Shown here in pieces: positions 1 through 55,946 of a stretch of 55,946 nucleotides of DNA (position 1 is its first letter; each line of letters starts with the position of its first letter). The stretch is from a virus. Position numbers and translations under genes: made by a program. A model generated the notes under the pieces. The model searched no databases and was not told where the DNA came from. It was given only the letters and a program-made list of their open reading frames with translations. Location of the stretch: IMG/VR virus record IMGVR_UViG_3300008258_000011, positions 1 through 55,946 of that record; one strand, given 5' to 3'.

Positions 1-1231
1 CTTTGGTATATTTAACTGAACGTAGTTGTAATACAGTATCTAATCCATAAGAACTATCTATGATATTAGTTTTTAATCTAACGTCTGAAGATGTTTGGAA
101 ACCTGTAGCAGATACTGCACCACTAAATGTTCCAGTAGTATGAGTAGCTGGACCACCTGATATACCTAAAGTAGAGGAGATTAAATTTCTAATAGTAGTT
201 GATCCAGTGGTAGCACCAATAGAAATAGTAGTTGCAGCTTGACCAAAGTTAATAGTAGTAGCAGTTACGTTGAACACGTTCTGAGTAGTTTGTGTTCCAA
301 CAAGTGTACCAGTATAATCTTTTAAGTTTGTTCTGTTCCATTGACCAACTTGTTGAGCAGCATTACCAGCTGAATTTTCTGCAAAGAAATCTAAATCACC
401 ATTTGAATTAGTTGGTGAAGTTTCCGCAACAATATAGGTAAACCCATCTACAGATTTAACACCACCAAGAGATGCCCACGCTCCAGCAGAATATCCCTCA
501 AACGTAGTCTGGGATGAGTTATAACGAATCATACCAGTCGCAGGAGATGCTGGACGTTGTGCAGTAGTACCAACTGGTAATGTCCAGTGACTAGTACCAG
601 TAGCTTTAAGTATATCTAAACCATCAACAGTAGTAATTGTACCACCAAGAGAAACAGTAGTAGAACCAATAGTAACCGCACCAGCTGCCCAAGTAGGAGA
701 ATAACCAGCACCTGCTGATTTTAAGAATGTACCTTCTGGACCAGCAGTAATGAAAGAAGAAAGTCCTGTATCAGCTTGAATAACTAACTGACCAGCAGAA
801 CCACCAGCAATGTTGGTAGCAGTTGCGGCTAAGGTTGATGAACCTGCAGAGATAGATGATGTTGGAACCCATGTTGGAGAATTAAGACCACCAGAAACTA
901 AAATTTGACCAGAAGTACCTGCTGCACTAAGCCCAAGACCATTGGCAGTTGAATAAACCACCGCACCAGCAACAGCATTAAGTGCAGATCCAGTTCCACC
1001 ATACGCTAAACCAACAGCATTTCCTTGCCAAACAGAACCAGTACTAAATGTTTTATTTAACGCTGTCTGGGAAGAAGTGTTGTTAAGCATAGTGGAACCA
1101 CCACCAGCAGTAGTTCCATCATGTAGACGAATGGTTTTAAGATCAGTGTCAACGGAAATCTCACCAGCTGCGCCAGTGAACGCATTGTTCTGAGTAGTGG
1201 TTCCTCGTCTAAATTGTACTTGGGTTGACAT
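1..1231 (-). CDS. Tail fibre protein with S74 chaperone domain (3' end cut by window)
   Basis: The frame is open from the ATG at 1231 to the window edge, about 410 residues, so the C-terminus is missing. An AGAGGA ribosome-binding site precedes the start. The N-terminus (MSTQVQFRRGTT, then AGEISVDTDLKTIRLHDG) is typical of phage fibre proteins. The middle is low-complexity Gly/Ser/Thr/Ala. The last visible part (SSDVRLKTNI) matches the start of a peptidase S74 intramolecular chaperone, a family in which the Ser is the usual self-cleavage point. The chaperone would assist trimerisation and then be released. It sits downstream of other fibre genes, so it probably belongs to the host-recognition apparatus. 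Receptor specificity cannot be read from the sequence. Confidence 0.8.
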   Translation of the reverse strand, partial: MSTQVQFRRGTTTQNNAFTGAAGEISVDTDLKTIRLHDGTTAGGGSTMLNNTSSQTALNKTFSTGSVWQGNAVGLAYGGTGSALNAVAGAVVYSTANGLGLSAAGTSGQILVSGGLNSPTWVPTSSISAGSSTLAATATNIAGGSAGQLVIQADTGLSSFITAGPEGTFLKSAGAGYSPTWAAGAVTIGSTTVSLGGTITTVDGLDILKATGTSHWTLPVGTTAQRPASPATGMIRYNSSQTTFEGYSAGAWASLGGVKSVDGFTYIVAETSPTNSNGDLDFFAENSAGNAAQQVGQWNRTNLKDYTGTLVGTQTTQNVFNVTATTINFGQAATTISIGATTGSTTIRNLISSTLGISGGPATHTTGTFSGAVSATGFQTSSDVRLKTNIIDSSYGLDTVLQLRSVKYTK

Positions 1232-1254
1232 AATTTTCCTCTAATTTGATATAT

Positions 1255-3912
1255 TTAGGCTTGTGCTTCTGACCAGAATAAGTTTACGTTTACACTAGCA
1301 GCAGTTGCTGTTAGGTTTTTAACTACAACTGCCAAGACGTCTGGACCATCTGGGTAGTTTGAATATCCACCAATTGCTGAATTGGTTAATTCTTTAAGGT
1401 TTGACAAGTCAATCTCGGAGAATCCTGCAGGCTGACCTAGCGTTGAAAAGTTTTGTTCACCTGGAGTAGCAGCAACGCTACTGCTTGTGGAAATTTGAGC
1501 AAAAGATGGTTGTGAACCCAATGCAACAGTATTAACTGCAGACCATGTTAGGGTAGAAGCATCAATATTGCCTGGATTTAAAATTCCGTAAACTTGAACA
1601 GATCTATCCGATTGAACTTGAAGTCTCTGCAGTAACAATTGTGCACGATTGATAAGATCTCTATCGCCAAAGTTTCCTGCAATTGAGTTGGAAACTGAAG
1701 GAGCTAAACGCAAGAAAAATACAGTTTTTGAAGCATTTGCAGATATTGAGTTTTCTGTTGCTGCATAGTTAAAGTAGTAACCACGATCAGTATCAAAGTT
1801 ACCATCCATAATATAAGAAGAACCCCAGTGATTGATAATTGGTGAACATGTGCACGTAATTAGTGTAACAGAATTAAATCCATTACCAACTAAGTGAACT
1901 GCTGCAGGTCCACCTGAAAAGTTTTTATTTGAACCACCGATAAACATAGTGAACGTAGATGCTCTGGTACATCCAGTTAAAGTATTACCAGCTTTACCTG
2001 TGTACGTAATATATTCGTTTTCCACCAGAACTACACCACCAGTAGAAGGGAATCTACGTGCATCGTGCAATACTATTGTATCTTGAGTGCTGGTCATTGT
2101 TGCTGCAAGGCGATCTCTTGCAGATTCATTAATAGCTTGGTAACGAACAGCAGTGTTGGCTGTACGCATATACGCTTCATCGTTAATATTATTTTGTTTC
2201 ATTCGGTGAACTAAAATCATATTACCGTCACCACCACGGCACATAAAGTCAATAAAACCAGCACCATACCAAGAGAATGAGATACCCAACATTTGCATCT
2301 TGTTTATATTGATTGCGTATCCAGATATTCCAGAACCATCAATTTTATCTACGTTAAATTCTGATTGAGGTACACGCTGATCTAGAACTGAAGCAATTTT
2401 AATACCACTAGAAGCATTAACACCACGATACTCTGGATTAATACTCATTGAATTATCGTCCATAACGCCACCAACACGATAAGTCATTCCTCGAATGACA
2501 ATACTATCACCAACTTTTAATTGTTGTGTAAAGCGACATCCATTACCAGTTACCATCTGTGATCCAGGTGTAACATTAACAAACCCTGATAATTGATAAG
2601 TGGCAGAGCGTTTAACTACTGCTAGTTCTTGACCATCAAATTCCCAAAATAATCCGTTTTGATCATCGAATGGACCGCATCGAGTACTGGCACCAACCCA
2701 GTTCTTAACCGTAACACGTGGTAAGTTTGTAATAACTGCCGTTGTGCTGCCCAATATAGTGGTAGCATTAACTGTAAATGTAGATTCATTAACAATACTA
2801 CCTACACCGTAAATACCATTGTACCCAGTAGTAACTACACCTGCAATTTGAATAGTGGCACCTGCTTGTAGACCATGGTCAATTTCAGTGGAAACTGTAA
2901 TAATAGATCCAACAGCAGTTGAATTTGCAGAAATTTGATCTAAGTTAATAACAGGATTAAATAAAATACCTGATGTCCAAAGAATACCTTTACCAGACTG
3001 GTAACGCATATACTTTTTAGTTTGACGTGATACTGAAGCACCATGAGAAGGTAGGAATGTACCAATGTTGATACCACCGTCAAATGGTCTGTGCTGAACG
3101 TAAGCATCTGAACGAGTAAAGGTTGATGCCACAATACCAGCTGGAGCAACTGCACCACCAACACGTGCCGTAAAGGTAAAGGTAGTTGTTGAAGGAACAG
3201 ACTCAACGAAAAAGTTACCACCCATTAGTGTATGGTTTACGCCACTAGATGTAACAATATTAACTAGGGGACATCCTGCAACCAAACCATGTGGTGCAGA
3301 ACAAGTAACAGTAATAATAGATGGGGATTGATTGTTAGAAGAATACCCTGTAATTGGTAGGCTTGATCCTGTATAAAAACCACCACGTCTAGCATAAGTT
3401 GATTGGTTAAACACGGAAGTTCCATTTACACCAACGATACCTTTTGCGAAAAACGTAAAGCTAGTATCATTTGGTACACTGGAAATAACAAACGCACCTT
3501 CAGCACGTGCAGCATTGGATACACCAGCACAACCGAATATAATTACTGGTTGTGCAACTGTCATACCGTGCGGTGATGAGCAAGTTACTGTCATAATGGA
3601 TGGATTACCACCATCTGACGTAATATTAGTCATAAACAAGTCAAGACCTGGTTTTTCGTAAATACCTGGGATACCACGAATATCAGAATAGTTCTGCCAC
3701 TTGGTTGGTTGCAAACCATACTCAAAGTCAGCATCAATTAATGCTTGAGGCATTGCAACACGTTGACGTTCAATAGCATCAACACCAAAAGCGTATGGAC
3801 GAACAATATTACCCGCCAGTAAACGTAGTATCAAACGCATCGTACGTAATACTACCATTCTTGGTTGGATCGCCAAGAGCGTAGATATTAGTTTGTTGAG
3901 TTTTGTTGGCAA
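1255..3912 (-). CDS. Tail/structural protein, main (C-terminal) part, out of frame with its N-terminus
   Basis: This is the long part of a virion protein related to marine T4-like structural proteins. Residues 1-33 of the open frame look like noise. Recognisable sequence begins near 3811 with NIVRPYAFGVDAIER, followed by ALIDADFEYGLQPTKWQNY, a block I know from cyanophage tail proteins. Two similar repeats with the motif PSIMTVTCSSPHG or PSIITVTCSAPHG follow, then a third related repeat around VGSIITVSTEIDHGL. The natural N-terminus lies in another frame at 3809-4015. The full product would be about 919 residues. A +1 shift, a sequence error or a deletion must explain the break. It is probably a fibre or baseplate-periphery protein. 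Confidence 0.75.
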   Translation of the reverse strand: MPTKLNKLISTLLAIQPRMVVLRTMRLILRLLAGNIVRPYAFGVDAIERQRVAMPQALIDADFEYGLQPTKWQNYSDIRGIPGIYEKPGLDLFMTNITSDGGNPSIMTVTCSSPHGMTVAQPVIIFGCAGVSNAARAEGAFVISSVPNDTSFTFFAKGIVGVNGTSVFNQSTYARRGGFYTGSSLPITGYSSNNQSPSIITVTCSAPHGLVAGCPLVNIVTSSGVNHTLMGGNFFVESVPSTTTFTFTARVGGAVAPAGIVASTFTRSDAYVQHRPFDGGINIGTFLPSHGASVSRQTKKYMRYQSGKGILWTSGILFNPVINLDQISANSTAVGSIITVSTEIDHGLQAGATIQIAGVVTTGYNGIYGVGSIVNESTFTVNATTILGSTTAVITNLPRVTVKNWVGASTRCGPFDDQNGLFWEFDGQELAVVKRSATYQLSGFVNVTPGSQMVTGNGCRFTQQLKVGDSIVIRGMTYRVGGVMDDNSMSINPEYRGVNASSGIKIASVLDQRVPQSEFNVDKIDGSGISGYAININKMQMLGISFSWYGAGFIDFMCRGGDGNMILVHRMKQNNINDEAYMRTANTAVRYQAINESARDRLAATMTSTQDTIVLHDARRFPSTGGVVLVENEYITYTGKAGNTLTGCTRASTFTMFIGGSNKNFSGGPAAVHLVGNGFNSVTLITCTCSPIINHWGSSYIMDGNFDTDRGYYFNYAATENSISANASKTVFFLRLAPSVSNSIAGNFGDRDLINRAQLLLQRLQVQSDRSVQVYGILNPGNIDASTLTWSAVNTVALGSQPSFAQISTSSSVAATPGEQNFSTLGQPAGFSEIDLSNLKELTNSAIGGYSNYPDGPDVLAVVVKNLTATAASVNVNLFWSEAQA

Positions 3913-4015
3913 TAATTAACAGCTGAGTTAAATCAACCTTGCCTGGAAACTTTACTGTGCCAAGTCCTGGAGCATTTGGTGTAAATATGTACTTTTCAAT
4001 TAGCTGACGTGCCAT
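3809..4015 (-). CDS. N-terminal part of the same tail protein, ends at a TAA in a +1 frameshift context
   Basis: This 68-residue frame starts at an ATG preceded by AAGGAT. It begins MARQLIEKYIFTPNAPG, the usual start of the marine T4-like structural protein whose remainder lies in the +1 frame at 1255-3811. It ends GGC GGG TAA T. Skipping one G would continue directly into GGT AAT ATT GTT and so into the conserved NIVRPYAFG block. From memory, cyanophage relatives carry about 25-30 extra residues between these two blocks, so a small deletion with loss of frame is possible as well as recoding. Confidence 0.65.
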   Translation of the reverse strand: MARQLIEKYIFTPNAPGLGTVKFPGKVDLTQLLIIANKTQQTNIYALGDPTKNGSITYDAFDTTFTGG

Positions 4016-4024
4016 CGTGTATCC

Positions 4025-7000
4025 TTAGAATCCAAAAATAATCGAATAACCAATATAGTCAGATTTGACTGATTGGTCAATATTGTTTAACGAGATAATA
4101 CCTGTAAAACTTAGAACCCCTAAATCGTAAATGCTGTATGCAATCTCGGCAACACTGCCTAAATTTTCTTGAATGTTTACTACAGAATCATAAACAAATC
4201 CAAGATCTGCTTGCGAAGTTGCAAAAACAGCAGAAGCAACTACAGCATTTGACTCAGCATTAATCCAAGCTGAACCTGTGTATGTTAGAACTTGTTGGGG
4301 TTGTGCATTATTTATAGAAACGTCTGTTAGCGTAACTAGCGATGCTGTTGGTGCACCTGTCCAAGTAAGTCCAGTTGGACCACGTGCAAGAAATTGTCCA
4401 TTATTACCTGTGTTGCCATTAATTGAAAACAAGGTAGTTGATGTTAGTCCTACTGTTCCTGTAAGACTAGGACTAGTAAGAGTTTTGTTTGTAAGAGTTT
4501 CAGTACCAGCTAGAGTGACTAGTGTATGAGCACCACCACCGATTGGAATAACTGTAGTATTAGTGCTATGACTAAACACTATACCAGAAGCATGCGTTTG
4601 CATACTAGTCTGATTTAAGAATAGACTCGATCCAGAAAGGTACAGATCTTTAAATTTGTATGCAGCAGAACCTAGATCATAAGTTGCATCAGCACTTGGA
4701 ATTAAACTGCCAGATATTGCAGCACCAGCAATTGTTTTATTTGTTAATGTTTGTGTGCCAGTTAACGTGACTACATTAGAATCAATTGCAATCGTTACAG
4801 CACTACCACCATTAAACGATGTACCACTTAATCCAGTACCAATTGTTAAAGAATTAGTTGTATTTGCAGTAACAGTAATATCAGCTGACCCATTAAATGA
4901 TACACCATTAATAGTTCTAGCAGTTGTTAATGTTGCTGCTGACCCTGCTGTCGTTGCTGATGCAACTGATTTAACGGAGTCCGCAGTATTGTCTACGTTG
5001 CCTAATCCAACATCAGCCTTAACGAGAGTAACTACACCTGTTTTACCAGCTACGCTATCAACTGCACCTGATGTTATAAAGATGTATGCTGAACCTGACC
5101 ATCGATAAGTTTTATTAGTATCTAATGCAACATAAATCTTACCAGTTTCGCCTGTTACTGGGAATGTTGCTAAGTTTGTATATTCTAATACATCATCCAC
5201 ATATGACGGAAGATATGTAGAAGAAATTTTAGAAGTAGCATCAAGTGGCGCAACACCATTGGCAGCACCAATTAATGAAGATGCTATTCTTGCCGTAGAG
5301 TCTACAGCATTGATTGTTATATCGGCAGAACCATTAAATGATACGCCATTAATGTTCCGAGCAGTTTGTAGAGTGGTCGCAGTAGATGCGTTACCAGTTA
5401 AATCACCAGTAAAACTCGTTGATGATACAGAAGTTAGACCAGCGATAGTAGTGCTAGAAGCACCAAGTGCTATTGCAGTAGAACCAATAGTGACAGAACT
5501 ATTCGCCAAGTTTGCATTAGTGATACCTGCAGTACCAGAAAGATTAGCATTAGTTAATCCACTGATAGTATTAGAACCAGCAGCGATTGTTTTATTCGTT
5601 AAAGTCTGTGTGCCAGTTAGAGTAGCAACAGTTGAATCAATTGCAATAGTTACTGCAGCAGAACCATTAAATGATGTTCCAGATAAACCAGTGCCGATAG
5701 TTAGAGCATTTGTTAGCGTATCGGCAGTACCAGCTGTAGCCACATTTAAATTTGCTACACGAGTTGTAGAGGTAACAGCTAATGGTGCTGTACCTGTTGC
5801 TACAGTAGATGTTAATTGCCCTGCTACTGATAACGATCCTGTTAAAGTGCGAACTGTAGAAGTTGTAACAATTTCAGTTAGCGATGTAGTATCTATTGGA
5901 GTAAGAGCACTAACTTGCTGTAAATAATTATAATTGCCACGCTCTTGAACTTTTAAAGACCATCCAATATTTTGAATTATGCTTGTGGAAGAGTAACCTA
6001 TTACAACGAGACCAGTTGCAGTATTTTCATAAACACGAACACGAATTATTTGCCCAAGATTTGTTATTTCTTCTTCGAATAACTGAAATGATTTAGAAGG
6101 AAGTGTATTTGATCGTATATGTAAAACAAATCTAGTAACACCACTCGTTGATCCAGTAGCACTTCGAATTTCGCCTATAATTGAAATGTTATGAGAGTCA
6201 CCATTAAGAGTAAGTCTACCTATTTCTTGAGGTAATGTTGGGGTATGTGTAGTGCTAAATCCAGAAGCATAATCTCGAACAAATGTATTTGGACCACCAG
6301 TAAGAATTTGTCCTGGAGCTGCAAGTATATTATTAACAGTAGTTGTGCTAGAAGCACCAGAAACTGCAGAGCCAATAGCAATATTGGTAGTAGAACCTGA
6401 TAAACCAGATGTACCAATGTTTAGTGTCTTGGTAGAACCTGATGCAGTTGCACCAGCTTGGATATTAGTTGTTTGGCTTACTGTGGATTGACCAAAGGTC
6501 ATTGTTCCAGTTCCGCTTGCACCACCTAAAGTTAATAAACCCGTTGTTAATGCAGACGCAGTAATACTTGCTGTTGTATTGTGAAAAATAACTGTGGTAT
6601 TAAAACCAACAGCACCATTAAAAGTTCCACCAGCAGTTCCCATTAAAGTAGTATCTGCATTTGGTAGCTGTAAAGTTCTAGTTGTGCCAGCAGTAATTCC
6701 ACTTAATTGAAACTGTGCTTGTTTTGTAGGATCAGCATCGTCTCGTAAAGTAAATGCTGTATCGGTAACTATTAGCGTAGGGTTTGTGTTTAAAACTACA
6801 GAACCTGTTCCAGTAACCGCAGCAAATTCAGTATATTCTGGATCCCAATCTGCTGCTGTAGTTAATGTAGTGCCAATACACATACATGTAATAGTAGTTC
6901 CTGGAATTACAGTCGCAACTAGATTTCCACCAGAAGAGTTTACTGTTAAATTATGTCCAGGAGTAGCAGAATTTTCAATCGTATAAGAAACACCAGCTGA

Positions 7001-7366
7001 TAGAGTACTAGTAACAGGAAGAATAACTGTGTGTATGTTATTACCTGTAAATCTTTGATAGTGATTGCTACCAGCATGCAATAGGGTAATTCCACCAGCA
7101 GCAACAGTAGAAGTATAGCCAGTCTTAATGTTATCAATTGCTGGAAAGGTAAGCGTTTTGTTGGTTAGGGTTTGTGTACCAGTTAAGGTAACATATGAAG
7201 ACGTGTCTGCCGTAGCAGAAGAGAAGGATTGTACTGCATTGGAAGAATTTTTGAAATACAGTTTACCGTCAGCATAGTTTAATGCTAATTCACCGTATTC
7301 TAAATCACTGGTCAGCGGAACTTTCGCTACGACCGATGATTTCTTGAGTATAATTTTGTTACTCAT
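4025..7366 (-). CDS. Large low-complexity tail fibre protein
   Basis: A 1113-residue fibre-like protein. The N-terminus (KIILKKSSVVAKVPLTSDLE, GELALNYADGKLYFKN) is the fibre attachment motif shared with many phage fibres. The rest is rich in Thr, Ser, Ala, Gly and Asn and carries repeated modules such as LTGTQTLTNKT (several copies), IGTGLSGTSFNGSAAVTIAI and NGVSFNGSADITI. This suggests a trimeric beta-structured shaft grown by module duplication. There is no Cys-rich part and no S74 domain. A late promoter (7419-7426) and a hairpin (7389-7408) lie just upstream, so it is probably expressed late. It is likely a receptor-binding or side fibre; the receptor is unknown. Confidence 0.78.
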   Translation of the reverse strand: MSNKIILKKSSVVAKVPLTSDLEYGELALNYADGKLYFKNSSNAVQSFSSATADTSSYVTLTGTQTLTNKTLTFPAIDNIKTGYTSTVAAGGITLLHAGSNHYQRFTGNNIHTVILPVTSTLSAGVSYTIENSATPGHNLTVNSSGGNLVATVIPGTTITCMCIGTTLTTAADWDPEYTEFAAVTGTGSVVLNTNPTLIVTDTAFTLRDDADPTKQAQFQLSGITAGTTRTLQLPNADTTLMGTAGGTFNGAVGFNTTVIFHNTTASITASALTTGLLTLGGASGTGTMTFGQSTVSQTTNIQAGATASGSTKTLNIGTSGLSGSTTNIAIGSAVSGASSTTTVNNILAAPGQILTGGPNTFVRDYASGFSTTHTPTLPQEIGRLTLNGDSHNISIIGEIRSATGSTSGVTRFVLHIRSNTLPSKSFQLFEEEITNLGQIIRVRVYENTATGLVVIGYSSTSIIQNIGWSLKVQERGNYNYLQQVSALTPIDTTSLTEIVTTSTVRTLTGSLSVAGQLTSTVATGTAPLAVTSTTRVANLNVATAGTADTLTNALTIGTGLSGTSFNGSAAVTIAIDSTVATLTGTQTLTNKTIAAGSNTISGLTNANLSGTAGITNANLANSSVTIGSTAIALGASSTTIAGLTSVSSTSFTGDLTGNASTATTLQTARNINGVSFNGSADITINAVDSTARIASSLIGAANGVAPLDATSKISSTYLPSYVDDVLEYTNLATFPVTGETGKIYVALDTNKTYRWSGSAYIFITSGAVDSVAGKTGVVTLVKADVGLGNVDNTADSVKSVASATTAGSAATLTTARTINGVSFNGSADITVTANTTNSLTIGTGLSGTSFNGGSAVTIAIDSNVVTLTGTQTLTNKTIAGAAISGSLIPSADATYDLGSAAYKFKDLYLSGSSLFLNQTSMQTHASGIVFSHSTNTTVIPIGGGAHTLVTLAGTETLTNKTLTSPSLTGTVGLTSTTLFSINGNTGNNGQFLARGPTGLTWTGAPTASLVTLTDVSINNAQPQQVLTYTGSAWINAESNAVVASAVFATSQADLGFVYDSVVNIQENLGSVAEIAYSIYDLGVLSFTGIISLNNIDQSVKSDYIGYSIIFGF

Positions 7367-7388
7367 TCATCTTCCTAAAAAGGTTAAA

Positions 7389-7408
7389 GCTGGGGTAAGA
7401 ACCCCAGC
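7389..7408 (-). terminator. Hairpin GCTGGGG / CCCCAGC between fibre genes
   Basis: A 7-bp GC-rich stem with a 6-nt loop, followed on the minus strand by TTTAACCTTTTT. It lies between the 834- and 1113-residue fibre genes, just downstream of the late box at 7419-7426. Confidence 0.7.
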
Positions 7409-7418
7409 CGACTAATTC

Positions 7419-7426
7419 TATTTAGT
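7419..7426 (-). promoter_or_regulatory. Late promoter ACTAAATA before the 1113-residue fibre gene
   Basis: TAAATA-core late box ending 11 nt before the hairpin at 7389-7408. Transcription would start nearly at the hairpin, giving the fibre mRNA a structured 5' end. Confidence 0.55.
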
Positions 7427-7432
7427 CAATAT

Positions 7433-9937
7433 TTAATACGTTCCACCATCGATGTTGAAACCATCGAGAGTAGAAGTTGCTGCTCCAGCACCAGTAATGT
7501 TAGTGCCAATAAACATTGCTTTAGCAACAGATAAACCACCAGAAAGAACCAACGCTCCATTACCAACAGCAGAAGTATCAGTAGTGCTAGTGAATGTTAC
7601 TGCACCATTTGCAGCTAAGGTTGTAAACGCACCTGTAGATCTAGTTGTAGCACCAATTGGTGTATTATCAATAGAACCACCAGTAACCACTGCACCTTGG
7701 ATAGTCTTATTGGTTAATGTCTCGGAACCAGCTAAAGTAGAAAGAGTTCCAGTAGTAGGTAATGTTAATGCAGTGTTAGCAGTTGCAGTTAATGCAGTAG
7801 TGAACGCACCAATAGTACTTAAACTACCACCAAGAGTAATAGTCTTACCAGAATTGTTAACACCTGTACCACCATATTGACCAGCAACAATAGTGCCTTG
7901 CCAAGTACCAGAACTAATAGTACCAAGAGTAGTGATTGAAGTTTGACCAACGTAAGTTGATGCAATATCAACGCTATCAGGATTTACTGTAATTCTATTA
8001 GCAGTACCAATAACATTAAACTCTGTACCAGAAATTGTTAAACCAGCACCAGCAGTAAATGTACCAGTACCAGAGAACTGTTGCCAAATAACAGTGTCTG
8101 TACCAACAGTTAGTACTTCAAATGTCTGAACCCAACCAGTATTTCCGTATGTAGTACCTTGTTCAACGAAAGTAAAGTCACCACCACCAATTTCAGCAGC
8201 AGTATCAAAGTCAGAAGCACGAGTAAGTACTGTTGCACTAGTACGAACATACATACCATTATGTGCTTGGGTTGCTTCATTCTTAACAAGGATACGATCG
8301 CCATTGACAAGTGTAACACCATCAATTGCAGTTAAACCAGCAGAAAGCGTAAGAGTTGCACCAACACCTGCAGTTCCATTGGCGTATGTTACTGAACCAC
8401 CAGAAAGAGTAGCCAATGTTCCTGTTGTTGCTACTTTAGCAGCTTCGTGTACGTGTAGACCTTCAGCAACAGTATCAACATAGTTCTTAGTGGCTGCGTC
8501 TGTTGGATTTACAGGTTCATTTAATCCTGTAAGAATAGAACCAGAAATATCAACTTTACCAGTACCATTTGGGGATAAGATAATATTGCCATTAGTATCT
8601 GTTGAGGTAATTGTATTACCATTAAAGTTTAAATTATCAACTGTTAACTCAGTAACACCAGCGATAGAAGTTGTGGTAGAACCAAGTGTTAAAGTAGAAG
8701 AACCAAGAGTAATAGTTTTAGCAGCAACTGCACCAGCAGTAACAGTAAAATTATTAGTGTCGAAAGATGCTACACCTTTATTTGTTGTAGAAGCGTCTTC
8801 ACCTGCAACAGTAATTGTTGTACCAGAGTGAGTTACATCAATACCTTCGCCACCAAGAATAGAGAAACCATGAGTAGCAGGAGTTAGTGCGCCAGTATCT
8901 GTAGTAACAGTTTTAACAACTGTATCTTTTAATTCTACGGCACCATTTGTTACATTAAAGTCTGCAGTTTCAAAAGACGCAACACCCTTATTTGATGTTG
9001 TAGCATCTTCTGCTGCGATAGTGATTGTATTTGTTGCTGAATTGATAGAAGTATCAATACCTTCACCACCAGCAACAGTTAATGTATCATTGGCCAGAGC
9101 AATAGAATCTGTACCTGTATCAGCTGCAATACCAAGAGTTGTGGTAATTGAAGCAGTTGTTACGCCAGTTAATTGACCTTGGGCATTGACAGTGATAACT
9201 GGAATTGCTGTAGTAGAACCGTATGATCCAGAAGTTACGCCAGTATTAGTAATAGAAACTGTAGATGTATTACTACCGTCATTATTGGTAACAGTAATAC
9301 CAGTTCCGCCAGTAACAGCACCACCAACTGTATCATAGATGTACTCAGCAAGAGTTACAGTAGTACCATCAATATATGGATTGTTAAGAACTAACTTACC
9401 ACTTCCATTTGGTGCTAATGTTAAATCACCATTTGAACCAGTGCTAATAGTTAAAGCACCAGAATCGCTGATGTTTCCACCAAGCCATAAATTTCCTGCA
9501 ATACCAACACCACCAGAAACAACTAATGCACCAGTTGTAGTACTAGTAGACGCATTGCTTGATGTTAAACTAACAATACCAGTTCCATTTGGTGCAAGAA
9601 CTAAGTTTCCATTAGTATCAGTGGTGCTAATAGTATTACCATTTAGCGATAAGTTATCAACTAATAATAGGTCTAATTTAGAATTTGCATCAGTTATAAG
9701 AGCAGAGTTTGCAAGGGTCGCACCTTTTGCGTGATCCAACATATCGGTGAAATATTTACCACCGATAACAATATGGTTAGCAGCATTACCTGAAGTTTCT
9801 GCACCAAAACCAATGTATAAACGATCACCACCATTTGAACCATTGTCTGGTAATGCTGAGTACGCTAATTCACCAGCACCCAGCGTTGCTGGATTTCCAC
9901 TAACTGATGAACGCTTTATGCGAATAATAGATGCCAT
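7433..9937 (-). CDS. Large tail fibre protein
   Basis: An 834-residue fibre protein. It starts MASIIRIKRSSVSGNPATLGAGELAYS, the same kind of N-terminal attachment motif as its neighbours, after a CGGAG ribosome-binding site. The central part alternates GNTISTTDTNGNLVLAPNGTG-type modules with TNKGVASF(E/D)T modules. A block around AATKNYVDTVAEGLHVHEAAK resembles shaft segments of other marine phage fibres. The C-terminus repeats GSETLTNKTIQGAV, a motif shared with the next gene downstream. A late promoter and a stable hairpin follow its stop codon. It is probably part of the distal host-recognition apparatus; the exact position in the particle is unknown. Confidence 0.78.
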   Translation of the reverse strand: MASIIRIKRSSVSGNPATLGAGELAYSALPDNGSNGGDRLYIGFGAETSGNAANHIVIGGKYFTDMLDHAKGATLANSALITDANSKLDLLLVDNLSLNGNTISTTDTNGNLVLAPNGTGIVSLTSSNASTSTTTGALVVSGGVGIAGNLWLGGNISDSGALTISTGSNGDLTLAPNGSGKLVLNNPYIDGTTVTLAEYIYDTVGGAVTGGTGITVTNNDGSNTSTVSITNTGVTSGSYGSTTAIPVITVNAQGQLTGVTTASITTTLGIAADTGTDSIALANDTLTVAGGEGIDTSINSATNTITIAAEDATTSNKGVASFETADFNVTNGAVELKDTVVKTVTTDTGALTPATHGFSILGGEGIDVTHSGTTITVAGEDASTTNKGVASFDTNNFTVTAGAVAAKTITLGSSTLTLGSTTTSIAGVTELTVDNLNFNGNTITSTDTNGNIILSPNGTGKVDISGSILTGLNEPVNPTDAATKNYVDTVAEGLHVHEAAKVATTGTLATLSGGSVTYANGTAGVGATLTLSAGLTAIDGVTLVNGDRILVKNEATQAHNGMYVRTSATVLTRASDFDTAAEIGGGDFTFVEQGTTYGNTGWVQTFEVLTVGTDTVIWQQFSGTGTFTAGAGLTISGTEFNVIGTANRITVNPDSVDIASTYVGQTSITTLGTISSGTWQGTIVAGQYGGTGVNNSGKTITLGGSLSTIGAFTTALTATANTALTLPTTGTLSTLAGSETLTNKTIQGAVVTGGSIDNTPIGATTRSTGAFTTLAANGAVTFTSTTDTSAVGNGALVLSGGLSVAKAMFIGTNITGAGAATSTLDGFNIDGGTY

Positions 9938-9949
9938 CTTATGTCTCCG

Positions 9950-10180
9950 TTAAAATTCTCCGCCTTCCATGTTCTGAGCATCTAAGTTTACAGATGCAGT
10001 CCATTTGGCAGTGTTATTCTTGTAAATTAAAATTGATCCGTTAGTTAGTGACTGTAAGTCAACATCTAACAGATTTTCTATCGTGTTTGGTGCTACTGAT
10101 GTTTGGCTGGCTACTACTGTAGCTCCACCATCAGTGGTATTACCATATGGGTCGGATACAGTTGCTATAATATCTGCCAT
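9950..10180 (-). CDS. Small structural-region protein
   Basis: A 76-residue protein between fibre genes (MADIIATVSDPYGNTT...). The C-terminal half (DVDLQSLTNGSILIYKNNTAKWTAS) looks like the short segment found in fibre proteins just before a shaft, where the wording resembles 'is true for the given values' repeats of tail needle and fibre genes. It lies 1 nt from the upstream 111-residue gene and 12 nt from the large fibre gene, so the three are probably co-transcribed. It may be a fibre linker or an adaptor. I do not recognise a family with certainty. Confidence 0.55.
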   Translation of the reverse strand: MADIIATVSDPYGNTTDGGATVVASQTSVAPNTIENLLDVDLQSLTNGSILIYKNNTAKWTASVNLDAQNMEGGEF

Positions 10181-10181
10181 A

Positions 10182-10517
10182 TTAAATCTTTGTAATTTCT
10201 GGATTGATTAAAACAATACCTTCTACGACTCTGGTTCTTTCTCCCGTTGAAGATCTAACTTCTATGTCATATAGATACTTACCTGCTGGGATTACCCTTG
10301 ATTGCTCTGATAGTAGTTCTACTCGAACTCTACCCTGAGTCGGATTACTTATAGAAGTAGTGAAGTTATAAGCAGTCGAGGACTGATATGACTTTCTCAT
10401 TTGAGAAGCTGCAGTGAACCCAGTCAAATCTAATGGTGTTCCATCAGTATTGGCGACTGTCACGTATGTTCTGAAAAATGCACCTTGATCAACGTATAGG
10501 TTTGTTACTGTAGCCAC
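10182..10517 (-). CDS. Small beta-rich tail-associated protein (GTG start)
   Basis: A 111-residue protein with a GTG start preceded by GGGAG. It reads as a single beta-sandwich (FFRTYVTVANTDGTPLDLTGF, then GRVRVELLSEQSRVIPAGKYLYDIEV). This resembles the small baseplate or fibre-adaptor proteins of many tailed phages (BppU N-terminal-like fold; inferred from pattern only). A late-promoter-like AATAAATA lies 27 nt upstream at 10544-10551, so it is probably the first gene of a minus-strand late unit that runs into the fibre genes. The function is inferred from position and fold pattern. Confidence 0.55.
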   Translation of the reverse strand: MATVTNLYVDQGAFFRTYVTVANTDGTPLDLTGFTAASQMRKSYQSSTAYNFTTSISNPTQGRVRVELLSEQSRVIPAGKYLYDIEVRSSTGERTRVVEGIVLINPEITKI

Positions 10518-10543
10518 TTTTTATTTCTCCCAATATACATACT

Positions 10544-10551
10544 TATTTATT
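10544..10551 (-). promoter_or_regulatory. Late-promoter-like element AATAAATA
   Basis: T4-type late box variant 27 nt upstream of the GTG start of the 111-residue tail protein. Its core TAAATA matches the other late boxes in this window. Assigned by motif and position only. Confidence 0.45.
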
Positions 10552-10578
10552 GAATTTTGAAACGCTGGTTGCCAATAG

Positions 10579-10586
10579 TATAAATA
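10579..10586 (+). promoter_or_regulatory. T4-type late promoter TATAAATA
   Basis: Exact match to the T4 late consensus, on the plus strand 45 nt upstream of the ATG at 10631. It supports choosing that ATG instead of the earlier in-frame ATG at 10550, which would lie upstream of the transcription start. Confidence 0.7.
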
Positions 10587-10630
10587 GATTGAGCTCTTTG
10601 AAGCGATATTTAACCTATTATGGAGATACC

Positions 10631-11245
10631 ATGGATACTACTCAGCCTACCAGTCAAATAGTCAATACTTACGAAAAAGTCATATTCCCAACATCAATTC
10701 GTTGTTATGAATACGGCTTGACTCAAGAATTAATAGATTCTTTATTTGAACTTGTTTCTACAAAACCTACAGAAGATATAATGACATTAGAACATCCTTC
10801 TGTTGATAAATTCAAAGAAATTATTTACGATATCTGCCAAGAATTAGCTGAATTCAAAGCAGATACAAATGAAACTAGAAATGAGCCAATTCCACTCAAT
10901 GAAAAGCTAAACTATTTACCGCAGATTACTGGATCTAATATTCTATTCCAGCAACCTAAAGAACATATACCTCTGCATGCATATGAGTATACTCCACTAG
11001 TATTCACTTTTGTATTAAACACAGGAGAATACCCACAATTTACTTACTTTGCAGACACTCGTGGCGCAGTACAAACTATTCGCCAAAAAGTTTCACAGAA
11101 TTTAGTTGGAACAAGTTTCGGGCTAAGAGGTAAAGTTGGTGAAGTTATTATTACTCCTGGATACCTACAAAGATATACAGAAACTAACTTATCCGACCAA
11201 GCGCAAGTCTTCTTTAATGTTATGGTTGGGTTTGCTAGTTACTAA
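10631..11245 (+). CDS. 2OG-Fe(II) oxygenase-like protein with degenerate metal site
   Basis: A 204-residue protein and the only plus-strand gene in the fibre region. The start at 10631 follows GGAG and lies downstream of a TATAAATA late promoter. The pattern FPTSIRCYEYGL... PLHAYEYTPLVFTFVLN ... YFADTRG ... PGYLQRYTE...QAQVFFNVMV follows the layout of the putative 2OG-Fe(II) oxygenases common in marine phages (2OG-FeII_Oxy_5-like). In that family I expect an HxH-type ligand motif and a late His before the final strand. Here only one His of the first motif is visible and the late His position reads Gln/Arg. Catalysis is therefore doubtful, and a structural role is possible. Its 3' end overlaps the converging asparagine-synthetase-like gene. 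Confidence 0.5.
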   Translation: MDTTQPTSQIVNTYEKVIFPTSIRCYEYGLTQELIDSLFELVSTKPTEDIMTLEHPSVDKFKEIIYDICQELAEFKADTNETRNEPIPLNEKLNYLPQITGSNILFQQPKEHIPLHAYEYTPLVFTFVLNTGEYPQFTYFADTRGAVQTIRQKVSQNLVGTSFGLRGKVGEVIITPGYLQRYTETNLSDQAQVFFNVMVGFASY

Positions 11246-12247
11246 ACTATAATCTTCCAATAAAAACATCCAAGAGGGGTTCGAATTTGAAAGATTCGAT
11301 ACCCCTTTTGTTTTATTCCAAGAATAGTGTGCGTTGCCACTATATTCTTCTATAAGCTGTCGCATCTCCCATCTATGAGTTAGCGGATTGCCAACTTCTT
11401 TAGTAAATGGTTTGGTTGTAGTTATTGCATATCTTTGAAAATCTTCAGTATCAAAAAAGTGATAAACATTATCACGATTATTAGTAGTTACTAGAGCATC
11501 AAATTTTGCTGTATACCAGTCTAGGTTAAAAATGAACCACCATCTCAAATCTCTAACAGTCTCGATTTTCTTTGGGCTGGCTTCTATCATTGGTTTTAAA
11601 AATTCCAACTTTTCATCAGTTATACACTTACTGTAATGTGCCAATGGATCTTCATAATTAAACTGATGGTGAAATAAAGTCACTGAGGAATTTTTAGAAA
11701 AATCATCTGTTGGTCCAAACAACTGATTGCCCATAAATCCAGTTACATAAATTTGATCGGTTTCCTCAAATTCTTTTGTTTTGGTAACTGATATTTTATA
11801 TTCAATACCCAGCGGCAAAATATAGCGATCAAACATATCTCCAGATTCTAATATTGAAGAATACGTTCCATATACTCTAATCTGAGATTTATCATTTGCG
11901 AACTTTAGTAATGCAAATAGAGCTAAGGTACTATCAATCCCACCAGACCAAACAACATTAATTACTTTATCCAAAGAAAGTAACTCAACACACCTTTCTT
12001 CAATAACTTGCTCAAAAGATTTACTAAAACTTTTTGTAGTTGGAATTGGTGCCAAATTAGGTTTTATATTGATATAATGTGGTATAGTGCTAGTTCTATC
12101 GTATACAAGGTTTTGAGTATCCATTCCAAAATTTCTATATTTCTGAAATAGTTCTGGGGTATATTCTTTCGACAAATAAGGAAGAACTTCCTTAGATTCT
12201 ATCTTATCTGGAACTGAAAACACATTGTAATATAAAACTTGTAGCAT
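11189..12247 (-). CDS. Asparagine-synthetase-like PP-loop ATPase (no glutaminase domain)
   Basis: A 352-residue protein with a PP-loop SGGIDST at residues 101-107 after strand INVVW, followed by ALFALLKF and a second strand RVYGTYS. This is the layout of the synthetase domain of asparagine synthetase-type ATP pyrophosphatases, which adenylate a carboxylate and pass it to an amine. There is no N-terminal Cys glutaminase domain: the first 90 residues are unrelated and start MLQVLYYNVF. It would have to use free ammonia or another amine, as the lasso-peptide McjC family does with a peptide amine. It sits two genes from a radical SAM/SPASM enzyme under its own late promoter and hairpin. The substrate is unknown; the role in peptide maturation is my inference. 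Confidence 0.65.
   Translation of the reverse strand: MLQVLYYNVFSVPDKIESKEVLPYLSKEYTPELFQKYRNFGMDTQNLVYDRTSTIPHYINIKPNLAPIPTTKSFSKSFEQVIEERCVELLSLDKVINVVWSGGIDSTLALFALLKFANDKSQIRVYGTYSSILESGDMFDRYILPLGIEYKISVTKTKEFEETDQIYVTGFMGNQLFGPTDDFSKNSSVTLFHHQFNYEDPLAHYSKCITDEKLEFLKPMIEASPKKIETVRDLRWWFIFNLDWYTAKFDALVTTNNRDNVYHFFDTEDFQRYAITTTKPFTKEVGNPLTHRWEMRQLIEEYSGNAHYSWNKTKGVSNLSNSNPSWMFLLEDYSLVTSKPNHNIKEDLRLVG
11276..11312 (+). terminator. Intrinsic terminator embedded in the opposing gene
   Basis: On the plus strand, GGGGTTCGAAT pairs with ATTCGA-T-ACCCC: 11 bp with one bulged T and a 7-nt loop. It is followed by TTTTGTTTTATT. It lies about 30 nt after the oxygenase-like gene and inside the coding sequence of the converging minus-strand gene. 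Confidence 0.7.
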
Positions 12248-12266
12248 AATACCCTCAAATGAAATA

Positions 12267-12286
12267 AAGGGAGCCGTAGCTCCCTT
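12267..12286 (-). terminator. Hairpin AAGGGAGC/GCTCCCTT with TACG loop
   Basis: A perfect 8-bp stem closed by C-G around a UACG tetraloop (a UNCG type, extra stable) on the minus strand, followed by TTTATTTC. It lies after the TRAP-like gene and before the asparagine-synthetase-like gene. A late box (GATAAATA) sits directly on its 5' side. Confidence 0.65.
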
Positions 12287-12287
12287 A

Positions 12288-12295
12288 TATTTATC
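12288..12295 (-). promoter_or_regulatory. Late promoter GATAAATA
   Basis: TAAATA-core late box 40 nt upstream of the asparagine-synthetase-like start, abutting the hairpin at 12267-12286. Transcripts would begin inside or at the hairpin. Confidence 0.55.
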
Positions 12296-12304
12296 ACTTA
12301 CAAA

Positions 12305-13252
12305 TTACTGTGCTTGAATACTTTGCACTAAACCTTTTGTAAAGTAGTATTGGAACTTTTCATATACAGAAGAAGTTACTTGCTTAAACTTTTGCTCTTC
12401 AGAAGCAGACATCTTAACAACTTCAACACCTTTAGCTTTACACTCAGCCAAGATATTTGGAATGTCAGCAACTGATTCACGACGCTCTTTGCGAGCAGCA
12501 TTAAATGCAGCAGTAGCCATAACTTCTTGAGTTTCTTGATCAAACTGCTTGAAGAAATCTTGGTTTACAATAATGCTAGTCAAGAACAAGCTATGTGCAG
12601 TATCATTAACTACAGCGAATGCTTCATTCTGTTGTAGTGGGAAAATACGTACATATGTAGATTCACCAGCAGAGATAACACCAGCATCAGCTGCTTCGTT
12701 CATTTCTTCAAGAGCAATATCTTTATTTGGTAGTGCGCCAAGTGCTTTGAAAGTTTCAACAGCAACTGGACTACGGCTAGTACGAACATTTTGTCCTTCC
12801 CAAGCTGCAACAGTATCAGCACGGAAATTCGCTGGAACTACACGGAAGCCACCAGAGTAAGTGAAAGACATCGCTTTGATATTCGACTGCTTAGAAACAC
12901 CAGCTAATAAATCAGTACCAATTGAACCTTCTAAAACGGCATCAGCGTGGTCATGGTCACGGAATAAGAATGGTAGATCCAACGCATGTAGATCTTTATT
13001 ATAGTCAGCTAACCAAGTAGTGTAGATATGACTCATTTCGATTGCGCCAGTATTGACTAATTCCATTAGTTCATTCTTGGTGATCTTCTTACCATCGTTA
13101 TATTTTGTAGCATAGTCAGAAAGTGACAACACTTCAATGTTAAATTTTCCACCAGTTTGTTCATTAACTTCTTTAGCGAATGAATCTGCTACCTTTAGAA
13201 ACAAACCAATTGGCTCATGAGCGATAACCCATTTAACGTGTTTTTGTTCCAC
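12305..13252 (-). CDS. TRAP-type (DctP-like) solute-binding protein without signal peptide
   Basis: A 315-residue protein that aligns by eye over its full length with mature TRAP transporter solute-binding proteins (DctP/SiaP family). Landmarks are SFAKEVNEQTGGKFNIEVLS (residues 24-43), LDLPFLFRDHDHADAVL (91-107), and WEGQNVRTSRSPVAVETFKALGA (151-173). R157 in NVRTS corresponds to the Arg that binds the substrate carboxylate in the family. These proteins are normally periplasmic and feed DctQM permeases. Here translation starts at a GTG after AAAGGAG directly at the mature sequence (MEQKHVKWVIAHEP), with no signal peptide and no permease gene. It is co-transcribed with a radical SAM enzyme in a late, tail-fibre context. 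The role is unknown: a cytoplasmic ligand binder, or a virion part captured from a host gene. Confidence 0.85.
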   Translation of the reverse strand: MEQKHVKWVIAHEPIGLFLKVADSFAKEVNEQTGGKFNIEVLSLSDYATKYNDGKKITKNELMELVNTGAIEMSHIYTTWLADYNKDLHALDLPFLFRDHDHADAVLEGSIGTDLLAGVSKQSNIKAMSFTYSGGFRVVPANFRADTVAAWEGQNVRTSRSPVAVETFKALGALPNKDIALEEMNEAADAGVISAGESTYVRIFPLQQNEAFAVVNDTAHSLFLTSIIVNQDFFKQFDQETQEVMATAAFNAARKERRESVADIPNILAECKAKGVEVVKMSASEEQKFKQVTSSVYEKFQYYFTKGLVQSIQAQ

Positions 13253-13577
13253 TTACATCTCCTTTATTTTTTCTAAAAATTAGATAGTCTGCCATCGATG
13301 TGTCAGCTACCCAGCATTCAATTCCATTAACTTTAATAAGCATAACTACTGGAATCTTATCCTTAATCAGGACATCCTTGTAGTTATTTATAAAATTTAA
13401 TTGTCTGCGAGTCCCTTTTACCTCAAATTCAGGCAATTGTATATTAAAATTATTGCTTTGATACACAATTGTCTCTGAATTGTAGTGATATACGTTTGCA
13501 AGCGTATACTTGTTAAGATTCTTACCGAACTTTGGAAACTGGTTAAGTTCCCAAATTTTGCAATCTAAAAACGCCAT
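13233..13577 (-). CDS. Unknown 114-residue protein of the radical SAM island
   Basis: I do not recognise this protein. It is mixed alpha/beta with a central cluster (KDKIPVVMLIKVNGIECWVADTSMADYLIF) that could form a small beta-sheet domain. It has two Cys, no signal peptide and no membrane segment. Its ATG overlaps the end of the radical SAM gene (shared base at 13577), and its 3' end overlaps the TRAP-like start by 20 nt, so the three genes are translationally coupled. Such placement would suit a partner or recognition protein of the radical SAM enzyme, but it has no obvious PqqD-like signature. Confidence 0.6.
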   Translation of the reverse strand: MAFLDCKIWELNQFPKFGKNLNKYTLANVYHYNSETIVYQSNNFNIQLPEFEVKGTRRQLNFINNYKDVLIKDKIPVVMLIKVNGIECWVADTSMADYLIFRKNKGDVSGTKTR

Positions 13578-15046
13578 TATTGTGGGACTGTAGGTACAGT
13601 TACGATAGGAATATTAACTGGCTTGCGTACTTTCCAAGATTTACTCTTACCACCAGATTTCACAAAATCAATGTCAATAACTGGAATAGAAGTAACACCA
13701 TCAAACCTAATCTTCTCACCTTGTATTTCTGTAAGAATTAAACCATCCGTAAGAACGAATAGCGAACTAGCTAAGATTCCTAAGTTATAATAAAATAAGT
13801 TTTCGCATGCTTGGGTCCAGTACTTATCTTCTAAAAACAAGCAAGCACCTTGACATAACTGAACTACTGGACATGATGGGCACTCAGCTCTAGTTGACCA
13901 GTGATATGAGTTAGTCAATCTAACATTATCTAAGTCATCAATATTACCCAAATTGTGCTTGGTTAAAGACGATGTATTTTGACAAGTAGTAACATTACCC
14001 TTCATATCAATGGCAATATTATCTTCTTTATCCATACCACACTTTTGACCAATAACTTCAGCAGGTCTTTGATATACTAGAGATTCAAAAAAGCTAGTTA
14101 CTTTCTGATTAACAGTCCAGCTAAATTGATTTCTGGTATTAATAGTTTCCCAGAAAAGTGCGTGTAGAATTTCTTTCTTTTCGTCTGGAGTTTGCAAAGA
14201 ATGTGCCATACCAGATTCATCATAAGGTAACATTAGTTCTTCAGTAGTTACTTGAAGTTCCATTTCATCAACCCCTACATGCTCATAGCCTAAATCTTTA
14301 CGATTTAATTTATCACAAATAAAATCTCTAACTGCAGCAATAGAAACATTCTCACGAGTTAATACGCAGTTAAAAGTGAATCTACCTTGACCCATAGTTT
14401 TTAGAGCATAAACTACAGCATCTTTAGCCTTTGGCTCATCTAGTGGATCTGGTCCACGATTTTGTGCATGTAATGGACCATCGTGCGACATACCAACAGA
14501 GAATCCCATTGAACGCAACCAATCAACTTTATCTCGATCTAAAAGTGAACCATTAGTCACCATCATAAACTGTGCGTTAGGATATACTCTTTTCATTTTC
14601 TCAGCCAGTGGCTTTAGGGTTTTCCAATAAACCATCGGCTCACCACCCCAAAACTCAAGACGGAATCTATCGTAAGTACCAAAACTAAAATTTTCTTTCA
14701 TTTTCTTAATCAACTCTTCAGCATCTTCTGGACCGCCAACGGGATCGTGTGGTTGATGAGCTTGATTGCAATAAGAACACGCATAGTTACACTTAAGACC
14801 CATTGTAATCTTAACTACAGTTGGGGTGCGTGATTTAGTTCCGTGAAGTTTTGGATCGTGGGGGTTTGTTACTTTTGCTGGAGTCCACTTCTTTACATCT
14901 ATTTGATATGTTAATCCATTTGAGATGTATTCCAGAGAAGGTTTCTCGCCAGTTTCTTCCCAATACATCTCTGATGTCATTGGGTCATAAACTAAAACCT
15001 GTTTCACTTCATTTGATCCTTGAAGAATCATTTTATAAGCAGCCAT
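13577..15046 (-). CDS. Radical SAM/SPASM peptide-modifying enzyme
   Basis: A 489-residue enzyme. The radical SAM motif CNYACSYC gives C86, C90 and C93 (CxxxCxxC, binding the SAM [4Fe-4S] cluster), followed by GGEP at 134-137. A complete SPASM domain follows: C336-x13-G350-x4-C355, then C389-x2-C392-x5-C398-x3-C402, and C414, enough for two auxiliary clusters. SPASM enzymes (anSME, PqqE, AlbA, thioether maturases) modify peptides or proteins, often at Cys. The start at 15046 follows AAAGGA. Upstream are a late promoter and a 12-bp hairpin. The nearby 17-Cys protein (16059-16427) is the obvious candidate substrate. Family assignment is firm; substrate and reaction are inferred. Confidence 0.92.
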   Translation of the reverse strand: MAAYKMILQGSNEVKQVLVYDPMTSEMYWEETGEKPSLEYISNGLTYQIDVKKWTPAKVTNPHDPKLHGTKSRTPTVVKITMGLKCNYACSYCNQAHQPHDPVGGPEDAEELIKKMKENFSFGTYDRFRLEFWGGEPMVYWKTLKPLAEKMKRVYPNAQFMMVTNGSLLDRDKVDWLRSMGFSVGMSHDGPLHAQNRGPDPLDEPKAKDAVVYALKTMGQGRFTFNCVLTRENVSIAAVRDFICDKLNRKDLGYEHVGVDEMELQVTTEELMLPYDESGMAHSLQTPDEKKEILHALFWETINTRNQFSWTVNQKVTSFFESLVYQRPAEVIGQKCGMDKEDNIAIDMKGNVTTCQNTSSLTKHNLGNIDDLDNVRLTNSYHWSTRAECPSCPVVQLCQGACLFLEDKYWTQACENLFYYNLGILASSLFVLTDGLILTEIQGEKIRFDGVTSIPVIDIDFVKSGGKSKSWKVRKPVNIPIVTVPTVPQ

Positions 15047-15069
15047 GTAATTCCTTTATAATAAATGTA

Positions 15070-15097
15070 AAATACCTTGTGGTGACACAAGGTATTT
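15070..15097 (-). terminator. Perfect 12-bp hairpin AAATACCTTGTG / CACAAGGTATTT
   Basis: A 12-bp perfect stem with a 4-nt loop (TCAC on the minus strand), followed by an AT-rich stretch. It lies between the 309-residue gene and the radical SAM gene. The late box CTAAATA overlaps its 5' arm. It may terminate the upstream unit and also form the 5' end of the radical SAM mRNA. Confidence 0.65.
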
Positions 15098-15100
15098 AGT
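15093..15100 (-). promoter_or_regulatory. Late promoter ACTAAATA before the radical SAM gene
   Basis: TAAATA-core late box overlapping the 5' arm of the hairpin, about 47 nt upstream of the radical SAM ATG. It indicates late expression of the enzyme, together with virion genes. Confidence 0.55.
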
Positions 15101-15116
15101 AGTACTTGCGCAAGAC

Positions 15117-16046
15117 TTAAATAATTTCAACCCAAAGTTCAGCGTAAGATTCAAACTGACCAAGATCAAATTTAAGTTTAGAAAAATCTCCAGCATCTAA
15201 CTCGGATATATCTAACTTAACACCAAACGTACCTGCACCAGAAGATACTCGTGTTTTGTTAATAAATCCATTAACTACACGAATATTATATGTGTTAGCA
15301 TTTTCTGGGTATAATCCCTTTTCAACATTAACTTCTATATTATACTTTGCCGCTGGCAAACTAACTTTGTATTTGTTTGATCTAGTAGGTTGACCTTGTG
15401 CATTTACTGCAAATAATCTAGTTTGTTCTGCATCAATAATCTGGGATCCATCTTCATTTTTAATTACAAATGTTAGATATGAAACTAGATTTTCATTAAT
15501 CCATAGATGTCTTTCTTGAGTAGTCATTTCCTCAACATCAGAATTTAAGATTATTGTATCAGCAGCGTCACCTTCGTGATTATTAAAGTAGAAATTTATT
15601 AAAGAACAATTAAATCCTGTTGCAGCAGCATCAAATGTTTTTACGTAAAATATAGGTAAGAGATTTTCAGTGTATCGTTTGTTAATATCTCTATGTAATT
15701 CAGTACCGTGGTAATTTGGCACTGATGATTTTTTAGATTTTCCAAAAGCTAAAACATCTAAAATCTCAAAAGAATTAGTTAGTACATTATACTCTGCATA
15801 ATACGCATTATGATCGGTTACCATAGGAAAATCGGCTGCCGTAAAAGTTCGCTCAAGCAAGGTTTCGTATGAAAGTTCTATATCGTCTTCTCTAGTCAAA
15901 TCTGGACGGATTACCTTTTCAATTTTAACAATAACTGTATCAGAAGAGTATTGTTGAGTGATTCGAATATTAGGGTTTACGCCAATAGGTGTATTTTCTA
16001 AATGGTCAAATCCAGTAATTATTGTTTTTGTTAATTTTACAGTCAT
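15117..16046 (-). CDS. Unknown 309-residue beta-rich protein, probably virion-associated
   Basis: I do not recognise this protein. The frame starts MTVKLTKTIITGFDHLENTPIGV after AAGGAT. Its C-terminal half reads like a beta-sandwich (KYKVSLPAAKYNIEVNVEKG, YNIRVVNGFINKT, KLDISELDAGDFSKLKFDLG). It lies 12 nt after the Cys-rich protein and upstream of the radical SAM gene, in the fibre-gene block. It lacks Cys clusters (one Cys only) and a signal peptide. It could be a fibre tip, an adaptor, or a protein that presents or assembles the Cys-rich neighbour. Function is unknown. Confidence 0.6.
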   Translation of the reverse strand: MTVKLTKTIITGFDHLENTPIGVNPNIRITQQYSSDTVIVKIEKVIRPDLTREDDIELSYETLLERTFTAADFPMVTDHNAYYAEYNVLTNSFEILDVLAFGKSKKSSVPNYHGTELHRDINKRYTENLLPIFYVKTFDAAATGFNCSLINFYFNNHEGDAADTIILNSDVEEMTTQERHLWINENLVSYLTFVIKNEDGSQIIDAEQTRLFAVNAQGQPTRSNKYKVSLPAAKYNIEVNVEKGLYPENANTYNIRVVNGFINKTRVSSGAGTFGVKLDISELDAGDFSKLKFDLGQFESYAELWVEII

Positions 16047-16058
16047 TTTTTATAATCC

Positions 16059-16427
16059 TTAACAGTTACAGTTACATGCGCAGTTACAGTTACATGCGCA
16101 GTTACAGTTACAGTTCACACGCAAGTATCTAAAATGACCCATACTTTGTTCTTGAGATTCGTGACGTAAACCATCGTTATATGAAGTTTGACGGAACACG
16201 TTCAAACGGAAGTCAGTAACGTGCACGTTGAACGCTAAGTCGGCAGCATCACAGTTACCGCAGTTACAGTTACATGCATCATTACATGCGTTACACGCAC
16301 AAGCCCATCCGCAGTTACCGTTTGAATCGTTTACACCACGATTACCAGTGTCTCCCTGCCATGTCCAAAATAAACCATTAAGGTCTGTGCCGTTTGATAT
16401 TCTAAATCCAGTTGCAGCTACAGGCAT
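16059..16427 (-). CDS. Cysteine-rich repeat protein, candidate radical SAM substrate
   Basis: A 122-residue protein with 17 Cys. It starts MPVAATGFRISNGTDLNGLFWTWQG after GGAG. A central cluster holds Cys at 39, 43, 45, 48, 52, 54, 56 and 59 (pattern with ACNCNCGNC). Residues 67-104 form a Cys-free linker. The C-terminus is NCNCNCACNCNCACNCNC: nine Cys at every second position from 106 to 122, alternating only with Asn or Ala. In an extended strand all these Cys face one side. No signal peptide is present. It directly follows an S74 tail fibre gene and lies two genes from a radical SAM/SPASM enzyme. I infer a virion protein matured by Cys modification (thioether cross-links or similar), or a metal-binding one. 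Confidence 0.75.
   Translation of the reverse strand: MPVAATGFRISNGTDLNGLFWTWQGDTGNRGVNDSNGNCGWACACNACNDACNCNCGNCDAADLAFNVHVTDFRLNVFRQTSYNDGLRHESQEQSMGHFRYLRVNCNCNCACNCNCACNCNC
16062..16112. repeat. 18-bp tandem repeat encoding the Cys-Asn/Ala tail
   Basis: About three copies of an 18-bp unit built from agttac and atgcgc hexamers. They encode the terminal alternating Cys-Asn/Cys-Ala stretch. The unit can expand or contract in frame. Confidence 0.75.
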
Positions 16428-16428
16428 A

Positions 16429-17607
16429 TTATTTCTCCAGTTTCTCTAAGCGAGTATTTAATTCTTTTATAGTGTTTTGTTGTTCTTTAATAGCTTCAAT
16501 TAAAAGTCCTACCACGTTTGCATACGCAACAGTCTTAAATCCGTCTGGAGTTTCACCAACAACTTCTGGTAAAAATTGTTCGACTTCTTGAGCGATTAAA
16601 CCGATTTCCTTCTTACCATCTTTTAGATAAGAAACTCCACGGAGTTTATTAACAACATCTACAGCATTATTTAGCGTTTTTACATCTGCTTTCAATCTAG
16701 CATCTGATGATTGCTGAAATAAATTAGCAAAAACACTACCGCTAAATGTATTTGAAGTACCTGCAAAGGTGTTATTTGAGGCTAAGGAAGGTACGTCCTC
16801 ACCAGTAGTAATTGTAGGATTTCCAGCAACACCATCGCCATTGGTAACAACAATTTTACCAGTAGTACCACTAATTCCACGTGTTACAGAAGATCCGTTG
16901 CCAGTTCTAACGTAAATACCGTTGGTAGCGATACCTGATAGTGCTACCAAGTCCGCATCGTAAGGCTGAACATCTGTACCAATAACAAGCCCTAGAGTAG
17001 ATCTTGCTGAAGCAGCATCCGCATCATCAACTAGGGTTCTGGCAAAAGAAGTAAAGGTTGCTAGAGCAGCAGTTCCAGAGCCAGTGTAATAAGGCAATCT
17101 ATCTGCAGCAGAATTTAATTCTGCAATAGCAGCTAGTTCAACGTCATATGCTTGTACGTTTACACCAATTTCTAATCCTAGATTATATCTAGCGTTAGTA
17201 GCGTTAGTAGCACCAGTACCACCAACACTAACTGGGATAGATCCACCAGAAATACTAATACTACCAACAGCGAGATTACCTGAAAACGAACCAGATGTTC
17301 CAGATAGTGCTCCAACCAGAGTTAGTGCATTTAAAGTAGTATTACCAGTTGCATCACGTGCAACGATAGAACTTTTATCCGTTGGGATAGGTAGAGTAGA
17401 TAACGCAGACAATCCATCAAGAAAGTCTGAATCTAAACCAGAACCTGTTCCATCAACTGTTTTTATCTTTGTTAAGATATCCGCAGCATTGTAACTAGCT
17501 GAATTTAGCTTAGTTGCTAACTCGTCATTTAAGTTTGTAAAGTTAGCATCTACTTCTACGTTGGTAAGGGGAGAACCTTTGGTAGTTCTTAAGACTAATG
17601 TCGCCAT
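16429..17607 (-). CDS. Tail fibre protein with peptidase S74 chaperone
   Basis: A 392-residue fibre protein. The N-terminus (MATLVLRTTKGSPLTNVEVDANFTNLNDE) is the conserved attachment segment of many marine phage fibres. The middle has two similar repeats (YNLGLEIGVNVQAYDVELAAIAEL and RSTLGLVIGTDVQPYDADLVALSGI). The C-terminus from SSDARLKADVKTL is a peptidase S74 intramolecular chaperone (GVSYLKDGKKEIGLIAQEVEQFLPEVV), ending in a coiled coil (IKEQQNTIKELNTRLEKLEK). S74 domains guide trimer folding and cut themselves off at the Ser before Asp. It is followed 2 nt later by the Cys-rich protein gene, which suggests that protein works at the same fibre. Confidence 0.9.
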   Translation of the reverse strand: MATLVLRTTKGSPLTNVEVDANFTNLNDELATKLNSASYNAADILTKIKTVDGTGSGLDSDFLDGLSALSTLPIPTDKSSIVARDATGNTTLNALTLVGALSGTSGSFSGNLAVGSISISGGSIPVSVGGTGATNATNARYNLGLEIGVNVQAYDVELAAIAELNSAADRLPYYTGSGTAALATFTSFARTLVDDADAASARSTLGLVIGTDVQPYDADLVALSGIATNGIYVRTGNGSSVTRGISGTTGKIVVTNGDGVAGNPTITTGEDVPSLASNNTFAGTSNTFSGSVFANLFQQSSDARLKADVKTLNNAVDVVNKLRGVSYLKDGKKEIGLIAQEVEQFLPEVVGETPDGFKTVAYANVVGLLIEAIKEQQNTIKELNTRLEKLEK

Positions 17608-17623
17608 TATTTTTCCTTTTGAT

Positions 17624-17848
17624 TCAGCGAGCGTTTAACAATGTTTTTAGCATTTGTTTTATATCAGAAAGCTCTGATTTAATATTATTTATTTCTACGC
17701 CCTGCTGTGCAATTGTTTCTCTTTCTTCTTGAACAGCGTTTCTACGATTAACATACTCAGCGTATGCAGACATATTAGTGTTCACGATGGCATTAGAAGT
17801 AGTATCTCTAACTAAGTCATCGTGACCAGAAACTTTTAGTATTTTCAT
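17624..17848 (-). CDS. Small coiled-coil protein of the tail region
   Basis: A 74-residue protein. I place the start at 17848 (MKILKVSGHDDLVRDTTSNAI), directly after the TAA of the giant upstream gene; a longer frame to 17863 would overlap it. This start resembles small proteins that follow the large structural genes in cyanophages. The C-terminal half (EERETIAQQGVEINNIKSEL and SDIKQMLKTLLNAR) is a predicted coiled coil. It may be a chaperone or a minor virion part; the function is not known. Confidence 0.65.
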   Translation of the reverse strand: MKILKVSGHDDLVRDTTSNAIVNTNMSAYAEYVNRRNAVQEERETIAQQGVEINNIKSELSDIKQMLKTLLNAR

Positions 17849-17849
17849 A

Positions 17850-20800
17850 TTATGCGCAAGCAATAATTCTCAAGTCTTTAATTCTTGGGATAGCAGAACT
17901 ATTTGTTGACTTCATAACCAATTTGACTTGAACTGCATCAAAAGGTACTAGGTTAGTCAATGAATAATCTACGTCGTAGAAAGATTCGTTTCCATTCTCA
18001 ACCTTAGTTGGGGCAGAAACGGGACTTGCTAGAGTATATTTAGTCTTATCTAAAGTTCCTGTAGAACCAAGAGAAGTCTTATAATATACAAGAACATCAG
18101 ATTGGCTAGGGATATTTGCAGCAAATCTTACTTTTAAGAACGTAGAAGGTAATGTAAGTTTAACAGGTTTTGTAACATACTTGGAAGCAGAAGATGAACC
18201 GACAGGGCTAATATCATCCGTAAACAAGTTAATTGAATCAACAGTAGTTCCTGAAACTGCAGATTCACTAGTGAATGTTACACCAGAAACTGTAATAACC
18301 CAAGTGCTTCCTGTAGTATTTTGTACATCAGTTACTAGGAATTGTCCGTTATTTCCAGCTGTAGTAGCGGAAGTAACACGGATAAAATGTCCAATTCCAA
18401 CAGTCTTCATTAAGTCTGTAACAGCAGTAACACTTGAAGTAATGGTAGAACCTGAGAAACTAAATGCTCCAGTTGCACCAGTAAATACAGTGATAAAGTC
18501 TACTGGTGTTACATTGGTATTTGTGTTTGTAGCCGAGTTAATTCTATTTGAAATCGCAGTCAGAGACATACGCTGAGTATCTAACACAGGAGATAATGAA
18601 TCATTGGTTGAAGACATATTAACAGCAAATGTCAACGACTTATTACCACCAGTAAAAGTATTCTCATTAACTTCAGAAGCAACAACTCTAGGGCTATACA
18701 CGTAGTTATTTGAATTAGCCAAGCAATCCAAGAAACTAATATCCTGAGCATATGGAGCTTCAGATCCATCTACTGATTTACCTGAAGTAGTTTTAATTCC
18801 ATACGAAACAGAAGTCTCGGAGAAACTTTGAATTTGAGCTGCTGGTTGGAATGCATCGTACTGAACTTGACCAGTGGCACGAACTGTACTACCACCAAAA
18901 TAACCAGTAGCAGTAGCTGTTGCAGTAGTGCTAATAGTATACGAGTCTAAATCAATATTTGTAACAAACCAAGTTCCATTTAATTGGTTTGCTGGAATAC
19001 CGTTTAGTGTGCCAGAAACGCCAGTTATAGTTACTTTAGCATTATCAGTTAATCCATGATTCTGCTGCCATACACGTACAATATTTGACCCAGCAGTCAT
19101 TTGGAACGGATCTTGTTCTAGAGTAGTGTATGGAAGTACATCATTTACAAACTGAACTGTACCAACAGCACTAGTGTCAAACTTAGCTTTATAGATTGTA
19201 AACTTCAAATCTTGAGTTTGATCAGCTGTCCAAGTAGAAGCATTCTGTGATTTAAACAATGATCCAAGATATGGTTGTTCGGAAATAGTTCTAGAAGTTC
19301 CTGGAACAGCATCGCCCAACTGAGAAATCCAAACATTATAATTGTTGCAATCAGACATTAAAACGATTGCATATTCACCCATGTCTTGAACGTAAACTGG
19401 TGATGGGAATACAAAAGATGTTGGTGTATCATAAGAAGGAGTAGCTACGCCATCTAGATCAACAGTATTTGTTGATAATGCAACTTGCTCTGGCTTTAGG
19501 GTAACTCTAGAGAACGGTAATACACGTTTTCCAGGATAGCCATTTACACACTCACGGATTTCCATTGTAACTGGAATATTATTATCTTTAGTAGCAAAAA
19601 ACACATCAACTTTAGTTAAGAATGCACCACCCTTATTATCAACCAAGAATGATTGTGCCAGAGGATCCCACCAACCTTGTGCTACAATACTAGTTGAATT
19701 CTCAATAATTGTTTGGGTGTCTTGAACAGCTTCTTGAACCAACTCTGCATTACGGACTGCATTAACTGTTGCTTGTTTAGTTTCAACAATACCTTCAGCA
19801 CGATAATTAGTACGACCACGAGAAGTAAATGCACCAGTAGCTAGTGGAACATCAACTAATTTTAACTCTCTGCTACCAGTACGGAAACGAATAGATTCTG
19901 TGTTTGGAATATTGAATATTAAATTAACATCACCATTTTGGTTGGTTATAATGTTACTTCCTGCAGTAGCAATAGTTCCTACGCTGGTAATTACACCAAC
20001 TGTGTTTGATACAGAACCAGTGAATGATTCACCATTCTGGAAAGTGCCGATAATATTTACAACGTGAAGTGTTTTAACCCAAGTAGCTGAATTTAATGGA
20101 TCAACTTTATTAAGATCAGATCCAACAATAACTGCAGTAGCATTAGAAGTTACACCACGAATATAATCACCACGATTTAAACAAACTTGAGTGTCACCAT
20201 TAATACGACGAGCAGTTTCAGTGGCAACACCACCAACGTTGGTATCAGTATCAAATACTCCAGTAGAAGTATAAGTGATTTTAGTGGCTGGTGTGCAATA
20301 AGCAGAAATATCTACGTTATCAAAGAATGGGTAGAAACGTGTTTTTGGTTTTAATCCACGGATTTGCACTAGAATATTTCTGGAACGAATGTAAGGGATT
20401 ACTGCAGTTGACAGTACACGATCAGAAACAATTTGATGGTCTACTTTAGGTACTAATGAAGTTTTAATACCAGTTCTAGATTGACCAACTTCAGTTGCAA
20501 AGGTTTCTCTTATCTGCCAAAATCCTCTACCAAATCCACCAGAACGTCCTAGAGAAACAGGAGTTCCACTCCACTGAGTTTGCCAAGCATTCCAAACTGT
20601 GCCAATAGCACCAGCTTTTTCAGCCAAGATAGACATTGTGCTAAAGTTTCCGTCAATGTTATTAATAATATCTGGGCGACGATCTACTTCAAACCAATCA
20701 TCAGTTTGTGGATTTAGTTTAACATTACCTAAGAAAGTAAATACTGCAAATGGGTTAATATTTTCTGTACGAGAAGCAAAATTTTGTTTTACTAACTCAA

Positions 20801-23800
20801 CGTTTTCTAGAATAGGTAAAGTAATTACATCAGAATGTTGTTGATAGAAAGCAGCTGCTCTAGCAGCTGGAGTAGATGCTCGCTCAATCAAGTTTACATT
20901 ACGCATAGAATAGAATGGGCGTAACTCACCATTCTCCATATCAATTGCGCAACGATAATCAGGAGAACTTACTTGACCAACACTATGGCCAGTAAAGTTA
21001 TCTACAGTAAAACCATTTTTAAATCTGTTTAATCCAGAACTATCTGTAATTGTTAAAGATTCTGTTTGTTGTTCAAGTAAAGATAAAGAAGTGTAGTATT
21101 CAAGGTTATCAATACGCTTTTCTAGTTTACCAATATCACGCATTGTATAACGACGATTATCAACACTCTCAACAAGAACATCGTTTATATCAAACGTATA
21201 TGGGTCAAGACGTAGTTTATACAAAACCATACCAGTGGCTGGATCTTCAGGATCTCCTGGACTTAGTGAAGATGTTCCAGAGATACTAAAAATTTCTCCA
21301 TTAATATCTATGGCAATTTTTTCATTTCTGGCAAGATAGTAAGTAAAGTCTGCACTAATAGTAGAACCACGTTTTGGTAACAAAGTTACTACAGAGAAAC
21401 TTCCATTATCATCCATGCGTGGACGGAAGTCTAAACCATCACGCAACTCGGTGGGGATAGAAGTGTAAGGAATAGTTGCTGGGAATGAATTAACTGTGCA
21501 GTAGTCACCACTAGTATGAGTGAAATACTCAAAGGTAACTCTAACAGGAGCCGATGGAGGAGCGTAAGTATCTTTAAGTAGAATTCTACCTAGATCATAG
21601 TGAGTGCTGCGTTGTCCGTTATCAAAATCATAGCGATCGCTAATATCAATGCTGTATGTTCCAGATGGTGATGCAAAAGATCCAGTGTCCATCATAATGC
21701 TGTTAATTTTCCAACAATCAGCTTTACCTAGAGAAAGAACTTGCGCAGTGGCAACAGTTGCTGTAGTAAAGGTAGTAGTTGCACCAATCACATGTGTTTT
21801 ACTTTTCTCAGTAGAACCAGCACCAGTTTTTTCAACAACAGCAATAACAATACAAGTTACACCATTTAGTGGCGCACCAACGTTAATAGTTGCACTTGAT
21901 CCAGCAACAACAACTGTGGCTGGAACAATATCACCAGTATCGTTTCTAGCAACAATAAAATTGCCAGTTACAGTACCTGAAGCAAAAGTTCCAGAAGAAG
22001 CATTAATAGTTAAAGTTCCTGATGCTACTACACCAGTAAAGTAACCAGTAACACTATACCTAGTATCATTTGTACCAAGTGCACTTCTTACAGATTTAAC
22101 TGTTGGGTAAGGTAATTTAAAGTTAGTACTTTCTTTTGCTGCATCTATAATGGTGGTTTCTATTAAAGAAAATGCAGAACCAGTAACAGTTAGTGGTGTT
22201 GCAGCATCTAGTGTTAAAGCATTTTGTGATGCAATAGCTGATACCAAGTGATTAGTAGTGCCAACTCTAATATAATCACCAACTACTAAATCTGTTAAAA
22301 ATGAAGTTCCAGTACCTGTAACTGCAGTTCCTGCAGCAGTTACAGAACCAATACTTGGTGTAAGGGTAGGGTTAATATCAGCAGTAAAACCAGAAGAAAT
22401 TGCGGCAATTTGTTTAACGTGACGATCGAAAGACTTACCATTAGTCATTTCAATATTGTATAAGAACAATTTGTAAGTAGCTGCAGTATTTCCTAATACA
22501 CCATTATCGTATTCAATGGCACGAACACGTGCAGTTCCAATAGTAGTTCCAGCTGGAGTACCACGAGTTGCTGTTATTCTATCTTGTAGGGTAACAACTT
22601 GATTGGTTGTAATTAGTGGGAGCTTTGTCAAATTAGTAACAATTACAAATGCACCCATCTCAGCTGGTGTAAATGCATTATCTGCTTGAACAAAGTCACG
22701 TGCTTTATTAATAGCAACATATTCGGTGGCGATCTTTTCTATCTCATATCCACGAACATATGCTTTACCTGGCTCTAAACCAATAGCTAATTTGTTTTCA
22801 TCACCAGTTTTAAAAATACCACGATTATATGTTGGAGTTGTTGTCAATTCCCACTGGATACCAGTAGAACCTGGACCATCATAAGCAGTACCACTAGTAT
22901 GAACTGGTGCAGTTGTTACAGAAGTTCCACTATTCTTAGCTACGTAGATTCTTCCAGCATTAGTAACTACGTCACCAATTAAGAATGGTGTATTTTGAAC
23001 CCACTGACCACGATCGTTTGTACGATGTTCGCGAACATCAATATTAAAATTACGAATAGTATAATCACCTGACTCATCATAAGTACGACGAGCCATAGTT
23101 TCTTCAAGAATTGAGTATTCTGTTCGACTTACGATTTTTCTGTTTACGCCATCTTCAATACGTAACAATTCAATAAAATCTTTATCTGCAACTGAGTTAA
23201 GAGGTAACTTAGCTAATTGTAAATCGATATAATAGCGATGTGCTCCAGGTGCTGCAAAGTTGTAGCTATTTTGAGCATTATCTAATAAAGTTTCATCATC
23301 TTCTGGAGTAACAGTTGATTCTGTTACTTGTAGACCAACTCTAAAAGATGGAGTAGTGCCATATTTGTCAACTACTAGAGAATGATCATCAACCAATACA
23401 AAGAAATTGTTAACATAGTAAATACCACGTTGAATAGAAACAATTGTTCCCTGTCCAGTAGAATCTACAGCTTGAGCTTGAAACGAATATAATCCATCTG
23501 AAGTAGTAATAACTTCTTCATTGGCAAAAACTTTGGTAGTATTATTGTTGCCAGAACTAGTATAACGAACATAAATTGTAGTAGGCTCAGTACTTTGCTG
23601 ACTCTGAACCTTAATAATTTCTGCAGTAAGTCCCTGATTTGCGCCAGTAACAGTTTTACCTTGTAGTTGGCTAATAAATGTTTCTACTGCAACACCATTG
23701 TATAGTGGCTGTAGTTTAACATAATTAGCACTGGTGTCAATTGAAATTTGACCAGGAACAACCATCGAACCTTGTTTAAAAATGTGATTACCGTGACGAG

Positions 23801-23939
23801 CAATCTGATTCTGTAGGATGGTTTGTAATTGAGTTAGTTCTCTAGCTTGAACTGCAAAAGATGGACGAAATAGGATTCTATAGAATTTACTATTTTCATC
23901 GTAATCGTCATTATACGGCTCTGTGTTAAAATCTATCAT
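17850..23939 (-). CDS. Giant DUF4815-like virion structural protein (2029 residues)
   Basis: The largest gene in the window. The N-terminus (MIDFNTEPYNDDYDENSKFY and then RILFRPSFAVQARELTQLQ, followed by LQNQIARHGNHIFKQGSMVVPG) is the DUF4815-type start of giant structural proteins in marine T4-like phages. Further recognisable parts are NFVLVDDHSLVVDKYG-like segments, MRDIGKLEKRIDNLEYYTSL, and PLAQSFLVDNKGGAFLTKVDVFF near residue 1400, then LPYTTLEQDPFQMTAGSNIV. The domain layout suggests a long peripheral baseplate or fibre protein. It follows gp8 in the position where T4 has gp9-gp12. A late-box variant (23974-23981) lies 35 nt upstream of the start. Confidence 0.8.
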   Translation of the reverse strand: MIDFNTEPYNDDYDENSKFYRILFRPSFAVQARELTQLQTILQNQIARHGNHIFKQGSMVVPGQISIDTSANYVKLQPLYNGVAVETFISQLQGKTVTGANQGLTAEIIKVQSQQSTEPTTIYVRYTSSGNNNTTKVFANEEVITTSDGLYSFQAQAVDSTGQGTIVSIQRGIYYVNNFFVLVDDHSLVVDKYGTTPSFRVGLQVTESTVTPEDDETLLDNAQNSYNFAAPGAHRYYIDLQLAKLPLNSVADKDFIELLRIEDGVNRKIVSRTEYSILEETMARRTYDESGDYTIRNFNIDVREHRTNDRGQWVQNTPFLIGDVVTNAGRIYVAKNSGTSVTTAPVHTSGTAYDGPGSTGIQWELTTTPTYNRGIFKTGDENKLAIGLEPGKAYVRGYEIEKIATEYVAINKARDFVQADNAFTPAEMGAFVIVTNLTKLPLITTNQVVTLQDRITATRGTPAGTTIGTARVRAIEYDNGVLGNTAATYKLFLYNIEMTNGKSFDRHVKQIAAISSGFTADINPTLTPSIGSVTAAGTAVTGTGTSFLTDLVVGDYIRVGTTNHLVSAIASQNALTLDAATPLTVTGSAFSLIETTIIDAAKESTNFKLPYPTVKSVRSALGTNDTRYSVTGYFTGVVASGTLTINASSGTFASGTVTGNFIVARNDTGDIVPATVVVAGSSATINVGAPLNGVTCIVIAVVEKTGAGSTEKSKTHVIGATTTFTTATVATAQVLSLGKADCWKINSIMMDTGSFASPSGTYSIDISDRYDFDNGQRSTHYDLGRILLKDTYAPPSAPVRVTFEYFTHTSGDYCTVNSFPATIPYTSIPTELRDGLDFRPRMDDNGSFSVVTLLPKRGSTISADFTYYLARNEKIAIDINGEIFSISGTSSLSPGDPEDPATGMVLYKLRLDPYTFDINDVLVESVDNRRYTMRDIGKLEKRIDNLEYYTSLSLLEQQTESLTITDSSGLNRFKNGFTVDNFTGHSVGQVSSPDYRCAIDMENGELRPFYSMRNVNLIERASTPAARAAAFYQQHSDVITLPILENVELVKQNFASRTENINPFAVFTFLGNVKLNPQTDDWFEVDRRPDIINNIDGNFSTMSILAEKAGAIGTVWNAWQTQWSGTPVSLGRSGGFGRGFWQIRETFATEVGQSRTGIKTSLVPKVDHQIVSDRVLSTAVIPYIRSRNILVQIRGLKPKTRFYPFFDNVDISAYCTPATKITYTSTGVFDTDTNVGGVATETARRINGDTQVCLNRGDYIRGVTSNATAVIVGSDLNKVDPLNSATWVKTLHVVNIIGTFQNGESFTGSVSNTVGVITSVGTIATAGSNIITNQNGDVNLIFNIPNTESIRFRTGSRELKLVDVPLATGAFTSRGRTNYRAEGIVETKQATVNAVRNAELVQEAVQDTQTIIENSTSIVAQGWWDPLAQSFLVDNKGGAFLTKVDVFFATKDNNIPVTMEIRECVNGYPGKRVLPFSRVTLKPEQVALSTNTVDLDGVATPSYDTPTSFVFPSPVYVQDMGEYAIVLMSDCNNYNVWISQLGDAVPGTSRTISEQPYLGSLFKSQNASTWTADQTQDLKFTIYKAKFDTSAVGTVQFVNDVLPYTTLEQDPFQMTAGSNIVRVWQQNHGLTDNAKVTITGVSGTLNGIPANQLNGTWFVTNIDLDSYTISTTATATATGYFGGSTVRATGQVQYDAFQPAAQIQSFSETSVSYGIKTTSGKSVDGSEAPYAQDISFLDCLANSNNYVYSPRVVASEVNENTFTGGNKSLTFAVNMSSTNDSLSPVLDTQRMSLTAISNRINSATNTNTNVTPVDFITVFTGATGAFSFSGSTITSSVTAVTDLMKTVGIGHFIRVTSATTAGNNGQFLVTDVQNTTGSTWVITVSGVTFTSESAVSGTTVDSINLFTDDISPVGSSSASKYVTKPVKLTLPSTFLKVRFAANIPSQSDVLVYYKTSLGSTGTLDKTKYTLASPVSAPTKVENGNESFYDVDYSLTNLVPFDAVQVKLVMKSTNSSAIPRIKDLRIIACA

Positions 23940-23973
23940 TCTTTTTGCTCTATTCTAGTTAAGTTTCTACTAC

Positions 23974-23981
23974 TATTTATT
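23974..23981 (-). promoter_or_regulatory. Late-promoter-like element AATAAATA
   Basis: TAAATA-core box 35 nt upstream of the giant structural gene, overlapping the end of the gp8-like gene. The first base differs from the T4 consensus. Confidence 0.4.
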
Positions 23982-26538
23982 AGAATTTAATAACAGTTCT
24001 TAAAGTAACTGTTTGATCTGCTGTTGGTGTAAATGCTTGCTTATTATCAATAAACAACAAGTCACCTGAATATTTATCTGCTGTTGGAAGAGTCACTCCA
24101 TTAATACCGAATGTTTGAGATGCTTCATTTGACATAACACCACCTGTAATTGGGATACCATTATCTAGAGATTGCACTAAAGCAGAATTTGCCGTTAGGT
24201 TGACAATTCTAAAACGAGTGTTATTTGTTGATAAACGAATTATCATATCTTGACTAAATTGAGCTAAATTAATGCTTCCATTAATAACAAAACAAGTAGA
24301 AGCCAAAGCTGAATTTAAGTTTTCTGTTCCACTATAAGTTCTTGGATTTTTAATAATACCAATTTGACGGAAGTCATTATTTACATCAAACCCTTGATTT
24401 TTATCTTTAGATACGTTTGTGTAAAACATTAATGATCTTGTGTATAAACCATTAATTGAATCTTTACCATGACCACCAAATGGAGTAATAACAGCACGTG
24501 CCTTAGCTCCGTATCCGTTACCAGTTATAATAACTCTAGCCCAACGATATCCTTGACCATAGTTAGTTATATTAATTTTAATAACACGACCAAGTGAAAG
24601 AACAGCTTGTGCCGTCGCACCAGTCCCATCGCCTTCAATAGTAATTGTAGCAGCTGCATATCCAAATCCACCAGATTGAACTTTACAAGACATAATTCTA
24701 CCATCAATAGTTAGTAGTTCAGTATTGGCTTGTAATGTAGAAACGTCGCCTGGAGAAAGATCAGCTGTTAATTCTGCTTGTGTACCATTTCCAGAAACTG
24801 TTAAGTTAGCGTAAGTATAACCAACCCCACCATCATCAATCTGAACACCAACAATTTGACCACCAGACAATAATGGAATTAGTTTCGCTTCAGATTTAAC
24901 ACCACTAAAATACGCAGATGCACCACCACCACCAGTAAAACTAATATTTGGTAGAGATGAATAACCAGCACCATAACGCAACACAGCAGTACCAGTAGCT
25001 GGAAAGCCTACATATGATAATGTGACAGTTCCATTAGTTGCACTACCAGAAGTATGAGTAGGTGCTGATGATCCTGATGTTCCTGCAACAGTTACGGTGT
25101 AAAGTCTATTTGAAGCAAATATTTGTTGACCAACTGTGTACGCAGTTGTTGCTGCCCAAGTAGTTCCAAATTGTACTGCTGGAACACTGGTAAAGCCATC
25201 ACCAGAATCTAATACAACAACTTTTTGCACTGATGTGCCAGACATAACTGCAGAAGAAACAATACCAGAACCACCCCCACCAGTATATGTAATAGTTGGT
25301 ACTGATGTATAACCAAGACCACCTGAAGTCATATTAACTTCAAGTAAGCTACCAATAAGATTAATTGCAGTAACGCTACCACCACTAACAGTTGCAGTTG
25401 CTCTGGCTGTTGTACCGATATATTTTAACGCAGCAGTTCCACTGGAAACAATACCAGATTTATGAGTAGGTGCTGGTGTAGCAAAAGTTCCAGGTAGTGT
25501 CACTTCATATATGTTAAGACCATGGTAAAACTTCTGTCCGAGTAGAACTTGCACATTTGCAGTCCATATGTTACCTGCAAATGGTGGATCAATAGTTACT
25601 GTTGCAGTGGTAAACCCAGAACCACCATTAACGATATTAGTTCCTGTAATTAATAATGGGTCACTGGCTCTGCTACCGTCACCAACTACTGAAATGCTCG
25701 CTGAAGTATAATCCTTACCAGCTTTATCAATTCTTACGTTTTGTATATTACCATTTGAATAAAATTGACCACGCAATGCAGTAACTACTGGCATATATGC
25801 ATCTGTAAAAAACTTATTGCGTAGTGCAATAGGTATTGAATACATATACTTCCAAATATAACCATCTGGCATAGTTACAGGGTCAACTGTTGTACCAACT
25901 GGTTTATATGTAGATTGAGCATTATTATTGTTATCTAAACATTTATATACGTTAAATTCATCAGTCAATACATAAAAATTAGCATCTTCCATTCTTTGTA
26001 CGCCAGAGAATGCTTTAGGTAAAATAGCAACTGCACTGGCACCTTCGCCACCGCCACCAGTAATAGTAACAGTTGGAACAGCATTATATCCACGACCTGG
26101 ATTCGTCAACGATATATCAATAATAACACCATTGACAATAGTTGCAATAGCAGTTGCACCAGTACCACCGCCACCAGTAATAGTAACAGTTGGAGCATCA
26201 GCAAAACCAAATCCACCAGAAATTAAATCAATACTGTCTAATTCATCGCTGTACTTATCATCATACATATCATAAATTTCACCAGCAGTCCAATCTCTAC
26301 GCTCAACAATAAAAGCAACGTCTGTTGACTTTATTTCTTTCATTGTAATAATTTCATTACGAGTTTTTAGATCGTAATCAAATGAGTCAATAGGAAATGG
26401 TGGCTGCAATTCATTATTCCACTCTAAGGTTTTACCTAGAAAATAATAATAGCGAGCACTACGATTTTGAATCTCACTAAACAATCCCTCAGCAATGGAA
26501 TTATGTAATCCTGATTTTAACAGTGATGAAGAAGACAT
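23980..26538 (-). CDS. 8: Baseplate wedge protein gp8-like, enlarged by Gly-rich repeats
   Basis: An 852-residue protein. The N-terminal block RSARYYYFLGKTLEWNNELQ, then MKEIKSTDVAFIVERRDWTAG and YIWKYMYSIPIALRNKFFTD, matches the gp8 baseplate wedge subunit of marine T4-like phages. T4 gp8 is 334 residues, so this one is much larger. The excess consists of repeats of the form GGGFGFADAPTVTITGGGG or GGLGYTSVPTITYTGGGGSG, each about 40-60 residues, interleaved with AAWAATTAYTVGQQIFASNR-type carbohydrate-module-like segments. The end returns to typical gp8 sequence (MFYTNVSKDKNQGFDVNNDF, then FRQIGIIKNPRTY). Synteny with gp25-gp6-gp7 upstream supports the call. Confidence 0.8.
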   Translation of the reverse strand: MSSSSLLKSGLHNSIAEGLFSEIQNRSARYYYFLGKTLEWNNELQPPFPIDSFDYDLKTRNEIITMKEIKSTDVAFIVERRDWTAGEIYDMYDDKYSDELDSIDLISGGFGFADAPTVTITGGGGTGATAIATIVNGVIIDISLTNPGRGYNAVPTVTITGGGGEGASAVAILPKAFSGVQRMEDANFYVLTDEFNVYKCLDNNNNAQSTYKPVGTTVDPVTMPDGYIWKYMYSIPIALRNKFFTDAYMPVVTALRGQFYSNGNIQNVRIDKAGKDYTSASISVVGDGSRASDPLLITGTNIVNGGSGFTTATVTIDPPFAGNIWTANVQVLLGQKFYHGLNIYEVTLPGTFATPAPTHKSGIVSSGTAALKYIGTTARATATVSGGSVTAINLIGSLLEVNMTSGGLGYTSVPTITYTGGGGSGIVSSAVMSGTSVQKVVVLDSGDGFTSVPAVQFGTTWAATTAYTVGQQIFASNRLYTVTVAGTSGSSAPTHTSGSATNGTVTLSYVGFPATGTAVLRYGAGYSSLPNISFTGGGGASAYFSGVKSEAKLIPLLSGGQIVGVQIDDGGVGYTYANLTVSGNGTQAELTADLSPGDVSTLQANTELLTIDGRIMSCKVQSGGFGYAAATITIEGDGTGATAQAVLSLGRVIKINITNYGQGYRWARVIITGNGYGAKARAVITPFGGHGKDSINGLYTRSLMFYTNVSKDKNQGFDVNNDFRQIGIIKNPRTYSGTENLNSALASTCFVINGSINLAQFSQDMIIRLSTNNTRFRIVNLTANSALVQSLDNGIPITGGVMSNEASQTFGINGVTLPTADKYSGDLLFIDNKQAFTPTADQTVTLRTVIKF

Positions 26539-26558
26539 ACTATCTCTTTATAGAAAGG

Positions 26559-26999
26559 TTAGCTTACAGTAACAACCCAAGTAATAGCGATAGAGTCGCC
26601 AGCAGCTTTGTTTACAACTGGGAAAGTAGTACGGCACAATAAAGTACCTAGAGAAGCAGCATTAAATACGCCTGCTTCAGTGATTGCACCAGTACCAGTA
26701 CCAGCTGGGAATGTTGATGTAAATGTAACTTGATTTGTTGAAGCTGTTCCTGTAGTAGCTACACGACCTGCCTCAGTACCTAACGTAGTATCTCCAGCTG
26801 CTGGAGTTGCAGTACCAGTACCAATAGCCATATGTGACATAATTGGAGATGCAGTACCAACAATACGTGAAGCAATAAAGTTCTTACCAGCAGTAACAAC
26901 TAAGTTTGGAACGTGCATAGAGTTTTTAACTAGTCCACTTTCATCGCGAACAACAATAGTTAGTTCGCCTTTCATTTTTAAGCCTTCGATTAAATTCAT
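26559..26999 (-). CDS. Small virion structural protein
   Basis: A 146-residue protein starting at 26999 (MNLIEGLKMKGELTIVVRDE), which follows AAAGGAG. The earlier in-frame starts would run into the preceding gene. The pattern LVVTAGKNFIASRIVG, SHMAIGTGTATPAAGDTTLG, TSTFPAGTGTGAITEAGVFN is shared with small structural proteins of many tailed phages, which sit next to baseplate genes. It looks like a single beta-sandwich domain. It lies between gp7 and gp8 homologues. The location in the particle is unknown. Confidence 0.65.
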   Translation of the reverse strand: MNLIEGLKMKGELTIVVRDESGLVKNSMHVPNLVVTAGKNFIASRIVGTASPIMSHMAIGTGTATPAAGDTTLGTEAGRVATTGTASTNQVTFTSTFPAGTGTGAITEAGVFNAASLGTLLCRTTFPVVNKAAGDSIAITWVVTVS

Positions 27000-27010
27000 A
27001 TGAATCTCCT

Positions 27011-28894
27011 TTAGAAATTGATTGGTTCGCCGACGTATTGTTCTAAGAACCACCCTGCGTCAGCGTAAGGGTTAATAAGCATAAATCCACCACTATCTTG
27101 AGGGATAGTTTCATCTACACCAGAAATTGTGGGATCAATATATTTAGTAATACTACGGAGCATTACTTCGGTAACTTCAGGATAATCGTCTAATCTTTTG
27201 CCGAAATCTCTGGCAGTAATAGTATCTCCCATTACAGGGAAATCATCAAGACGCTTACCAAACTCCATGGTAGTTATACCAGAAAGCATTAATGCTGCGT
27301 TATTATCTAGAGTTATGCCATCGTTTAGTAGATGACCATTTAAACTCTTACCGAAATCTCGTGCAGAGATTTCATCAGTTAAAACAGCTGAATTTATATC
27401 TTGGGTGATGTTATCGTTTAGTAGATGATTACTTAATAACTTAGCAAGTACTTTTGACGGTAAGAAATCATTGGCCATCGATACGCTATGTTCAAATCCT
27501 TTGGTTATGAACAATTCAGATATTCGGTCTGCAACAGATACGTCATCTTGCTCGGTAACAGCAAGAATTTTAATCATTGATTCTAGTTCAATACCAATAT
27601 CAAACTCGTTACGAATATCATACTCACCAAATACAGCCATACCAGCTGGGTGTAGTAATGTTTTAACGTAAGATTTATAAGTTTCTAGACGTTCATCAAT
27701 TTTAATAACATAAGAATATGCTTGATAAAATCTACTGTCTTGAATAAAGACTGCATCATCTAAGAAACCATCATTGTTTAGATAATAACCTGGATACTTA
27801 GCAAGAGAACCAAGACTAACTTTAACAACAGCAGGTTCAAATGGGCTTGATATAGCAGAACCAGTTCCACTATCTCCGAATTCACGTAATAATTCACCAG
27901 CATATGTTCCATCACCATAAGCTAACCAATAGTTGGCAATGTTAATTGTACCAGCCTCAGTAAAACCATCTAAGGATTCAGAAACGCTAACATTACCACC
28001 AATAATTTGCAAGGAACTGCCACCTGTGCCTGTCACAGACTGACCAAGATCAGCGTATATTGTTGATGTAAAATCAGTTGTATAACCAACACCAAATTTA
28101 ATAAATTCCGCAGCAATAATACCACCATTACTGCTAGTCTTAGTAACTTTCATAATGGAACCAGTTCCCTGACCATTACGAATACCATAAAGCTGTCCAA
28201 CCTTAAATCCTTCTCCTGGAACTAATACTTTAAGATTTGACGTTGTAGCTAAGATATCACCAGTGAAATAAATGGTGTCTGTTTTATAACGTAAACGATC
28301 GCCAACACTAATTTCTCCAAAGTATCTACGATCAATATAGAATTCATAAATGTCTTCAGAGATTTTAGTTACACGTTCTACCTCAACTTCAATATATTGA
28401 CGACGATCAATTTGAATACGAATAATTTTACTTGGAGTTACAACATCAACTAAACGACCAACAATTTGATCTGGATGTCCTGATGTAACTTTAACCATTA
28501 ATGAAACGTCTTGATTCCACTTACCATCAGATGCACGTAGCATTTGCTTTGATGGATAATCAATAGTTACTGGTTTATTGAATAGTAATTTAAATAATAA
28601 TTTGTACGAATCTTCAGAACCTTTGGATAAGTACTGATCTTTAATATGTTGTAATAAAAATCTAGGATCCGTCTCAATACTATTTGGTAAGTTTAATGCA
28701 AGTTCATTTTTAAAGTGAACAATAAACGATTCAAGAGTAGTATCTAAATCTCGTAGACTTTTTATATCTGGTGTTTGTGTTTCAAGATAATCGTAATACG
28801 CTTTTAGAAACGCTACAAACGTCTTGTGATCTTCTCTTACAAACTCTGGGAGTTGTGATTGGATTAGTGACGATAATTTTGGTTTAACCAACAC
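27011..28894 (-). CDS. 7: Baseplate wedge protein, gp7-like by synteny
   Basis: A 627-residue protein beginning with SSLIQSQLPEFVREDHKTFV, then AFLKAYYDYLE. DLDTTLESFIVHFKNELALN and HIKDQYLSKGSEDSYKLLFK follow, then LLFNKPVTIDYP. This N-terminal helical module is widespread in marine T4-like baseplate proteins. Order here is gp25, gp6, this gene, gp8, matching gp25-6-7-8, so I call it gp7-like although T4 gp7 is 1032 residues. The C-terminal third has three similar repeats (LNDNITQDINSAVLTDEISA, LNDGITLDNNAALML, VMGDTITARDFGKRLDDYPE) each with FGK(S/R)L. gp7 connects wedge subunits in T4. Confidence 0.65.
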   Translation of the reverse strand: MLVKPKLSSLIQSQLPEFVREDHKTFVAFLKAYYDYLETQTPDIKSLRDLDTTLESFIVHFKNELALNLPNSIETDPRFLLQHIKDQYLSKGSEDSYKLLFKLLFNKPVTIDYPSKQMLRASDGKWNQDVSLMVKVTSGHPDQIVGRLVDVVTPSKIIRIQIDRRQYIEVEVERVTKISEDIYEFYIDRRYFGEISVGDRLRYKTDTIYFTGDILATTSNLKVLVPGEGFKVGQLYGIRNGQGTGSIMKVTKTSSNGGIIAAEFIKFGVGYTTDFTSTIYADLGQSVTGTGGSSLQIIGGNVSVSESLDGFTEAGTINIANYWLAYGDGTYAGELLREFGDSGTGSAISSPFEPAVVKVSLGSLAKYPGYYLNNDGFLDDAVFIQDSRFYQAYSYVIKIDERLETYKSYVKTLLHPAGMAVFGEYDIRNEFDIGIELESMIKILAVTEQDDVSVADRISELFITKGFEHSVSMANDFLPSKVLAKLLSNHLLNDNITQDINSAVLTDEISARDFGKSLNGHLLNDGITLDNNAALMLSGITTMEFGKRLDDFPVMGDTITARDFGKRLDDYPEVTEVMLRSITKYIDPTISGVDETIPQDSGGFMLINPYADAGWFLEQYVGEPINF

Positions 28895-28905
28895 GGTATA
28901 TTTCC

Positions 28906-30786
28906 TTAGTATTGGTTATCAAGAATTGAAGAACTATTTGCAACTCTATCACCTAAAACCGTAGCTGATGAGTCTGAGAACGTATAGTTATATCCAGCAC
29001 GTAAATCACCAGATGACGAGTTATCAGGGATTGCTGTTACGTACATATGATCTCTAGCAATTTTAGCAATTTGAGTTAGCGCAGAAACTACATCATTTGA
29101 TTTTGGTTTAACTGTCCATTCCCAATCAATATCAGCTAGTGCAGATACGTTTAAGTTTCTAATATCTAGAATACCATTTTCGTGGTCAATTGTACCAATT
29201 CGGTCATTGATAATAATTTTTTCTGCGTTTGTACCATATGTAAATAAACGCAAGTCAGTTTTAAGATCGTCAATATAGTGAATGTCATCACTACCTTCAA
29301 TATAAAACCCAGTACTTGCAATAGAACCACCAGCAACTTCAGAGTATGCAATGGGGTTAATTAAGTTTAACATATACTGTGCGGAAACACCATAACGTGG
29401 TGCTATATTTCTACGCAATAACACAGTCATAATATTATTTGTAATAGAGTCTTCTGTGGTATCAATTAAGCGAGATAACTTAGAATAACGGAATACTCCA
29501 TCGAATCTTTGTAAGTCACTATCATCATACCCAAATATAGTTTGAGATACAAGTGAAGCAATTTCTGGGGCAGTTTTAGTAGTTTCTCTTGGATTGTAAT
29601 ATACATTTACATTCAACGAGATATTAATAAAGTCTGGGTCTACCAATTCAGGACTAACAGAAACTACGTTTTTGCTAGTTAGTACAGTTGATAATAAACT
29701 TGCCTTTTGTAATTGTGTTAATTTATTAGCATCTTTCGGCTTAACACAAACAAATATTTTACCGTACACTGGTGGATTATTATCCTCACCACCCCAAACC
29801 GAAACTGATTGAGCATCTGGGAATGCTGAGTAAATAATTGCTTTGTAATCTTCTGGAGTTACTGCACGATTTTGTGTGGCATACATTCTTGGCGCATTAA
29901 AACGAATTGACTCAATATCCTCAGCACCAGAACCACCAGCTGCGATTGCTAGAGTGCTAACAACATTTGTTGCGTTATTGATTAAGGTTTCGCCATTATA
30001 ATTAAATATTCTAGCTCCATTTGGCGCACTTAAACTTGATGCCATATAATCAGCGTGAACAACATTACCAACAGATAGTTGTTTGCCAATAATACCATCA
30101 CCAAAAGTTAGCTCATATAAACCATCATCTATTTCTTTAATGAAATAAACTTTAGTGGTTGAATCTGCAGTAGTAATATCTGAAGAACTTGTATAAGTTT
30201 CATACTTTGTTGAGTTTATAGATTCTTGAACCTTTACCTTTAATGTGGTAAGGTCAATATTTGAATTTGGTATGATAAATCTAGCACCAGTAGTATATCC
30301 CCACTGGAATGTTAATGGTGTTCCTTCAATAAGTTCAACATTATCAAATGTATAAGAAGTACCAGCACCAGTAATTGTATACTGAGTTGTGGTATAAAAA
30401 TTATATTGAACGCCATCAACTTGTGTGGCAAAATTCGAGTTTGCTGGTAGAGTTAGAGAACTCGGTCCAGTAATACCATTGTTTACAGTTAGTCTAACTT
30501 TAGCTCTTGAGCAAGAGCACGATCTTGGAACGTAACCCAACATTTTAGCAAGAGAAACAACGCTGTTTCTCTTAGAAGCGGAATCCAAGAACATCTCGTT
30601 TATAGTTAAGTTATTATATAACGCATTGTAGTGGGTATTGTACGCCAATACATCCATAAGAATGCTCATACCAGAACCTTCAAAATCATAATCTTGAAAT
30701 TGAGTTTGACCTTCTAAAAAGGTTTTTAGATTTTGTTTAATTCCATCAAAATCTAATTCTGCTACGTTAATTTTTTTATTAGCCAT
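28906..30786 (-). CDS. 6: Baseplate wedge subunit gp6
   Basis: A 626-residue protein (T4 gp6 is 660). Its N-terminus, NVAELDFDGIKQNLKTFLEG, then GSGMSILMDVLAYNTHYNAL and NEMFLDSASKRNSVVSLAKM, is the conserved gp6/BaseplateJ-like domain. The middle has DDGLYELTFGDGIIGKQLSV and RAVTPEDYKAIIYSAFPDAQ, both standard for this family. gp6 forms the inner ring of the baseplate and controls sheath contraction. It overlaps gp25 by one base and precedes the gp7-like gene by 11 nt. There is nothing unusual in it apart from a CSCS motif near residue 90 (YVPRSCSCSRAKVRL), which is common in relatives. Confidence 0.92.
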   Translation of the reverse strand: MANKKINVAELDFDGIKQNLKTFLEGQTQFQDYDFEGSGMSILMDVLAYNTHYNALYNNLTINEMFLDSASKRNSVVSLAKMLGYVPRSCSCSRAKVRLTVNNGITGPSSLTLPANSNFATQVDGVQYNFYTTTQYTITGAGTSYTFDNVELIEGTPLTFQWGYTTGARFIIPNSNIDLTTLKVKVQESINSTKYETYTSSSDITTADSTTKVYFIKEIDDGLYELTFGDGIIGKQLSVGNVVHADYMASSLSAPNGARIFNYNGETLINNATNVVSTLAIAAGGSGAEDIESIRFNAPRMYATQNRAVTPEDYKAIIYSAFPDAQSVSVWGGEDNNPPVYGKIFVCVKPKDANKLTQLQKASLLSTVLTSKNVVSVSPELVDPDFINISLNVNVYYNPRETTKTAPEIASLVSQTIFGYDDSDLQRFDGVFRYSKLSRLIDTTEDSITNNIMTVLLRRNIAPRYGVSAQYMLNLINPIAYSEVAGGSIASTGFYIEGSDDIHYIDDLKTDLRLFTYGTNAEKIIINDRIGTIDHENGILDIRNLNVSALADIDWEWTVKPKSNDVVSALTQIAKIARDHMYVTAIPDNSSSGDLRAGYNYTFSDSSATVLGDRVANSSSILDNQY

Positions 30787-31178
30787 TATCGTGTTCTCTC
30801 TAATACGAGGTCTAGACTCAAAGGTCTTTCGGTGTTTACGAGTTTAAAATAAATACTGACGTATACTGAGTTGTTTTCTCCACTTACATTAACGTCAACA
30901 TCAAGTAGTTGTACTCTGGGCTCAAAGTTAATAACAGTATCTTCTACTGCTTTTTTAATCATAACTTGAGTCATTGGAGTTGCTGGTTCAAACAACAATC
31001 GTTTAATTGGTGAACCAATTTCGCTATGAAAAGGTCTTTCATAGTTTGATGTTAGGATTAGGTTTCTTAGGCTAGTTTTAACGGCATTCTCGTCAAAACG
31101 AAGTGTAATGTCTTTAGTCACTGGGTGAGCAGTGAAATTTAAGTCTAAGTCCGAAAAAGTTCTAGTATTGCGTGCCAT
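30786..31178 (-). CDS. 25: Baseplate wedge subunit gp25
   Basis: A 130-residue protein (T4 gp25 is 132). DITLRFDENAVKTSLRNLIL, TSNYERPFHSEIGSPIKRLL and FEPATPMTQVMIKKAVEDTV are the family signatures; the EIG motif (YERPFHSEIGS) marks the gp25-like fold. gp25 links the central hub to the wedges and sheath. The upstream spacer is only 13 nt and contains CTAAATA ending five bases before the ATG, without a Shine-Dalgarno sequence, so a leaderless late transcript is possible. Confidence 0.93.
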   Translation of the reverse strand: MARNTRTFSDLDLNFTAHPVTKDITLRFDENAVKTSLRNLILTSNYERPFHSEIGSPIKRLLFEPATPMTQVMIKKAVEDTVINFEPRVQLLDVDVNVSGENNSVYVSIYFKLVNTERPLSLDLVLERTR

Positions 31179-31183
31179 CTTAT

Positions 31184-31190
31184 TATTTAG
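31184..31190 (-). promoter_or_regulatory. CTAAATA late-type box abutting the gp25 start
   Basis: CTAAATA followed by ATAAG and the gp25 ATG, five bases of spacing. The same arrangement (CTAAATA-ATAGT-ATG) precedes gp2 at 37626 on the other strand. No ribosome-binding site lies between. Confidence 0.45.
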
Positions 31191-31191
31191 C

Positions 31192-31494
31192 TTATTCTAT
31201 GAAACTGTTGGGGGATCCTTGAGCAATTGCATCTCCGCAAGCAATATCATCCCCGATTCTTGCTACGGCTTTGCCTTCAATAAAAGTCTTAGAAGAACCA
31301 CTGGTGATAAATCTCTGACTTTGAGTATGAGTAGTTCTACCACATACGTGCTGTATAAACTGAGTGCCATTATCTTTTAATGCTACCAGCTTACCATTAA
31401 AGAAACTCTTGGTAGCTACAGTAACAGTTAAAGCTGTTGGTGGGAAACATCCGTGTCCCGTAGATAAATCATCTTTTCTTGCTACAGCTGGCAT
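31192..31494 (-). CDS. PAAR-repeat spike tip protein
   Basis: A 100-residue protein starting at 31494 (MPAVARKDDLSTGHGCFPPTA), where the ATG overlaps the previous stop (TAATG). The DDLSTGHGCFPPT start, CGRTTHTQ in the middle and ARIGDDIACGD near the end are the PAAR pattern. Proteins of this family form a sharp metal-stabilised cone on the gp5/VgrG spike (T4 gp5.4). The His and Cys residues (H and C in GHGC, H in VCGRTTH, C in ACGD) are suited to bind the metal. It lies between the hub genes and gp25, as expected. Confidence 0.9.
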   Translation of the reverse strand: MPAVARKDDLSTGHGCFPPTALTVTVATKSFFNGKLVALKDNGTQFIQHVCGRTTHTQSQRFITSGSSKTFIEGKAVARIGDDIACGDAIAQGSPNSFIE

Positions 31495-31961
31495 TATGTT
31501 CTCTCCGCAATAGTTTGAGCAATAGCTGCTTTTAGTAAGTTTAACCCAACTGTCCAATTATTAGTAACTGTAATCTGATACTGTTTGGTTTCAGTTATAT
31601 TACTTGGACTGCTAGTTGCAGTGGCAGTATAATTAAATGTTTTATATTGAACCATAGCTGGAGTATAATTAACAATCTCTCTGGCATTTGCGATCTGTGA
31701 CCAATCTGGTGCAGTTTTATATTCATTAGATCTGTTTAAATATGTTATCGAATACCCATCAAATGCCGATGAATAGTATCCACTTATAGTTCCACCAGTA
31801 ATATTTACAGTAGAATTAACTTCACTTGGTGTTATTGAAACCACCCAAGTTTCTCCTGGATAAAGAAGTTCATCGTTAGTATAAGTAATAGTCTGAGTAA
31901 AGTTTACCAGTTCATTTAATTGATCTGGTCCATATAAAACAGATTCTGCTGGACTAAACAT
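31494..31961 (-). CDS. Unknown virion-region protein
   Basis: A 155-residue protein (MFSPAESVLYGPDQLNELVN...). It is beta-rich with many Thr and Asn (TQTITYTNDELLYPGETWVV, STVNITGGTISGYYSSAFDG), no Cys and no signal peptide. It ends in a short helical part (VGLNLLKAAIAQTIAERT). It lies in the hub operon between the M15 peptidase and the PAAR gene, so it is probably a minor baseplate part or spike accessory. I do not recognise the family. Confidence 0.55.
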   Translation of the reverse strand: MFSPAESVLYGPDQLNELVNFTQTITYTNDELLYPGETWVVSITPSEVNSTVNITGGTISGYYSSAFDGYSITYLNRSNEYKTAPDWSQIANAREIVNYTPAMVQYKTFNYTATATSSPSNITETKQYQITVTNNWTVGLNLLKAAIAQTIAERT

Positions 31962-31963
31962 TA

Positions 31964-32848
31964 TTAGTTACCAAACAAGAATAATCCACGAGTACCAGGT
32001 GCTACATTACCCTTTGAGTCAACTGATTTATCATCAATCATGGTGAATGCTTGTTTCTTATTACCTTCCATTGAGTATGAAATATGAATCCAATTCATCC
32101 AGCCTGGACCTGGATTATAATTTGCTCCAGGTTTTCTGTATTCTAAAATCAATTGGTTGTATGGTAAAATCTTTTCCAATTGAACCGCCAACTTCCACAT
32201 TTCCTCAAAAGATCGTTTAGGGTTAAATCTAAGATCCATCGCTCTACCCATATTATGCTCAGAATTATTTGTACCATTACGCAAGCCAGAATTGATACAC
32301 CACAATCCCTTTGAAGACATTGCCGCAAATTTACCACTTGTTGGACCATATAAATCATATATTGGTTCACCTACGTTTGTTGCAAGTGCTGCCAAGTTTG
32401 CAATAATATCTTGCTTACTGAATAGTTTACCCATAATAGTTGCATCACGTAGGATAACAGATGGTTCTATTAATTGACCAACAGTAAAGTTCTTTGATAA
32501 CTTGTATGATGGTGGGAAGTCAGTAGTGTTATAGAATGGTGCAGTGTCAATTGTCTTTCCTGGAACTTTATTTGGTGGAGGCACCGCTGATTCTTGCGCA
32601 TCACCATTTTTATTTTCTGGTGCTTTATAAGAAGGAGTATCATACTGCTTTTCTTTTTCTAGTTGTCCTTCTGGTGTTACCCACTCATCTGGAGTTTCAA
32701 ACTTAGCAATATCTTCAAACGATCTTTCTGGTGGTTCCATATTTTTAAAATCCGCAATAACAGCATTAATCAATTCAGGTGCAGTTAAGCCAGTAACAGG
32801 TGCATCTTCAACTTCAGCTTGACCATTGGCAAATTGCATTTCAGCCAT
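31964..32848 (-). CDS. Virion-associated M15 (VanY-like) peptidase
   Basis: A 294-residue protein from the ATG at 32848 (MAEMQFANGQAEVED), which follows AAGGTG and overlaps the end of the hub gene by 8 nt; longer starts lie deeper in that gene. The C-terminal domain has SEHNMGRAMDLRF and later WIHISY. These are the SxHxxGxAxD and W-x-H metal-binding motifs of M15/VanY-type LD- or DD-peptidases. The first 110 residues are a Pro/Glu-rich linker. It would cut peptidoglycan peptides during infection, next to the GH19 glycosidase of the hub protein. Target bond is not determinable. Confidence 0.8.
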   Translation of the reverse strand: MAEMQFANGQAEVEDAPVTGLTAPELINAVIADFKNMEPPERSFEDIAKFETPDEWVTPEGQLEKEKQYDTPSYKAPENKNGDAQESAVPPPNKVPGKTIDTAPFYNTTDFPPSYKLSKNFTVGQLIEPSVILRDATIMGKLFSKQDIIANLAALATNVGEPIYDLYGPTSGKFAAMSSKGLWCINSGLRNGTNNSEHNMGRAMDLRFNPKRSFEEMWKLAVQLEKILPYNQLILEYRKPGANYNPGPGWMNWIHISYSMEGNKKQAFTMIDDKSVDSKGNVAPGTRGLFLFGN

Positions 32849-34250
32849 CACCTTGACATAGAATATTAATGTTTCCACCAACAGTTAAGTTTGCAGTTCC
32901 AACAATATAAATGTTATTATTGCGTAGTACGATTTGGTATCCATCGCCAACAATAAAGTTTGTTTGAGAACCATTTGGATCAATCTCTAAGAATGTTCCC
33001 TTACGGTGATATAAGTGTATACGTTCACCATCAGGAGAATCATCAAACTCCATAATGTGACCAGATTCAGTTTCCATAACTTTGTTGTATGGATAAACTG
33101 TATTGTAAGCAGACAATGGTTGTGAGTATTTTTTTCCACCAGCAATTGGAATATCTATTTTTCGAACAGCATCTTTAAACTTAAAACAAGTTCCGTCAAT
33201 AATACCACGTGCTAGACGATTGGTATCTGATTCATTCATATGATCACGCAGCGGATACTTGCCAGAAGGATCTGTAAATCCATACTGAGCAGAGTTTCCT
33301 GAACGATCTTCTTTATACGCTTCTTGCTTTTCTGGAGATGCTTTGGCTATTTCTTCAGGTGTTAAGTTCGGCTCAGTGGCAGTTGCGTTTTTATTTGTGG
33401 AAACTGGATCATTTGAACCATCCAAGAAATACTCATAATACTGTTGTTTAACTAGCGCAATGTCTGGAGAGTTTACACCAACAGCATTCTTAGCAGCTTG
33501 AAAGAATCCTGGCTCATACATTAACTTTTCCCAACCTTTAACTCGGTCGGTAATATAAATTGCAGCAATTAATGCAGATGTTTCCATGTCTGCGTCCAGA
33601 GAATCTGGATTATTGGCGATGTCTAGGTTTAAACCAAACTTTTGATTGGCTAGTTTATTGTAGCGTTCATAGTTACCACGACCAGTCAATTGAATAAAGC
33701 CACGTCCAAAATATCTACCACCATCTTGGTCTGTTTTATTGCCAAGAAAGTTTTTGCCACGGAATGTTGGACCATAAAAGAAGTGAAAGAATTCTTCTCG
33801 GGACATGCCCTTTTTAGCAGCAAACGAATATCGTTCAACAACTTCAGGTGTTGCTGTGGAAAAGATTTGCTTTAATCTAACTGGATTATAGTTGTACGCT
33901 TCTAATTGCGGAACCCATTTAGATTCTCCACCAGCAATACCCAACAAAGCAGCTTTAGCGTACTTTGTTGTTAATCCAACTTTATCGCAAGCTGCAATTA
34001 ATGCTTTGATACCATCAGTAGCTTTATTGGTAGCACCAGATTTTGGTGGTGGTGTTAATTTAGTTATTGTGTTACCACTCTTAGCTACTGGAATTGCAGC
34101 AGGAGTTGGTGTAGTTGGCGCAGAATTGTTTGCTTGATTAGTTACCACCAATAGTACCCATAATAATAGGCATCTGTTGATCTTCATCTCGGAACATAAC
34201 AACAACCCAAGTTCCTGGAACTGGACCAACTGGTGAATTGCCAATACCAC
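32841..34250 (-). CDS. 5: Hub protein gp5-like: GH19 lysozyme-type domain plus beta-helix (frame differs from OB domain)
   Basis: True coding probably starts near 34145 (TNQANNSAPTTPTPAA); the upstream 35 residues of the open frame are an out-of-frame reading of the OB domain. A Pro/Thr linker is followed by a GH19-type domain: LLGIAGGESKWVPQLEAYNY with the catalytic-type Glu, and GGRYFGRGFIQLTGRGNYER. The C-terminal 130 residues (TESGHIMEFDDSPDGERIHL, GSQTNFIVGDGYQIVLR, GTANLTVGGNINI) are the gp5 triple-beta-helix needle. T4 gp5 has OB fold, GH24 lysozyme and beta-helix in one chain; here GH19 replaces GH24 and the OB part is in another frame at 34138-34413. Confidence 0.8.
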   Translation of the reverse strand: MVLAIHQLVQFQELGLLLCSEMKINRCLLLWVLLVVTNQANNSAPTTPTPAAIPVAKSGNTITKLTPPPKSGATNKATDGIKALIAACDKVGLTTKYAKAALLGIAGGESKWVPQLEAYNYNPVRLKQIFSTATPEVVERYSFAAKKGMSREEFFHFFYGPTFRGKNFLGNKTDQDGGRYFGRGFIQLTGRGNYERYNKLANQKFGLNLDIANNPDSLDADMETSALIAAIYITDRVKGWEKLMYEPGFFQAAKNAVGVNSPDIALVKQQYYEYFLDGSNDPVSTNKNATATEPNLTPEEIAKASPEKQEAYKEDRSGNSAQYGFTDPSGKYPLRDHMNESDTNRLARGIIDGTCFKFKDAVRKIDIPIAGGKKYSQPLSAYNTVYPYNKVMETESGHIMEFDDSPDGERIHLYHRKGTFLEIDPNGSQTNFIVGDGYQIVLRNNNIYIVGTANLTVGGNINILCQGDG

Positions 34251-34413
34251 TAATTGCCGCAGAAGTTACTGGTTGAACAGGATACGCCCAAGGTAAGTCT
34301 GATGTTGGTAAAAGTGTTTTATCGTCAGTATGAATACCAACAATTCTAACTTGACAACGACCTAACTTTAATGGGTCTTGTCTATTTTCAACTACGCCTG
34401 TAAATAAATTCAT
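34138..34413 (-). CDS. 5: gp5 N-terminal OB-fold domain
   Basis: A 91-residue frame (MNLFTGVVENRQDPLKLGRC, QVRIVGIHTD, TWVVVMFRDEDQQMPIIMGT) that is the classic gp5 OB domain, which binds the gp27 hub ring. It ends IGGN-TAA, whereas T4-like gp5 continues directly into lysozyme and needle. The continuation is open in the +1 frame from the same spot. Either a +1 shift at AAC TAA, reinitiation at the overlapping GTG (GTGGTAACTAA), or a sequence error would produce the rest. The gene starts immediately after the gp27-like stop. Confidence 0.85.
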   Translation of the reverse strand: MNLFTGVVENRQDPLKLGRCQVRIVGIHTDDKTLLPTSDLPWAYPVQPVTSAAISGIGNSPVGPVPGTWVVVMFRDEDQQMPIIMGTIGGN

Positions 34414-35693
34414 TATTTGGTTTTCCCATCAAGATTTACTAATAGAGAATCTTTTATTAGTTCCATAGAACACTCGTGCATTTCTCTTGTTATCATATGA
34501 TTTATAGCAGAAATAATATAGTTACCTGAGAACATATTATCTAAGGTCTTTTTATCATTCTTACTAGTTGGTTCAGCTTTGTATAATTTAATATCTACTT
34601 TTTGACCAACTGTATAATCACAACGACCTGGAACTGTGATTTCAATTTTAGTAGATTCAGATTGCTTCATTAAAGAAATACGTTCTTGAATACTCTTAGT
34701 TGGAGTAGCATCGCCAAAGTTACTAAAGTTATTATAATACTTTAACTCATTGAATAGTTTTGCACCGTAACGAGAAATAACTTTTTTAGAGTAAGGTGCA
34801 AACTCATTTAAGTGACTTCTTTGATTAAATTTTTCAACTGCACTAAAGTTTTTACTTTCAACTTTCTTTGTAGCTAAATCGTATGTATACATTCTAGATG
34901 CATACACACCACTTTGAATTCTATCTATGTAATCAATACCAACTGGAATTTTTAAGTCAGTTATGCGTTTATAATCTTCTTGAACATTCCTAACAGATCC
35001 TGTAGTTCCACGTGGATCTCTAACATAGTTGTCTTTAATAAAACTATGTTTGACAGGTTTCTTATATAATGATTCAAGTGAAACGAAATTATACCCATCG
35101 CGATTCTCAAAGAATACGTATGTTGGCGAACCACTTTTATTAAGTGCTTGTTCTGTTAAATAAACTAAGTTTTTAACAGGTGACCAAAAGTTTGATACAT
35201 ACTTGGTTTCGTTGGAAGTTTGCTCTACAATATTATTTTTAGTAGATTGCAACCCGATAGTTTTATCCATTAAAAACTTGGTAGCAATATCTGAAACTTT
35301 ACCAGAGAATGATTTGCTAATTGATTTGTTTAAGTCTAACAACGATTCCTGTGACGTAAAGTGCAATTGGTAAGCCACAGATTTGTCACCAATTAGTTCA
35401 CGATCAGTCATTTTGTAAATATAAAATTTACCTTTTATGTTACCTTCTTTTAGAGTAGGTGTTGTTACATCCAACTCTAGGAATTCTTCACCAACGAATG
35501 GGAATAGATTTATTAAATCTAAGGAATCTTTTACTACTAGTGAACCTGTGATAAATGGTGATAACAAATCTTCAAAGATTTGAATACCTTTAACTTGGTT
35601 GGCGATATCTTGATAAAATCCGCTTGGTGTAATAACAAGAACTTTGTTTATTGTTACATCACCAGCAAATCTCAATACACTTGAAGGTTGCAT
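34413..35693 (-). CDS. 27: Baseplate hub protein gp27-like
   Basis: A 426-residue protein (T4 gp27 is 391). ITPSGFYQDIANQVKGIQIF, EDLLSPFITGSLVVKDSLDL, and GEEFLELDVTTPTLKEG are typical of the hub ring fold of marine T4-like phages. Near the end VPGRCDYTVGQKVDIKLYKA and GNYIISAINHMITREMHECS complete it. gp27 trimers form the cylinder through which the gp5 spike and tube are joined. The ATG overlaps the stop of gp53, and the OB domain of gp5 starts in the same base region, which fits an ordered hub operon. Confidence 0.8.
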   Translation of the reverse strand: MQPSSVLRFAGDVTINKVLVITPSGFYQDIANQVKGIQIFEDLLSPFITGSLVVKDSLDLINLFPFVGEEFLELDVTTPTLKEGNIKGKFYIYKMTDRELIGDKSVAYQLHFTSQESLLDLNKSISKSFSGKVSDIATKFLMDKTIGLQSTKNNIVEQTSNETKYVSNFWSPVKNLVYLTEQALNKSGSPTYVFFENRDGYNFVSLESLYKKPVKHSFIKDNYVRDPRGTTGSVRNVQEDYKRITDLKIPVGIDYIDRIQSGVYASRMYTYDLATKKVESKNFSAVEKFNQRSHLNEFAPYSKKVISRYGAKLFNELKYYNNFSNFGDATPTKSIQERISLMKQSESTKIEITVPGRCDYTVGQKVDIKLYKAEPTSKNDKKTLDNMFSGNYIISAINHMITREMHECSMELIKDSLLVNLDGKTK

Positions 35694-36187
35694 TATAATA
35701 ATTCTTTGAAGTTATTTAAAACAGTATCGATAAGTGCAGGAGAAACTATTTTAATTCTACGTTTCTTTTCATTTTCTGAGTCTTCGTATTGACGATTTGA
35801 AACAGAAACTGCACCTGATGCTGTTGAATGAACAATATTACCTTTGCTATCTTCATAGTGATGAATAGCATTTGCTTGTGCACCATATTTGGCTGCGACG
35901 AATTCTTCTAGTCTTGGTATTGATAATACCCAGTCAGCTCTGTAATCAAAGCGTTCATTGACCAACATAATAATCCAATGATACTCGGCATTACCATAAA
36001 TTTTCTCGGCAACTATCTCTGGAGTTTCACCATCTTTAACATCATACTCATCGTAAACTGTAATGTTTGCCAATATATCTCTACGAAAACGAATGTTGCG
36101 AGTGATGTCAGTTAGTACAAGAGCATCACGTTTATTTTTAGTAAACTCAAAATCATAAAGGAAATTTGGGAAATCTTGAAAGTACAT
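35693..36187 (-). CDS. 53: Baseplate wedge component gp53-like
   Basis: A 164-residue protein (T4 gp53 is 196). It begins MYFQDFPNFLYDFEF; ALVLTDITRNIRFRRDILAN, DGETPEIVAEKIYGNAEYHW and IIMLVNERFDYRADWVLS are the family signatures (the WIIMLVN motif). gp53 attaches to the wedge and joins wedges into the star in T4. It starts in a TAATG overlap with the gp48 C-terminal frame. It is somewhat short, with the C-terminus ending in a helix (ALIDTVLNNFKELL). Confidence 0.88.
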   Translation of the reverse strand: MYFQDFPNFLYDFEFTKNKRDALVLTDITRNIRFRRDILANITVYDEYDVKDGETPEIVAEKIYGNAEYHWIIMLVNERFDYRADWVLSIPRLEEFVAAKYGAQANAIHHYEDSKGNIVHSTASGAVSVSNRQYEDSENEKKRRIKIVSPALIDTVLNNFKELL

Positions 36188-36591
36188 TATAAACCTTCCT
36201 TAATAAGATCTTTGGTGAGAGTAGAAAGTTCTTTAAAGTTTAATACTACGTTGATTTGAGTAGGCATACCATTGGCAAAAGAATTGAATTGTCCGTTTGG
36301 TGTGTAGTTAATACTCATCTCAGTAAGAACACAAGAAGTGTGACGATGAAGATTTGTATTTTCTTTACCGTCTTGATAATACGCAATATCAAATTCAGAT
36401 GGATAGATGTATAAAAACTGATTTGTGTCTTTAAACTCTGGGTGCATATGATACTTGAATTGCTCAATAATACGCAATACATTTTCAGCTTCGCCAATAT
36501 CTCTTGGGAAGAATTGATAATCGAATTGGAATGTTCTAAAGTCTACGCTCTTGAACAGTTGTTCTTTCTTTGGGTTTGCCGCAAGACCCAT
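36187..36591 (-). CDS. 48: gp48 tail tube cap, C-terminal half in a -1 frame
   Basis: A 134-residue frame: NPKKEQLFKSVDFRTFQFDY, then FFPRDIGEAENVLRIIEQFK, YHMHPEF, LYIYPSEFDIAYYQDGKENT and HRHTSCVLTEMSINYTPNG. This is the conserved C-terminal half of gp48/gp54-type tube proteins. The only ATG (36591) has no ribosome-binding site and lies inside the previous frame, 49 nt before that frame's stop. Alone it lacks the N-terminal half that family members have, so I read it as the second part of gp48, separated by a -1 shift or by a one-base indel. Confidence 0.75.
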   Translation of the reverse strand: MGLAANPKKEQLFKSVDFRTFQFDYQFFPRDIGEAENVLRIIEQFKYHMHPEFKDTNQFLYIYPSEFDIAYYQDGKENTNLHRHTSCVLTEMSINYTPNGQFNSFANGMPTQINVVLNFKELSTLTKDLIKEGL

Positions 36592-37142
36592 ATATTTAAT
36601 TGATTTGGTACGTGTAAGGCGATTGCTGTTTTTAATCTTTTCTGAGCACGAGTAACAGATGCTGCTTGAGTAGCTGCAGCACCAATACCAATTGCTGCTG
36701 GGGCTGCATTTAAAGATGCACCAGCAACAGCACCTTTTCTACCAGCCAATAATCCACCACCTACTGCACCTTCAATAACTTGTCCAGCTGCATTTAATCC
36801 AACAAATGCTGCTTTATCTCCTACAGTACTACCATTACCAAATAGCCTTTCGTTTTGAGCAATTAAACCATTGCTACGTAAACGTGGCGGAACATCAGCT
36901 ACGGTTTGTATAGTTTTATCGTTGAATAACTTTGACTCGACTGCCACGTTAATGTAAAATATAACGTAGTTACCACCATACTCATAACTCATCAAATTTG
37001 ATGGATACGAGTGTTGTTTAATGTCGTATTTACCCTCACCAAAAGCGGTTCTCTCTAGAGGTCCACCTTGGAATGATTTTGTTGAGGTTTTCAGTCTTTC
37101 TTGTAAAGCCTGTTCTGCTGCGTTTCTATCTGCGTTTGGCAT
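36543..37142 (-). CDS. 48: gp48 tail tube cap, N-terminal half
   Basis: A 199-residue frame. Its first 75 residues (ERTAFGEGKYDIKQHSYPSN, LMSYEYGGNYVIFYINVAVE) match the start of gp48-like tube-cap proteins, and a Gly/Ala-rich stretch (GGGLLAGRKGAVAGASLNA) precedes RLKTAIALHVPNQLNI. After that point the frame turns to nonsense (the last 16 residues), while the -1 frame begins the conserved FKSVDFRTF block. T4 gp48 is 364 residues; the two parts together give about 317. The cap ends the baseplate and starts the tube. A late promoter lies upstream at 37177-37183. Confidence 0.7.
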   Translation of the reverse strand: MPNADRNAAEQALQERLKTSTKSFQGGPLERTAFGEGKYDIKQHSYPSNLMSYEYGGNYVIFYINVAVESKLFNDKTIQTVADVPPRLRSNGLIAQNERLFGNGSTVGDKAAFVGLNAAGQVIEGAVGGGLLAGRKGAVAGASLNAAPAAIGIGAAATQAASVTRAQKRLKTAIALHVPNQLNIWVLRQTQRKNNCSRA

Positions 37143-37150
37143 TGGGCACC

Positions 37151-37157
37151 CTAAATA
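37151..37157 (+). promoter_or_regulatory. CTAAATA late box, plus strand (for gp4)
   Basis: CTAAATA 29 nt before the gp4 ATG. With the minus-strand box at 37177-37183 it forms an interleaved pair: each box lies on the far side of the other gene's expected transcription start. Confidence 0.5.
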
Positions 37158-37176
37158 TTAGCAATTACACTACTAT

Positions 37177-37183
37177 TATTTAG
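37177..37183 (-). promoter_or_regulatory. CTAAATA late box, minus strand (for gp48)
   Basis: CTAAATAATAGT on the minus strand, 34 nt upstream of the gp48 start and only three bases from the gp4 ATG on the other strand. Confidence 0.5.
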
Positions 37184-37186
37184 GCG

Positions 37187-37624
37187 ATGTACCACAAAAG
37201 ATTATTCAAACCACTGTTTCCACAAAAGTATACTGGGGATCCAACGAACATAATTATGCGTTCGTCGTGGGAGACCAGATTCGCTTCTTGGTGTGATAAA
37301 AACCCAGCAGTTGTCAAGTGGATATCCGAAGAGACAGTTGTTCCGTACAGATGCCCAACCGATGATAGAATACATCGTTATTTCGTGGATTTTCAAATAC
37401 AAGTTAAGCAAAAGGATGGGATATTAAAAACTTACCTAGTAGAAGTAAAACCCTTTAGCCAAACCCAACCTCCAGTATATCCAGGTCGTCAAACTCAAAG
37501 GTATTTAACCGAGTCTATGACCTTTATCAAGAATCAAGCCAAATGGAAAGCTGCCACTGAATATGCTAAAGATAGGAATTGGGAATTTAAGATCATTACT
37601 GAGCATGAACTTGGGTTAAAGTAA
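37187..37624 (+). CDS. 4: Head completion protein gp4-like
   Basis: A 145-residue protein (T4 gp4 is 150). RLFKPLFPQKYTGDPTNIIM, RSSWETRFASWCDKNPAVVK and WISEETVVPYRCP are the conserved N-terminal half; FVDFQIQVKQ and TYLVEVKPFSQTQPP give the nuclease-fold core (D and ExK motif of a PD-(D/E)xK type). gp4 finishes the head after packaging in T4. It is the first gene of the plus-strand structural block and is followed 13 nt later by gp2. Confidence 0.85.
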   Translation: MYHKRLFKPLFPQKYTGDPTNIIMRSSWETRFASWCDKNPAVVKWISEETVVPYRCPTDDRIHRYFVDFQIQVKQKDGILKTYLVEVKPFSQTQPPVYPGRQTQRYLTESMTFIKNQAKWKAATEYAKDRNWEFKIITEHELGLK

Positions 37625-37625
37625 C

Positions 37626-37632
37626 CTAAATA
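37626..37632 (+). promoter_or_regulatory. CTAAATA box five bases before the gp2 ATG
   Basis: CTAAATA-ATAGT-ATG, identical in spacing to the gp25 site. If active it would give a leaderless or nearly leaderless late mRNA. Confidence 0.4.
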
Positions 37633-37637
37633 ATAGT

Positions 37638-38237
37638 ATGGCTATACAATCACCTACACTCCAAGACGTATTCGAACGAAACAAGTATAACCTTGACGAC
37701 GCAGTCAAGAAGTCTCGTGCTTGGTTCAGTCAGCAAGCATTGCTTATGTCTAAGCAATCAATAACGCCACCTAAAGTCTTAAAGGGTAATCCGCAGCAGC
37801 TAAAGATGACCATTATGCCTGGTAAGCTGTATATGTTTTTGTATGACCCTAAACTTAAAAACGAGTTACCTTACTACGACAGATTTCCCTTGGTATTTCC
37901 GTTTAGAAAAGTTCAAGGTGGATTCCTTGGGTTAAATATGCACTATTTGCCTTACCAATTACGTATTAGATTGTTGGATAAACTTATGCAGTACGCCAGC
38001 AATAATAAGCTAAATGAAGCCACTAGAATTAAGTATTCTTGGGCACTAATTGATGGTGTATCACGATTTAATGGAGCTATTCCTTGCGTCAAACATTATT
38101 TAGATAGTCATGTTAGATCTGCATTTAGAGAAGTTCCCTCATACGACTGGGCAACTGCTATGTTATTGCCAGTTGAACGATTTGTTGGTGCAACTACCCA
38201 ACAAGTTTGGACAGATTCAAAAAGGAAGATGGGTTAA
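37638..38237 (+). CDS. 2: DNA end protector gp2-like
   Basis: A 199-residue protein (T4 gp2 is 274). PGKLYMFLYDPKLKNELPYY, DRFPLVFPFRKVQGGFLGLN and MHYLPYQLRIRLLDKLMQYA form the conserved middle of proteins annotated as gp2 in marine T4-like phages. RHV-type end: YLDSHVRSAFREVPSYDWAT, MLLPVERF. gp2 protects packaged DNA ends from host nuclease and is part of the head neck. It lies next to gp4, as in T4. I recall the family pattern but a gp3-type identity cannot be fully excluded. Confidence 0.6.
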   Translation: MAIQSPTLQDVFERNKYNLDDAVKKSRAWFSQQALLMSKQSITPPKVLKGNPQQLKMTIMPGKLYMFLYDPKLKNELPYYDRFPLVFPFRKVQGGFLGLNMHYLPYQLRIRLLDKLMQYASNNKLNEATRIKYSWALIDGVSRFNGAIPCVKHYLDSHVRSAFREVPSYDWATAMLLPVERFVGATTQQVWTDSKRKMG

Positions 38238-38993
38238 ATGGCTATTTTCAATCCGCCAGCGCAAAAGAATTCTGGCTTAAGAAATTTTATATCAACGATT
38301 AAAACTGAAGGGTTAATGCGTTCATCAAGATACGCAGTAATGATGACCCCACCAAAATCAGTAGGATCGTTTACAAATATGAGAAAGTTATTGTTGTTTT
38401 GTTCAGAGATTTCACTTCCTGGTCAAAACTTAATAACCAATCAAATTAGACAATACGGAGAGATCCGTGAAGTACCTTCTGAGAAAACATTTGACAATAT
38501 TAGTATGACTTTCTATGTTGATAACAATATGGAAGTTAAACTATTCTTTGATCGTTGGTTAGATTCTATTCAAAATCCCTACACAAGAACATTTGAATAT
38601 TATGAAAATTATATTACAGACTTAGACATTGAAGTTGAAGATTTAAAAGATAGAAAACGCTACTCAGTTAAACTTTCTGAATGTTATCCAAAGAGTATTA
38701 GTCCAATATCTCTTGGGTACGAAACAAAAGAAGTAATGAAACTTCAAGTTAGTATGAATTACAAGTACTGGCGTTCAACTGCGTACAGTACACCGAAAGA
38801 AGTTAAGGAATCTCAGTTTTCAAGATTCTTTCAAATGCCTACTATCAATGGAAACCCTATTCCTGGTATGAGTCAAGCACAAAGTGTGCCAGCTGAATAT
38901 ACAAATGACTTTAATGGTTTTCAACAGCAAGTTAATACTGGGGAAACTCAAAATATAACTACTGGTATTACTTCTATATTTTCTGGAAGATAA
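38238..38993 (+). CDS. Tail tube / tube initiator protein (gp54 or gp19 family)
   Basis: A 251-residue protein starting right after the gp2 stop (TAAATG). SSRYAVMMTPPKSVGSFTNM, RKLLLFCSEISLPGQNLITN, QIRQYGEIREVPSEKTFDNI, MTFYVDNNMEVKLFFDRWLD, and PYTRTFEYYENYI represent the tail-tube fold (gp19/gp54 superfamily): a beta-barrel with a hydrophobic CSEISLPG strand. The length and the place near gp48 favour gp54, the tube initiator; the C-terminus (FNGFQQQVNTGETQNIT) is low complexity. It could also be a tube paralogue. Confidence 0.65.
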   Translation: MAIFNPPAQKNSGLRNFISTIKTEGLMRSSRYAVMMTPPKSVGSFTNMRKLLLFCSEISLPGQNLITNQIRQYGEIREVPSEKTFDNISMTFYVDNNMEVKLFFDRWLDSIQNPYTRTFEYYENYITDLDIEVEDLKDRKRYSVKLSECYPKSISPISLGYETKEVMKLQVSMNYKYWRSTAYSTPKEVKESQFSRFFQMPTINGNPIPGMSQAQSVPAEYTNDFNGFQQQVNTGETQNITTGITSIFSGR

Positions 38994-38994
38994 A

Positions 38995-39255
38995 ATGAAC
39001 GACAAAAAACTATTTAAATACTTAGCAATATTATTAGTATTGCCGTTGGTGCTGGCATTCTTTGGCGGAGATCGTTACAGATATCCATGTCAAGATCCAG
39101 CCAATTGGGATAAAGATATTTGTAAATTGCCACTATGTGATATAACAAGATCTTGCCCAGAACATATTTTTAAAGGTCAGCGTGATCCAAGACTCGGACC
39201 AGTCACAGAACAACCTAAACAATCTACCCCAACATCAGGAGTATCGTGCAAATGA
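38995..39255 (+). CDS. Small membrane-anchored Cys-containing protein
   Basis: An 86-residue protein. A single hydrophobic segment (YLAILLVLPLVLAFFGGD) near the N-terminus is followed by a presumably external domain with the pattern RYRYPCQDPANWDKDICKLP, LCDITRSCPEHIF. I have seen this Cys pattern in many marine T4-like phages. It lies between the tube gene and other membrane proteins, so it may be part of the lysis or envelope-interaction set. Its stop overlaps the next start (ATGA). The function is unknown. Confidence 0.65.
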   Translation: MNDKKLFKYLAILLVLPLVLAFFGGDRYRYPCQDPANWDKDICKLPLCDITRSCPEHIFKGQRDPRLGPVTEQPKQSTPTSGVSCK

Positions 39256-39686
39256 ATGATCAATTTATGTATACCGAAGATCAGCTAATGGCTCGTCTGA
39301 GATTCTTTATTGGAATCTGTCTAGCTCTAACATTAACTGGAATTGTGTTTGTAGTTTTATACTCTATTATCTTTGTGACACAACCACTTAATGCCATCTC
39401 ACCAATTGATTCAAAGTTTTTTGAATTGATTATTCCTATCGCAACATTCCTAACAGGTACACTGTCTGGTATTATGCTTGCTGGTAATGATAAAGCTGCT
39501 CAAGCTGAAGCACTAAAAGCTGCCAATGCTGGTTGGACTCGCCCACCATCTTCACCAACACCAGCTGGTGGAGTAAGCATGCCTGCTCGTCCACCAATGC
39601 CTGGAATGCCGCAGATGCCAATGGGAATGACTGGTAGTTATCTAGAACCTGGAGATCCAGTGAATAGAAACACTCGTAACGATTAA
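39252..39686 (+). CDS. Two-TM membrane protein, possible holin partner
   Basis: A 144-residue protein from the ATG at 39252 in an ATGA overlap with the upstream gene. There are two membrane segments: FFIGICLALTLTGIVFVVLY, then LIIPIATFLTGTLSGIMLAG. A short cytoplasmic Pro/Gly-rich tail follows (RPPSSPTPAGGVSMPARPPM). It ends with NRNTRND, very close to the end of the next protein (VRNTRND), which suggests partial duplication or recombination of gene ends. The topology resembles small phage holins; no family is certain. Confidence 0.6.
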   Translation: MNDQFMYTEDQLMARLRFFIGICLALTLTGIVFVVLYSIIFVTQPLNAISPIDSKFFELIIPIATFLTGTLSGIMLAGNDKAAQAEALKAANAGWTRPPSSPTPAGGVSMPARPPMPGMPQMPMGMTGSYLEPGDPVNRNTRND

Positions 39687-40015
39687 TGATAGAACAAGAA
39701 TCTTGGGTGAATAAAAAATGGCGTCCAGCCATGGGTTGGACGTACATGGTCATTTGTATTCTAGACTTTGCTATTTTTCCAATGGCATGGTCAATCCTAC
39801 AAGCAATGGCTAATGGTACAGTAACTAGCCAATGGGATCCGCTAACACTTAAAGGTGCTGGTTTGTTTCATATGGCTATGGGTGCTATACTTGGTATTGC
39901 TGCTTGGTCACGTGGTCAAGAAAAGATAGCAGGGATTATTCCTGCAACACCTATTGCTAAACCGATAAATACTAATTTGGAAGATCCACCTGTTCGTAAT
40001 ACTAGGAATGACTAA
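39686..40015 (+). CDS. Holin-like 3-TM protein
   Basis: A 109-residue protein beginning MIEQESWVNKKWRPAMGWTY. The KWRPAMGW motif followed by membrane segments (MVICILDFAIFPMAWSILQ, GAGLFHMAMGAILGIAAWS) is that of the 3-TM holins described for gene transfer agents and many phages of Alphaproteobacteria. It would permeabilise the inner membrane at lysis. It lies in a TAATG overlap with the upstream gene and just before the small terminase gene. Family call by motif; activity inferred. Confidence 0.7.
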   Translation: MIEQESWVNKKWRPAMGWTYMVICILDFAIFPMAWSILQAMANGTVTSQWDPLTLKGAGLFHMAMGAILGIAAWSRGQEKIAGIIPATPIAKPINTNLEDPPVRNTRND

Positions 40016-40284
40016 TGCACGATCTTTTATCTCAAGGACAAGAAGCACTAATGCATGCACTTGAGGTAGCCAAGCAATCTGAGCACCCACGTGCATTTGA
40101 GGTTGTGGGTAATTTGGTGAAACAGTTGGCGGATATAAACCAACAGTTATTAGATTTGCACCAACAGAAATCTAAATTAGATGGTCCAAAAGATTCATCT
40201 AAAAGTGTGACCAATAATGCTATCTTTGTAGGTAGCACTGCTGAATTGAATAAACTTATAAAGAATATGACTAAAGGAGATTGA
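40015..40284 (+). CDS. 16: Small terminase subunit gp16-like (short)
   Basis: An 89-residue protein. HPRAFEVVGNLVKQLADINQ and QLLDLHQQKSKLDG followed by VTNNAIFVGSTAELNKLIKN are the signature of T4-type small terminases, which start DNA packaging. T4 gp16 is 164 residues; this one retains the central coiled-coil and the C-terminal motif but lacks the N-terminal extension. The gene starts in a TAATG overlap with the holin-like gene, after AGGAATG. No large terminase (gp17) is in this window. Confidence 0.75.
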   Translation: MHDLLSQGQEALMHALEVAKQSEHPRAFEVVGNLVKQLADINQQLLDLHQQKSKLDGPKDSSKSVTNNAIFVGSTAELNKLIKNMTKGD

Positions 40285-40286
40285 CT

Positions 40287-41000
40287 ATGGCTTTACCAAT
40301 GAGTAATACCCCAACGTATACGTTGACCATTCCGTCTAGTGGAAAAGAAATCAAATATAGACCATTTCTAGTTCGTGAAGAAAAAGCATTAATGATTGCT
40401 CAGCAGAGTGAAGATCCTATGACTATGATCAACACTCTTAAAGATGTAATTAAGTCTTGCGTTGTTGAGCCTATTAATCCAGATGATCTAGCTACATTCG
40501 ATCTAGAATATATCTTCACTCAACTACGTGCGAAGTCAGTTGGTGAAACTATTGATTTAATTTTTCCATGCGATACGTGTGATGATGAAAAAGCCAGAGT
40601 TCAAATCTCTTTTGATATCACAAAGATTGCTGTAGAAAAGTCTCCAGAACATCAAGCTAACATTGCATTGTTCGGAGATGTAGGTGTTGTTATGAAGTAC
40701 CCTACTTTACAAGTATTGAATCAGTTACAAGTTTTAGACACAGAAAACCTTGATGATCTGTTTACTATAATTGCTAAATGCATCGATTACATCTATCAAG
40801 GTGATGAGTTGTTTTACGCTAAAGAGCAAACTCAACAAGAACTATTAGATTTTATTAACAACTTAACATCAGAGCAATTTGCCAAAGTACAAAAGTTCTT
40901 TGAGACTATGCCGAGATTAAAGCAAGATGTTGAGTACGATTGTCCTGTATGTAAAAAGCATCATAAGAAGACCCTGGAGGGTCTTCAAAGTTTTTTTTAA
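40287..41000 (+). CDS. 26: Baseplate hub / tail assembly protein gp26-like
   Basis: A 237-residue protein from the ATG at 40287 (AAAGGAG upstream; the frame's TTG two codons earlier is less likely). MSNTPTYTLTIPSSGKEIKY, RPFLVREEKALMIAQQSEDP and IKSCVVEPINPDDLATFDLE define the T4 base-plate (gp26) family. Two Cys pairs, CDTC at about 94 and CPVC near the end, look like a zinc site. It ends GLQSFF at a run of eight T before TAA. A -1 shift there would add a gp51-like tail (see 40997-41182). The position before the tape measure gene is that of a tail assembly chaperone. Confidence 0.85.
   Translation: MALPMSNTPTYTLTIPSSGKEIKYRPFLVREEKALMIAQQSEDPMTMINTLKDVIKSCVVEPINPDDLATFDLEYIFTQLRAKSVGETIDLIFPCDTCDDEKARVQISFDITKIAVEKSPEHQANIALFGDVGVVMKYPTLQVLNQLQVLDTENLDDLFTIIAKCIDYIYQGDELFYAKEQTQQELLDFINNLTSEQFAKVQKFFETMPRLKQDVEYDCPVCKKHHKKTLEGLQSFF
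40976..40998 (+). promoter_or_regulatory. Programmed -1 frameshift signal: GGAGGG then T8 slippery run
   Basis: A Shine-Dalgarno-like GGAGGG (40976-40981) precedes an eight-T run (40991-40998) by 9 nt, the geometry of the stimulator in E. coli dnaX. The gp26 frame reads TTT TTT TAA; slipping back one base gives TTT TTT TTA and continues into the gp51-like frame. Weak AT-rich inverted repeats (TGTCATGACA; TTTGTA/TACAAA) follow. Confidence 0.7.
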
Positions 41001-41182
41001 TAAACCTTTGTCATGACACTTTGTATAATTATTACAAAATGAATTTTGCTTTGATGCAGTACCACAAATACTCGCTGACCGAACTTGAAAGTATGATACC
41101 GTTTGAGCGAGAGATTTACGTTGCTATGCTAGTTAAATATCTAGAAGAAGAAAAACAAAGATTAGATGCACAACGAAAGTAA
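40997..41182 (+). CDS. 51: gp51-like C-terminal extension, expressed by -1 frameshift from gp26
   Basis: The -1 frame at the end of gp26 reads LINLCHDTLYNYYKMNFALM, then QYHKYSLTELESMIPFEREI, and YVAMLVKYLEEEKQRLDAQRK. The HKYSLTELE...PFEREIYVAML pattern is that of T4-like gp51 baseplate hub assembly proteins. An ATG at 41039 exists but has no ribosome-binding site (preceded by TATTACAAA) and would drop the conserved upstream CHDTLYNYY part. The fused product is about 298 residues. A gpG/gpGT-like pair before the tape measure gene is a known strategy in tailed phages. Confidence 0.7.
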   Translation, partial: LINLCHDTLYNYYKMNFALMQYHKYSLTELESMIPFEREIYVAMLVKYLEEEKQRLDAQRK

Positions 41183-41193
41183 GGTAAACTAAG

Positions 41194-42918
41194 ATGGCCA
41201 AACCACCTATCAATATTCACGTATCATCTAGTGATTTTAAATCATTACTAGAAGCTCAACGAGAATCTTTATCTTCATTGCGTTCCATGCAAACGATTAT
41301 GGAACAGAATAGAGAAGAACAACTTGCAGGAATAACTCCTGCTGTAAAAAGTTCTTCCATTGATAATGAAGAGATGCTTAAGGTTCAAAAAGAAACTTTA
41401 AAAGTATCTAAGAGTGCGGCAGAATCTCTCGAATCTATTAAAGAAGCTCAAATTGCTCGTGACGAAATGGTTGAGGCTGTTGGTAATATTGCTAAAACTG
41501 TAAAGACATTTGATACGCTAGGTGATAAATTTCGAAACATGGGCAGAGGATTAGGTGATAAGTTTGGTTCTGTTAGTGCACTAAAGACTACTGCTCTTAA
41601 AGCAGTCAACGTTGGTGGTTTCTTGAATAAGAAAATAGCTGAGCGTGAGTTTGTTCAACAACAAAGAAAACTTGGTAGCGAGAAGTCAGACAAAGAGTTA
41701 CGTCAAGATTTTTCTGCAAGAAATATTGCTGCTAAACAAATTAAAACCAATGAAGGTGAGATTGAAAAATTAAAATCAGAAACTGGTTTAACTGAAAAAC
41801 AGTTATCTGCTACTCCAGAAGGTAAGCGTCTTATTTCAAAGCGTGAAACTTTATCTGATACATTTGCCAAAACAGATATACGTGCTAGTTTAGTTGGCAA
41901 AGCTGCTCCAGCTGGTACTGGGCTATCAAATAAAGAACAGAATGATGCAGTTAATGTTTCTGAAGAAGAAATGGAATCTGCTCGTAGAGATGAAGCACAA
42001 ACTGCTCTTCTTGAAAAGATTGAAAAGAATACTGCAAGTGGCAATGCCGCCAAATCTGTTGCACCAGCCGAAGGTAGTGGTGGTGGAATTTTAGGTGGTA
42101 TTGGTCTTGCTCTTAAATCTCTTGGTGGTGGTCTTGCTGGATTGGGTAGAGGTGCTGGCGCAGGAATTCAAGCATTACTATTTGGATTGGCCAGAGGACT
42201 AGCTGCACTGGCTAACCCAGCTACTCTAATTGGTCTTGGTGCTGTTACGTTGGCTGTTATGGGTATTGGTAAAGCACTTGAAATGGCAGCACCTGGTATT
42301 GAAGCATTTGGTAATGCCGCAGAAAAGATTATTTCTGGTATCGCTGAAGGAATTGTGGCAATTGTAAATTCTATAACTGACGCCATTGAACGATTGGCTT
42401 CTATTGACGGAATGAATTTAATACAAGTAGGTGCTGGACTGTTGGCAGTATCTGCTGGTATGGCTACGTTTGGAGCAGCAAATGCCGTTGCTGGCGTAGG
42501 TAACTTAGTTGGTGGTTTACTATCAAAAGTTTCTGGACAGAAATCCCCAGTGGATCAAATTATTGCTCTCGGTGAAAGTGGAGCTAATATTGAAAAAGCT
42601 GGTATCGGTGTTGAGAAATTAGGCAATGGTTTAAAAGCATTCTCTTCCATAGATGCTGACAAAATAAAAGCAATTGCTGCTTTGCCTACTGATAAAATTG
42701 CAGCTATGGGCTTAGCCATGAGTTCAGCCAATGCAGTTTCTTCTCAATCTGCAGCAAACGATAGTGCTAGAACTGCAGCTGGTGGTGGTTCAGGTGGTAA
42801 CAATACCGCAGTTAATGCTCCAACTACAAACATATCTAATACTAAACAAGTTATTCAATTGCCTGTTCGTAATCAAGAACAGACTATGAACCGATACGTA
42901 CGTACCAGATTTGCATAA
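41194..42918 (+). CDS. 29: Tape measure / hub protein gp29-like
   Basis: A 574-residue protein (T4 gp29 is 590). The N-terminal 250 residues are helical and charged (QRESLSSLRSMQTIMEQNRE, coiled-coil). A Gly-rich hydrophobic stretch from about 295 to 460 (GGGILGGIGLALKSLGGGLA, LANPATLIGLGAVTLAVMGI, IQVGAGLLAVSAGMATFGAA) is typical of tape measure proteins that insert in the membrane on injection. The C-terminus (TKQVIQLPVRNQEQTMNRYV) is conserved in gp29-type hubs. It follows the gp26/gp51 frameshift pair by 11 nt, as chaperone and tape measure genes usually do. Confidence 0.85.
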   Translation: MAKPPINIHVSSSDFKSLLEAQRESLSSLRSMQTIMEQNREEQLAGITPAVKSSSIDNEEMLKVQKETLKVSKSAAESLESIKEAQIARDEMVEAVGNIAKTVKTFDTLGDKFRNMGRGLGDKFGSVSALKTTALKAVNVGGFLNKKIAEREFVQQQRKLGSEKSDKELRQDFSARNIAAKQIKTNEGEIEKLKSETGLTEKQLSATPEGKRLISKRETLSDTFAKTDIRASLVGKAAPAGTGLSNKEQNDAVNVSEEEMESARRDEAQTALLEKIEKNTASGNAAKSVAPAEGSGGGILGGIGLALKSLGGGLAGLGRGAGAGIQALLFGLARGLAALANPATLIGLGAVTLAVMGIGKALEMAAPGIEAFGNAAEKIISGIAEGIVAIVNSITDAIERLASIDGMNLIQVGAGLLAVSAGMATFGAANAVAGVGNLVGGLLSKVSGQKSPVDQIIALGESGANIEKAGIGVEKLGNGLKAFSSIDADKIKAIAALPTDKIAAMGLAMSSANAVSSQSAANDSARTAAGGGSGGNNTAVNAPTTNISNTKQVIQLPVRNQEQTMNRYVRTRFA

Positions 42919-42942
42919 TAAAAAAGGGAGCCGAAGCTCCCC
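42919..42942 (-). terminator. UUCG-loop intrinsic terminator after gp32
   Basis: GGGAGC-TTCG-GCTCCC on the minus strand (C-G closed UUCG tetraloop), followed by TTTTTT. It separates converging gp29 (+) and gp32 (-). On the plus strand the U-run is absent, so it acts mainly on the gp32 side. Confidence 0.85.
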
Positions 42943-42964
42943 TTAGTACATGCATGGGATTTGT

Positions 42965-43885
42965 TTAGTCTTCCTTAGCAATCTTCTCAAAGTAAGACAT
43001 TACGTCATCATCATTATCGTCAACAACTGACGATGCCTTTACAGCAGGTGCAGGTACTGAACGTGGTTCAGCTGCGGCACGAACTGGACGATCTTCCTCT
43101 TCAGCAATTTCCGCAGCAGACTTGCTTGCGAACGCATCACCAGAAAGAACTTCTTGAAGTTTCTTCTTTAGATCATCATAAGATTTAAAGTTCTTACGAT
43201 CAGTAAACTCAGCCAACTTGTGCTGAGAATTAGCAATACGTAGGATATCTTCTTCATCGCCATTGGCTAGAGCAGCTGGGTCACTGAACGCTGACTCATC
43301 ATAGTTAATGTAACCATCCTTCTTACGCATACGCAGTTTGAAGTTAGCACCTTCCCAGAAGTCAAACACGTTTACTGGTTTTTCATCTTCAAAGGTTGGA
43401 CGTGCTTTGTCCATAATCTTATCAAAGATTTTCTTGCCAAACTTAAACAAGAATACTTTACCTTCATTCTCTGGATGCTTTGGATCACTAATAACCATAA
43501 TGTTAGCAATGAAACTTAGCTTACGCTTTTGAGCCTGAGCAATTTTCTTGTTGGCATCAGAACCAGAGTTCCACAGTTGGGTGTTGAGTTCACCAACAGG
43601 GTCATTCTCACCAAGAGTAGTTAGTGAGTTCTCAATGTACCACTTACCAGTTGGTCCTTGGAAACCATGGCTAAAGATACGTACCCAAGGCAACTCATCA
43701 CCTTCTACACGTGGCAGAAAACGAATTGTCGCTGTACCATTGCCAGCTTTGTCGCCTTCTAGTTTCCAGAAGCGATCGTCAGCGTATGACTTGGTTTGGG
43801 TTTGGGGATTGGCGACTTTGTCGAATGCGCTAGAGATAGCACCAAAGTCAGAGTTGCGCATTTTGCGGAGTGTTTGAATGTCCAT
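42965..43885 (-). CDS. 32: Single-stranded DNA-binding protein gp32 (no Cys, no zinc motif)
   Basis: A 306-residue protein (T4 gp32 is 301) starting after AAAGGA. The first 15 residues (MDIQTLRKMRNSDF) correspond to the N-terminal cooperativity region with basic residues. DRFWKLEGDKAGNGTATIRF, GKWYIENSLTTLGENDPVGE, PENEGKVFLFKFGKKIFDKI and VFDFWEGANFKLRMRKKDG are the OB-fold core. The C-terminus is acidic (DDNDDDVMSYFEKIAKED), the usual partner-binding tail. T4 gp32 has an H-x12-C-x9-C-x2-C zinc site; here no Cys occurs in the whole chain. gp59 lies just upstream. Confidence 0.93.
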   Translation of the reverse strand: MDIQTLRKMRNSDFGAISSAFDKVANPQTQTKSYADDRFWKLEGDKAGNGTATIRFLPRVEGDELPWVRIFSHGFQGPTGKWYIENSLTTLGENDPVGELNTQLWNSGSDANKKIAQAQKRKLSFIANIMVISDPKHPENEGKVFLFKFGKKIFDKIMDKARPTFEDEKPVNVFDFWEGANFKLRMRKKDGYINYDESAFSDPAALANGDEEDILRIANSQHKLAEFTDRKNFKSYDDLKKKLQEVLSGDAFASKSAAEIAEEEDRPVRAAAEPRSVPAPAVKASSVVDDNDDDVMSYFEKIAKED

Positions 43886-43906
43886 CGTATTTCCTTTATA
43901 TTAATA

Positions 43907-44128
43907 TTACGGTGTATTTGTCGTATCGTCTTTTGTATGTTGAATAGAAATACTATCTTCAATTCCAAAATCATCTTGGAACGGATCTTCATAATCTTCT
44001 TCAACATAACTATTTAGCGTTTTCATACCACCAGTTTTTTTACCACTGGCATGATTAGCATGCTTTCCAGAACGACTACTGGATTGCTCATCATAAGATT
44101 TTTGATTCTTAAGATATGTCTTGCCCAT
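43907..44128 (-). CDS. Small hydrophilic protein between gp59 and gp32
   Basis: A 73-residue protein (MGKTYLKNQKSYDEQSSSRS...). The N-terminal half is basic with His and Lys (GKHANHASGKKTGG); the second half is acidic (SYVEEDYEDPFQDDFGIED). It is probably disordered. It lies in the gp59-gp32 operon, one base after gp59 stop. I do not recognise it; the tail could contact DNA replication partners, but that is only a guess from context. Confidence 0.6.
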   Translation of the reverse strand: MGKTYLKNQKSYDEQSSSRSGKHANHASGKKTGGMKTLNSYVEEDYEDPFQDDFGIEDSISIQHTKDDTTNTP

Positions 44129-44129
44129 C

Positions 44130-44744
44130 TTATAACTCTTTTATTTCCTGAATGAAGTTATTAAAAACTTTTGTTACTTTATCACTATCATATTTAACGA
44201 AACCTTTGGACTTTTCAATCCTACGAATTTCATTTTCCCATAACAAAACCATAGATGAATTTTCTTTCCAAGAATCAATCACTGGATGCAAGTCATCAAT
44301 TATTCTTAGGCTTTCTAGAGAGATCTGATTACCAAGGAATAATTTAAGTATACTTGAATATCCTTTATTCGTCAAGTTAAATATTGAGTCTTCTTTGTAT
44401 TTACTTTTGCAAGCATCCATAAGAATCTTGTTACAATCATCTGCAAAGATTTTTGTAATACTTTGCTTTCTGCGATTCCATTCCAACAAATTAGTTTCAG
44501 CTTCTTCAGAGGAATAGATAGCAGCATCATTACCATAAGCAAAATTTGCAACGTAGTACTGAATCAAATCTTTATCAACTGGATACTTTCTTGCAAGTCT
44601 CTCAAACATATAACGATCATTTCTAGCATTAAATGCTTCACGAGTACCCTTTACGTTGCCACGATTTTTAAAAACATCAAAGTTATCTTTTGTAAAGTGC
44701 AGCTTAATTGCAATGTAATATTTGTAGGCTTTAAATCCGTCCAC
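44130..44744 (-). CDS. 59: Helicase loader gp59
   Basis: A 204-residue protein (T4 gp59 is 217), GTG start preceded by GAGAAAC. FKAYKYYIAIKLHFTKDNFD, RGNVKGTREAFNARNDRYMF and ERLARKYPVDKDLIQYYVAN are characteristic of the N-terminal HMG-like domain of gp59. The C-terminal half is all-helical with WENEIRRIEKSKGFVKYD. gp59 loads the gp41 helicase on forked DNA coated with gp32. Order gp33-gp59-gp32 is as in T4. Confidence 0.85.
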   Translation of the reverse strand: MDGFKAYKYYIAIKLHFTKDNFDVFKNRGNVKGTREAFNARNDRYMFERLARKYPVDKDLIQYYVANFAYGNDAAIYSSEEAETNLLEWNRRKQSITKIFADDCNKILMDACKSKYKEDSIFNLTNKGYSSILKLFLGNQISLESLRIIDDLHPVIDSWKENSSMVLLWENEIRRIEKSKGFVKYDSDKVTKVFNNFIQEIKEL

Positions 44745-44757
44745 AAGTTTCTCTCAG

Positions 44758-44973
44758 TTAAATATCAAGTTTTGCTGTCTTTGGCATTAGGTTTGAATCC
44801 TGCATATTAATGGCAATCTTTTCTTTCAAAGACTTGTTTACCAGTTTAGCAATATCCTGTGGTTCAAGAAAGTTTTCTTTACAATATTCAAGCACAGCAT
44901 CCATATGGGATATGCGTTTTTCTTTAACTATCTGCTCAATGTGTAAAGAAAATTCATTTGATGTTCTAAACAT
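44758..44973 (-). CDS. 33: Late transcription coactivator gp33-like
   Basis: A 71-residue protein (T4 gp33 is 112). SNEFSLHIEQIVKEKRISHM, DAVLEYCKENFLEPQDIAKL and VNKSLKEKIAINMQDSNLM match the short gp33 proteins of cyanophages, which bridge the RNA polymerase beta-flap and gp45 clamp at late promoters. Its place just upstream of gp59 supports this. T4-type late boxes elsewhere in the window fit with it. Short, so moderate confidence. Confidence 0.65.
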   Translation of the reverse strand: MFRTSNEFSLHIEQIVKEKRISHMDAVLEYCKENFLEPQDIAKLVNKSLKEKIAINMQDSNLMPKTAKLDI

Positions 44974-44974
44974 A

Positions 44975-45235
44975 TTAGTTCTTCTTTAAGTAATAGTTGG
45001 CAATTTTAATTGTTTTGTCCAACTCAGAATACTCTTTAGTCTTTTCACGGTATAACTTCCAGACTGGAGTATCAGTTTCATCAGGATCCATCTTGTCGCC
45101 AAGTTTATCAAGAAACATACTAAAGAATTTGTCCAACTTCATTTTTTGATTTAGCAAAGAAATATAGACATCATTAATAGTTTGTCTATCATTATTTGCA
45201 CTGGCTGTTACAAGTTGTTGATATGCTGCATTCAT
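44975..45235 (-). CDS. Small helical protein upstream of gp33
   Basis: An 86-residue protein. I choose the ATG at 45235 (MNAAYQQLVTASANNDRQTI), preceded by AGGAAATT, over the longer frame to 45259 that overlaps the upstream gene. It is helical with many Lys and Asp (LLNQKMKLDKFFSMFLDKLG, KTKEYSELDKTIKIANYYL). It lies one base before gp33 and is probably co-expressed with it. No family is recognised. Confidence 0.6.
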   Translation of the reverse strand: MNAAYQQLVTASANNDRQTINDVYISLLNQKMKLDKFFSMFLDKLGDKMDPDETDTPVWKLYREKTKEYSELDKTIKIANYYLKKN

Positions 45236-45245
45236 TATAAATTTC

Positions 45246-45434
45246 CTATTTGTTATCACAAGACAAGTTGATCATATTACCACCATAAAATGCTACATCT
45301 AAAATTAGTGCATCATTTTCATTTTCCAACTTCTCAATACGTTTCTTGAGAATTTCAATCTCATCATAGTATTTCTTTATCACAATTTCCATCTGAGATT
45401 CTTTCTCAGCACACTTTACGCAGAACTCGCTCAT
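45246..45434 (-). CDS. Small coiled-coil protein with N-terminal CxxC
   Basis: A 62-residue protein with a strong GAGGAG ribosome-binding site. It begins MSEFCVKCAEKE (CxxC pair) and continues as a coiled coil (KKYYDEIEILKKRIEKLENE). It ends NMINLSCDNK. Such small CxxC-coiled-coil proteins are common in early regions of T4-like phages, often affecting host functions. The function is unknown. Confidence 0.6.
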   Translation of the reverse strand: MSEFCVKCAEKESQMEIVIKKYYDEIEILKKRIEKLENENDALILDVAFYGGNMINLSCDNK

Positions 45435-45435
45435 G

Positions 45436-45777
45436 TTATCTCCTCATAGTGGCAATGTCCACTGCTTCTTCATCAGAAAAAATAGGAACTGCATTTGACT
45501 TGTGCATTGTACCGATACCTTTGATCTTGGTACCTGTATACACTGGTGAATCTTTTTTGGTGCATGAACCACCAGAGAAGGGAAGACTTGGAATCTTAGG
45601 TGTCTCACGACAAGCAGGTTTTCCAAGTGAGTACACGTCACTGAGTTGTTGCTTTGGTTTCACAACAGTCTTTGTGGCATACTTCTTTAACATATCGTTC
45701 CAAGAATTAGACAACTCCCGTTGCTTTGCCGTAGGCTTACGTTTTTTGGAACGCTGTGGTGTGGTAAAAATCATCAT
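45436..45777 (-). CDS. Basic, Pro-rich unknown protein with leaderless start
   Basis: A 113-residue protein. Residues 1-35 are strongly basic (TTPQRSKKRKPTAKQREL, then WNDMLKKYATKTVVKPKQQ). The middle has LPFSGGSCTKKDSPVYTG. I have seen similar proteins in other phages, but no function is known. A TTTACT-N17-TATAAT promoter ends six bases before the ATG, so the mRNA may start at the initiation codon. There is no ribosome-binding site. The next gene starts after its stop with a good one. Confidence 0.6.
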   Translation of the reverse strand: MMIFTTPQRSKKRKPTAKQRELSNSWNDMLKKYATKTVVKPKQQLSDVYSLGKPACRETPKIPSLPFSGGSCTKKDSPVYTGTKIKGIGTMHKSNAVPIFSDEEAVDIATMRR

Positions 45778-45783
45778 AATATA

Positions 45784-45812
45784 ATTATACCTGATTACTG
45801 AATTAAAGTAAA
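45784..45812 (-). promoter_or_regulatory. Host-type early promoter TTTACT-N17-TATAAT
   Basis: -35 TTTACT at 45812-45807, 17-nt spacer, TATAAT at 45789-45784; the ATG at 45777 begins 6 nt after the -10. Sequence TTTACTTTAATTCA is shared with the next early promoter upstream. Confidence 0.8.
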
Positions 45813-45813
45813 G

Positions 45814-46023
45814 TTAAACTTTGGATATCTGAACATCGTAGGAAACACGATTCATCTTATGGTCATACACAGTCATAGTTGAAGAGATACCTACTGCATT
45901 AAACAAGTTTTCAAACAACTCACGGACAACTGTATTCACGCTCACAGAATCACCAACGCCACGTTTAATTGCAGCACCAGTAGTATAAAAAGACACACCA
46001 TTCACAATCACACGATATTTCAT
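45814..46023 (-). CDS. Small conserved phage protein
   Basis: A 69-residue protein (MKYRVIVNGVSFYTTGAAIK...). It looks like a small beta-alpha-beta domain (VIVNGVSFYTT, SVNTVVRELFENLF, MTVYDHKMNRVSYDVQISKV). It is preceded by AAGGAG, which lies inside a tiny leader ORF (see 46020-46046) that ends in an ATGA overlap with this start. An early promoter is 30 nt upstream. The function is unknown. Confidence 0.6.
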   Translation of the reverse strand: MKYRVIVNGVSFYTTGAAIKRGVGDSVSVNTVVRELFENLFNAVGISSTMTVYDHKMNRVSYDVQISKV

Positions 46024-46046
46024 AACAACTCCTTTTCAATCATCAT
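46020..46046 (-). CDS. Possible 8-residue leaderless upstream ORF (MMIEKELL)
   Basis: ATG ATG ATT GAA AAG GAG TTG TTA TGA begins six bases after a TATAAT box and ends in an ATGA overlap with the start of the 69-residue gene. The AAG GAG codons double as that gene's Shine-Dalgarno. It could couple translation; it may also be chance. Confidence 0.3.
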   Translation of the reverse strand: MMIEKELL

Positions 46047-46052
46047 ATAACT

Positions 46053-46081
46053 ATTATACGCTGAAATTGAATTAAAGTAAA
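46053..46081 (-). promoter_or_regulatory. Host-type early promoter TTTACT-N17-TATAAT
   Basis: -35 TTTACT (46081-46076), 17-nt spacer, -10 TATAAT (46058-46053). It shares TTTACTTTAATTCA with the promoter at 45784-45812. An ATG starts 6 nt downstream of the -10. Confidence 0.8.
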
Positions 46082-46114
46082 CCCCTCACGTAAGTCATTG
46101 ATTTTAAAGGGGAA

Positions 46115-46141
46115 AATAACCCTCAAGAACTGAGGGTTATT
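46115..46141 (-). terminator. Perfect 11-bp hairpin AATAACCCTCA / TGAGGGTTATT
   Basis: An 11-bp stem with a 5-nt loop directly after the stop of the 79-residue membrane protein gene, followed on the minus strand by TTCCCCTTTAAAATC. It separates this unit from the early promoter at 46053. Confidence 0.75.
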
Positions 46142-46145
46142 CGGA

Positions 46146-46385
46146 TTACTTCTTAGAGTTCGGGATCTCTTTGTTGTGGGTAGATGCGTAAACGATACAC
46201 AGAGTATCGCTTGATCCATAAGCACAACGAACAGCAATAGGATCAATTCCCTTTACAATTGCAGATTCAATGTTTGACTTCATTGCTGTATTTCTCTGCA
46301 GACTGTAAACTGTCATGCAAATAATAGCAGTTACAGCAACTAAAACTACACCAAAAACTAATGCAATAATATCTTTGCGTTCCAT
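46146..46385 (-). CDS. Small single-TM protein
   Basis: A 79-residue protein from the ATG at 46385, preceded by GGAG. MERKDIIALVFGVVLVAVTA, then IICMTVYS, is one membrane segment; the outside part has two Cys (CAYGSSDTLCIVYAS) that may form a disulfide. There is a hairpin terminator after its stop. It is in the run of small genes upstream of the gp32 block. The function is unknown. Confidence 0.6.
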   Translation of the reverse strand: MERKDIIALVFGVVLVAVTAIICMTVYSLQRNTAMKSNIESAIVKGIDPIAVRCAYGSSDTLCIVYASTHNKEIPNSKK

Positions 46386-46395
46386 ACTTTTCTCC

Positions 46396-46587
46396 TTACC
46401 AAGAACCATCATCAATAACAATACGCACTGACACAAATGCCAGTACAAAGTAGATTCCACGCATCTTTGGATTTAACTCGTCAGGATGCATGAATTCAAA
46501 TTTAAAACTCCAGTGAAGTGGGTTTAACCCAAAGGTAACCCAAATACCAGAGTAACGAATATAATTACTTAAGATCTTTAACGTCAT
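46396..46587 (-). CDS. Small conserved phage protein (VIDDGSW end)
   Basis: A 63-residue protein overlapping the end of the ClpP-like gene by 23 nt. The layout SGIWVTFGLNPLHWSFKFEF, MRGIYFVLAFVSVRIVIDDG-SW resembles small T4-like phage proteins that end with (V/I)DDGRW. It stops 10 nt before the next start. The start codon choice is not certain, since no strong ribosome-binding site is visible. Confidence 0.5.
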   Translation of the reverse strand: MTLKILSNYIRYSGIWVTFGLNPLHWSFKFEFMHPDELNPKMRGIYFVLAFVSVRIVIDDGSW

Positions 46588-47122
46588 CGCACAATCCTAA
46601 TTTTTTAGCTTCTGGCGCAGACAACCAAACGTCTTGCGGTGGAAGTAATACTTCACGAATTTTTTGTTCTGTAAGACCACTGCATTTTTTATAGTGAGCA
46701 ATCATACGCTTGGTTGTTAAATCAAACTCTCTAATAGTAGCAAACAACTCATGCTCCTTACCAAAAGCACCCCAAGAATATTGATGCGAAAGAATTGAAG
46801 TATTTGGAGTAAGAATACGTTGACCCTTTTCACCACTAATAAAAATTAACAATCCTGCGGATGCAATTTGACCAAGACCAATCGTGCGAACTGGAATAGC
46901 TGAACCACGCATAGTATCAACTAGAGCAAATGCAGCATTTAAATCACCACCTGGAGAACACACAAGTAGGTTTAACATATCTGGTCGCTCTTCAGAAAAG
47001 TTTGCTTCAAGGATCCATTCAATGGCTTGTTTGCAGGTAGATAATGAAATATCTTCCATCAATATAAAGAATGAATGTGCAGATTGCTCATCCTTTAACT
47101 GCAGATTCAGTTTTTGCATCAT
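46565..47122 (-). CDS. ClpP-like serine protease
   Basis: A 185-residue protein of the Clp protease fold. CSPGGDLNAAFALVDTMRG (residues 55-73), the active-site Ser in GQIASAGLLIF (S88), His in TSILSHQYSWG (H113), and D164 in PPQDVWLSAPEAKKLGLCDD give a complete triad in the expected order. In E. coli ClpP the Ser motif is GQAASMGAF. There is no propeptide, so the enzyme would be active as made. It may work with host ClpX/ClpA or act on phage proteins as a head-type protease; it is far from head genes here. The role is inferred. Confidence 0.85.
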   Translation of the reverse strand: MMQKLNLQLKDEQSAHSFFILMEDISLSTCKQAIEWILEANFSEERPDMLNLLVCSPGGDLNAAFALVDTMRGSAIPVRTIGLGQIASAGLLIFISGEKGQRILTPNTSILSHQYSWGAFGKEHELFATIREFDLTTKRMIAHYKKCSGLTEQKIREVLLPPQDVWLSAPEAKKLGLCDDVKDLK

Positions 47123-47623
47123 TTAATAATCCTTATAAAATATATGTCTACCAATTTTAGTAGTCTTTTCCAGCTTCCAGCGAGGGTTCACGTAATCAGC
47201 GTGATAGTATATAGCACCTTGGGTCAAGTCCTGTATACGTTCATAATTAGCGTATGCGTACAACGCTACTTCTAAATTTTTAATATAAACATTTTGGTTC
47301 TTTGGTTTAGGTGGTTCACAAAACCAAGAGAACTGACACGTACCTTGTTTCTTTTGTTTTACAACATCACAAATGTCTTTTGGGAATCTTGGATCATTGA
47401 CTCTATTCAATGTGACTAGAGCAACTGCAAGTTGACCACTTGGTGGTTCCCATCCTGCTTCATAATAAATGTTTTCTGCAAGACAATCAATTTGTTTTTT
47501 AGCGTCTTTAGTTAATTCCGTATAAGCGATTTTTAAATCAGTATCATTATTTTGTTTTACTGCAATTACAGTAATTGATATTATTAATGCGATCGATAAG
47601 AGTATTTTTGCATATACTCGCAT
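47123..47623 (-). CDS. SleB-like cell wall hydrolase with N-terminal anchor
   Basis: A 166-residue protein from the ATG at 47623, preceded by AAGGAG. MRVYAKILLSIALIISITVI is a signal anchor or signal peptide. The catalytic part CLAENIYYEAGWEPPSGQLA, VALVTLNRVNDPRFP, and later AIYYHADYVNPRW belongs to the Hydrolase_2 (SleB/CwlJ) family, in which the Glu in ENIYYEA is catalytic. Cys pairs (DICDVV, GTCQFSWFC) fit a periplasmic enzyme. It may act in lysis with the GH19 enzyme. A strong hairpin lies in its leader. Confidence 0.85.
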   Translation of the reverse strand: MRVYAKILLSIALIISITVIAVKQNNDTDLKIAYTELTKDAKKQIDCLAENIYYEAGWEPPSGQLAVALVTLNRVNDPRFPKDICDVVKQKKQGTCQFSWFCEPPKPKNQNVYIKNLEVALYAYANYERIQDLTQGAIYYHADYVNPRWKLEKTTKIGRHIFYKDY

Positions 47624-47645
47624 AGTTATCTCCTTGTTAGTAAGA

Positions 47646-47665
47646 GGGGTGCACGAATGCACCCC
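47646..47665 (-). terminator. Hairpin GGGGTGCA / TGCACCCC with TTCG loop
   Basis: A perfect 8-bp stem with a TTCG loop (minus strand) between the 91-residue gene and the SleB-like gene, followed by TCTTACTAAC. There is no long U-run, so it may act as an mRNA 5' or 3' stabiliser more than as a terminator. Confidence 0.6.
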
Positions 47666-47674
47666 AACCCCTTA

Positions 47675-47950
47675 TCAGGTGGACTTTTTGCTAGTCTTAT
47701 TAGTATCTAGAGGGATGTTTGAAACGAAACCATTTAAGGCAGTTGCCTTTGTGATGATATCTGTTTCGGATGGGATAGCAGGAAATCCTGGATGATCAGG
47801 AATTGTGCCACCATTTAATTTAGCAGATTCGACTTTCATATGCCAGTCGTTGCTAATTTGTTCACGCTTACCGTAGTACTCATCGTTAAGCATGTCTTTC
47901 GCCATTTTTAAAAGTTCAAGGCGAATCTCGAACGGAGTCATGTTACTCAT
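47675..47950 (-). CDS. Conserved phage protein of unknown function
   Basis: A 91-residue protein: PFEIRLELLKMAKDMLNDEY, YGKREQISNDWHMKVE, and a Pro-rich middle (GGTIPDHPGFPAIPSETDII) followed by KATALNGFVSNIP. I have seen this arrangement in many cyanophages and related phages. A late box (48020-48026) and a hairpin (47994-48010) precede it, so it is probably expressed late. The N-terminal helical part could mediate dimerisation. No function is known. Confidence 0.65.
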   Translation of the reverse strand: MSNMTPFEIRLELLKMAKDMLNDEYYGKREQISNDWHMKVESAKLNGGTIPDHPGFPAIPSETDIITKATALNGFVSNIPLDTNKTSKKST

Positions 47951-47993
47951 ATTTTAATACCTTTCTGTGTTGTGTGTAAAATGAGAGTTTTGT

Positions 47994-48010
47994 AGGGTTC
48001 TCTCAACCCT
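47994..48010 (-). terminator. Hairpin AGGGTT / AACCCT just after a late box
   Basis: A 6-bp stem with a 5-nt loop (GAGAG on the minus strand), 10 nt downstream of the CTAAATA box. It would sit at the very 5' end of the late transcript. Confidence 0.5.
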
Positions 48011-48019
48011 CGTGTATAC

Positions 48020-48026
48020 TATTTAG
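48020..48026 (-). promoter_or_regulatory. CTAAATA late box
   Basis: CTAAATA directly after the stop of the 68-residue secreted protein gene and upstream of the hairpin at 47994-48010. Same promoter-plus-hairpin design as at 7389-7426. Confidence 0.5.
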
Positions 48027-48027
48027 C

Positions 48028-48234
48028 TTACTTCTTATCTTCTACTTTTTTCTTAGGTGTTGGCTTTTCACTCTTTGGTAGAGGTGGGCACTTACCATTC
48101 TTGTCTTTCTTTACGCAATTATCATTTTGCCCAGCAGGGACTTCTTTCTTTGCTGGTTCAGCTGCATATGCGGTAACTTGATAACCAACAAATGACCAGA
48201 TGACTAAGTTTAGTGCAATTAAAAATTTCTTCAT
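48028..48234 (-). CDS. Small secreted, Lys/Pro-rich protein
   Basis: A 68-residue protein with a typical signal peptide (MKKFLIALNLVIWSFVGYQV, cleavage likely after AYA-AEP). The mature part is charged and Pro-rich with two Cys (NDNCVKKDKNGKCPPLPK, then PKKKVEDKK). It is preceded by AAAGGA. It lies directly downstream of the coding piece of the tmRNA, and could be co-transcribed from the same promoters. Periplasmic function is unknown. Confidence 0.6.
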   Translation of the reverse strand: MKKFLIALNLVIWSFVGYQVTAYAAEPAKKEVPAGQNDNCVKKDKNGKCPPLPKSEKPTPKKKVEDKK

Positions 48235-48239
48235 TTGAA

Positions 48240-48445
48240 TATCCTTTTAGAATTAGTGATAGGTTATTCTGTTACGAGGAAACCTATCGAAACCCTAAGC
48301 AGTGTTTAGGCTGCTAAAGCGAACTGTGCGTCGTTTGCATTTACGTTTTTTGCTTCTGCGACCGAGTTTCCCCAATCCTACGGGTTTCACATTCCCGTGC
48401 TGTCCACTTGTTTACTTGTTGCCCTGTCGAAACCTAGTCACCCCC
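48240..48445 (-). ncRNA. ssrA: Permuted tmRNA, coding (tag) piece
   Basis: The piece starts at 48445 with GGGGGTGACTAGGTTTCGAC, the usual 5' part of tmRNA. GGGGGTG pairs with CACCTCC of the acceptor piece (48584-48650), with G3-U70 wobble as needed by alanyl-tRNA synthetase. The tag frame ends GCT TTA GCA GCC TAA at 48306, giving a tag within AEAKNVNANDAQFALAA (resume codon not certain). The ALAA end is typical for ClpXP-directed tags. The 3' end near 48240 is approximate; GATAGGTT/AACCTATC forms a terminal helix. Because the acceptor part lies upstream, this is a circularly permuted two-piece tmRNA. Confidence 0.88.
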
Positions 48446-48446
48446 A

Positions 48447-48572
48447 TCAGAAAAAATCTTTCTTGGCTTGCTCTTGATCTTTTTCAAAATTACTCCAATC
48501 ATAAGTAACTAAACTATAAACCCAGTATACGTTTAGCACTACAATTAATACTAACAAAATCAAGTTTTCCAT
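48447..48572 (-). CDS. 41-residue single-TM protein between the two tmRNA pieces
   Basis: ATG at 48572 with AAAGGA upstream. MENLILLVLIVVLNVYWVYS is one membrane segment followed by LVTYDWSNFEKDQEQAKKDF. Its TGA ends one base before the mature 5' end of the tmRNA coding piece, and its start lies 11 nt after the acceptor CCA. It fills the segment that is normally removed between the two tmRNA pieces. If real, it would have to be translated from the precursor or from the excised intervening RNA. Confidence 0.6.
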   Translation of the reverse strand: MENLILLVLIVVLNVYWVYSLVTYDWSNFEKDQEQAKKDFF

Positions 48573-48583
48573 AAAATCCTTTC

Positions 48584-48650
48584 TGGTGGAGGTGGAGGGA
48601 ATCGAACCCTCGTCCAGAACACCTTTCTCTTTGCTTCATACAGCAATAAC
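48584..48650 (-). ncRNA. ssrA: Permuted tmRNA, acceptor piece
   Basis: The tRNA-like 3' part lies upstream of the coding part. T-arm GAGGG-TTCGATT-CCCTC (48611-48595), acceptor strand CACCTCC, discriminator A and encoded CCA ending at 48584. The acceptor strand pairs with GGGGGTG at 48445-48439 with a G3-U70 wobble. The 5' end near 48650 is inferred from the TATAAT box at 48655-48660. Two-piece tmRNAs of this order are known in Alphaproteobacteria and some cyanobacteria. Confidence 0.88.
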
Positions 48651-48654
48651 CTTA

Positions 48655-48683
48655 ATTATACCTTATAGTTATTTATATAGCAA
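48655..48683 (-). promoter_or_regulatory. Host-type promoter for tmRNA (TTGCTA-N17-TATAAT)
   Basis: TATAAT at 48660-48655 preceded at 17 nt by TTGCTA. It has the same GG before TATAAT as the other early promoters. The -35 is weaker than at the other sites. Confidence 0.5.
48670..48677 (-). promoter_or_regulatory. T4 late promoter TATAAATA in front of the tmRNA
   Basis: Exact T4 late consensus within the spacer of the host-type promoter and overlapping the stop of the nuclease gene. The tmRNA may therefore be made both early and late. Confidence 0.6.
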
Positions 48684-49326
48684 ATTTATTTTTATAGTCT
48701 AATCTTAGCTTTTTAAATCCACCAATCCAATTATCTCGCTTTTCAATAAACCAACGAGGATCATCATTGTCTACTGCCATAATGATTACAAGTCTGCCAA
48801 TAGGAATACCTGTTAGTTCTTCAAATGCAACAGCATAAGCTGCAGTCTGCATAAAGTAGTTATGAATATCATCACGATCTTTTGGTTTGCTTGATGTTTT
48901 AAAATCTATAACACTAAGTTTACCTTGGAATTCTGCGATGCAGTCCACTGTTCCAGCGACTTGTAAGTGGTCAGAATATAACGCATCTTCCAAGCAGTGA
49001 ATGTTGTCGACTTGGTCAAGCAGGGGTTTGATTGAGTTGAACATCTCTGCATCAAACATATCTGGCTCAACATGTTCTCCAAGGAGAAAGTCTTCGCAGT
49101 GTTGGTGGATTCTTGTGCCTCTCGCACTGGCTCTTCCAGAGATTCGGTTGGCTTCTGCTTCTCCGACTCTGTTTCGCCATTCCATGATCCCCTTTGCTGA
49201 GTGCAATCCTGTAACTGTCGTAACGGAGGGATAGGATTTACCTGATGGGGTTTTGTATAATCTCGTACCATCAGATTTTGTGTCACGTTCAAGTTTGGGT
49301 AGATCATGATGTATAAATGTTTTCAT
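48673..49326 (-). CDS. PD-(D/E)XK nuclease (RecB/MGME1-like)
   Basis: A 217-residue nuclease. SGKSYPSVTTVTGLHSAKGI, then ARGTRIHQHCEDFLLGE (the H of motif I) and VAGTVDCIAEFQGKLSVIDF-KTSSK with the D, and DxK catalytic residues, then NYFMQTAAYAVAFEELTG (the Q-Y motif IV) are standard for RecB-type/MGME1-like exonucleases in T4-like phages. It is probably involved in recombination, repair or host DNA breakdown. Its ATG overlaps the stop of the GH19 gene. A late box and the tmRNA promoter lie at its 3' end. Confidence 0.85.
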   Translation of the reverse strand: MKTFIHHDLPKLERDTKSDGTRLYKTPSGKSYPSVTTVTGLHSAKGIMEWRNRVGEAEANRISGRASARGTRIHQHCEDFLLGEHVEPDMFDAEMFNSIKPLLDQVDNIHCLEDALYSDHLQVAGTVDCIAEFQGKLSVIDFKTSSKPKDRDDIHNYFMQTAAYAVAFEELTGIPIGRLVIIMAVDNDDPRWFIEKRDNWIGGFKKLRLDYKNKFAI

Positions 49327-49946
49327 TATGTAAGTAAGTGAATTGCTTCCTCATAGTGGTGAATGCGATCTTCAAGACCAATGTAACCACCATTGATAAT
49401 ACGAGTCATAGTTTTAATATCACCTTGATCTGCGTAGCGATTCAAACCATTCTTATTCCAAAACCAAATAGCAGACATAAGAGCAAAGTCACGATCTGCA
49501 GTAACCCAATCTGGATTCTCAAAAAGATTTTCCCAGTCATCAAACATTTCTTTGGCAAACGCCATATAGTTTGCTTTACCAGTAAGCTGAATCGGACCAC
49601 GTCCACGATACTTCCAACCATCACCAGATGATTCTGGACCATTACCCATACGACCACCATAAACTTTATTGGCAATCATTTCTGGCTTACGTTCATATGG
49701 CACAGCAGATTCAAGTGTGGGAAAATACTTTTTAAAGATACCATTCAAACCCTTTGCAGAGTAGTTTAGGTTTTCTTCAAAAGTAGTCCAACCACCAGAC
49801 TCATGACCACATTGAGCAAGAAATGCTGCAACACGATGAGGTGTATTAATATCATACGTTGGGAAAACTTCATTCATAGAGTTAGCCCATCCCTGATGGT
49901 CTTGTGCTCTTGGGAATAACTTTTTAAATTGTTCTGCTGTAATCAT
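49326..49946 (-). CDS. GH19 endolysin
   Basis: A 206-residue enzyme, full GH19 (chitinase-type lysozyme) domain: TPHRVAAFLAQCGHESGGWT with the first catalytic Glu, FEENLNYSAKGLNGIFKKYF with the second Glu pair, DGWKYRGRGPIQLTGKANYM and the C-terminal ALMSAIWFWNKNGLN, MTRIINGGYIGLEDRI. These enzymes cut peptidoglycan sugar chains in phages of Gram-negative hosts. There is no signal peptide, so it needs a holin (39686-40015 is a candidate). The baseplate hub protein has a second, distinct GH19 domain. Confidence 0.92.
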   Translation of the reverse strand: MITAEQFKKLFPRAQDHQGWANSMNEVFPTYDINTPHRVAAFLAQCGHESGGWTTFEENLNYSAKGLNGIFKKYFPTLESAVPYERKPEMIANKVYGGRMGNGPESSGDGWKYRGRGPIQLTGKANYMAFAKEMFDDWENLFENPDWVTADRDFALMSAIWFWNKNGLNRYADQGDIKTMTRIINGGYIGLEDRIHHYEEAIHLLT

Positions 49947-50713
49947 TTTGTTTCCTGATCTTCTATTTTAAGTTTGGCTAAAATATATTCTTTAACAAGA
50001 GAAGAACGAACAATATCATCAGGAGTAAATTCAACTTTAGTGAATGAACTCATATGCATAGCAATGTCAAAGAATTTCAAGATTCCAGACATGTCGTTTT
50101 TCTTTTTATTCAAGTCGGTCTGACGGTAATCGCCACACCAGATAATCTTTGAACGATAACCAACACGAGTCATAACTGTGTCAATTTCTTCAAAGGTTAA
50201 GTTCTGCATCTCATCAACAATAATAATTGCGTCATCAAATGACATACCACGAATGAAAGATGTAGAGATAAAACTAATATGACCTTGTTCTTCTAAACGA
50301 TCCCACGCATCTTTGCGACCAAAAAGAGTTTCGCAAATTTGACGATAAGGTTGTTGGAAGATTTCCATCTTTTCGTTCACGTCACCTGGAAGATGACCAA
50401 TCTCACGAGATTGTACTGCTGAACGTACCACAATAATTTTATTAAATGGATTTGATTTATCCATCACTTCTTCAATTGCTTTATACAGAGCAATAAATGT
50501 TTTACCAGTACCTGCAACTCCGTGCAATGCTACAAAGTAATCACCACGTTTATATGCATCAAAGAATATCTTTTGATTATCTGTTAGTGGATCAAAGGTT
50601 TTTAAATCGTCTAAACGTAATTTAAGATGGGTTCCTGTTGCTGTTGGTTTTCTTGGGGTAGTTTCACTTTGAACATTATCTGGTTGTCTAGATTTTGCCG
50701 TTACTCGAGCCAT
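49943..50713 (-). CDS. phoH: PhoH-like ATPase
   Basis: A 256-residue protein. LTDNQKIFFDAYKRGDYFVA, Walker A GVAGTGKT, VRSAVQSREIGHLPGDVNEK and Walker B DDAIIIVDEMQNLTFEE, then GYRSKIIWCGDYRQTDL, all as in PhoH. It is a common marine phage gene (ATP-dependent, RNA-linked; its true role in phages is unsettled). The first 45 residues are a basic Pro/Thr-rich extension. The stop overlaps the start of the GH19 gene by 4 bases. The start follows AAAGGT. Confidence 0.95.
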   Translation of the reverse strand: MARVTAKSRQPDNVQSETTPRKPTATGTHLKLRLDDLKTFDPLTDNQKIFFDAYKRGDYFVALHGVAGTGKTFIALYKAIEEVMDKSNPFNKIIVVRSAVQSREIGHLPGDVNEKMEIFQQPYRQICETLFGRKDAWDRLEEQGHISFISTSFIRGMSFDDAIIIVDEMQNLTFEEIDTVMTRVGYRSKIIWCGDYRQTDLNKKKNDMSGILKFFDIAMHMSSFTKVEFTPDDIVRSSLVKEYILAKLKIEDQETK

Positions 50714-50724
50714 GGTTACCTTTA

Positions 50725-50967
50725 TTATAATTGTGAAGACGTTTTACTTAAATCGTTGTGCGGATTACGCTCGTTGATTTTTTGTAATACCTCTTTAAAG
50801 CCTGTATCTCTTTTAAGAGATACGTGATCTCCTGCAAAAGCTGGAGCTATGGTAATCGTTTGTTCTAAATGTGGATTGTCTAAAATAAATTGCTCTCGTT
50901 CAGAGATGCGCATAATATGTTCAGTCACATTACCTGTTTGTTTATTTCTAAATTCGTATGTTGGCAT
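50725..50967 (-). CDS. Small FmdB-like-start protein
   Basis: An 80-residue protein beginning MPTYEFRNKQTGNVTEHIM. The start resembles FmdB zinc-ribbon proteins (MPTYEYRC), but no Cys is present. It is a frequent small protein of marine T4-like phages next to phoH. The C-terminus (TGFKEVLQKINERNPHNDLS) is helical. Function unknown; a nucleic-acid-binding role is a guess. Confidence 0.65.
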   Translation of the reverse strand: MPTYEFRNKQTGNVTEHIMRISEREQFILDNPHLEQTITIAPAFAGDHVSLKRDTGFKEVLQKINERNPHNDLSKTSSQL

Positions 50968-50988
50968 TATAACTCTTTACATTAGTAT

Positions 50989-51600
50989 TTATGCGGGAAT
51001 CATCTTAAAGCGAACTTTATTTTGTTCTTTAATGTATATAGCTTTGTGATTTTGTTCTCGATATGCAGTAGCATACCATTCTGGGATTGCACGATTTGTC
51101 CAAACAGCAAATCTTTGTTTATCACCGATATAATAATTATGATACGCTCTAATAGAATCTCCAGGAACTTTATATTGTTCAGGCATGCACTGTGGCATTG
51201 GATCTGCAATCGCAACGGGAATATTTGTTGGTGGGTTGGAAAGAAACGGAATCAATCTTTCAGCAACGTGATGTTTACCATAACGAAATGTATATTCTCG
51301 CATCAGATCTCGCCACAAATTATATAACCACCAGTAATTATCTAATGACTGACGACACCAGATACCAGATGGATGGTTCATATGTGAAGCCATATACAAA
51401 TTATCTTCACGCTGGTCAGCTAATTTCCATCGCATGGCTTTTCGACCAGAAATAGACTTACCCTCATACTCATATCCGTCAAGAAGACGATGAGCAGTTG
51501 AGAGAAGTTGTGCATATTCCAGAATCATCTTGACCACATGCTTGTCAAGATGTTGTTTTGCGCATTCTTTAGTATCTTCGTGAAGATAAAATATATTCAT
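50989..51600 (-). CDS. Conserved phage protein with a His-rich N-terminal motif
   Basis: A 203-residue protein. MNIFYLHEDTKECAKQHLDK, HVVKMILEYAQLLSTAHRLL, and later HPSGIWCRQSLDNYWWLYNL, then MPEQYKVPGDSIRAYHNYYI. The H-x3-H motif near the N-terminus is invariant in the relatives I remember from cyanophages; some annotations link it to pyrimidine-dimer glycosylases, which I cannot confirm. Several Trp and His could bind nucleotides or metal. The ATGA overlap with the membrane protein upstream indicates coupling. Confidence 0.65.
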   Translation of the reverse strand: MNIFYLHEDTKECAKQHLDKHVVKMILEYAQLLSTAHRLLDGYEYEGKSISGRKAMRWKLADQREDNLYMASHMNHPSGIWCRQSLDNYWWLYNLWRDLMREYTFRYGKHHVAERLIPFLSNPPTNIPVAIADPMPQCMPEQYKVPGDSIRAYHNYYIGDKQRFAVWTNRAIPEWYATAYREQNHKAIYIKEQNKVRFKMIPA

Positions 51601-51881
51601 AGCATCCGAACTAAACCAATAATATCAATAGTTACCAATAACAAGTAGTTAGCCAGCATCCCAAATGATTTCCTAGTCCAACTAGCCCAAGCATAAAGAG
51701 CACAACCAGTAATCCAGATAGGATAAAGAACAAGTAGCGGAGGGTTAGGGACTGTTGCAGCCATAGTAATTGAACAACCAATACTAATAGCCCAAGCCAG
51801 CAACTCAACAATAAAACGAAACTTACTAGAATACCAGTCATCACGAATCCATTCTAAAGTGGGTCTAAAAATATCAAGCAT
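51597..51881 (-). CDS. Small multi-TM membrane protein
   Basis: A 94-residue protein from the ATG at 51881 (MLDIFRPTLEWIRDDWYSSK), preceded by GAGGTG. There are three hydrophobic segments: FIVELLAWAISIGCSITMAA, LLVLYPIWITGCALYAWASW, and MLANYLLLVTIDIIGLVRML. It overlaps the end of the HAD gene. Many T4-like phages code a similar small membrane protein here; the function is not known. Confidence 0.65.
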   Translation of the reverse strand: MLDIFRPTLEWIRDDWYSSKFRFIVELLAWAISIGCSITMAATVPNPPLLVLYPIWITGCALYAWASWTRKSFGMLANYLLLVTIDIIGLVRML

Positions 51882-52380
51882 AAGCACCTCGTAGGGCATT
51901 CAACCCCATGATTCCACGAATTGTATCGTGAATTTGTTGTATTGAGTCAGTAGATCTAGTATGAAGTATACCGTGACCACCTTTAGCAGTAAATGGTGTG
52001 ATACAACCAATAGAATCATCAACTAAAATTGCTTGATCATGTGCAAATTTAGATTTTTCTTCTTTTGAACGCACAAAATTCGCTTTGTAAGGGATGTTCC
52101 ACTTGTCTAACCATTTTTGTTTTTGTGATTTTGCTGCATTTCCTTGTTGAACATCAAAAGTTCCCATTGAAGTAAGAATTTCAATGTGAATATGCTCAAG
52201 TTTACTGACATAAGTCAGTAATTCTTGTGTGTCTGGCATAAATTCCAGATCTTCAAAGATGTGAAAGTCCATTACAGCTGCACGAAATCGTTTTCCGTCG
52301 GCTGCATGAGTGCGTAAAGAACGATATGCTTTGTCAAAGTTGCAAAGCACGCCATCCATGTCTAAGTAAAGTGTAATCAT
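51874..52380 (-). CDS. HAD-family phosphatase (deoxynucleotidase-like), leaderless start
   Basis: A 168-residue protein from the ATG at 52380 (MITLYLDMDGVLCNFDKAY). The DMDGV motif holds both catalytic Asp (D7, D9). ILTSMGTFDVQQGNAAKSQK and DQAILVDDSIGCITPFTAKG give motifs II-IV with the VDDS. The layout resembles 5'(3')-deoxyribonucleotidases of phages. A TTGACT-N17-TATAAT promoter ends six bases before the ATG, so the mRNA is probably leaderless. The upstream extension of the frame (to 52404) would overlap the promoter and is unlikely. Confidence 0.85.
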   Translation of the reverse strand: MITLYLDMDGVLCNFDKAYRSLRTHAADGKRFRAAVMDFHIFEDLEFMPDTQELLTYVSKLEHIHIEILTSMGTFDVQQGNAAKSQKQKWLDKWNIPYKANFVRSKEEKSKFAHDQAILVDDSIGCITPFTAKGGHGILHTRSTDSIQQIHDTIRGIMGLNALRGAYA

Positions 52381-52386
52381 AATAAT

Positions 52387-52415
52387 ATTATACCTCAAAA
52401 CCACATTAAAGTCAA
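52387..52415 (-). promoter_or_regulatory. Host-type early promoter TTGACT-N17-TATAAT
   Basis: Almost consensus sigma-70-type promoter. The HAD gene's ATG begins 6 nt after the -10, where transcription start is expected. Confidence 0.88.
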
Positions 52416-52416
52416 G

Positions 52417-52791
52417 TCATTTCACGAATTTGGTGAAATTAGGTGGTTTCCAACCCTCTGGTTTAAGGATTTTGCCATCTTCACGACGAATAACCTTGTT
52501 AGTTACTTTGTCAATCTTTGCAAGATTGCTTAAAGCACCCTCATCCCACGAATTTTCACAATCCCAACCACGAGATTTCATATATCCGATGATAACCCAC
52601 ATCATATCAAAGCAAGCATCAAGTTGTTCAACATCATCGTCATCTAAAAGTGCTTCTTTAAACTCTGCATACTCTTCATGGATGAGTTTTAAGTATAATT
52701 TTGACAATTCATTTTGTGGACTTGGTGTAACTGGACAATCTTGACCACATGCTTTGAGAAAAACTGCTACGTCTGTGAAAACTTTAGTCAT
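52417..52791 (-). CDS. MazG-like nucleotide pyrophosphohydrolase
   Basis: A 124-residue protein. LIHEEYAEFKEALLDDDDVE and QLDACFDMMWVIIGYMKS carry the EExxE and DxxxD motifs of all-alpha MazG/PRA-PH-type pyrophosphatases. The C-terminal half (SNLAKIDKVTNKVIRREDGK, ILKPEGWKPPNF) is like that of single-domain phage enzymes. MazG enzymes hydrolyse (d)NTPs and may change ppGpp or dNTP pools. Catalytic residues look intact. It starts in an overlap with the 101-residue gene. Confidence 0.78.
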   Translation of the reverse strand: MTKVFTDVAVFLKACGQDCPVTPSPQNELSKLYLKLIHEEYAEFKEALLDDDDVEQLDACFDMMWVIIGYMKSRGWDCENSWDEGALSNLAKIDKVTNKVIRREDGKILKPEGWKPPNFTKFVK

Positions 52792-53093
52792 TTGTTACGC
52801 TCCGTATCAAAATAGTAAGAAGATTTATCATCTGTGATTGGAAAATCTGGAAGATTATCTTGTGGAGTATCCCACTCTTCAGTGTTCCACTCTGGACCAG
52901 TACCATAATATTCATCTTCTGTAACAAAATCTAGAATACCAGGTGGATTAAATCCTGCTCCACGTAAGAATAATTCAAATTCTGACACAACGTCATTGAG
53001 TGCTACTGCATCGAACTCAATAGTACGCTTTGTTACAATACCTTCGCTAAAAGGCATTGGATCATCTTCGCAAATAAAAGTAAATTTAGGCAT
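52788..53093 (-). CDS. Small acidic conserved protein
   Basis: A 101-residue protein (MPKFTFICEDDPMPFSEGIV...). LNDVVSEFELFLRGAGFNPP and GILDFVTEDEYYG are similar to small cyanophage proteins that I recall next to mazG-type genes. It is acidic overall (EWNTEEWDTPQDNLPDFPIT). It has no known function. Its start overlaps the stop of the 59-residue gene (TAATG), and its stop overlaps the mazG-like start. Confidence 0.62.
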   Translation of the reverse strand: MPKFTFICEDDPMPFSEGIVTKRTIEFDAVALNDVVSEFELFLRGAGFNPPGILDFVTEDEYYGTGPEWNTEEWDTPQDNLPDFPITDDKSSYYFDTERNK

Positions 53094-53272
53094 TAGTCGT
53101 GCTCCTGTAGTGACCAGTTCAATTGTTTAATAGTTTCTCTTAAATTTTCATTCTCGTGTTTTAGTTTGGTGATTTCCGTAAACAAAAATACAACTGCTTC
53201 TTCCATCTCGTTTGGGCAGATTTTGTTTTGGATATCCTCAACTGCTTGTTGCATCTTGTTCTGTGTTATCAT
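53093..53272 (-). CDS. 59-residue coiled-coil protein
   Basis: ATG at 53272, preceded by AAGGA with 6 nt spacing. MITQNKMQQAVEDIQNKICP and then EMEEAVVFLFTEITKLKHEN, ENLRETIKQLNWSLQEHD form one long helix, likely a dimeric coiled coil. It overlaps the 65-residue gene upstream by 35 nt and the 101-residue gene downstream by one base. Not recognised otherwise. Confidence 0.6.
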   Translation of the reverse strand: MITQNKMQQAVEDIQNKICPNEMEEAVVFLFTEITKLKHENENLRETIKQLNWSLQEHD

Positions 53273-53435
53273 CTTTTTTCCTTAACGTCCAGCTACCATT
53301 TTTGTTATCAATCCACTCAAGGACATCTCCCTCTTTCCAGCCTGCACTTTCCATAAGATCGTCTGGGAATTCCAAGATCTTATCTCCAGTTTCGGGATCC
53401 TCTTGTACTTCAATAGTCCAATTAGTTTTACTCAT
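53238..53435 (-). CDS. Small AbrB-like or acidic protein
   Basis: A 65-residue protein. WTIEVQEDPETGDKILEFPD, DLMESAGWKEGDVLEWIDNK, NGSWTLRKK follow the pattern of small swapped-hairpin (AbrB/SpoVT-like) or related phage proteins (IxLPxDxxxxxGWxxGDxL). Such domains bind DNA in some cases. A ribosome-binding site (GGTGGAAG) precedes it. Its end overlaps the next gene's start. The function is only suggested. Confidence 0.6.
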   Translation of the reverse strand: MSKTNWTIEVQEDPETGDKILEFPDDLMESAGWKEGDVLEWIDNKNGSWTLRKKDDNTEQDATSS

Positions 53436-54304
53436 ACTTCCACCACCTTTAGTTGAAAACGATCTGCACGATCTTCATAGTTAATGTAACCACGTGGATT
53501 GCAAACAACACGGCATCCCTTAATCATGTAGTCAAAATCTTCATGAGTATGACCATGAGTCCACAGTTTGATTCCTGGACGATCCATAATGAATTGATCC
53601 AAACGAGAATTGTATGCACCATTCATCAGTTTATCGTGCTTGTAACGAGGATGCTCAGAACCCTTACTTGGTGCGTGATGCCCAACTACAATGGTTGTCA
53701 TCCATGGAGGAGTCATATTGTAATTAGTCTCAATAAACTTCAGCATCGCTTTGTGGTCTTCAATCACATGTCGTGGAGAAAGGGTTGCAGGACGAGTCTT
53801 AAACTTTACAGTCTTGGTGTCATCTTCCTTTGTATCCCACACTCTGTAGTTGACCATCTCATTACTGTTCTCACAGATTTGAAAGTCATTCATACGACGC
53901 TGAACATGATTCATGGTCATCTCATCTTCATTATTCATATCAGTCCAAAGAGTGCCACCCAGAAATACATAATCTCCAAGAGTGAATACTTCTTTGTCTA
54001 GAACATGAATATTTGGTAGATGCTTTAGTGCATCTTTTAGAATGCCTGCAGAAGTAGCATAGTCACCATGATAGTGCTCGTGATTACCCATAACATAAAC
54101 AACATGAGGGAAGTTCCGAGAGCAAGCAGTAAAAAACTCAAGATAGCGATCAGTTTTAGCACTAGAAAGAATGCTATCGGTAACACGAATATCGCAAGCA
54201 GTACAAATATCACCAGATAAAATAAGTACTTCAGCATCTTGAGTATTCTCCAAGTGTAGTTGTCCAAACTCTAAATGCACGTCTGAGCAAATTGCGATTT
54301 TCAT
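53432..54304 (-). CDS. Calcineurin-like metallophosphoesterase
   Basis: A 290-residue enzyme. MKIAICSDVHLEFG, VLILSGDICTA, YVMGNHEHYHGDY, TTIVVGHHAPS, and LWTHGHTHEDFDY give the complete set of metal-binding motifs (DxH, GDxx, GNHE, GHH, GHTH) in the right order. NPRGY at the end is typical of phage relatives. It is likely a phosphodiesterase or phosphatase of the early region. The substrate cannot be told from the sequence. Its stop overlaps the start of the AbrB-like gene. Confidence 0.9.
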   Translation of the reverse strand: MKIAICSDVHLEFGQLHLENTQDAEVLILSGDICTACDIRVTDSILSSAKTDRYLEFFTACSRNFPHVVYVMGNHEHYHGDYATSAGILKDALKHLPNIHVLDKEVFTLGDYVFLGGTLWTDMNNEDEMTMNHVQRRMNDFQICENSNEMVNYRVWDTKEDDTKTVKFKTRPATLSPRHVIEDHKAMLKFIETNYNMTPPWMTTIVVGHHAPSKGSEHPRYKHDKLMNGAYNSRLDQFIMDRPGIKLWTHGHTHEDFDYMIKGCRVVCNPRGYINYEDRADRFQLKVVEV

Positions 54305-54311
54305 TTAATTC

Positions 54312-54530
54312 TCACTGTAAAGTTGCATGGGGTACTTGTTTATTAACAGTAGCCACAGTTGTTAAAAGTTTATTCATATCATCACGGCATTCTAGATCAT
54401 CGCACATAATTGCAAGACGTGCAAGAACAACAGCTGTTAAATTAAGAGCAGCTACTTGATTTTCAGTTGCCAGCTTAATTAAAAAGTTATCAATCTCAGC
54501 GGAGATCTGGATTAGTTGATTGTTGTTCAT
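54312..54530 (-). CDS. Small helical protein of unknown function
   Basis: A 72-residue protein (MNNNQLIQISAEIDNFLIKL...). It is all-helical with hydrophobic positions (NLTAVVLARLAIMCDDLECR). Two Cys are present. It overlaps the upstream gene by four bases and precedes the metallophosphoesterase by 7 nt. The start follows AGGTGA. Nothing further can be said of its role. Confidence 0.6.
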   Translation of the reverse strand: MNNNQLIQISAEIDNFLIKLATENQVAALNLTAVVLARLAIMCDDLECRDDMNKLLTTVATVNKQVPHATLQ

Positions 54531-54775
54531 TCTATCACCTTTAATCGTTTCATACCCTTAGCAGGGACTTTTACCACGTGCACATACTCACCATTAACAT
54601 TAATGGGTAGATCCAGATGACACAAGACTATCCCACTCTCATTATAATCTTCTCGGATAACAGATCCAATTACAGGAATTCCACCGACCTTGCCAGATAC
54701 ACGATCTCCGTATACCCACTTTGCTAGTGGTTTGTCAGCATCTCGCTTTTCAAATTGTTCTTTAAGTGTACTCAT
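54527..54775 (-). CDS. Small SH3-like protein with near-leaderless start
   Basis: An 82-residue protein from the ATG at 54775 (MSTLKEQFEKRDADKPLAKW). The frame extends to a TTG at 54811, but that codon is part of the -35 box of the promoter, so I reject it. VYGDRVSGKVGGIPVIGSVI and YVHVVKVPAKGMKRLKVIE look like a small SH3-like beta-barrel. The ATG lies 7 nt after the -10, so the mRNA is leaderless or nearly so. The function is unknown. Confidence 0.6.
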   Translation of the reverse strand: MSTLKEQFEKRDADKPLAKWVYGDRVSGKVGGIPVIGSVIREDYNESGIVLCHLDLPINVNGEYVHVVKVPAKGMKRLKVIE

Positions 54776-54782
54776 ACTATTA

Positions 54783-54811
54783 ATTATACTCGCAATCTTA
54801 ATAAAAGTCAA
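54783..54811 (-). promoter_or_regulatory. Host-type early promoter TTGACT-N17-TATAAT
   Basis: TTGACT at 54811-54806, 17-nt spacer, TATAAT at 54788-54783, then ATG seven bases later. The -35 overlaps the end of the 35-residue membrane protein gene. Confidence 0.85.
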
Positions 54812-54915
54812 AACAAAGAACGCACCAATCTATTGAGAATTACTCCCACAGCGGAAGCAAGTAAGAATAATCCCAATAGGTAGTACGCAACAATCCATAG
54901 ATCTGCATCACTCAT
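54808..54915 (-). CDS. 35-residue single-TM protein
   Basis: ATG at 54915 with a strong GGAGG ribosome-binding site. MSDADLWIVAYYLLGLFLLA is a membrane segment, followed by SAVGVILNRLVRSLF with a basic end. It overlaps the stop of the 91-residue gene by eight bases and its own stop lies in the promoter of the next unit. Too short for a family call, but site and overlap suggest it is real. Confidence 0.6.
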   Translation of the reverse strand: MSDADLWIVAYYLLGLFLLASAVGVILNRLVRSLF

Positions 54916-55183
54916 GCTGACCTCCAAAGTAAGCTATCACTATCTCAATGGCTGGGATTAGTTCATCCCGATTCTTTGCATAGTCATCAGGATGCACCCA
55001 CATTCTATATCCATACTCTCCTTCCAGAGCGAAGCGATCTGCGTCTGGACATTCAAACCAACGCTGTTCTCGTAACAGATAATCCAGCTGATCTCTCATT
55101 ACTGCAAGAACAATGCCATCTGCCACCTCGTGAGGAATAACCAATCCTCCTGTAGCGTGTAGATGTTCATTCAATTTATTCAT
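54908..55183 (-). CDS. Small conserved phage protein
   Basis: A 91-residue protein. HEVADGIVLAVMRDQLDYLL, REQRWFECPDADRFALEGEY and VHPDDYAKNRDELIPAIEIV. The last part is helical. I recall similar proteins in T4-like marine phages (DDY..N..L..A...V...Y). It has a good AGGAG ribosome-binding site. The function is unknown; it is probably cytoplasmic and early. Confidence 0.65.
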   Translation of the reverse strand: MNKLNEHLHATGGLVIPHEVADGIVLAVMRDQLDYLLREQRWFECPDADRFALEGEYGYRMWVHPDDYAKNRDELIPAIEIVIAYFGGQHE

Positions 55184-55337
55184 AACAACTCCTATATTGT
55201 TCCATCCACGATTTTAGTACAGTCCTAGCTTCTACCCTAGAGAGACCAAAATCCCGCTGAAGATACACACTCGCTCCCATCATATTAATAACGCCACTCT
55301 TACGGAGTTTGTCTAGATACCTATAATAATCATTCAT
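55176..55337 (-). CDS. 53-residue helical protein, possible HTH
   Basis: I choose the ATG at 55337 (MNDYYRYLDKLRKSGVINMM), preceded by AAAAGG with 8 nt spacing; the earlier ATG at 55361 lies inside the upstream 33-residue gene and lacks a site. GASVYLQRDFGLSRVEARTV, then LKSWMEQYRS, has the form of a helix-turn-helix. It could be a small regulator. The 8-bp overlap with the next gene is typical for this region. Confidence 0.6.
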   Translation of the reverse strand: MNDYYRYLDKLRKSGVINMMGASVYLQRDFGLSRVEARTVLKSWMEQYRSCYE

Positions 55338-55350
55338 ATTAGCAACCTTT

Positions 55351-55452
55351 TCAAGAGACATAGATACCCCACTTACGAATACAGAGAGTGATAATCAAAC
55401 CAACAATAAGTTGTGCCAAGAGAAACCCAATAACAATGTAGAATGCAATCAT
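55351..55452 (-). CDS. 33-residue single-TM protein
   Basis: ATG at 55452 with AAAAAGG about 9 nt upstream. MIAFYIVIGFLLAQLIVGLI and then ITLCIRKWGIYVS give one membrane segment with a basic cytoplasmic end. It directly precedes and slightly overlaps the frame of the next gene. Not in any family I recognise, but similar mini-membrane proteins occur at 48447 and 54808. Confidence 0.5.
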   Translation of the reverse strand: MIAFYIVIGFLLAQLIVGLIITLCIRKWGIYVS

Positions 55453-55612
55453 ATCTATCGAACCTTTTTCACAAAAAAATATACGGGCGATTTTTCACCG
55501 AGAAACGAAATCAAAGTCATTAAGGTTTTCTCGGTCTTGTTATATTATGATGGGGGATAATACCATACCCTAATATACCAAGAAAGGGGACCCGTGCTCT
55601 AAAGTCATCGTT
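55453..55612. other. 160-nt gene-free stretch with a 9-bp inverted repeat
   Basis: Between two early genes lies an inverted repeat (ACCGAGAAA at 55497-55505, TTTCTCGGT at 55527-55535, 21-nt loop) and a T-rich run (minus strand). I see no ORF with a ribosome-binding site in it. It could be a leader or terminator; there is no clear promoter. Confidence 0.4.
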
Positions 55613-55840
55613 TTAAACCTGACCCCCTATACGATACCCCTTAAGAATCCTAGCAGCATCACTTACATCTGTAATCTCATCTAGCTCTGCCCAGTACACC
55701 AATTGCTCTAGGCTATCTACTGTATTCATAGTCTGCTCGGATAACCCAGCTTTCCACTCCTCGTATTCCTCTATACCCTTAATGCTCCACATCTTGTCTA
55801 ATAGGAACACTTGTCGCTTTGTTAACCCAGTAATAGTCAT
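55613..55840 (-). CDS. Small helical conserved phage protein
   Basis: A 75-residue protein from the ATG at 55840 (MTITGLTKRQVFLLDKMWSI), which is 8 nt from AAAGGA; the ATG two codons earlier is too near. EYEEWKAGLSEQTMNTVDSL, EQLVYWAELDEITDVSDAAR and ILKGYRIGG follow. I remember similar small proteins (LT..Q...L..MW.I......WK..L) in many marine T4-like phages. It is probably early. The function is unknown. Confidence 0.65.
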   Translation of the reverse strand: MTITGLTKRQVFLLDKMWSIKGIEEYEEWKAGLSEQTMNTVDSLEQLVYWAELDEITDVSDAARILKGYRIGGQV

Positions 55841-55869
55841 AATCATCTTCCTTTAAATTAGTGCTTGTT

Positions 55870-55934
55870 TTTCTTTATAGTCTGTAACAAGCAAAAATAG
55901 ACTGCATCAGTTTATGACTCTTTCTTTATAGTCT
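55870..55934. repeat. Direct 14-mer repeats holding TATAAAG boxes
   Basis: AGACTATAAAGAAA (minus strand) at 55870-55883 and 55921-55934, 51 bp apart. Each contains a -10-like TATAAA upstream of the last gene in the window. They may be tandem promoters (early or middle), but no good -35 is visible at 17 nt. Confidence 0.5.
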
Positions 55935-55946
55935 CTCAGTCAAAGG

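Follow-up and report, generated by a model that had tools for sequence, protein, structure and literature searches.

Genes and features of the locus

The window, a stretch of 55,946 nucleotides corresponding to positions 1 to 55,946 of the IMG/VR virus record IMGVR_UViG_3300008258_000011, carries genes for a radical SAM (rSAM)/SPASM enzyme and for a 17-Cys protein on the same strand, and both open reading frames are confirmed as called in the first-pass annotation (Table 1). Exactly one gene separates the two, in which sense the earlier wording 'two genes away' holds, and the gene for the 17-Cys protein comes directly after a tail-fibre gene. The presence of baseplate, tail and tail-fibre PHROGs defines a contractile-tail, late-gene setting, in agreement with the late tail-fibre region to which the pair had been assigned.

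Table 1 Features of the window around the rSAM/SPASM gene and the 17-Cys gene
Feature	Position	Strand	Evidence
352-aa protein with PP-loop-like SGGIDS motif	11189..12247	-	Relatives in at least 40 loci, distant cassettes included
DctP-type solute-binding protein	12305..13252	-	Pfam DctP 151 bits; relatives in at least 33 loci
114-aa satellite protein	13233..13577	-	Relatives in at least 26 loci
Radical SAM/SPASM enzyme, putative maturase, phrog_1802 family	13577..15046	-	Family profiles, invariant Cys, predicted fold
SPASM region with seven Cys, C336-C414; should bind two auxiliary clusters	13805..14041	-	TIGR04085 and invariance
CxxxCxxC (C86/C90/C93), SAM-cleaving 4Fe-4S cluster site	14768..14791	-	Invariant in 39 relatives
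309-aa beta-rich partner, conserved C-terminal domain	15117..16046	-	Homologues between NC-protein and rSAM genes
122-aa 17-Cys protein, putative substrate, separate small tail-region protein	16059..16427	-	ORF; homologues at same place in L003-L014, L016-L019
C-terminal (Asn/Ala-Cys)9 tail, residues 105-122, putative modification site	16062..16115	-	Codon comparison; tail common to unrelated phage proteins
Central eight-Cys cluster C39-C59, mostly N-C / A-C	16251..16316	-	Sequence
Tail fibre carrying an endosialidase-type chaperone domain; gene immediately upstream of the 17-Cys gene	16429..17607	-	Pfam Peptidase_S74 51.6 bits; tail-fibre PHROGs

The 489-residue enzyme belongs to the radical SAM superfamily (Pfam Radical_SAM PF04055, 43.1 bits against a cut-off of 29.5) and to the SPASM-domain maturases (TIGR04085, 35.9 bits against a cut-off of 27), with phrog_1802 as its top family (213 bits, E=1.2e-62). 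The CxxxCxxC motif and the seven-Cys SPASM set (C336/C355/C389/C392/C398/C402/C414) are intact, as first reported, and all ten Cys are unchanged in the 32, later 39, diverse relatives aligned. The AF2 model of the enzyme (pLDDT 90.6) matches the structures of CteB, anSME, ChlB, TigE and SuiB, CteB being the best match and EpeE a weaker one, and a PDB profile search matched TigE, anSME and CteB. The nearest predicted folds, CteB, anSME, ChlB and TigE, are all peptide or protein maturases. For the named RiPP maturase equivalogs of NCBIfam the enzyme scores far below every curated cut-off (score/cut-off in bits: DynA 69/450, PapB 68/340, SCIFF/CteB 50/425, anSME 62/349), and identity as a sulfatase maturase was rejected on the last of these values. 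Identity as a viperin (pVip defence) was also rejected, as the NCBIfam viperin score is 55.7 bits against 180 and a SPASM domain is present; the PADLOC pVip match of 52 bits covers residues 81-197 only.

The 17 Cys of the 122-residue protein are distributed as originally described: residues 39-59 contain eight of them, and the other nine fall within the final 18 residues, NCNCNCACNCNCACNCNC. The Cys tail is not a product of chance, since its codons display 41 synonymous against 5 non-synonymous differences across six close relatives and every Cys is kept. The protein has no PHROG, Pfam, NCBIfam or PDB match and did not group with a tail-fibre family, and a tblastn search of phage isolates, in which low-complexity filtering may mask the tail, gave no match.

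Homologues of the 309-residue partner sit between the two genes of the pair in at least 117 loci of a redundant set. Its AF2 model (pLDDT 89.3) gave no convincing PDB match by fold and its sequence profile gave none; the C-terminal domain is possibly Ig-like, and the protein may act as a chaperone, adhesin or recognition protein. The 352-residue protein, a possible tailoring enzyme, has a weak match to the QueC-like phrog_1550 (E=0.0048) and none in Pfam or PDB, the 114-residue satellite protein matches no Pfam, NCBIfam or PHROG family, and the DctP-type protein begins at the mature domain with no evident signal peptide.

Pairing of Asn-Cys tails with the rSAM enzyme

A C-terminal (Asn-Cys)n run is here termed an Asn-Cys (NC) tail. 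In a motif-first test, ORFs with a C-terminal NC tail and at least 3 kb of downstream sequence were counted as testable, and among the matches listed a same-strand rSAM gene lies downstream in 37/37 of these loci, against 0/64 of the control loci matched by the same DNA pattern. The rSAM gene is also present in L051 and L107, but there the NC region is located away from the C-terminus. In the rSAM-first test, enzyme loci were grouped at 90% identity into at least 134 groups, and the 134 listed comprise 94 with a tail, 9 with Hint, 7 with an internal NC region, 10 untestable and 14 with none; an NC protein is found in 110 of the 124 testable groups among the matches listed. The motif occurs in 150 of 2994 ORFs upstream of rSAM genes versus 92 of 16614 other ORFs, again among the matches listed. 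Chance pairing is rejected by this two-way test, and the co-occurrence in related genomes that the first-pass annotation had put forward as a check holds in both directions. In many unrelated phages and prophages the rSAM gene is a near neighbour of a gene for an NC-tailed tail-fibre or tail-region protein and almost always follows shortly downstream of it, the pairing recurring in more than 100 groups of loci and extending well beyond the window.

Eight of the 14 rSAM-first exceptions are cellular operons with no NC tail, of RiPP type or of uncertain type (L239, L246, L287, L291-294, L303). These cellular cousins are read as RiPP-type operons where a YcaO gene (L287, L294) or a C39-peptidase ABC exporter with HlyD (L239) adjoins the enzyme gene. 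On re-reading, L020/L179, first scored as devoid of an NC protein, carry one 6 kb upstream; in L202-204, L208, L219 and L220 it lies downstream, fused to another segment; the sequence of L226 stops shortly past the enzyme; L262 has an apparent frameshift; and in L170, re-read individually, the enzyme is present with no recognised NC protein, a case that counts against the maturation reading given below. Inspection of the rSAM neighbourhoods of Campylobacter phage CP220 and Erwinia phage EarlPhillipIV revealed no NC-type protein, and some phage rSAM genes therefore lie outside this system.

NC-tailed proteins and accessory genes

The NC-tailed class takes in tail fibres of phages as well as small proteins of the tail region; their N-terminal parts are unrelated, and the C-terminal (Asn-Cys)n is the one feature they have in common. 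Most are 200-616 residues long, many of these being tail fibres, and some have only 67-130 residues. When diverse NC-tailed proteins were compared with PHROG, 9/10 matched phage structural families, mostly tail fibre, and two NC-tailed fibres contain collagen-type triple-helix (trimeric) repeats. Asn precedes 605 of 836 Cys in the tracts and 495 of approximately 636 upstream of them (72-78%), and less than about 5% in other ORFs; Ala is the spacer in 12%, and further spacers also occur. In ten loci, among the matches listed, a self-cleaving Hint domain begins directly after the tract, and these fusions are scattered over several branches of the enzyme tree. The same interval optionally contains genes for 2OG-Fe(II) oxygenases, a second rSAM, a desaturase-like protein and a PP-loop protein. 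The spread and modularity of the cassette, the Asn-Cys unit, the oxygenases, the second rSAM and the conserved beta-rich partner are absent from the first-pass annotation.

Candidate maturation of the tail tip

The earlier proposal that the phage matures a tail component through Cys gains support from the two-way co-occurrence, from the NC tails on PHROG tail fibres and from the Hint domains that follow the tract. The system is probably a phage-encoded, RiPP-like maturation cassette that modifies the C-termini of tail fibres or tail tips. As in RiPP pathways, a predicted maturase is encoded together with a dedicated, gene-encoded putative substrate; no leader or protease gene was recognised that would indicate leader/core organisation and proteolytic release, a Hint site following the tract in ten loci only, and the window, where neither leader/core nor release protease is seen, counts against the RiPP-like reading in this respect. 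The NC tail is very probably the substrate of the enzyme, and domain families and gene position make it likely that the modified product belongs to the virion; that the NC protein of the window is a separate small protein matching no family counts against this. The enzyme would bind its fibre or tail protein either ahead of assembly or while assembly is under way, and 5'-deoxyadenosyl radical chemistry with two auxiliary Fe-S clusters would generate modified Asn-Cys units. The favoured bond is one between the Cys sulphur and the C-beta (or C-alpha) atom of an Asn/Asp residue, of the type made by ranthipeptide or sactipeptide synthases. SPASM enzymes are reported to form Cys-Asn and Cys-Asp S-C-beta links, and QhpD to form links within a protein (PMC11002830). 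A Cys-centred thioether is nevertheless advanced tentatively, as we infer the cross-link partner and both the Ala (12%) and the other spacers count against it. The oxygenases, second rSAM, desaturase-like and PP-loop proteins, where present, may introduce further changes, and self-cleavage of a following Hint domain would leave the tract as an exposed C-terminus. The outcome would be a rigid or chemically special tip aiding receptor contact or envelope penetration.

Similarly to the ranthipeptide and sactipeptide synthases (CteB, PapB) and QhpD, for which Cys-Asn/Asp thioethers are reported (PMC11002830), the window enzyme displays the SPASM fold and seven-Cys pattern, CteB being its top structural match, and adjoins a Cys-rich putative substrate. 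In contrast to these systems, the putative substrate is the C-terminal tail of a phage tail protein, no leader or release protease is evident, and all equivalog cut-offs are missed. Likeness to anSME lies in an rSAM/SPASM maturase acting on a protein target (TM about 0.63 to the enzyme model) and in the homologous gene of Achromobacter phage JWF, annotated as a sulfatase maturase, but no sulfatase lies near the window enzyme and many Cys are found here instead of one. The rSAMs of Achromobacter phages JWF and 2-1 belong to the same phrog_1802 family, and in each of these phages a fibre gene encodes an NC tract with a Hint domain immediately after it; the phrog_1802 annotation records neither a function nor an NC-tail link. 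Long matches to the window enzyme occur in two phage isolates (three records).

A different modification of the tail, by Cys oxidation as in anaerobic sulfatase maturation, by C-alpha epimerisation as in EpeE and proteusins or by C-C bond formation, is rather unlikely. The geometry of the alternating tract may be like that of epimerised repeats, which would speak for such chemistry, and anSME ranks high both by structure and by profile, EpeE being a weaker structural match. However, the NCBIfam cut-offs, that for sulfatase maturase included, are missed widely, the tract has no evident aromatic cyclophane motif, and Asn/Asp beside Cys are better suited as thioether acceptors (PMC11002830). It is improbable that the tail is instead a metal-binding needle in which the inward-facing alternating Cys of a trimeric fibre hold metal or Fe-S, the rSAM having another substrate or aiding cluster assembly. 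Strict X-C alternation fits a metal-binding beta strand and in this counts against maturation, and the C-terminal position on collagen-type trimeric fibres recalls the tip of T4 gp37, where iron-coordinating His-X-His pairs (cited in PMC10175313) form an alternating C-terminal motif at a trimeric-fibre tip; the likeness is one of motif and position, with His-X-His in place of Cys and no known rSAM partner. Such a needle would leave the SPASM peptide maturase of 37/37 loci, among the matches listed, unexplained, isolated and non-alternating Cys are likewise preceded by Asn, and some small NC proteins are no obvious fibres.

The smallest NC proteins, of 67-130 residues, and the YcaO and C39 exporter genes adjoining the cellular cousins would suit a diffusible RiPP, bacteriocin-like or signalling, encoded by the phage and foreign to the virion. 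This is very unlikely, as most NC tails terminate proteins of 200-616 residues, many of them tail fibres, the NC genes are placed among tail genes, and no exporter or protease gene was seen in the phage cassettes inspected. Earlier papers have read multiple phage rSAM genes as metabolic or Fe-S related (PMC2853527, PMC5332604), but an auxiliary metabolic gene with a coincidental NC neighbour is scarcely credible here against the 37/37 versus 0/64 association among the matches listed, the conserved gene order and strand, and the unrelated fibres that have only the tail in common.

Returning to maturation of the tail tip, the pairing suggests a so far undescribed chemical hardening or arming of the virus tip, and a literature search found no description of such a phage system. 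The balance tips slightly towards a wider reading, in which the tips of many dsDNA phages are covalently remodelled at a C-terminal Asn-Cys tract by a dedicated mobile radical/oxidative tailoring set (SPASM rSAM, second rSAM, 2OG-Fe(II) oxygenases, desaturase-like and PP-loop proteins), which would be a kind of post-translational modification new to virus particles. If so, phages would use natural-product chemistry to build host-contact tips, the phage radical SAM genes of phrog_1802 would gain a function, as might a number of the 2OG oxygenase genes usually called auxiliary metabolic, and studies of SPASM chemistry would gain a genetically encoded putative substrate with many natural enzyme-substrate pairs. 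The predicted modification is open to direct detection in virions of the cultured Achromobacter phages JWF and 2-1 and in those from named, cultured hosts with such loci in their genomes.

Enzyme and Cys-rich neighbour

The 489-aa radical SAM (rSAM)/SPASM protein and the 122-aa protein with 17 Cys were both found where the first-pass annotation had placed them. In profile searches the enzyme exceeds the cut-offs of Pfam for radical SAM and of NCBIfam for SPASM; it has phrog_1802 as its best PHROG match and is filed as a SPASM maturase. The CxxxCxxC and seven SPASM Cys claimed to be intact are indeed so, all ten cluster Cys being invariant in a 39-sequence alignment of relatives 31-78% identical to the window enzyme. 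The AF2 model (pLDDT 90.6, pTM 0.90) lies nearest to CteB, followed by anSME with peptide, ChlB, TigE and SuiB, so the expected substrate, judged from the modelled fold, is a peptide segment. Cellular and phage members intermix in a quick enzyme tree without bootstrap, with at least three changes. The 122-aa protein carries the 8 + 9 Cys described for it, its final 18 residues forming (N/A-C)9, and in six close relatives the tail displays 41 synonymous versus 5 non-synonymous codon differences, with Cys always kept. The proposed tail-fibre setting also holds: the pair directly follows a Peptidase_S74 tail fibre, and baseplate wedge, hub and tail PHROGs are matched in the window by profile search. 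The window is a fragment of a contractile-tail, T4-type phage.

Association of NC tails with rSAM genes

Scanning IMG/VR with the enzyme returned at least 27 loci; close relatives with upstream sequence encode the same CNC protein, and distant ones (33-39% identity) different proteins with the same kind of C-terminal tail of Asn-Cys units (NC tail). The joint occurrence of both genes in related genomes, which the first-pass annotation had proposed checking, was examined from both sides in partly redundant loci, with mechanically set ORF starts and an rSAM profile made from these same loci. When IMG/VR was searched with DNA encoding CNCNCNC alone, a same-strand rSAM gene lay downstream of 37/37 qualifying ORFs among the matches listed (at least 60 aa, motif at the C-terminus, at least 3 kb downstream). 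Every NC-tail locus without rSAM among these matches has less than 3 kb downstream, and 64 loci with the DNA pattern but no C-terminal tail lack rSAM; the other two, L051 and L107, possess an rSAM and are variants whose NC region lies away from the C-terminus. Searching viral and bacterial genomes with an rSAM profile gave at least 180 loci in at least 134 groups at 90% identity. Among the matches listed (n=134), 94 groups have a tail, 9 a self-cleaving Hint domain and 7 an internal tract, 110 together against 14 without, and 10 are untestable. The rSAM gene and the NC tail are thus associated. Cultured organisms that carry such loci include Limnohabitans, Burkholderia paludis, Polynucleobacter, Thalassobacter and Nereida; Achromobacter phages JWF and 2-1 have them too.

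Eight of the 14 exceptions are cellular, with enzyme scores below 480 bits; neighbours of those examined are YcaO (two), a C39-peptidase ABC exporter with HlyD (one) and an ABC exporter (one). Position, truncation or frameshift mostly accounts for the remaining six; none of these explains L170, where the enzyme is present and no NC protein was recognised. No NC protein lies beside the rSAM gene checked in CP220. The cellular cousins L287, L294 and L303 (Variovorax, gammaproteobacterial MAG) have a short upstream peptide with a DC(G/S)xAISPxP-like end, L287 and L294 also an upstream YcaO gene, and are candidate uncharacterised RiPP operons.

Tail anatomy and proposed chemistry

Of ten diverse NC-tailed proteins, nine have hits to phage structural PHROGs, for the most part tail fibre, and two contain collagen triple-helix repeats, which suggest that these two are probably trimeric. 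Asn precedes Cys at 605/836 tract positions (Ala 101, Asp 71) and at 495/~636 Cys upstream of the tracts, and falls outside the eight commonest preceding residues in other ORFs; the unit is therefore Asn-Cys, more than simple alternation. The tract is the exact end of 72/158 distinct C-termini. In ten loci a Hint domain begins immediately past it (for example NCNCDCNCNCS/CFPAGT, from JWF), the Pfam Hom_end_hint start being the Cys directly after the tract. By known Hint chemistry, self-cleavage there would expose the tract as a C-terminus. In six loci (L203, L204, L208, L219, L220, L051) the NC-rich protein runs on into a segment at its C-terminus with hydrophobic stretches, which may reflect gene fusion or a missed frameshift. 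The 123-aa protein of L037 bears a C-C-Q / C-Q-x-C-Q tract and then NCNCDCNCNCS..., and its gene is close to one for an rSAM and to an ORF that may be Hint-like.

Thioether formation is compatible with a tract rich in Cys and flanked by Asn/Asp; SPASM-type rSAM enzymes are reported to form Cys-Asp and Cys-Asn S-C-beta links, and QhpD to make links within a protein (PMC11002830). The enzyme may install thioethers in the tract; substrate, bond type, virion location and benefit are what we infer. Rival readings are a metal needle of the T4 gp37 kind (PMC10175313), rSAM chemistry of another type, and a peptide that diffuses away. The many rSAM genes of some phages have been interpreted as metabolic (PMC2853527, PMC5332604), and literature searches, which covered open-access papers, turned up no account of NC-tailed fibres or rSAM modification of virions. 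The whole is classed with the known rSAM maturation systems, as a further form of them, and would, if confirmed, represent a new kind of virion modification.

Other genes of the cassette

Coordinates of the cassette and of side features
Feature	Sequence	Position	Strand	Loci with relatives
231-aa ORF	window	10550-11245	+ (opposite strand)	at least 20
352-aa protein, PP-loop-like SGGIDS motif	window	11189-12247	-	at least 40
TRAP-type DctP solute-binding protein, adjoins rSAM gene	window	12305-13252	-	at least 33
rSAM/SPASM enzyme	window	13577-15046	-	
309-aa beta-rich protein	window	15117-16046	-	
122-aa 17-Cys protein	window	16059-16427	-	
114-aa protein	window			at least 26
Permuted tmRNA gene	window	48215-48676	-	
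123-aa protein	L037	2383-2754	-	
Region with short NC proteins and rSAM-like genes	L043	3051-10408		
Region with short NC proteins and rSAM-like genes	L121	240-5579		

Homologues of the 309-aa protein (model pLDDT 89.3), best conserved in the C-terminal domain, sit between NC protein and rSAM in at least 117 loci; structure and profile comparison found no solved fold alike. The homologue is missing from loci such as L059 and L067, in which the NC and rSAM genes directly adjoin, and hence is no strict requirement. In related loci this interval also holds 2OG-Fe(II) oxygenases of several families, a second rSAM and a fatty-acid-desaturase-like protein. The 352-aa protein has no Pfam or PDB match and the 231-aa ORF no Pfam match; by eye the latter resembles a degenerate 2OG-oxygenase fold. 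The DctP-like protein begins at the mature domain, with no evident signal peptide and no transporter partner nearby; a cytoplasmic or virion-borne binding protein is odd in a phage.

More distant rSAMs, up to four per locus, form a second tier beside other NC-tailed proteins. In L043 and L121, short NC proteins of 67-79 aa (..STACNCNCNCNC.RGIL) accompany a run of three or four consecutive rSAM-like genes, together with related proteins that match no family. The phage-encoded tmRNA gene of the window (tag ANDAQFALAA) matches Rfam tmRNA_permuted at 120 bits and beta_tmRNA at 96 bits, a hint that the host is a betaproteobacterium.
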